Shown here: one piece after another, positions 1 through 23,089 of the stretch
How positions within the stretch are numbered: position 1 is the first letter of the stretch
Layout of the letters: each line of letters begins with the position of its first letter
Source of the DNA: Candidatus Delongbacteria bacterium
Lineage (GTDB): Bacteria; UBA4055
Direction of reading: 5' to 3'
Assembly (NCBI GenBank): GCA_016937995.1
Contig: JAFGVM010000039.1
Span: 1-23,089, forward strand
Length of the DNA stretch: 23,089 nt
Program-made: the position numbers and the translations under genes
The notes under the pieces: model-generated
Told to the model about the DNA's origin: nothing
The model's database searches: none
Seen by the model: the letters and a program-made list of their open reading frames with translations, nothing else

Positions 1-195
1 AAGGAAACAGGAAAAGTAAATTTGACAGTGTTTAATGTCGCAGGTGAAAAAGTTGCATCACTTGTTGATGATAAGCTTGAAAAAGGATTTCACAAGGTCA
101 ATTTTGATGCTTCTATGCTGAACAGCGGAGTTTACTATTATAAATTAGTGACTCCTGAGACAAGCATTACAAAAAAGATGGTTCTGGTTAAATAA
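1..195 (+). CDS. Secreted protein, C-terminal sorting/FlgD-like Ig domain (5' part outside window)
   Basis: The first 64 codons of the window are open in frame 1 and end in TAA at 193-195, so this is the 3' end of a longer gene. The peptide has the pattern of C-terminal FlgD-like Ig / Por-type (T9SS type A-like) sorting domains. It shows LTVFNVAGEKVASLVD, then KGFHKVNFDASMLNSGVYYY, and ends with KKMVLVK. In FCB-group bacteria such domains end large exported proteins and direct them across the outer membrane or to the surface. The rest of the protein, and so its activity, is not visible. A hairpin follows at once, so the transcript probably ends here. The family pattern is clear; whether a working type IX system exists in this organism is inference. 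Confidence 0.8.
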   Translation, partial: KETGKVNLTVFNVAGEKVASLVDDKLEKGFHKVNFDASMLNSGVYYYKLVTPETSITKKMVLVK

Positions 196-205
196 AACTG
201 AGAAA

Positions 206-234
206 GAGTACGGGTATTTCGCATACCCGCACTC
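206..234 (+). terminator. Hairpin after the partial exported-protein gene
   Basis: GAGT-a-CGGGTAT (206-217) pairs with ATACCCG-c-ACTC (223-234) around the loop TTCGC, with one A/C mismatch. The stem is strong, but no clear T tract follows. It could be a rho-independent terminator of poor type or a 3' stabilising hairpin. Confidence 0.5.
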
Positions 235-278
235 GTCTACTGCAAATGAAGACTTGCTTAAATTAATAAATTAAATTG

Positions 279-307
279 TTGACAGTTTCGTTAATTTTCT
301 TTATTTT
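279..307 (+). promoter_or_regulatory. Putative sigma-70 promoter for the C39-like exoprotein gene
   Basis: A perfect TTGACA (279-284) is followed after 17 bases by TATTTT (302-307), about 70 bases before the start codon at 377. The same -35 hexamer and spacing occur before other genes in this window, which supports the call. The -10 is imperfect. Confidence 0.5.
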
Positions 308-376
308 AACCGAGTGGAATAGTAAATGACAAAAATCATAATAAAAGCAAAACTAGAAAACTAAACGGAGGAGAGT

Positions 377-3300
377 ATGTTAAAAAGACTAGGAAAGCTT
401 CTTCTTGTAGCTTTAGTTCTTATCGCATCCGGATTGTACGCTCAAAAGAGTAATTTGATCGAAAAGCGTTACATGGTAGATGAGAACGGAAACAAGATAA
501 CGATGAGAAAAGTTGCAGGTTATCCGCCTGCAGTACTTCCAGTAAGTGATTACACACCACCTAAAACAATGCAAAAAGGTATTTTCTTTGCATTGGACAA
601 TGTTCCGGGATATGATTGGGCATACGGTTGTACAGCGACAGCAACAGCAATGTTAGCAGCATATTACGACCATCACGGTGTTGTTAACGCTTACACCGGT
701 CCTCTTGGACCACTTGCACCTGCGACAAACGCAACATGGAATTCTCAAGCATCTACAACAGGTACTTCAGAAAATCCAATAGCCGGTACAAACAATGGTG
801 TTGACGGAAGAGACAAGAATGGTCACTCTGATGACTATTGGACAAACTACGGTGATGAAGCAACAGATCCGTATTATGGAGCTTGGGCAGAGCACACTTA
901 CTATGAAAATGACACTTATAGCGCTTGTACTGCTGACTACATGGGTACCAACCAGTGGTATAACTGGGAAAACTCTGATGGTAGTACTTCTATCTGGAGT
1001 AGTCCGGGTGGTGTTTATGACTATGTTGGATCTGAAGCTTCAACTCCTGCTTTAAGAGACGGTATCCATGGTCTAAGATTATTTTGGGAAGCTTTAGGTT
1101 ACACAGTTGACTTGAACTACACTAGAACAATCACAGGTTATAACGATCCTGATGATGATCCTGATTTGGGTCCTGCAACTGGTGGATTTACTTTCGAAAT
1201 GTATATGAACGAGATCGATCAGGGTTTACCTGTGATCGTTCAGATCGAAGGTCACTCTATGACAGGTTATGGTTATGATAACACAGATGAATTAAATCCA
1301 AAGGTTATTGTTCGTGATACTTGGAGTTATGATGTTTCAGATACTCATGTTATGCCTTGGGGTGGACTATATTCAAATATGCAGCACTATGCAATTTCAG
1401 TTATCCACTTAGGGACTGAGAGCGGTTGGTTCGCACCGCAGAACGTTTTAGCGTTAAACAACAACAGAACAGTTACTGTTACTTGGGATGACCCTTCAAA
1501 AGGCACAGTAGCTGACATTGAGTACGAAGTTTACAGAGACGACGTATTACAGGCAACTGTTTCTACTGAGTCTTTCCAGGAAGTATTTACTGCTACCGGT
1601 GACGGACTTCACACTTATTACGTAAAAACTGTTTACCCTTCTGTTCCTTATACTACTTTAGCTTCTATGTCTTCTTCAGTTATTGTTTGTGCTTCCGTAA
1701 CTGAATTCCACGATGATTTTGAAAGTGGAGATGGACAGTGGATGTTAAATGACGGATGGGGACTTGATACTGACTATAAGATCAGCGGAACTTATTCATT
1801 ATCAGAAAGCCCTGGCGGAAACTATGTTGATAATACTGACCAATTACCAATGGGTGGATCTGTTGGTGAGATCGCTCCTGGTCTAAACTTTTCAGCAGCA
1901 GCTGATGCGTCTGTGGACTTCTGGTTCAGATATGACATCGAGTTAAGTTTCGACTACATGCACCTACAAACATGTAAAGATGGTATCAACTGGGTTTCAA
2001 TCAAGGTATGGGATGGTGAAACTCCTGCCTGGGCTCAGGAAAATATCAGTTTAGGTCTTTATGCGGGTGAAAGCAATGTTAGGATCAGATTCTTATTCAT
2101 TTCTGACCCTGGTTATAATACTGAAGGTTCTAACATTGATGATATCAATATTATGCCATCAGCAACTGATCTTGCACCGCCTTATGTGTTCTATTCTAAG
2201 GAAAAAGATTATTACGACAACAATCCTGAAGGTTTTGAAATAACTTCAGATATTACTGACTTTACAGGAATCGATTATGCTAGCGTTATTTATAGTGTTA
2301 ACGGTGGCGGAAGTCAATCAGTATCTGCTTGGCAGATTCTTGGTGATACTTATTATTTCACTATTCCTGAACAAACTCCTGGAGATCATGTAGAATTCTG
2401 GTTTGACTGCCAAGATACGGCACCGGCAAGCAACCAAAGTACTTCAGTACATCACGAGTACTACGCCGGTCTACATCAGAAATTTGATGATGGAATCGTA
2501 AGTTACTACTCTGAGCTTGTAACTACTACTGCTCAGTATGATTATGTAGCTCACGCTAACAAATGCTATTCATTCCACGAAGATATCGTTGGTGTTGTTA
2601 TCAGAGGTTATGATGATGTAAGTCAACCGGACGACAACTCGGATATGATGATTCACGTATGGGCTGACAACGGTGGTCTACCTGGTGCTGATGTTATCAC
2701 ACCTTTACAGGTACCTAACCCTGCTACTCTAGCTGAAACTAATAAGTGGGCATATATTGACCTAAGCGGATATCCAGCTTTAACAGACTATACAGGTGAC
2801 TACTACATCGGTATTACTTGTGCAACAGGTGGACCTTCAGATGTAACACGTACTACTTCAGGTGCTCCATCTGAGTATCAAGGTTACGATTATGGAAAAG
2901 CTTATCTTCAGTTATACATGGAGAACGGTTCAGCTTTAACATGGGAAAAAGAGACAGGAACTCTTTATCACGTAAGAGCCGTTACAACTAACTATCAATT
3001 AACTCCTGGTGTTATTGTTGCTAATCCTAATCCTTTGGATGAGTCATTACCTCTTGATGATACAGCTTCTGATAATCTTACACTTACAAATGAAGGTGGA
3101 TTTGATTATACATACAATGCTGTATATGAGTACCTGACATGGCCGGGAATGAAAGCAAAAGCTGATGTTACTGTTGAGTCAAATGACTTTGAATCAGGTC
3201 TTGTTTACGTTAACAACCCTGGTAGTTGGGCTACTGCAACAGGACTTACCGGAACTTGTGCACGTGTTGCTGTTCAAGGGTTACATTACTTAGAATCTGC

Positions 3301-4051
3301 AGCATTTGACGGAACTTTAGCAAGTGTTTTGAGTCTTGACTTTGATCAATCATCTAATGTTAGAACCGGTGGTTATAACGATGTTGAGTATTCTATCGAT
3401 GGTGGAACTAACTGGGTACAAGTTTATCATGCTACTACATCAACAACAGTTAGTCCTCATATCACACTTCCAAACGTAAGTAACAACATGAAGATAAGAT
3501 TCATTGGAAACATCACAAGATCTACAGGTCAAACAGGAAACTGGTTAATTGATAATGTTGTGGTTTACGGACCACAGGCAATTGATTTTGACTGGATGAC
3601 TCTTGACGGTGGAACATCAACTTCAGGTACTGTTACTACTACAGGTAATGATGTTATCGCAGTTGGTTACGATACAAATGGTGCTACTATCGTTGAAGGT
3701 GACTATACTGCAAATATTAACATTACAGCTCCTGGATCAGATCCGGTATCTGTACCTGTTACAATGACTGTTGGACCGATAACAACACAAGATCCAGAAG
3801 TACCCGCAAATGTAGTTACCAGCATTGCAGGTTCTAATCTTGTAATTGATTGGGATGTTTCTGCTTACGCAACAGGATATGATGTTTATTCATCAGATGA
3901 TCCTTACGGAACATTCACATTAGCCGCTTCAGTTGGAACTAATCAGTATACAGTTGCTGCTGATCAGGCTAAACTATTCTATTATATTGTTGCTACAAAT
4001 TCTACAAAATCAACACCAAAAGTAACAGTAAAAGTAGGATCTGCTAGATAA
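377..4051 (+). CDS. Large secreted modular protein with C39-like cysteine peptidase domain
   Basis: This 1224-residue protein starts at ATG 377 behind GGAGGAG (367-373). It has a clear signal peptide (KRLGKLLLVALVLIASGLYAQ), so it is exported. Residues about 65-345 resemble peptidase C39-like domains: Cys85 in WAYGCTATAT, His293 in EGHSMTGYG and Asp314 in VIVRDTW are the likely catalytic set. After this come an Fn3-like domain (about 353-438), a MAM/jelly-roll-like domain (about 442-595, starting DDFESGDG), and an Ig-like domain (about 596-690). A further beta domain lies at about 692-875, a short ASH-like stretch at 876-920, a second jelly-roll-like domain at 935-1065 (again NDFESG), a beta domain at 1071-1134 and a final Fn3 domain (1143-1224). 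The multi-domain layout fits a secreted or surface protease or adhesin. No FlgD-like sorting domain is seen at the C-terminus, unlike the gene before it. Third positions look richer in C than in the neighbours (by eye), as in highly expressed genes. The substrate is unknown. Confidence 0.85.
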   Translation: MLKRLGKLLLVALVLIASGLYAQKSNLIEKRYMVDENGNKITMRKVAGYPPAVLPVSDYTPPKTMQKGIFFALDNVPGYDWAYGCTATATAMLAAYYDHHGVVNAYTGPLGPLAPATNATWNSQASTTGTSENPIAGTNNGVDGRDKNGHSDDYWTNYGDEATDPYYGAWAEHTYYENDTYSACTADYMGTNQWYNWENSDGSTSIWSSPGGVYDYVGSEASTPALRDGIHGLRLFWEALGYTVDLNYTRTITGYNDPDDDPDLGPATGGFTFEMYMNEIDQGLPVIVQIEGHSMTGYGYDNTDELNPKVIVRDTWSYDVSDTHVMPWGGLYSNMQHYAISVIHLGTESGWFAPQNVLALNNNRTVTVTWDDPSKGTVADIEYEVYRDDVLQATVSTESFQEVFTATGDGLHTYYVKTVYPSVPYTTLASMSSSVIVCASVTEFHDDFESGDGQWMLNDGWGLDTDYKISGTYSLSESPGGNYVDNTDQLPMGGSVGEIAPGLNFSAAADASVDFWFRYDIELSFDYMHLQTCKDGINWVSIKVWDGETPAWAQENISLGLYAGESNVRIRFLFISDPGYNTEGSNIDDINIMPSATDLAPPYVFYSKEKDYYDNNPEGFEITSDITDFTGIDYASVIYSVNGGGSQSVSAWQILGDTYYFTIPEQTPGDHVEFWFDCQDTAPASNQSTSVHHEYYAGLHQKFDDGIVSYYSELVTTTAQYDYVAHANKCYSFHEDIVGVVIRGYDDVSQPDDNSDMMIHVWADNGGLPGADVITPLQVPNPATLAETNKWAYIDLSGYPALTDYTGDYYIGITCATGGPSDVTRTTSGAPSEYQGYDYGKAYLQLYMENGSALTWEKETGTLYHVRAVTTNYQLTPGVIVANPNPLDESLPLDDTASDNLTLTNEGGFDYTYNAVYEYLTWPGMKAKADVTVESNDFESGLVYVNNPGSWATATGLTGTCARVAVQGLHYLESAAFDGTLASVLSLDFDQSSNVRTGGYNDVEYSIDGGTNWVQVYHATTSTTVSPHITLPNVSNNMKIRFIGNITRSTGQTGNWLIDNVVVYGPQAIDFDWMTLDGGTSTSGTVTTTGNDVIAVGYDTNGATIVEGDYTANINITAPGSDPVSVPVTMTVGPITTQDPEVPANVVTSIAGSNLVIDWDVSAYATGYDVYSSDDPYGTFTLAASVGTNQYTVAADQAKLFYYIVATNSTKSTPKVTVKVGSAR

Positions 4052-4078
4052 TATCAAGTTATATTATATGGTAAAAAG

Positions 4079-4105
4079 AAAGAGACCTTCGGGTCTCTTT
4101 TTTTT
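4079..4105 (+). terminator. Rho-independent terminator of the exoprotein gene
   Basis: AAAGAGACC (4079-4087) pairs with GGTCTCTTT (4092-4100) around the tetraloop TTCG, and the run of T reaches 4105. It is a textbook intrinsic terminator 28 bases after the stop codon. Confidence 0.93.
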
Positions 4106-4119
4106 ATTTAAAGAATGAA

Positions 4120-4148
4120 TTGAATAAAGAAACATTCGGTGTTATATT
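4120..4148 (+). promoter_or_regulatory. Putative sigma-70 promoter for the MORN lipoprotein gene
   Basis: TTGAAT (4120-4125), a 17-base spacer and TATATT (4143-4148) lie just after the preceding terminator and about 45 bases before the lipoprotein start. The -10 is identical to those before the PpiD-like gene and the tRNA genes. Confidence 0.6.
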
Positions 4149-4194
4149 TCAGTACAAAGAGAATGATATTAATTAAATGTATATAGGGATGGTC

Positions 4195-5070
4195 ATGAAT
4201 TTAGAATTGTTTAAATCATTAAAGAAAATCTCAATTGTTGTATTTGTCGTTGTATTATTATTTTCATGTACAAAAAATAATGAAAACAACTCAAACGATG
4301 ATAATAATATTGGATCGGAAAGACCTGTAAGAGTAGTATCATGGGACAAATTGAAAGAAAAAGACGGGATTATGTATGAATTCATGAAAAGCGTTCCTTT
4401 CACAGGAAAAAGTGTAAGATACACTGATGACAGCTTATTGTTCCAGGAGAAAAATTATAAACTTGGTAAATTGAACGGTCAGATGATATACAGATATTCT
4501 AATGGACAAAAAGAGTTTGAATTATACTGGTTAAGCGGAAAAAAACATGGTAAGAGCTTTAAGTGGACCAAAGAAGGTCAACTTATAATGGAAGAGAATT
4601 ATCAATATGGGAATTTTCATGGTACCAATAAAGAATGGTATGAAAATGGTCAACTGAAAGCTCAAGTACATTTTAAAGAAGGTAAAAATCACAGAAAAGC
4701 TGAGTACTGGTATATGAACGGTCAAAAAAGTATAGAGCAGAATTATAATATGGGTGAGAAAGACGGAGAAAGCATATACTGGTATGAAAATGGTCAAATG
4801 AAAGGTAGAGGTAAATTTGTAAACGGTATTGTTGATGGCAAGGTCGAAGGATGGTGGGATAACGGTAATAAGCAATACGAAGGATATTATGAAAACGGAA
4901 AAATGAATGGTACATTTTTAAACTGGTACACAGACGGAAAGATAAAATCTGAAGAGAATTTTAAAGATGATATAAAAAATGGTAAATTTATCAAATGGGA
5001 TAAAGAAGGAAACATTACAGAAGAGATACATTATAAAGATGGTAAAGAGACCGAAAGAGTGATCGGTTAA
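4195..5070 (+). CDS. MORN-repeat (YwqK-like) lipoprotein
   Basis: The protein opens with a lipoprotein signal (KKISIVVFVVVLLFSC, lipidated Cys25), so it should be anchored in the inner or outer membrane. The rest, about residues 75-291, is a row of eight or nine MORN-like units of about 23 residues. Each unit carries a G-K/G turn and a WY-NGQ motif (for example EWYENGQLKAQ, YWYENGQMKGR, WWDNGNKQYEG). Databases often label such proteins 'toxin-antitoxin system YwqK family antitoxin', but nothing here indicates a toxin, so I would not use that name. I chose ATG 4195 because AGGG (4185-4188) lies six bases before it. ATG 4177 and ATG 4189 are in frame, and the first would add six residues. The gene has its own promoter and terminator and so is a single unit. 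A scaffold or binding role is likely, but the partner is unknown. Confidence 0.85.
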   Translation: MNLELFKSLKKISIVVFVVVLLFSCTKNNENNSNDDNNIGSERPVRVVSWDKLKEKDGIMYEFMKSVPFTGKSVRYTDDSLLFQEKNYKLGKLNGQMIYRYSNGQKEFELYWLSGKKHGKSFKWTKEGQLIMEENYQYGNFHGTNKEWYENGQLKAQVHFKEGKNHRKAEYWYMNGQKSIEQNYNMGEKDGESIYWYENGQMKGRGKFVNGIVDGKVEGWWDNGNKQYEGYYENGKMNGTFLNWYTDGKIKSEENFKDDIKNGKFIKWDKEGNITEEIHYKDGKETERVIG

Positions 5071-5097
5071 CCTTTTAACTTCATCATCAAATTCAGA

Positions 5098-5123
5098 AGA
5101 GATCACCATGATCTCTTTTTTTT
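5098..5123 (+). terminator. Rho-independent terminator of the MORN lipoprotein gene
   Basis: AGAGATCA (5098-5105) pairs perfectly with TGATCTCT (5109-5116) around CCA, followed by eight T (5116-5123). Confidence 0.93.
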
Positions 5124-5170
5124 ATTTCAAAAGCTTTAGGGATGCTATATATTTTGTTTAATGAAACACA

Positions 5171-5202
5171 TGACAACCTTTTTGTATTTTTTTTGTCTAT
5201 AA
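5171..5202 (+). promoter_or_regulatory. Candidate ECF-type promoter before the small ORF
   Basis: TGACAAC (5171-5177), 17 bases, then GTC (5195-5197) followed by TATAA. An AAC-type -35 and a GTC-type -10 are typical of ECF sigma factor promoters. The same motif with exactly the same spacing recurs at 5403-5429 before the sigma gene. A start about seven bases after GTC would give a leader of about 28 bases with the ribosome site at 5219-5225. The link to the neighbouring sigma factor is inference. Confidence 0.5.
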
Positions 5203-5231
5203 ATTGAGAAAAAAAAAGAAAGGAGAAAATC

Positions 5232-5390
5232 ATGTACTGCAACGACTCAAAACATATCAGCGAAATGATAAAAATTAAAAAATTATCAAAAAAAGAAGCA
5301 AAACAATTAGCTGGTATCCATGTAAAGTATGAAATGAATAAGTTTAAGTTCAGGCCTTACTCTTATAATTTCAGCTTTATGCTCAAGTAA
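5232..5390 (+). CDS. Small basic 52-residue protein upstream of the ECF sigma gene
   Basis: An ATG at 5232 with a strong ribosome site AAAGGAG (5219-5225, six-base spacing) opens a 52-codon frame ending TAA at 5390. The product starts MYCNDSKHISEMIKIKKLSK and is Lys-rich in its first half. It is aromatic in its second half (FKFRPYSYNFSFMLK). It has no signal peptide or membrane segment, and I do not recognise the family. An ECF-like promoter motif lies just upstream and another lies between this gene and the sigma gene. It may therefore be a first member of the sigma regulon or a small regulator of it. It could also be a leader peptide. The quality of the ribosome site is the main reason to believe it is translated. 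Confidence 0.6.
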   Translation: MYCNDSKHISEMIKIKKLSKKEAKQLAGIHVKYEMNKFKFRPYSYNFSFMLK

Positions 5391-5402
5391 GTTAATAAAG
5401 AA

Positions 5403-5430
5403 TGACAACTATTCTAGAAAAAAGTTGTCA
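5403..5430 (+). promoter_or_regulatory. Candidate ECF-type promoter / inverted repeat before the sigma gene
   Basis: TGACAAC (5403-5409), 17 bases, then GTC (5427-5429) matches the element at 5171 in motif and spacing and fits autoregulation by the ECF factor. The same bases also form an 8-bp inverted repeat, TGACAACT / AGTTGTCA (5403-5410 / 5423-5430), so an operator or RNA hairpin is a competing reading. Confidence 0.45.
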
Positions 5431-5470
5431 AATGCTTTGAACAGCTGTTTTCCCGGGAGAAATAATAAAA

Positions 5471-6031
5471 ATGATAGTAAGTCAATCGATCGAGAAGGAA
5501 TTAATTAGAAAGGCGAAAGAAGGTAATAATAAAGCTTTCGAAAAACTGATAACAAGGTATGATAGAAGGATAATGGATATGCTGTTGAATATACTTAAAA
5601 ATGAAGCTGATGCTGCTGATGCCTATCAAAATACTTTTATAAAGGTGTATAGAAGCCTTGATAATTTTAAAGGAGATTCTTCTTTCTACACATGGGTTTA
5701 CAGGATAGCATTGAACACAGCATATACACATTACTCCAAAAGACAGAAAGTGGAAGGAGTATTCATGCCGGAGTTGAATGAGGATATTCTGGCAGATGAC
5801 AGTGCAGAAGATGATATATTCGCTGAAAAGGATCCAAGAGAAGTTGTACGTAATGAGTTAGAGCTTCTTTCAGTTCAGCAGAAAAATGTAGTTTATATGA
5901 AGAGTTATGAAGGCAAAAAATTCAGAGAAATAGCCGAGATACTGTCATTGAACGAAGGTACAGTTAAAAAATATTATCATAGAGCTGTACAGAAAATTAA
6001 AAAGAGACTTACTTCAACTAACACTATATAA
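5471..6031 (+). CDS. ECF-type RNA polymerase sigma factor (sigma-70 family)
   Basis: This 186-residue protein directs RNA polymerase to a dedicated promoter set. Region 2 (about residues 8-92) is clear: DAADAYQNTFIKVYRSLDNF is region 2.2-like, and FYTWVYRIALNTAYTHY matches region 2.4, which contacts the -10. Region 4 (about 128-181) carries the helix-turn-helix KFREIAEILSLNEGTVKKYY, which contacts the -35. The linker (about 100-125) is strongly acidic. The length is normal for an ECF factor, and regions 1 and 3 are absent as expected. The start follows GGGAGA (5455-5460). The anti-sigma-like gene follows at once, and envelope genes follow that. This arrangement suggests control by the membrane protein and a regulon that includes its own operon. 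Confidence 0.93.
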   Translation: MIVSQSIEKELIRKAKEGNNKAFEKLITRYDRRIMDMLLNILKNEADAADAYQNTFIKVYRSLDNFKGDSSFYTWVYRIALNTAYTHYSKRQKVEGVFMPELNEDILADDSAEDDIFAEKDPREVVRNELELLSVQQKNVVYMKSYEGKKFREIAEILSLNEGTVKKYYHRAVQKIKKRLTSTNTI

Positions 6032-6042
6032 TGGGTGATAAT

Positions 6043-7011
6043 ATGAAAGATATAAAAGAGAGAATATTCGATCTTGTTTACGATGAAATTGAGGATGAAT
6101 TACAAAAGCGATCTATTCTGGAAGCGATAGGAAGCGATCCTGAGCTAAAAAATTTTTATTTAGAACTGAAAGAAGATGCTGACCTTATAAAAGAGGAAGA
6201 CTTCATATCCTCAGAAAGTAGTTTTTTGGAATCAAACAGATCTCAATTATTCGATAAAATAAAAAATATTGAATTGGTAGATGAACAGGATAAATCAGCT
6301 AATAATGTATTTGATTTTGTAAAACGTGCTAAGTTTAATATCGTGTTAAAATATGCTGCTGTGGTATTATTAACTTTTTATGCTACGATGTATCATTTCA
6401 GCGGTCAAAAACAGCAAGCAGACCAAAGTTCAGGTTATGATAATTTCAACAGCTCATATAATGAGGATCCGAATTTACAGCAGGTTAACTATATTGAAGG
6501 TTCACCGTTCGCTGAAACTGACAGGCAATTGGAAAATTATAGAGTTGATAATCTTGAAATTGACGATAAGGGTGAAGATATTCAGATCGATTTTGACATA
6601 AGTACAAGCAAAACTATAAAGGGTAAAAAGAACGATCCTGTGATTATTAAAACGCTGAAATATTTAATAGCTCATGAAAGTAATCCCGGAGTAAAACTAA
6701 GGACACTTAAAGCAATGGATAAATCCGGTACAAATAAATATGAGGAGACTTTGATAAATACAATGTTGAATGACAAGGATGAGCTTATTAGAAGAAAAGC
6801 TATGAAAATGATATCTAAATCTGAGATGAGTAAAAAAAGTATAGATGCATTGTATAATGTGGTTCTAAATGATCCTGATCAGGTCAATAGAATTGAAGCA
6901 TTGAGCATATTAGAGGAAAAAGATGCTCAATATGCTGATAAAGCTCTTACAAATATGCCTAATGAAGATGATGAATACTTGAAGTACAAAACTACTCTGA
7001 TAAATAAATAA
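6043..7011 (+). CDS. Membrane anti-sigma-like protein with C-terminal HEAT repeats
   Basis: This 322-residue protein directly follows the ECF sigma gene and is probably its anti-sigma factor. The cytoplasmic N-terminus (about 1-95) begins MKDIKERIFDLVYDEIEDEL and continues with SDPELKNFYLELKED, as in many anti-sigma proteins of FCB bacteria. It lacks the HxxxCxxC zinc motif. One membrane segment lies at about 97-118 (NIVLKYAAVVLLTFYATMY). After a low-complexity stretch, residues about 196-320 form HEAT-like helical repeats (for example IKTLKYLIAHESNPGVKLRT, then LIRRKAMKMI and VNRIEALSIL), which would lie in the periplasm. I chose ATG 6043 because GGTGAT lies before it. An in-frame ATG at 6031 overlaps the sigma stop codon. 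The anti-sigma role rests on position and layout, not on a recognised catalytic motif. Confidence 0.75.
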   Translation: MKDIKERIFDLVYDEIEDELQKRSILEAIGSDPELKNFYLELKEDADLIKEEDFISSESSFLESNRSQLFDKIKNIELVDEQDKSANNVFDFVKRAKFNIVLKYAAVVLLTFYATMYHFSGQKQQADQSSGYDNFNSSYNEDPNLQQVNYIEGSPFAETDRQLENYRVDNLEIDDKGEDIQIDFDISTSKTIKGKKNDPVIIKTLKYLIAHESNPGVKLRTLKAMDKSGTNKYEETLINTMLNDKDELIRRKAMKMISKSEMSKKSIDALYNVVLNDPDQVNRIEALSILEEKDAQYADKALTNMPNEDDEYLKYKTTLINK

Positions 7012-7028
7012 TAAGGAAGGTGATAATA

Positions 7029-8345
7029 ATGAAAAACGATAAGATAAAATATATATTGATAATATTGATACTGTTCACTGGATCAAAGCTAATATATGCA
7101 GCTGAAATTGAAAGATATACACTTCCATCAATGAACGGTGTTACTTTATTTGTTCTGAAAGGTGCTAATACAACCAAGCAAATTACCCTGAAAGGTAACG
7201 TATTAAATTTAAACGTAGTCGGTCTTGATAAAACAAAGTTTGAGTTATATACATCCATGGAAGATAATGAGCTTGAAAAACTCAATCAGAAGACATTTAA
7301 AGATATATCAGATAAAATAGAAAAAAAATTAAACACATCAATAAAGCTCAATGAAAATGAGAATGAATTCATCAAAGAACTTAGAGAAATGATGATGGAA
7401 TTCGATATGGTTAAGAAAGAATTCAAGGTTGTAATGTCACTTGAAGATCCTTCTAAGATAGAAAAAAGTATGAAGGATGAATTCAAAGATATTCAAGTAG
7501 AAAAAAAAGGTAATGAGATTGTTATTGACCTGAAAAAAGTAAAGAACAGTCTGCTTTTAGTTCCTGAGGATATATCACTGTTAATTGATATCAATAAGGG
7601 AAGCTTGAATTTACAGAACACGAACGGTGAAATTGTAATTAATGGTATGCAGCTTGAGACCAACATCACAAATGTGTCAGCTGTAATAAACTACAAGAAC
7701 AAATCCGGAGATATTTCTGTCAGCAACTATGAGGGTGTTGCAAACTTAAAGACACTTCAGGGGGATATTAATGTTATTAATTCATCAGGAAAAATGAATT
7801 TCAAAAGTGCTGCCGGAGACATAAACTTCAATAAGTTCATTGGTGATATAGATGTTGATATTCAAGTCGGTGATATAAAAATCCTTAATTCAGAGGATAT
7901 GACACTAAAAGTTGAGAATAAAAGCGGTGATATCGTAGTAAGAAATATTAAAGGTAAAAATATTGAAATAAACACAGCGTCATCAGATATAGGTATTTTT
8001 GATACGAACACAGAAAATATTAAAATATCTAATCTTTCCGGAGATGTATTACTGAATAAAGTTAAATCAGACCTTGAACTTGAAATAAACAGTGGGGATC
8101 TTCTGCTTAAAGACATTGAACCGCTTTTTAAGAAGGATTCAAAGATCGGTCTTAATTTTGGTGATATAGATATAGAACTTTCAGACCCGAAATTATACAA
8201 ATATTTCCAGTCGGTGAATGAAGATGAGATAGACTTTAAAGGTAAACTGAGTATAAATAAAGACCTTAAGATCTGCACTAAAGATAAAAAATGTATTGTG
8301 ATCAGCTTAAATAATGGACAAATCAGTGTAGGCAAAATAAAATAA
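7029..8345 (+). CDS. Exported DUF4097-type beta-solenoid protein
   Basis: This 438-residue protein has an N-terminal signal segment (IKYILIILILFTGSKLIYAA), so it is exported. After a helical, charged insertion (about 75-145), residues about 200-395 are a repeated beta pattern. Units of about 20 residues carry SGD or GDI turns (KSGDISVSNYEG, LQGDINVINSSG, AAGDINFNKFIG, KSGDIVVRNIKG, LSGDVLLN, NSGDLLLKD). This matches the DUF4097 / putative-adhesin beta-strand repeat family, often found beside ECF sigma and anti-sigma genes. The start is ATG 7029, behind AAGGAAGG (7013-7020). A GTG at 7020 is in frame but lies within the ribosome site. It sits in the same operon as the sigma gene (gap 17 bases). 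The function is unknown; a periplasmic scaffold or sensor is inferred. Confidence 0.8.
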   Translation: MKNDKIKYILIILILFTGSKLIYAAEIERYTLPSMNGVTLFVLKGANTTKQITLKGNVLNLNVVGLDKTKFELYTSMEDNELEKLNQKTFKDISDKIEKKLNTSIKLNENENEFIKELREMMMEFDMVKKEFKVVMSLEDPSKIEKSMKDEFKDIQVEKKGNEIVIDLKKVKNSLLLVPEDISLLIDINKGSLNLQNTNGEIVINGMQLETNITNVSAVINYKNKSGDISVSNYEGVANLKTLQGDINVINSSGKMNFKSAAGDINFNKFIGDIDVDIQVGDIKILNSEDMTLKVENKSGDIVVRNIKGKNIEINTASSDIGIFDTNTENIKISNLSGDVLLNKVKSDLELEINSGDLLLKDIEPLFKKDSKIGLNFGDIDIELSDPKLYKYFQSVNEDEIDFKGKLSINKDLKICTKDKKCIVISLNNGQISVGKIK

Positions 8346-8364
8346 TAACTAATGGAGTATTAAA

Positions 8365-9900
8365 ATGAAGATAAAGATGATAATATTAATTTTAATATCA
8401 ATGACATTTTTAAGGTCAGAAACAATTAGAAAATTCTCGGACTTTAGATTGGAAGAGAATGATTCTTTGAAAGCAGATGTTAAAGTTTTCAGAGGTGATG
8501 CAATTATTTATGGATATCTGGATGGTAATCTGGATGTTTATTCAGGAGATATAAAATTATTTAACAACGGAAAGATATCAGGAAAGACCAAAGCTTTTGC
8601 AGGAAAGGTTTATGATAATCATAAAGTTGATGAAAGTTCAAGCTATTATGTAGTGAATGAATTAAAAAATCTTGTCTTGGGAGATGATAGTTTTTATGGA
8701 GATAAAAAAGACAGTGAAATGAAGATAGTAATTGGTGGAGAGAGTTTAACAAAGAGATTACAGGCAGGTAACAGTGAAGAGAAAAGTTTTTATTTTCATA
8801 ATTCAGCAATAAAAAAAGATTTCTTCTCATATTCAAGTGTTGAAGGTGCTTATTTAGGGATACCAGCAAATATTAATTTGATAAATACAAATTATGCTGA
8901 ATTTGATTTTTACGGATCTATCGGATACGGATTTAAATCTGAGGAATGGCAGTATTATACTGACGAGAAACTTTCATTTTACGATAAAATATTCAGTATA
9001 GGTGCTACTCAATATTCAATTGCTGCAAGTGAAGATCAGTGGAAAATCCAGCCTTCAATAAACACGATGTCAGCTTTGTTCATACATGAAGATTTTTTCA
9101 ATTATTATCTAACTGAAGGATTTGGTTTTTATGCAGGAGCAATTTATGAATTGAAAACGGAGAAAACGTTAACACAGTTTGGATTAAAATTGGGTTTCTT
9201 TGAAGATAATATAAGTGAGATGCACAGGGTCAACAATTATTCTTTATTCACAGATGAAAAAGATTTCAGGCAGGTTAGTTTCTATGATGGGAATCTGGCA
9301 GATGAAGGGGTTATTAAGGAGATGCTGTATACAGGTCATGTGATTTCAAAATGGTCTAATCTTAATACGATCGCTGATATCAGTGGTACTTATGAAAGAA
9401 CACTTGATAATCTGGAACAGGATTTTGAATTCCAAAAATTCACAGTAAATTCATTCTTTGAAACTAAGTTTTCAAATATCCTGACTTTTTCAAATAAAAC
9501 AAGACTGGAGTCATGTTCTTTTCTTGATCCTACAGATCCTCATACTACACCAAACTTCAAATATACTACTTTAGGTGGTAACGGTACACTGCCGGGTTAT
9601 AAATTTAATGAGTTTGCGGGTAACAGAGCAATCTTGAACAGATCGATAATCGGATTTGAGGCAATTGATGTACTGGATTTCAGAGCTATATTTGATTTCG
9701 GAGAAGCATACGAATATGCTCCAAACTCTTCCAAAGAAAATCTTCTAGATGGTTTAGATAAATTCAGTACTAATACTTTAAAATCTTCTTTCGGTCTGGG
9801 AATGGCTTTTGATGATAAATTTCTCTTCTCCATTCATAAAAGATTAGATACCAACAAAGATCCATATCAATTGCAATTTTCAGTGATATATAATTATTAA
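8365..9900 (+). CDS. Outer-membrane barrel protein with bactofilin-like N-terminal domain
   Basis: This 511-residue protein has a signal peptide (MKIKMIILILISMTFLRS). Residues about 25-95 have a polymer-forming, bactofilin-like pattern (VFRGDAIIYGYLDGNLDVYS, then GDIKLFNNGKISGKTKAFAG). From about 160 onward the chain is alternating aromatic/polar beta strands ending FSVIYNY, typical of an outer-membrane barrel. GGNGTLPGYKFNEFAGN (about 404-420) followed by LNRSIIGFE resembles the GG-x-x-RGY to G-N signature of Omp85/surface-antigen barrels, with Pro in place of Arg. No POTRA domains are seen. The start follows GGAG (8355-8358). It lies between two DUF4097-type genes in the sigma operon, which suggests that the products work together at the outer membrane. 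The exact activity is unknown. Confidence 0.7.
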   Translation: MKIKMIILILISMTFLRSETIRKFSDFRLEENDSLKADVKVFRGDAIIYGYLDGNLDVYSGDIKLFNNGKISGKTKAFAGKVYDNHKVDESSSYYVVNELKNLVLGDDSFYGDKKDSEMKIVIGGESLTKRLQAGNSEEKSFYFHNSAIKKDFFSYSSVEGAYLGIPANINLINTNYAEFDFYGSIGYGFKSEEWQYYTDEKLSFYDKIFSIGATQYSIAASEDQWKIQPSINTMSALFIHEDFFNYYLTEGFGFYAGAIYELKTEKTLTQFGLKLGFFEDNISEMHRVNNYSLFTDEKDFRQVSFYDGNLADEGVIKEMLYTGHVISKWSNLNTIADISGTYERTLDNLEQDFEFQKFTVNSFFETKFSNILTFSNKTRLESCSFLDPTDPHTTPNFKYTTLGGNGTLPGYKFNEFAGNRAILNRSIIGFEAIDVLDFRAIFDFGEAYEYAPNSSKENLLDGLDKFSTNTLKSSFGLGMAFDDKFLFSIHKRLDTNKDPYQLQFSVIYNY

Positions 9901-9922
9901 TCAGACATTATAGGGGGATATG

Positions 9923-10735
9923 ATGAAAAAGATATTATTAATATTAACAATAGCTTTACTCGTATCAGGATGTATGGATATGTTATATTCAATAAGTGAT
10001 GAAGTTAAAGCTGAGCAAACAACAACAGAATATATTGTACCTCAGGACGGTGCAGTTATTATAGTTGAAAATATTAACGGGAATGTAGATTTTTCAAGAT
10101 CAGTATCCAATAAAATTGAGATCGGGATAAGGAAAACAACTCCGAAAGATGAAGCTGAATTAAAGAAAGCAAAAGTTGTAATTGACGATAATCAGGGAAA
10201 TATCGTTATAAAAACTGAATATTTAGAAAAGAACGTAAAAGTATCGGTCCACTACAGTATTAAACTTCCCGAAAATGCATATTTAGGTTCAGTTGATCTT
10301 GTCAACGGATCGCTTAAAATAGCGGATATAAAAGTGAAGGATGCTGTTTTTGAATGTGTTAACGGTAATATAACTATTACTAAGGTACGAGGTGCGGTTT
10401 CAGCTGAAAGTGTTAATGGTAATATAACTGTAAAAGATACACCTGTTATAAACAGTCTTGAAAGTATGAACGGAAGTATATCTGCTGAAATTATAGATGT
10501 TTCAAATAGAATAGAAATAGAGACCATGAACGGAAATATCAAACTGTATATTTCTGATAAGGAAAATATTTTATTGACTGCTGAAACAACTAACGGGTCA
10601 GTAAATAACACGAATTCTTCTTTGAATGTCGATAAAATAAAAAAAACAAAACTCAAAGGAAGCTTAGGAAATGCAAAATATGATCTTGAAGTAGCTACAA
10701 TGAACGGCAGTATTACTCTCAATGATCTCAACTAA
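9923..10735 (+). CDS. DUF4097-type beta-solenoid lipoprotein
   Basis: This 270-residue protein begins with a lipoprotein signal (MKKILLILTIALLVSGC, lipidated Cys17). Residues about 45-268 are a beta-repeat whose turns carry NGN or NGS about every 20 residues (INGNVDF, VNGSLKI, VNGNITI, VNGNITV, MNGSISA, MNGNIKL, TNGSVN, MNGSITL). This is the DUF4097 family again, but with Asn-Gly turns instead of the Ser-Gly-Asp turns of the other copy at 7029-8345. ATG 9923 is preferred because GGGGG (9913-9917) lies five bases before it. An ATG at 9920 is also in frame. It is the last gene of the sigma operon, followed by a terminator. A lipid-anchored partner of the barrel or solenoid protein is plausible but unproven. 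Confidence 0.82.
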   Translation: MKKILLILTIALLVSGCMDMLYSISDEVKAEQTTTEYIVPQDGAVIIVENINGNVDFSRSVSNKIEIGIRKTTPKDEAELKKAKVVIDDNQGNIVIKTEYLEKNVKVSVHYSIKLPENAYLGSVDLVNGSLKIADIKVKDAVFECVNGNITITKVRGAVSAESVNGNITVKDTPVINSLESMNGSISAEIIDVSNRIEIETMNGNIKLYISDKENILLTAETTNGSVNNTNSSLNVDKIKKTKLKGSLGNAKYDLEVATMNGSITLNDLN

Positions 10736-10761
10736 AAATAATTATTCGGTAAATCTTGTAT

Positions 10762-10785
10762 AGGGAAGTTCTGCTTCCCTTTTTT
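10762..10785 (+). terminator. Rho-independent terminator of the ECF sigma operon
   Basis: AGGGAAG (10762-10768) pairs perfectly with CTTCCCT (10774-10780) around TTCTG and is followed by T to 10785. It marks the end of the operon that starts near 5171. Confidence 0.92.
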
Positions 10786-10791
10786 ATTGGC

Positions 10792-10820
10792 TTGATTATT
10801 AACTCTATTTTAGATAACTT
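10792..10820 (+). promoter_or_regulatory. Weak putative promoter for the CheW-fusion gene
   Basis: TTGATT (10792-10797), 17 bases, then TAACTT (10815-10820), placed just after the terminator and 45 bases before the start codon. The position and spacing fit, but the hexamers are poor matches. Confidence 0.3.
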
Positions 10821-10864
10821 TTTAGGGATTTCAATATCATTTAAAATAATTAAAAGGAAACAAA

Positions 10865-11755
10865 ATGAACATTGTCGAAGAAAAGAAGATATGGAAACTT
10901 GAAAATATCATCAATATCCTTAATCACATCTCTCTTGAGTTAAGTATTACTGCTGCGGAAGCACAACAACTCGGAAGAAGTTTTGGAGCTGTATCGATTG
11001 AAATAAAAAAATTCATAATGATATTCGAAAGAGATGTTTTCGGTAAGGTTAAATTCGAAAATTATGGTTTTGATGAGATTGAAGGTAAAATGAAAGAACT
11101 TGGAAGCATGTTGCGGATATTGGGTACGAATACATTACTGGAAGCAAGAAGATTAAATAATACAAAAGCTTATATTTTGTGTGATGAAATAAGAAAGATC
11201 GGAGAATCAATACAAAATATTCTTGAAATGCCGAAACATAAAAAAAATCTTTCAATGATCGAACCGGATAATTCCTTTAAAGAACCGTTCCCATATTTTG
11301 TTATGAAGATTGGTGGTGTATACTGGGTAGAGAATATGAACTCAGTAATAGAGGTTATTCCTGCAACTAAAAAGATCCTGGAAGATTATCCTATGGGATC
11401 AGGGAAGATGAGCCATCAGATAATGATAAAAGGGATTAAAATACCTGTTATCAATCTGCATGCTGACATGGGGAAAGAAATTGAATTAGGTGGCGAAAGC
11501 AGAATTGTTATCTTAAATCTGGGACATATTTTATACGGTCATTCAAGTTCAGAATTATTCTTTGGTCTATTGGTGGATGAAATTGAATACTGCGGTTTTT
11601 TACAGAAAGGTATTCAGGAAATAGATATCCCTGACGATCTGCCGGAAGATTATATCAGATATTGCTGGAAAGCTAAAGATACTTCGCTTATGTTCTTTAA
11701 TTGGGATAATATTATTAATGAACATGAGATCCGCGACTATAAAAAACTTCAATAA
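10865..11755 (+). CDS. CheW-domain protein with chemoreceptor-tip-like N-terminal helices
   Basis: This 296-residue soluble protein is preceded by AAAAGGAAA. Residues about 143-260 look like a CheW domain, which couples chemoreceptors to the CheA kinase: YFVMKIGGVYWVENMNSVIE, then KGIKIPVINLHADMG, then FFGLLVDEIE. The helical N-terminus (about 10-120) carries two stretches that recall the methyl-accepting receptor tip (consensus IEAARAGE-GxGFAVVAxEIRKLAE). These are AAEAQQLGRSFGAVSIEIKK (30-49) and LLEARRLNNTKAYILCDEIR (91-110). Both are shortened relative to receptors. No membrane segment or other chemotaxis gene is present in the window. The protein might be an adaptor that mimics a receptor tip, or a signalling protein outside chemotaxis. 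The CheW call is good; the receptor-like call is moderate. Confidence 0.72.
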   Translation: MNIVEEKKIWKLENIINILNHISLELSITAAEAQQLGRSFGAVSIEIKKFIMIFERDVFGKVKFENYGFDEIEGKMKELGSMLRILGTNTLLEARRLNNTKAYILCDEIRKIGESIQNILEMPKHKKNLSMIEPDNSFKEPFPYFVMKIGGVYWVENMNSVIEVIPATKKILEDYPMGSGKMSHQIMIKGIKIPVINLHADMGKEIELGGESRIVILNLGHILYGHSSSELFFGLLVDEIEYCGFLQKGIQEIDIPDDLPEDYIRYCWKAKDTSLMFFNWDNIINEHEIRDYKKLQ

Positions 11756-11779
11756 ACTTTGAACTTCTGTTTCGAAGAA

Positions 11780-11829
11780 GTAATATTTGCAAAGTCACTT
11801 AGTATTTCTAAGCTCCTTCTTAATATTAC
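11780..11829. other. Inverted repeat in the intergenic region before the parE 3' end
   Basis: GTAATATT (11780-11787) and AATATTAC (11822-11829) are perfect inverted repeats enclosing a short hairpin (CTTAG-TATTT-CTAAG). Just upstream, ACTTCT (11763-11768) pairs with AGAAGT (11776-11781), giving an alternative fold that overlaps the first arm. There is no open frame with a good ribosome site here. It may help end the CheW-fusion transcript or be a small structured RNA. Confidence 0.35.
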
Positions 11830-11883
11830 ACCTTCTCCTTGAATTTCTATGTTTATTATAAGTTTAAGAAATATCGTTCAGAT

Positions 11884-11913
11884 AAAAAAAAAGACAGGTA
11901 AATTCCTGTCTTT
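11884..11913 (-). terminator. Rho-independent terminator of parE (minus strand)
   Basis: AAAGACAGG (11890-11898) pairs perfectly with CCTGTCTTT (11905-11913). Read on the minus strand, the hairpin is followed by a run of T (the A tract at 11884-11892). It lies downstream of the parE 3' tandem repeats. Confidence 0.88.
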
Positions 11914-11931
11914 AAACGTTTAAAGTATATA

Positions 11932-12051
11932 AACTTTGTTAAATTTCGATCATCTCTACGACCTGATCGAGAACTTTGTTAAATTTCGATCATCTCTACG
12001 ACCTGATCGAGAACTTTGTTAAATTTCGATCATCTCTACGACCTGATCGAG
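11932..12051. repeat. Three tandem 40-bp copies of the parE 3' end
   Basis: Identical 40-bp units occupy 11932-11971, 11972-12011 and 12012-12051. The unit holds the last ten or so codons of parE, its TAA and a few bases beyond. Only the copy at 12012-12051 is in the gene; the other two lie after the stop codon. Each unit contains TCGATCA and TGATCGA as inverted repeats (a 9-bp stem with one G-U pair), so the transcript would carry three hairpins in a row. Forty bases is not a multiple of three, and each copy keeps its own stop. Confidence 0.95.
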
Positions 12052-13869
12052 ATTATCCATGATATATTGTTTTCTTTCAGGGGTGTTTTTTCCCATATAG
12101 AATTGAAGAGTGTCTGCAATGTCTTTAATATGTTCAACACTGACCTGAATTAATCTCATACTTTTTCCGATGAACTGACCGAATTCTTTTGGGGAAATTT
12201 CTCCAAGACCTTTGAACCTGGTTATTTCCGCCGCTTTACCCAGTTTATTTATAGCTTTCTCTTTTTCTGCGTCATTGTAACAATAGATCGTATCTTTCTT
12301 GTTACGAACTCTGAAAAGTGGAGTTTCAAGTATGTAAATATGACCTTTCAGGATCAAACTCTCATAAAATTGTAAGAAGAATGTTAATAATAGGTTCCTG
12401 ATGTGAAGTCCATCAGGGTCGGAATCGGTTGCAAGGACTATTTTTGCATATCTCAAGTTATCGATCCCATCCTCAATATTCATTGCTTTGATGATGTTAT
12501 AGAATTCTTCATTCTTATAGATCGCATCTCTTTTCAGCCCATGAACATTCAAAGGTTTCCCACGTAAAGCAAAAATAGCCTGTGTCTCCACATCTCTTGA
12601 ACTGATCATACTACCCGCTGCTGAATCTCCCTCAGTTAGAAAGACCATTGATTCTTCACCTCTCCATTTATCTTTGTTCTTCTGGGTCGGTATATCGTTG
12701 AGGTGATATTTACAGTCTCTTAATTTGGGTATCCTGATGGATGTTCTTTTAGATAGTTCTTTTGCCTCCTTCTGTACAGCTTTCAGTTCCTTGCGGATCT
12801 TCTCGTTCAGAGCTATTTTCATAAAAATGGATTCAGCTGTATCCTGGTTCTTGTAAAAAAAATCTATCAAAAAGTTCTTTATTTCAGAAACGATCTTGCT
12901 CTTTATTTCAGTATTACCCAGTTTATTCTTTGTCTGAGATTCAAATATCGGATTTTTTACTTTTATAGCAATAGCACCTACAATTCCGTCCCTTACGTCT
13001 TTAGCGTCATATTGTTTTTTCCCGAATTCATTTACAGCTTTTAAAATAGCTTCTCTGAATGCTGCCTGATGAGTTCCGCCATCGTTGGTATACTGACCGT
13101 TAACAAAGGAATAGTAACTCTCACCGTAAGAATCAATGTGTGAAAAAACAAATTCGAGTGTTTGTGAGGAGTAGTATATCGGTTCATAGAGAGGATATTC
13201 AACCTGCTCTGTCAATAAGTCCAATAATCCGCCTGATGATGTGATCTTTTCATCGTTAATGTATATTTTAAGTCCTCTGTTGAGATAAGCATAATACCAG
13301 AGTCTTTTTTTTATAAAATCCTGATTGAAAACAAAATTTTCGAATATTTCTCTATCCGGTACAAATTCAGTGTATGTTCCGTTCGGTTCATTTGTATCAC
13401 CGTCAGCTTCACTGATAAATTTTCCTTTGCTGTAAGTTGCTTCTTTATATTTTCCATCCCGTACACTTTTTACATAAAAATGGCTACTTAAAGCATTTAC
13501 GGCTTTTGTACCGACACCATTCAATCCTACACTGAACTGGAAAACATCACTGTTGAATTTTCCACCGGTATTAATTTTTGAAACACAGTCAATAACTTTG
13601 CCCAGCGGGATACCTCTACCAAAATCTCTTACTATCACTCTTTCATCGTCAATGTAAATATCTATCTTTTTTCCGTGTCCCTCAATGAATTCGTCAATAG
13701 AATTATCGATCACTTCTTTTATTAGGATGTATATTCCGTCTTCATAACTTGAACCGTCACCCAAACGTCCGATATACATTCCGGTTCTAAGTCTGATATG
13801 TTCTAAAGATGATAATGTCTGGATCTTGCTTTCATCGTAATTTACTTTGTTTTCAACCGGAGTATTCAT
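12019..13869 (-). CDS. parE: DNA topoisomerase IV subunit B (ParE, type IIA ATPase/TOPRIM subunit)
   Basis: This 616-residue protein is the ATP-driven subunit of a type IIA topoisomerase. The GHKL ATPase motifs are present: EVIDNSIDE (Glu52, Asn56), VRDFGRGIP (Asp82), TGGKF (101-105) and VGLNGVGTKAVNALS (114-128). The transducer Lys loop is QTKNKLG (312-318). The TOPRIM metal residues are Glu413 in LTEGDSAAGS and Asp482/Asp484/Asp486 in ATDSDPDGLHIR, and RFKGLGE (551-557) is conserved. The length and the LNGVGTKAVNALS form fit Bacteroidota-type ParE better than GyrB. The usual partner parC is not adjacent: downstream are the tandem repeats and a terminator, and upstream lies comEC in divergent orientation. 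GyrB cannot be fully excluded without comparison. Confidence 0.9.
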   Translation of the reverse strand: MNTPVENKVNYDESKIQTLSSLEHIRLRTGMYIGRLGDGSSYEDGIYILIKEVIDNSIDEFIEGHGKKIDIYIDDERVIVRDFGRGIPLGKVIDCVSKINTGGKFNSDVFQFSVGLNGVGTKAVNALSSHFYVKSVRDGKYKEATYSKGKFISEADGDTNEPNGTYTEFVPDREIFENFVFNQDFIKKRLWYYAYLNRGLKIYINDEKITSSGGLLDLLTEQVEYPLYEPIYYSSQTLEFVFSHIDSYGESYYSFVNGQYTNDGGTHQAAFREAILKAVNEFGKKQYDAKDVRDGIVGAIAIKVKNPIFESQTKNKLGNTEIKSKIVSEIKNFLIDFFYKNQDTAESIFMKIALNEKIRKELKAVQKEAKELSKRTSIRIPKLRDCKYHLNDIPTQKNKDKWRGEESMVFLTEGDSAAGSMISSRDVETQAIFALRGKPLNVHGLKRDAIYKNEEFYNIIKAMNIEDGIDNLRYAKIVLATDSDPDGLHIRNLLLTFFLQFYESLILKGHIYILETPLFRVRNKKDTIYCYNDAEKEKAINKLGKAAEITRFKGLGEISPKEFGQFIGKSMRLIQVSVEHIKDIADTLQFYMGKNTPERKQYIMDNLDQVVEMIEI

Positions 13870-13921
13870 AAGTCATCTTTACCTGAATTTTAATAATTTT
13901 TGCCATTGGAACATTCATAGA

Positions 13922-13950
13922 ATTATATGAAATATTTGGGATTTTGACAA
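13922..13950 (-). promoter_or_regulatory. Sigma-70 promoter of parE
   Basis: On the minus strand, TTGTCA (13950-13945), 17 bases, then TATAAT (13927-13922) gives a near-consensus promoter about 50 bases before the parE start. The plus strand also shows TTGACA at 13944-13949, but without a convincing -10 for comEC. Confidence 0.75.
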
Positions 13951-14036
13951 TGGAATAATAAAAGAATTTCTAATTGAAAATCCAAGATAATTTATTTATT
14001 ATGATCACAAAATAATATCAACAAACAATGAAATAG

Positions 14037-16103
14037 TTGTCAGGCTTGAAACTGGTTAAAAGACCATCTAATATCATTTTCTTTATTTTTATTATTACCG
14101 GATTGCTTCTTGCGAAACTGTACTATATAAATTTCACTCTATTTCTATTTCTGACCCTGATAATGATCATCCCACTGTTTTTAAAAAATTTCAGATATAT
14201 TTTCTTTTCTGTGGTTTTAGGAATAATGCTGTTCAACATTCATAATTTTAAATATTATTTCTCAGATGAGAAACTTGAGCAATTTGACGGTAAGATAATA
14301 AAGATCAAAGGAATTGTCAGAGAGCATAAGAACTTTAGATTTAATTCTGTCAGCATGATTGAAGCAGAGAGTTTTAGTTTTGAAGGAAAAAAAATTAATC
14401 TTCCAATAATTGTTTCTACCTATTCAAATAAATCCTACGATCATGTAGTAAATGACAGCATCATTGTCACCGGTAAATTCCAGAGATTTAAAAAAGCCAG
14501 GAATTTATATGAGAAGGATGAGGAGAGTATCGCAAGAGATAATAAGATATCCGGTTATATGTTATCACCAAAAATAATTTCACACAGATCCTTATTCAGC
14601 GTTTCAAAAATAATTCATATCATCCGATCAAAGATAATTAACATTTTTAATGAAAAACTATCGTACCGGTCCTCAAATTTTATGAATGCAATAATGATCG
14701 GGAGCAGGGAAAGCCTTGAGAAAAGTACTATAAAGGAATTTTCTGATAGCGGAACGATACATCTTCTCGCAGTTTCAGGTTTGCATGTGGGATTTTTACT
14801 TTTAATTTTAACATTTTTTAAAAGAATACTGGGGACTAGAATTTCTTTTCATATAGTAATAACGATCACGGTTCTTATTTTCTATGTATTACTGACAGGG
14901 TCAAGTCCTTCAGTGATGAGAGCAGCTATTATGAGCATTATTTCTCTTCTATGTTATCCGATGAAACGAAAAATGAAAATAACTGATATCATAGCCACAG
15001 CCGGGATGTTCTCACTGATAATAGATCCAAATCAGATATTTAAGCTTGGGTTCATTCTGTCATTTACTGCTGTTCTATCGCTTGTGGTCATATATAAGTT
15101 CATAACAGAACTACCTCAAATAAATTCTATGATATTGAGACTCGGTAAATTTTCGTTTTTGTTCAAAGGTTTTCTTGTCTCAGTTTCTGCATCTATAGGA
15201 ACTTTGCCGGTAGTATTGTATTATTTTGGGAAATTCAATCTGTTTTCAATCTTCATCAATGTTATACTGATACCATTGACAGGATTAAATTATCTGCTTG
15301 GAATAGTACTGATTTTTATATATAAAATACCATTGCTCTCTAATTTTATAGCATTTATGATCGAATCTTCTGTAAACATCATGATGAAAATGATAAATTT
15401 TGCATCAAATGCGGATCCGATGAAAATAATTTATAAGATCAATATTCTTGAATTATCAATAGCACTTTCGCTGATAGTGATCATTTTTGTGATCAATTCA
15501 TACAAGGTCAGGATAGTACTTCTGTTCATAATGATCATAATATTGATGTACTCAATATTCTCAACCTCACAGAGAAATCATTTATATTATTTTTCAACTG
15601 TTAAGGGAAATACTGCTTTTGCATCACTGGATGGTCAAAACATATTATTTCTTGGGGAAATATCAGAGAGAGAATTGAACAGCATAATAAAACCGTACTT
15701 AATCGCAAAAAATATAAGGAGTTTGGATTATATAATTTTAATGAATGATGGTCTGGAAGATGAAGATCTTATAAATGAAATGGAGGTAAGTATAAATTAT
15801 ATTGTCAACACAAATGAGCAGACATATATAGAAGGTCATCAAATGATAAATATAGATCCGTGGAACAGATCCCTGTGTCTGCTTAACAGCCGAATATATT
15901 TTTCCGAGAAAATGGATAAAGCAATGCTTGTCTATGCTGAGCATGAATTTCTGTTTGGAAAAAGTAAAGAACCGGAACTGTATTCTGCTCAATTTCAGGA
16001 TCATCTTTTAATATTCGGTGATAATGAATTTAACACTGAGAAAGGTGGCGTAATAATTGAAATTTCAACTGATGAACTGGAAAGTGATCAGTTTGAAATA
16101 TAA
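14037..16103 (+). CDS. comEC: ComEC/Rec2-type DNA uptake channel with degenerate metallo-beta-lactamase-like tail
   Basis: This polytopic membrane protein of 688 residues would form the inner-membrane channel for single-stranded DNA in natural transformation. The N-terminus has two or three membrane segments, followed by a soluble DUF4131-like part. The Competence domain signature is clear: NAIMIGSRESLEKSTIKEF, then GTIHLLAVSGLHVGF (H242 onward) and GSSPSVMRAAIMSI. More membrane helices follow to about residue 505. The C-terminal part (about 515-688) aligns in outline with the metallo-beta-lactamase domain (LDYIILMNDGLEDEDL at about 564). The His-rich metal motif expected after 'ILTH' is missing, so it is unlikely to be an active nuclease. 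No ATG fits the N-terminus; a TTG start at 14037 (or 14046) is used, with no strong ribosome site. No other competence gene is in the window. Confidence 0.88.
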   Translation: MSGLKLVKRPSNIIFFIFIITGLLLAKLYYINFTLFLFLTLIMIIPLFLKNFRYIFFSVVLGIMLFNIHNFKYYFSDEKLEQFDGKIIKIKGIVREHKNFRFNSVSMIEAESFSFEGKKINLPIIVSTYSNKSYDHVVNDSIIVTGKFQRFKKARNLYEKDEESIARDNKISGYMLSPKIISHRSLFSVSKIIHIIRSKIINIFNEKLSYRSSNFMNAIMIGSRESLEKSTIKEFSDSGTIHLLAVSGLHVGFLLLILTFFKRILGTRISFHIVITITVLIFYVLLTGSSPSVMRAAIMSIISLLCYPMKRKMKITDIIATAGMFSLIIDPNQIFKLGFILSFTAVLSLVVIYKFITELPQINSMILRLGKFSFLFKGFLVSVSASIGTLPVVLYYFGKFNLFSIFINVILIPLTGLNYLLGIVLIFIYKIPLLSNFIAFMIESSVNIMMKMINFASNADPMKIIYKINILELSIALSLIVIIFVINSYKVRIVLLFIMIIILMYSIFSTSQRNHLYYFSTVKGNTAFASLDGQNILFLGEISERELNSIIKPYLIAKNIRSLDYIILMNDGLEDEDLINEMEVSINYIVNTNEQTYIEGHQMINIDPWNRSLCLLNSRIYFSEKMDKAMLVYAEHEFLFGKSKEPELYSAQFQDHLLIFGDNEFNTEKGGVIIEISTDELESDQFEI

Positions 16104-16108
16104 AAAGT

Positions 16109-17893
16109 TTATTTCTTTAAAGAGAAAGAGAACTCAATACCTTTGTTCAGAGATTTGACAAATATCTCACCGTTATGAAAATGCACCGCATTCTTAACGA
16201 TCGCTAAACCGAGACCTGTTCCTCCCAATACTCTGGACCGGCCCTTATCAATTCTATAGAATCTTTCAAATATCCTGTGTAAATGTTCTTCAGGTATTCC
16301 TTTTCCATTATCTGAAAACTTTATACTGATAAATTCGTTGTCCTCAAAGTATCTTTCAATTTTGATCTTTGTGTCTTTGCCGGCATATTTTATGCTGTTG
16401 TCCAGCAAATTCCTGAAGATCGCGTCCAATAAATGGTAATTTCCATTTATATAAGTACTGTTGAAACCTATAACAGAGACTTCCATATTGTTGCTCTTGA
16501 GATTCATATCAAGATCTGATATTATCTCATTTATCAAAGTATCAAGTCTTAATTTCTCTTTCAGATAAAGTTTGTTAGCCTCATCAATCCTGTTTAATGT
16601 CGAGATATCATCGATCAATATGCTTAATCTCTTTACCTGTTTATATGATCTGCCAATAAATTCCATTATCTTTTCTTTCTGAATATTATCATTATTCAAT
16701 AATGTTTCAAGGAATCCGGATATTGCAGCTACAGGGGTTTTAAGCTCATGTGATATATTTGAACTTATTTGCTGTTTGATCAATTTCCTGTTCTCAGGTT
16801 CGGTAATATCGTTTATAATAATTTCAAAACTTTTATCTTTAAAAAGTAAAAAATGGAAATCAAAATACTGATCATTTCTTTTAATAAGGGAATGAAAACT
16901 GTTATCATTTATTTTATATTCCGAATGGATATAATTATTAGTGGCTTTGACAAAATCATTGATGTTGATACAACGTGAATATTCTTTCAGGTTATCCTCC
17001 AGTTTGCCATCAGAGAGTTTGTTAATAAAGTTGATAAAATTGTTGTTATATAACAGTAAAGTGGAATCATTAGAGAATATACCAATACCTTCATTGGATA
17101 TTGACAAATGCTGAATAAATTTTTCTTTCTCAAGATTCAATTTATTTTGAACACTTTTAAAATTAAGATACACTTTCTTAATTTGATTACTGATCTCACC
17201 CAACTCGTTATTGGTGAATTCAATATCATCTGAAATATCGCTACCAGTAGCCATAGCAACAGAAAATTTTCGGAGTAATTTTATTGATCGACCAAAATGA
17301 TCAGACACATAAATAAGTAAAAAGGACATTATGAAGAATATCATGAATAAGAAAACGATAAATACATAATCAACTCTCAGAATATCTTTCAGATCAGCAT
17401 TTACCGGCAGTGCGGTACGAATATAAAGGTTATTTAATTTTTTAGCGTAATAAAAATACTCAACATCAGTTGATTTTGACAATCTTACATCAGTGCCTTC
17501 ACTGGAAAATTCTGCGCTTAATATCTCATTTCTATTTGAATGATCATCCATTAGCAGCAGATCATTTACTCGGTTGTCGTATAATACTTTACCATTTTCT
17601 TCAATGATCGTTATTCTGAGATCATGATCAAAATATTTTTCACATAAAGAATCTAACTCCTTGTATTTTGTAATATCGGAATTATCGTTATGTATCAGGT
17701 AATTCGTTATAACCTCATTATAAATACTAAGCTTTCCCTCAACTACTTCAATGTTTTTATTTTTTTCTCTATGAAATAGGATAAGAACAATAATTATACT
17801 GAAAATAAAAAATAGGCCGAAAAAGGATTTTATCAGCTTTTTGCTATAAACTTTATTTATATTTACAGAGCTGGAAACAGTACTATGGATCAT
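16109..17893 (-). CDS. PhoR-like membrane sensor histidine kinase
   Basis: This 594-residue sensor kinase phosphorylates the response regulator encoded just before it. It has a membrane segment at about 24-41, an extracytoplasmic region of about 130 residues, a second segment at about 175-196, and a HAMP-like linker (197-250). A PAS-like region (about 258-365) and a HisKA domain follow, with His382 in SHELKTPVAAISGF. The HATPase domain has the N box LLDNSIKYAG (Asn499 region), DNGKGIP (528-534), FERFYRID and GGTGLGLAIVK (557-567). The start at ATG 17893 has GGGG seven bases upstream and overlaps the regulator gene by 11 bases, implying translational coupling. A longer frame from 17938 is possible but less likely. 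Phosphate sensing is inferred from the divergent phosphate transporter and PhoU-like genes. Confidence 0.88.
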   Translation of the reverse strand: MIHSTVSSSVNINKVYSKKLIKSFFGLFFIFSIIIVLILFHREKNKNIEVVEGKLSIYNEVITNYLIHNDNSDITKYKELDSLCEKYFDHDLRITIIEENGKVLYDNRVNDLLLMDDHSNRNEILSAEFSSEGTDVRLSKSTDVEYFYYAKKLNNLYIRTALPVNADLKDILRVDYVFIVFLFMIFFIMSFLLIYVSDHFGRSIKLLRKFSVAMATGSDISDDIEFTNNELGEISNQIKKVYLNFKSVQNKLNLEKEKFIQHLSISNEGIGIFSNDSTLLLYNNNFINFINKLSDGKLEDNLKEYSRCININDFVKATNNYIHSEYKINDNSFHSLIKRNDQYFDFHFLLFKDKSFEIIINDITEPENRKLIKQQISSNISHELKTPVAAISGFLETLLNNDNIQKEKIMEFIGRSYKQVKRLSILIDDISTLNRIDEANKLYLKEKLRLDTLINEIISDLDMNLKSNNMEVSVIGFNSTYINGNYHLLDAIFRNLLDNSIKYAGKDTKIKIERYFEDNEFISIKFSDNGKGIPEEHLHRIFERFYRIDKGRSRVLGGTGLGLAIVKNAVHFHNGEIFVKSLNKGIEFSFSLKK

Positions 17894-18566
17894 AAGTGTA
17901 CCCCATTCCTGATCTCGTTTTAATGGATAATCCTGCATTCCCCAGTTTTTTCCGCAGTCTTCTAATCATCACATCCACAGCCCGGTCAGTAACTTCACCC
18001 TGATCATCCCAAACAATATCAAGGAGATGTTCTCTTGAAAACAAGATCCTCCGGTTGTTTATCAAAGTTCTTAAAAGAAGGTATTCTTTACGTGTTAGAG
18101 GTATTTCAAAATCTGATGTAACAGCTACTTTTCTTAATTCATCAATTTCGATCGTACCGGTACTAATCTTTCCTTCAGGATAAATTCTTTTCAATACAGC
18201 CTTAACTCTTGCAATTAATTCTTTTATAGAAAAAGGTTTTGTGATATAATCATCAGCACCTAAATCAAAACCTTCCAGTATATTATCCTCTTTGTTCTTG
18301 GCAGTTAGAAAAATAACAGGAATATTTTTCAGAAATTCAATTTCTTTAATTTTACCGGCTAATTCGAGACCGGTCATATTTTCAAGCATCACATCAAATA
18401 AAAAAAGATCGTATGAATTCAGATCTATTTCAAGAGCTTTTTCCGCGCTGGGTATGGTATCCACAATAAAATTCTCAAGTTCAAGATTGATCTTGACTAT
18501 CTCGGAAATATCTTCTTCATCTTCAACGATTAATATTTTAAAGTTATCATTCATAGCATATTGCAT
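17883..18566 (-). CDS. PhoB/OmpR-family response regulator
   Basis: This 227-residue regulator has a receiver domain (about 8-125): acidic pocket Glu15/Asp16, phosphoacceptor Asp58 in LFLFDVML, Thr88 in FLTA and Lys110 in TKPFS. It also has an OmpR-type winged helix (about 133-226) with LTRKEYLLLRTL, the recognition region TDRAVDVMIRRLRKKLG and the wing end RSGMGYTYDP. It would bind direct repeats as a dimer. It overlaps the kinase gene by 11 bases and is divergent from the Na+/phosphate transporter gene, with an 11-bp-repeat array between them, so a PhoB role is likely. An in-frame ATG at 18554 is an alternative start; neither has a strong ribosome site. Confidence 0.9.
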   Translation of the reverse strand: MQYAMNDNFKILIVEDEEDISEIVKINLELENFIVDTIPSAEKALEIDLNSYDLFLFDVMLENMTGLELAGKIKEIEFLKNIPVIFLTAKNKEDNILEGFDLGADDYITKPFSIKELIARVKAVLKRIYPEGKISTGTIEIDELRKVAVTSDFEIPLTRKEYLLLRTLINNRRILFSREHLLDIVWDDQGEVTDRAVDVMIRRLRKKLGNAGLSIKTRSGMGYTYDP

Positions 18567-18631
18567 TTACTTGTCATATATCACGAATAAATATATATCA
18601 ACGGCCTGTATTCTGCAAATATTAACATATC

Positions 18632-18697
18632 TGTAATCAAACTAAAACATGAATGAAACAATTTTGTAACAATTATAACAAAAAATTGCAACAAACA
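18632..18697 (+). promoter_or_regulatory. Six 11-bp repeats resembling a Pho box
   Basis: Starting at 18632, 18643, 18654, 18665, 18676 and 18687, successive 11-base units begin TG or TA, and most contain AACA in the same column. The best units are TGAAACAATTT, TGTAACAATTA and TGCAACAAACA. PhoB-type regulators bind TGTCA-like half sites at exactly this 11-bp period. The array ends about six to ten bases before a -10-like TAAATT (18703-18708), where a PhoB site would replace the -35. It lies between the regulator pair and the transporter gene. Confidence 0.6.
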
Positions 18698-18737
18698 CAT
18701 ATTAAATTACCAATGTGAAAAATAATAGGGAGATATA

Positions 18738-19904
18738 ATGCTGAAAAGTAAAAACCTGAAAAATACAATTATAAATTTGTTATTGATGACGCTGCTACTT
18801 TGGATATTTTTGTTGAGTATAAAATTATTTGGTGATGTCTTCAAAGGTTATTTTAAATCCGATGCACAAAATTTGATAGAGAACGCAACAAATAACCCGA
18901 TAATTTCTTTGTTAATAGGTATTTTAGCTACAGCTATCATTCAAAGTTCGTCTTCTACAACCTCAATGATTATTACTTTTGTAGGATGTGGAACTTTATC
19001 GTTTAGTCATGCAATACCAATGATAATGGGTGCTAATATAGGCACATCTGTAACTAATACTATTGTATCCTTCGGTAGTATTAGAAATCCATTGGAATTC
19101 AGAAGATCTTTTGCTTCAGCAATTGTTCATGATATATTCAATATTCTCTCCGTTATTTTATTTCTTCCTTTAGAGTTGATGACAGGATTCATAAGTAAAT
19201 CCGCGACGACACTTACAGAATTTTTAGTTGGTTCAAAGGGTCTGAAATTTAATTCTCCACTAAATGAACTTGTAAAACCAGCTTCAACGAAGATTCAATT
19301 GTTCTTTGCTGAATTATTAAAAAATCCGATAGTTGAAAAAGTTGAGCATGCTAAAACTAAAATGAGTATTGAATATGATGGAATTCTCCTTTCGGTCTTA
19401 GTGCTGATAGCTCTGATCATGTTATTTATTTCATTAAAATATATGTCCAAGATAATGAAAGCAATCCTTATAGGTAGATTTGAGAGGATTCTTCACAAGT
19501 ATGTATTCAATAATATTCTTACATCATTTATTTTTGGAATACTGTTCACTGTATCAGTTCAATCCTCATCGATCACTACATCATTGATAGTTCCACTGGT
19601 CGGAGCAGGAATATTGAACATAAACCAGATATTCCCTTACACTGTTGGAGCGAACATTGGCACTACAATAACAGGTATTTTAGCTTCATTGGTGAGTGGT
19701 AATCCATTTGGAATTTCTATTGCGTTAGTACACACATTGTTCAATGTTTTCGGGGCTATCGTATTTATTCCTTTAAAATTCATTCCGATAAAACTAAGTG
19801 AATTATTGTCAGCAAAATCAGCTGAGAATAAGCTATGGGCAGCTTCTTATGTTGCTCTGGTATTCTTCATAATCCCTATCGTACTAATATTTATTTTTAA
19901 TTAA
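18738..19904 (+). CDS. Na+/phosphate cotransporter family membrane protein (NptA/PNaS type)
   Basis: This 388-residue polytopic protein would import phosphate with sodium. The family's two inverted signature repeats are present. QSSSSTTSMI (69-78) is paired with GANIGTSVTN (98-107), and QSSSITTSLI (275-284) is paired with GANIGTTITG (304-313). Many bacterial members carry a C-terminal PhoU domain; here the protein stops after the membrane part and a separate PhoU-like gene follows. The start at ATG 18738 has GGGAG about six bases before it. A Pho-box-like array and the divergent PhoB/PhoR-like genes indicate control by phosphate starvation. Confidence 0.9.
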   Translation: MLKSKNLKNTIINLLLMTLLLWIFLLSIKLFGDVFKGYFKSDAQNLIENATNNPIISLLIGILATAIIQSSSSTTSMIITFVGCGTLSFSHAIPMIMGANIGTSVTNTIVSFGSIRNPLEFRRSFASAIVHDIFNILSVILFLPLELMTGFISKSATTLTEFLVGSKGLKFNSPLNELVKPASTKIQLFFAELLKNPIVEKVEHAKTKMSIEYDGILLSVLVLIALIMLFISLKYMSKIMKAILIGRFERILHKYVFNNILTSFIFGILFTVSVQSSSITTSLIVPLVGAGILNINQIFPYTVGANIGTTITGILASLVSGNPFGISIALVHTLFNVFGAIVFIPLKFIPIKLSELLSAKSAENKLWAASYVALVFFIIPIVLIFIFN

Positions 19905-19923
19905 AACAAGAAAGGAGAAAAAA

Positions 19924-20583
19924 ATGTTTAAAGAATTTTTCAAGAATTGGAATGCATCAAATTTATTGACTCAGTCGGTGAACGATTCTCATGAAATGTT
20001 TAAAATTGCTTTAAAAATGTACAAGATCACGATTGAAAGTATTGCAAAAAAGGACATTGATTATGAGGAACTTGGAGAAAATATCAAGAAAGATGATTAT
20101 CTGCTTAATCATTATGATAAATCTATAAGAAAAAAGATATTCGAGCATATTTCACTTAATGAGAAGGAGGATCAGGAATTGTATACTTCTATGATACTGT
20201 TTTCTCTGGTTGGGGACATTGAGAGAATAGGTGATTACATTAAAAATATTTATGAAATTATTTCGAAAGCAAAATTGCTGGATGATAATATGAATTCAGA
20301 AGTTCAACAAATGTTCAAAAATATTGATAATCTTTTTGAAAAAACAATTAAAGCTTATCAATCATCTGATCTGCAAACTGCAAAAGAAATAAATGATGAT
20401 TACTTTAAATACAAGAAAAAGATAGACACTCTGGTGGATATTCTGATAAATGATGAAAATATTACCGGTGCAGCAGGTTATGCATTATTGTTCAGATATT
20501 TAAAAAGAATAGGGGCACATCTTATGCATATATCTTCATCCATTTCAAATCCGATAGATAAGATAGGTTATTATATTGATTAG
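19924..20583 (+). CDS. PhoU-like phosphate regulator
   Basis: This 219-residue all-helical protein has the two-bundle PhoU layout. The first repeat has DIERIGDYIKNI (98-109), the usual E-x-x-x-D metal motif. The second has RYLKRIGAHLMHI (191-203), where the expected Glu and Asp are Lys194 and Ala198, so one metal cluster site appears lost. PhoU-like proteins restrain phosphate uptake and signal to PhoR-type kinases. The gene has a strong ribosome site (AAAGGAG) and starts 19 bases after the cotransporter gene. It represents the PhoU domain that is fused to the transporter in many other bacteria. A terminator follows. Confidence 0.87.
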   Translation: MFKEFFKNWNASNLLTQSVNDSHEMFKIALKMYKITIESIAKKDIDYEELGENIKKDDYLLNHYDKSIRKKIFEHISLNEKEDQELYTSMILFSLVGDIERIGDYIKNIYEIISKAKLLDDNMNSEVQQMFKNIDNLFEKTIKAYQSSDLQTAKEINDDYFKYKKKIDTLVDILINDENITGAAGYALLFRYLKRIGAHLMHISSSISNPIDKIGYYID

Positions 20584-20617
20584 AAAAAGACCCATAATAT
20601 TACTGAATGGAAGTATG

Positions 20618-20646
20618 ATGAGAGGCTATTTGCCTCTTATTTTTTT
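20618..20646 (+). terminator. Rho-independent terminator of the transporter-phoU operon
   Basis: ATGAGAGGC (20618-20626) pairs with GCCTCTTAT (20632-20640; one G-U pair) around TATTT, then T to 20646. Confidence 0.9.
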
Positions 20647-20647
20647 C

Positions 20648-20676
20648 TTGACACTTGAGCAGTTTCAAGCTATATT
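20648..20676 (+). promoter_or_regulatory. Sigma-70 promoter for the PpiD-like gene
   Basis: Consensus TTGACA (20648-20653), exactly 17 bases, then TATATT (20671-20676), immediately after the preceding terminator. The start codon is about 75 bases further on. Confidence 0.8.
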
Positions 20677-20752
20677 CAGTCTTCTTATACAAGGGATCGA
20701 ATATAAGCTGTATTTAGGTTGAATTTATAAAAAAATTTGGAGATATTAAATC

Positions 20753-22582
20753 ATGATCAGGACCATTAGAGAAAAATTATCATTCGTAATGTGGATCGTT
20801 GTTGCTGCGTTTATTGTAACAATAATTTTTAGTTGGGGAATGGGAGGGATCAAAGTATCGGATCCTCGTCATACAGGTACTATCGCAAAAATTAACGGTG
20901 AAGATGTTAAATATGAGGAATTGAAAACCATAGAACAGGGTCTTTTGAAAAATGAGGAAAAAGAAGATCTTACCGGTGTAAAAGTAGCTGAAATAAAGCA
21001 AAAAGCATGGGATCAATTTGTTCAAATGGTTGCTTTAAGGCAGGAGATGGATAAAAACGAAATAACTGTTTCAAAAGAGCAGGTATACAATGAGATCAGA
21101 AATAATCCGCTTAATGAACTTAGATCAGATCCTCAATTTCAGACAAACGGTATGTTCGATATATCAAAGTGGCATGAGGTTATAGATAACCCAAGACCTG
21201 AATTAGAGCAATTTTACGGACAATTACAGAATGTGTATGCCAATAGAATTCCCGGAATGCTTTTAGAAAGTAGAGTCGCGAATGGCACTTATATATCTGA
21301 TTATGAATTAATTACAAAATTCAAGCAGGAAAAATTAACTGCTAAAGTAAAATTTTTAAAAGCGGACATCACAGATTTTATGCCTGCTGATTCGCTTATT
21401 TCAGATAAAGAAATAGAAGAATATTATAAGACAAAACCGGAAGAATTCCCTAATAAGAAAGAGCAAAGGGTTTTTGACTATGTGCTTTTCAGTACTGAGA
21501 TGACGAAAGCAGATTCAAATCAAACTCTTGAAGATATTAATTACGCTTTAAAACAAGTCAACTCTGGAATTGATTTTGCAACAGTAGCAAAAAACTATTC
21601 AGAAGATACCAGTGCAGAAAAAGGTGGAGATATTGGTTTCTTCGGTAAGGGTAAAATGGTTCCTGAATTTGAAGAAGCGGCTTTTAATGCTGAAGTTGGT
21701 GAAATAGTTGGACCTGTAAAGACGAAGTATGGTTATCATATCATCAGAGTTGTTGCAAAGAAAAGAGATAAAAAAGGTGAAATAATTGAAGTTCAGGCCA
21801 GCCACATACTATCTAAGTTTAAAGTACATCAGGAAACATTTGACAACGCAGCTGATGCAGCATTAAATTTTAAAGATACTTATACAAAAGCAGGAGCATC
21901 TCCGAATGCTTTTAAAGAAACTGCCAATAAACTCAATCTTAAAGTACTGGAATCACCTTTAACATATGAAACTGACCGAACAAATGAACTTGGAAAAATA
22001 CCGGGACTGAGCAAATTCTTATTCAAGAACGATATAGGCAAAGTAAGTAATTTACTGGTATGTGACAGAGGTTATGTTTATCTGCAAATAAAAGAAATAA
22101 AACCTGAAAGTAAAAAGACACTTGATGAGGTCAGAAAAAGTATAGTTTATAAGATCAAGAGAGAAATGGGATTAGAAGCTGCTTACAATTTCCTCAAGTC
22201 AAAATCTTCATCAGTAACGGATACTACAACTATGAATCAACTGGCAGCAGTTGAAGAGAATAAACTTGGAACAGGTACCACAAACAACTTTGCGATGAAT
22301 ACTTTTATTGACGCGATTGGAAGTACCGACAGAGTATTTTATGAAACATCAATGATGCTGGAACCTGGAAAGATCAGTGAACCTTTTAAAGGTGACAGAA
22401 GTGCATTCATTATTTACCTGATATCAAAAGACACGTTCGATAACGAAAAGTATCAGGAACAACTCGAAGAGTATAAGGAAAGAGAAACTACACTTCTACG
22501 TAGACAGATCATTACTGAATGGTTACAGGGAGTTGTTGATAAGGCTGAAGTAATTGATTACAGAGACCTTTATGGAAGATAA
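20753..22582 (+). CDS. PpiD/SurA-like membrane-anchored peptidyl-prolyl isomerase
   Basis: This 609-residue chaperone would assist folding of exported proteins in the periplasm. It has one N-terminal anchor (SFVMWIVVAAFIVTIIFSWG, about 10-29), then a SurA_N-like helical region (about 35-230) with KINGEDVKYEEL. A parvulin domain follows (about 233-335): VLFSTEM, YSEDTSAEKGGDIGFFGKGK, MVPEFEEAAF, then YGYHIIRV. A second parvulin-like region (about 345-452) starts VQASHILSKF but lacks the GGD-x-G core and looks degenerate. The C-terminal tail returns to the chaperone fold (about 455-609). The length and order match PpiD (about 620 residues). GGAG lies ten bases before the start. It has its own promoter and may be co-transcribed with the small membrane gene after it. 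Confidence 0.9.
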   Translation: MIRTIREKLSFVMWIVVAAFIVTIIFSWGMGGIKVSDPRHTGTIAKINGEDVKYEELKTIEQGLLKNEEKEDLTGVKVAEIKQKAWDQFVQMVALRQEMDKNEITVSKEQVYNEIRNNPLNELRSDPQFQTNGMFDISKWHEVIDNPRPELEQFYGQLQNVYANRIPGMLLESRVANGTYISDYELITKFKQEKLTAKVKFLKADITDFMPADSLISDKEIEEYYKTKPEEFPNKKEQRVFDYVLFSTEMTKADSNQTLEDINYALKQVNSGIDFATVAKNYSEDTSAEKGGDIGFFGKGKMVPEFEEAAFNAEVGEIVGPVKTKYGYHIIRVVAKKRDKKGEIIEVQASHILSKFKVHQETFDNAADAALNFKDTYTKAGASPNAFKETANKLNLKVLESPLTYETDRTNELGKIPGLSKFLFKNDIGKVSNLLVCDRGYVYLQIKEIKPESKKTLDEVRKSIVYKIKREMGLEAAYNFLKSKSSSVTDTTTMNQLAAVEENKLGTGTTNNFAMNTFIDAIGSTDRVFYETSMMLEPGKISEPFKGDRSAFIIYLISKDTFDNEKYQEQLEEYKERETTLLRRQIITEWLQGVVDKAEVIDYRDLYGR

Positions 22583-22599
22583 ATAAGAGACCTGACATT

Positions 22600-22830
22600 A
22601 TGAAAAAAAAGTTATATTTTACAAAAAAGAATTATTTCATATTTATTGCGGCTGCTTTGAGTTTGGTTTTAGGATATTTTCTCATGTCAGTAGGACCACA
22701 TGATTCTTTCTGGTCACTAACTTTATCTCCGATCATAGTTATGTTTGGATTAATTGTATTATTTCCGGCAGGGATAATGCTTAACTTCAGAAAAAAGTCT
22801 GAGGTTGGTAAAAAAGACTTGACAAGGTAA
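22600..22830 (+). CDS. Small two-helix membrane protein, DUF3098-like
   Basis: This 76-residue protein starts MKKKLYFTKKNYFIFIAAAL and has two membrane segments (about 12-31 and 41-61) separated by MSVGPHDSFWS. The FTKKNY start, the G-Y-x-L-M-S segment and LSPIIVMFG recall DUF3098 proteins of Bacteroidota and relatives, which have no known function. It follows the PpiD-like gene by 17 bases and probably shares its transcript. Its last codons overlap the promoter of the tRNA genes. Confidence 0.7.
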   Translation: MKKKLYFTKKNYFIFIAAALSLVLGYFLMSVGPHDSFWSLTLSPIIVMFGLIVLFPAGIMLNFRKKSEVGKKDLTR

Positions 22831-22847
22831 AATTTATAAGGTATATT
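22819..22847 (+). promoter_or_regulatory. Sigma-70 promoter of the tRNA-Val/tRNA-Asp unit
   Basis: Perfect TTGACA (22819-22824), 17 bases, then TATATT (22842-22847). The -35 lies in the last codons of the small membrane protein gene. Transcription would start only a few bases before tRNA-Val. Confidence 0.82.
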
Positions 22848-22860
22848 TGCGCAGTAATTT

Positions 22861-22938
22861 GGGAGCTTAGCTCAGTTGGTTTAGAGCACCTGCCTTACAA
22901 GCAGGGGGTCACTAGTTCGAGCCTAGTAGTTCCCACCA
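22861..22938 (+). tRNA. tRNA-Val (anticodon TAC)
   Basis: A full cloverleaf can be drawn: acceptor GGGAGCT with AGTTCCC, D stem GCTC/GAGC, anticodon stem CCTGC/GCAGG with loop CTTACAA (anticodon TAC reads GTA codons), a five-base variable loop and T stem ACTAG/CTAGT with TTCGAGC. Discriminator A is followed by an encoded CCA (22936-22938). Confidence 0.95.
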
Positions 22939-22944
22939 TATTAC

Positions 22945-23018
22945 GGTCCGGTAGTTCAACTGGTTAGAGCACCTGCCTGTCACGCAGGAAGTTGCGAGTT
23001 CGAGTCTCGTCCGGACCG
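22945..23018 (+). tRNA. tRNA-Asp (anticodon GTC)
   Basis: Acceptor GGTCCGG pairs with CCGGACC, D stem GTTC/GAGC, anticodon stem CCTGC/GCAGG with loop CTGTCAC (anticodon GTC), T stem GCGAG/CTCGT. The discriminator is G, as expected for tRNA-Asp. No CCA is encoded (GCT follows), so the end must be added by a nucleotidyltransferase. It lies six bases after tRNA-Val and shares its promoter. Confidence 0.95.
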
Positions 23019-23023
23019 CTAAG

Positions 23024-23047
23024 AAGACACCAAAAGGTGTCTTTTTT
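23024..23047 (+). terminator. Rho-independent terminator of the tRNA unit
   Basis: AAGACACC (23024-23031) pairs perfectly with GGTGTCTT (23036-23043) around AAAA, followed by T to 23047. Confidence 0.93.
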
Positions 23048-23063
23048 AGTTTAAGGAAATTCT

Positions 23064-23089
23064 ATGTTTTACGTTTATATCATATACTC
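23064..23089 (+). CDS. Start of a probable GIY-YIG nuclease-domain protein (cut by window end)
   Basis: ATG 23064 has AAGGAA five bases before it, and the visible codons read MFYVYIIY. This closely matches the usual start of small GIY-YIG domain proteins (MFYVYILYS type), which in Bacteroidota and relatives often lie beside tRNA genes. Only eight full codons are visible, so the call rests on a short match plus context. Confidence 0.55.

Follow-up and report, generated by a model that had tools for sequence, protein, structure and literature searches.

A conserved operon of an ECF sigma factor, a HEAT-domain anti-sigma factor, Toastrack solenoids and an Omp85-type barrel as a candidate envelope stress system of Candidatus Delongbacteria

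What does an ECF sigma factor govern when the genes behind it encode a HEAT-domain anti-sigma factor, two β-solenoid proteins and an outer-membrane barrel? The question is raised by a 23,089-nucleotide stretch of DNA from Candidatus Delongbacteria (contig JAFGVM010000039.1, hereafter the window), in which an earlier note had marked out an envelope-directed sigma/anti-sigma locus, closed by one terminator and possibly acting as a self-contained system. The six genes it named are all present at the positions it gave and all point in the same direction, and positions 5171–10780 form a single operon flanked by terminators on both sides, the closing one included:

5095–5119, + strand: terminator of the upstream MORN-repeat gene (11-pair stem, then a T run), the left boundary of the operon
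5171–5197, + strand: P1, ECF promoter TGACAAC-N17-GTC(TATAA), ahead of the gene for the small protein
5232–5390, + strand: 52-residue protein, 73–75% identical in L020 and L021
5403–5429, + strand: P2, ECF promoter TGACAAC-N17-GTC, immediately 5' of the sigma gene
5471–6031, + strand: ECF sigma factor, 186 residues, sigma2 and sigma4 domains (Pfam)
6031–7011, + strand: anti-sigma factor, from a HEAT_2 match, the structural model and the sigma gene adjoining upstream
7020–8345, + strand: DUF4097 β-solenoid 1 (DUF4097-1), exported (PF13349; signal peptide by inspection)
8365–9900, + strand: Omp85-superfamily outer-membrane barrel with an N-terminal bactofilin-like β-helix (Pfam matches of homologs, model)
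9920–10735, + strand: DUF4097 β-solenoid 2 (DUF4097-2), a lipoprotein in the genus of the window (DUF4097 and LPAM_1)
10762–10780, + strand: intrinsic terminator (8-pair stem, TTTTT tail), the right boundary of the operon

The sigma factor carries sigma2 and sigma4 domains alone, with Sigma70_r2 (PF04542, 55.7 bits, E 4e-15) and Sigma70_r4_2 (PF08281, 49.8 bits, E 3e-13) both above cut-off, and, judged by sequence conservation, it has its own promoter with AAC in the −35 and a GTC-type −10, as befits an ECF member. It reaches 108 of the 236 bits of the RpoE equivalog TIGR02939 (NCBIfam), under the curated cut-off. Orthologs are 55–77% identical across Delongbacteria and 33% in KSB1, and before nearly all of them, or before the small gene that leads them, stands TGACAAC-N17-GTC, in KSB1 too; the window has it in two copies. 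L020 and L021 both carry the P1 element at the corresponding position, and P2, whose ends double as an inverted repeat (TGACAAC/GTTGTCA), is found in L021 as well; in other genera a single promoter lies directly before sigma. Across two further phyla the promoter was present in 47 of 52 upstream regions (shuffle mean 0.4–0.5; reversed string 0). Neither P1 nor P2 figured in the earlier note's description.

Between the two promoters, the gene of the 52-residue protein is confined to the genus. Because pS is 0.75 against a pN of 0.14 (window versus genome G001; pS 0.75–0.93 and pN 0.14 over the comparisons against the window) and the changes fall mostly at third positions, the open reading frame at 5232–5390 is, by its substitution pattern, a real coding sequence, which bears out the small protein proposed at the head of the operon. 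An anti-phage defence reading was rejected: PADLOC gave no match for the five proteins scanned.

The protein encoded next has a HEAT_2 match of 33.0 bits (cut-off 27.7), with the HEAT domain at approximately residues 203–325, and its translation likely starts at 6043. The model predicts a helical N-terminal domain, a single membrane helix at 99–124 and the HEAT domain outside, with helices 2–78 and 99–124 modelled at mixed (low to middling) confidence. Against solved folds, HEAT matches reach Z 12.8, a value within the range that helical repeats attain by their common arrangement, so the HEAT assignment rests on Pfam. Members of this anti-sigma family carry zf-HC2 in 2 of 10 cases, the window protein not among them; the HxxxCxxC zinc motif is likewise absent from the window protein and present in KSB1 and in 32 of 58 distant homologs, and sequence comparison indicates that the window anti-sigma factor has lost its zinc ligands. 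The motif occurs in about half of the known class I membrane anti-sigma factors and hence is not obligatory (PMC7406223).

Both solenoid proteins exceed the DUF4097 cut-off of 22.9 bits (PF13349; 74.1 bits for DUF4097-1 and 50.9 for DUF4097-2), and DUF4097-2 also passes the lipoprotein-site model LPAM_1 (20.8 bits), in agreement with the exported solenoid and the solenoid lipoprotein of the earlier note. Since ortholog comparison favours it, the start of DUF4097-1 is probably 7029 rather than the GTG at 7020; its C-terminal cysteine pair is kept in three genera. The curated NCBIfam cut-offs of LiaG and LiaX (285 and 350 bits) were not reached (60 and 58 bits), and the Pfam scan found no TPS domain in either protein.

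For the barrel of the window itself Pfam gives no match. Among its orthologs, 7 of 9 alignment members match Bactofilin (PF04519) at E ≤ 1 (best 8.3e-5), and the homologs supply one match to Omp85 (PF01103, 4e-11) besides ShlB; Pfam scans of the barrel and its homologs gave no POTRA match. The model aligns with Sam50 (Z 21.4, rmsd 3.6 over 304), BamA (Z 19.5, rmsd 4.1 over 286) and TamA (Z 18.9), matches that all concern the barrel part. By its model the fold is that of an Omp85-type β-barrel, and the bactofilin-like β-helix (residues 19–90 as modelled) is predicted to occupy the position of the POTRA domains of BamA; this agrees with the fusion that the earlier note had described. We further take the LGGxGTLPGY stretch to resemble the Omp85 L6 motif. 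Variants of the Omp85 superfamily have been described, including noNterm and WD40-Omp85 (PMC4104836). The barrel fold is shared with BamA, TamA and Sam50 (Z 19–21); in contrast to BamA, TamA and TpsB, a bactofilin-like β-helix here stands in place of POTRA. In the literature searched, there was no paper mentioning both Omp85 and bactofilin and no published description of this architecture, nor, as the earlier note had surmised, of the combination as a whole (the ECF group classification lay outside that literature).

The earlier note had proposed a search for conserved gene order in relatives. It recurs in 10 further genomes of Delongbacteria, in part on short contigs, and in one KSB1 genome, which places the operon far beyond chance; the outcome that the note had named as refuting, no conserved neighbourhood in relatives, did not occur. 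Two Delongbacteria genera (g4 and g5) lack the last gene, DUF4097-2, behind the barrel. The barrel ortholog is found in 11 of 13 Delongbacteria genomes, that of the window counted, by alignment search of genome contigs (a single-sequence search gave nothing). The sigma/HEAT-anti-sigma/DUF4097 core, with a nearly identical promoter, recurs in two further phyla, where sigma lies directly upstream of anti-sigma in 52 of 58 loci and DUF4097 immediately 3' of anti-sigma in 56 of 58.

The promoter motif also reaches beyond the operon. In its tight form it has 31 matches in 13 genomes, compared with 4 for the reversed control; 18 lie outside the sigma operon, and in 16 of these a start codon follows within about 75 nt. 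The genes behind the dispersed matches belong mostly to recurring envelope families (PspC, SppA-type peptidase, ABC transporter and propeller lipoprotein; by Pfam, Peptidase_S49, PspC, ABC_tran, Peptidase_M1 and 6-bladed propeller). Because the motif also precedes genes for PspC, SppA-like, ABC-transporter and propeller proteins at other places in the genomes, the self-contained system of the earlier note is contradicted. In 13 genomes of a second phylum the motif has 26 matches against 0 in controls, and DUF4097 stands behind it away from sigma in L308 (Pfam) and L319 (by eye). In favour of the link to sigma, genome G008 (95% complete) is without sigma, anti-sigma and barrel orthologs and without a motif match, too; against it, in G003 (82% complete) the PspC promoter is present and a sigma ortholog was not detected. 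The sigma profile matches the window's own genome at two further places, and the motif could also be read by a different ECF paralog. A loose motif is not enriched in that genome (8 matches, 15 in controls). The TGACAAC-GTCTA version is weakly enriched (30 versus 18); both counts, being weak, were left out of the main evidence.

The operon, its conservation, its promoter and the candidate regulon are seen at sequence level, and they give an uncultured phylum a concrete candidate promoter and regulon for an envelope stress response. We consider it probable that this ECF sigma system is positively autoregulated and serves the response to envelope stress, acting on its own operon and a dispersed regulon. 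As to anti-sigma action, topology, release step and stress signal, we infer the following. The cytoplasmic N-terminal domain of the anti-sigma factor would tether sigma at the inner membrane, the HEAT domain facing the periplasm; disturbance of the envelope would inactivate the anti-sigma factor and free sigma, which would transcribe its own operon from the TGACAAC-N17-GTC promoters in positive feedback, together with PspC, the SppA-type peptidase, the propeller lipoprotein and an ABC ATPase whose membrane partner carries an M1-type peptidase domain. The exported solenoids and the bactofilin-Omp85 barrel would serve as envelope-protective or assembly proteins; that they are outputs of sigma, one half of the double role (output and signal source) that the earlier note had suggested, is very probable given the conserved autoregulatory promoter.

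The E. coli RpoE-RseA-RseB system is likewise an autoregulated ECF sigma factor adjoined by a membrane anti-sigma factor, and there, too, the exported protein is encoded third. Here the HEAT domain replaces the periplasmic tail of RseA and a DUF4097 solenoid replaces RseB; the −35 is TGACAAC rather than the GGAACTT of RpoE (PMC8103513), AAC type in both. Encoded directly 3' of the anti-sigma factor in nearly all relatives, DUF4097-1 may for that reason dock on the HEAT domain, where it would tune sigma release at the place of RseB, a role that by this analogy we put forward tentatively. In B. subtilis, sigma-W controls sppA, yvlABCD, ythPQ and pspA (PMC3498285). That ECF regulon, too, brings an SppA peptidase and a PspC protein together with a Toastrack protein and ABC transporters; its −35, ATTGAAACCTTT, resembles TGACAACYTTTT (PMC3498285, PMC8103513). 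In contrast to sigma-W, the Toastrack protein here is exported and encoded within the sigma operon, and the outer-membrane barrel and HEAT anti-sigma factor are without counterpart; the two regulons may resemble each other by convergence. By analogy, the output would resemble the SigW and Lia/Psp responses of B. subtilis. DUF4097 belongs to Toastrack, which in the Lia/Psp systems (LiaF, LiaG, LiaX) often occurs with PspC, the Psp component of our candidate regulon. Toastrack has been predicted to be intracellular, and a link to a sigma factor has been mentioned (PMC11237479); contrary to that prediction, signal peptide and lipobox would place some DUF4097 proteins outside the cytoplasm, under an ECF sigma factor instead of LiaRS. 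The operon is a setting for direct tests of the role of DUF4097.

Could the envelope proteins be outputs only, with HEAT sensing misfolded outer-membrane proteins or a small ligand and DUF4097-1 outside signalling? The same sigma system would operate; the autoregulatory promoter implies that they are outputs, and the second phylum's DUF4097 genes that follow the motif apart from sigma speak for this reading. Yet of the 58 distant loci, 56 have DUF4097 immediately after anti-sigma, a closer linkage than an ordinary regulon member needs, and we regard this reading as rather unlikely. Clearly unlikely, and speculative, is a further elaboration, in which the sensor is a periplasmic protein–protein gate: a Toastrack solenoid bound to the HEAT domain of the anti-sigma factor would be pulled away whenever the barrel required it to assemble the envelope. 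If true, transcription would report how far a solenoid structure has been assembled, and the barrel would represent a new Omp85 subfamily whose periplasmic part is bactofilin-like.

The barrel and the DUF4097 proteins might instead work together in export or surface assembly, as in two-partner secretion: a barrel of the Omp85/ShlB type would carry β-helical proteins to the surface, and sigma would set the dose. The ShlB matches among the homologs speak for it, as do bactofilin-barrel genes that in several lineages adjoin DUF4097 genes without a sigma gene of this family close by (L101, L103, L105, L106, L107, L141 and L143), but the Pfam scan gave neither a POTRA match in the barrel nor a TPS secretion domain in the DUF4097 proteins, and the distant loci pair DUF4097 with sigma and anti-sigma with no barrel within about 1.5 kb, which makes this account quite improbable. 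Chance clustering of separate genes with a coincidental motif is hardly credible: AT-rich DNA does yield many promoter-like matches, and the loose motif is unenriched in the own genome, but the conserved gene order, across the phylum and beyond, refutes it, and the promoter count of 47 of 52 compares with about 0.4 expected.

Two minor observations concern relatives of the preferred sigma system. In g4 and g5 a leader of ~110 nt before sigma has 85% mean column identity; a structured leader RNA was rejected there, with no Rfam match and no compensatory pair. At the distant locus L200, a protein with Toast_rack_N plus LiaF-like_C adjoins DUF4097-1.

The operon comprises six plus-strand genes between terminators at 5095-5119 and 10762-10780 on contig C83 of the 2.75 Mb source genome; its sigma factor, HEAT domain and both DUF4097 (Toastrack β-solenoid) proteins are identified by Pfam. 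The sigma stop codon overlaps the earliest possible anti-sigma start in TAATG at 6029-6033, while the sequences of the orthologs favour a start at 6043. The leading 52-aa gene is coding and is found in only the three genomes of the genus.

Among the relatives, which are Candidatus Delongbacteria in public records (one deposited as Cloacimonadota; 13 genomes in the phylum sample), every contig of sufficient length shows sigma, anti-sigma, DUF4097 and barrel in this sequence; neither barrel nor anti-sigma was found in genomes G003 and G008 of the 13 searched. A second DUF4097 gene follows the barrel in genera g1, g3 and g6, and an unrelated gene takes its place in g4 and g5. Since the flanking genes vary from genus to genus, the sigma-to-barrel block is kept as a unit. 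In a genome of another phylum, KSB1, the order is barrel, sigma, anti-sigma, DUF4097, DUF4097, barrel; there (locus L030) the barrel genes at 2958-4715 and 8500-10032 flank the block on either side, and an additional DUF4097 gene lies downstream. The anti-sigma family occurs in 80 of 199 genomes in the phylum represented by G340 and in 45 of 82 in that of G057. In the 58 loci of these distant phyla that could be annotated, sigma is immediately 5' of anti-sigma in 52 and DUF4097 immediately 3' in 56, some exceptions to the order being loci cut short.

TGACAAC-N17-GTC precedes sigma in KSB1 and in all Delongbacteria loci (with an N18 spacer in G007) but L020, whose sole remaining copy is the one before the small gene. 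In the two distant phyla, 47/52 upstream regions carry TG[AC][AC]AAC-N17/18-GTC, against a mean of 0.4-0.5 in shuffled or first-order Markov sequences and none for the reversed string in the same regions. This conserved promoter, including its distant occurrences, is strong sequence evidence that sigma positively autoregulates its own operon. Additionally, CCCGGGAGAA (5451-5463) or a near copy stands before the sigma start codon in g1, g4 and g5, conserved beyond the need of an ordinary ribosome-binding site, and a leader of ~110 nt before sigma (L023:10794-10901, L024:12648-12758, L027:1482-1592, others) is 85% conserved between g4 and g5, with no Rfam match and no covariation.

We scanned the 13 Delongbacteria genomes with a tight pattern, TGACAACYTT-N14/15-GTC, which gave 31 matches versus 4 for the reversed pattern; 13 lie in the sigma operon and 18 elsewhere, 16 of the latter up to ~75 nt 5' of a start codon and two within genes. 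Looser patterns gave weak or no enrichment, and no conclusion is based on them.

Genes with the motif upstream, and the Delongbacteria genomes (G handles) concerned
PspC: G003, G009, G010, G012; own genome via a variant motif
S49/SppA peptidase with N-terminal extension: G000, G001, G002; also G006
ABC ATPase: G006, G010, G011, G012
6-bladed propeller lipoprotein: G000, G001, G009, G011; also G002, G010
171-aa protein: G004

Behind the ABC ATPase in G006 and G010 lies the gene of a 1184-aa protein, the G006 copy having ABC-2 and M1 peptidase matches; at L210:4063-7614 and L211:5311-8862, an ABC-2 membrane part/M1 peptidase fusion of this length stands behind an ABC ATPase whose gene has the sigma-type promoter. 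In 13 genomes from a second phylum, a tight pattern has 26 matches versus 0 in controls, preceding sigma and, among others, DUF5916, DUF4097 and Yip1 genes. Because DUF5916 also follows the motif in Delongbacteria genome G007, part of the candidate regulon may be common to both phyla.

The anti-sigma model has a helical N-terminus, then a single long helix at 99-124 (low confidence) coinciding with the sole hydrophobic stretch, followed by a HEAT domain in which residues 221-310 reach a block-mean pLDDT of 79-91. The zinc-finger-type cysteines are kept in the KSB1 ortholog but lost in Delongbacteria, and the best family member matches zf-HC2 at 3.9e-8. From gene position and family, we infer that the HEAT protein inhibits sigma.

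The barrel protein by itself has no Pfam match; seven of nine aligned homologs match Bactofilin, and some of the nine match Omp85, ShlB or DUF5686. The AlphaFold model, of moderate confidence (mean pLDDT 59.7), places a β-helix at ~19-90 and a C-terminal barrel, which matches Sam50, BamA and TamA among solved folds with Z scores of 19-21; POTRA domains were not detected. In this protein an Omp85-type barrel follows a bactofilin-like N-terminus. N-termini other than POTRA are described in the 2014 superfamily survey, in the part consulted without a bactofilin-like one (PMC4104836), and no paper joining Omp85 and bactofilin was found in the literature searched.

The presence of PspC, SppA, an ABC transporter, Toastrack and an outer-membrane barrel points to control of membrane and outer-envelope damage, a gene content like that of the sigma-W regulon (PMC3498285) and of Toastrack-linked Psp systems (PMC11237479). 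Its gene directly following anti-sigma suggests that DUF4097 would tune the HEAT domain, as RseB does RseA. Such barrels adjoin DUF4097 genes even where the lineage has no sigma gene from the present family close by, so barrel and solenoids probably work together, and a secretion-like role is a live alternative.

Every part can be placed in an established family, and envelope-stress ECF systems are familiar. We found no description of the gene combination, HEAT anti-sigma, barrel architecture or cross-phylum promoter in the literature searched; the published ECF classification may already assign this sigma group a number.

Finally, the operon's neighbours include a MORN-repeat lipoprotein gene immediately 5' (4177-5070; same place in G001 and G002), a secreted multidomain protein of 1224 aa (377-4051; weak MAM, CBM56 and reelin-like matches; 77% conserved in G002), and a gene at 10865-11755 whose product has an N-terminal half of no assigned family and a C-terminal CheW-like domain and is 91% identical in G002, there too adjoining the operon.
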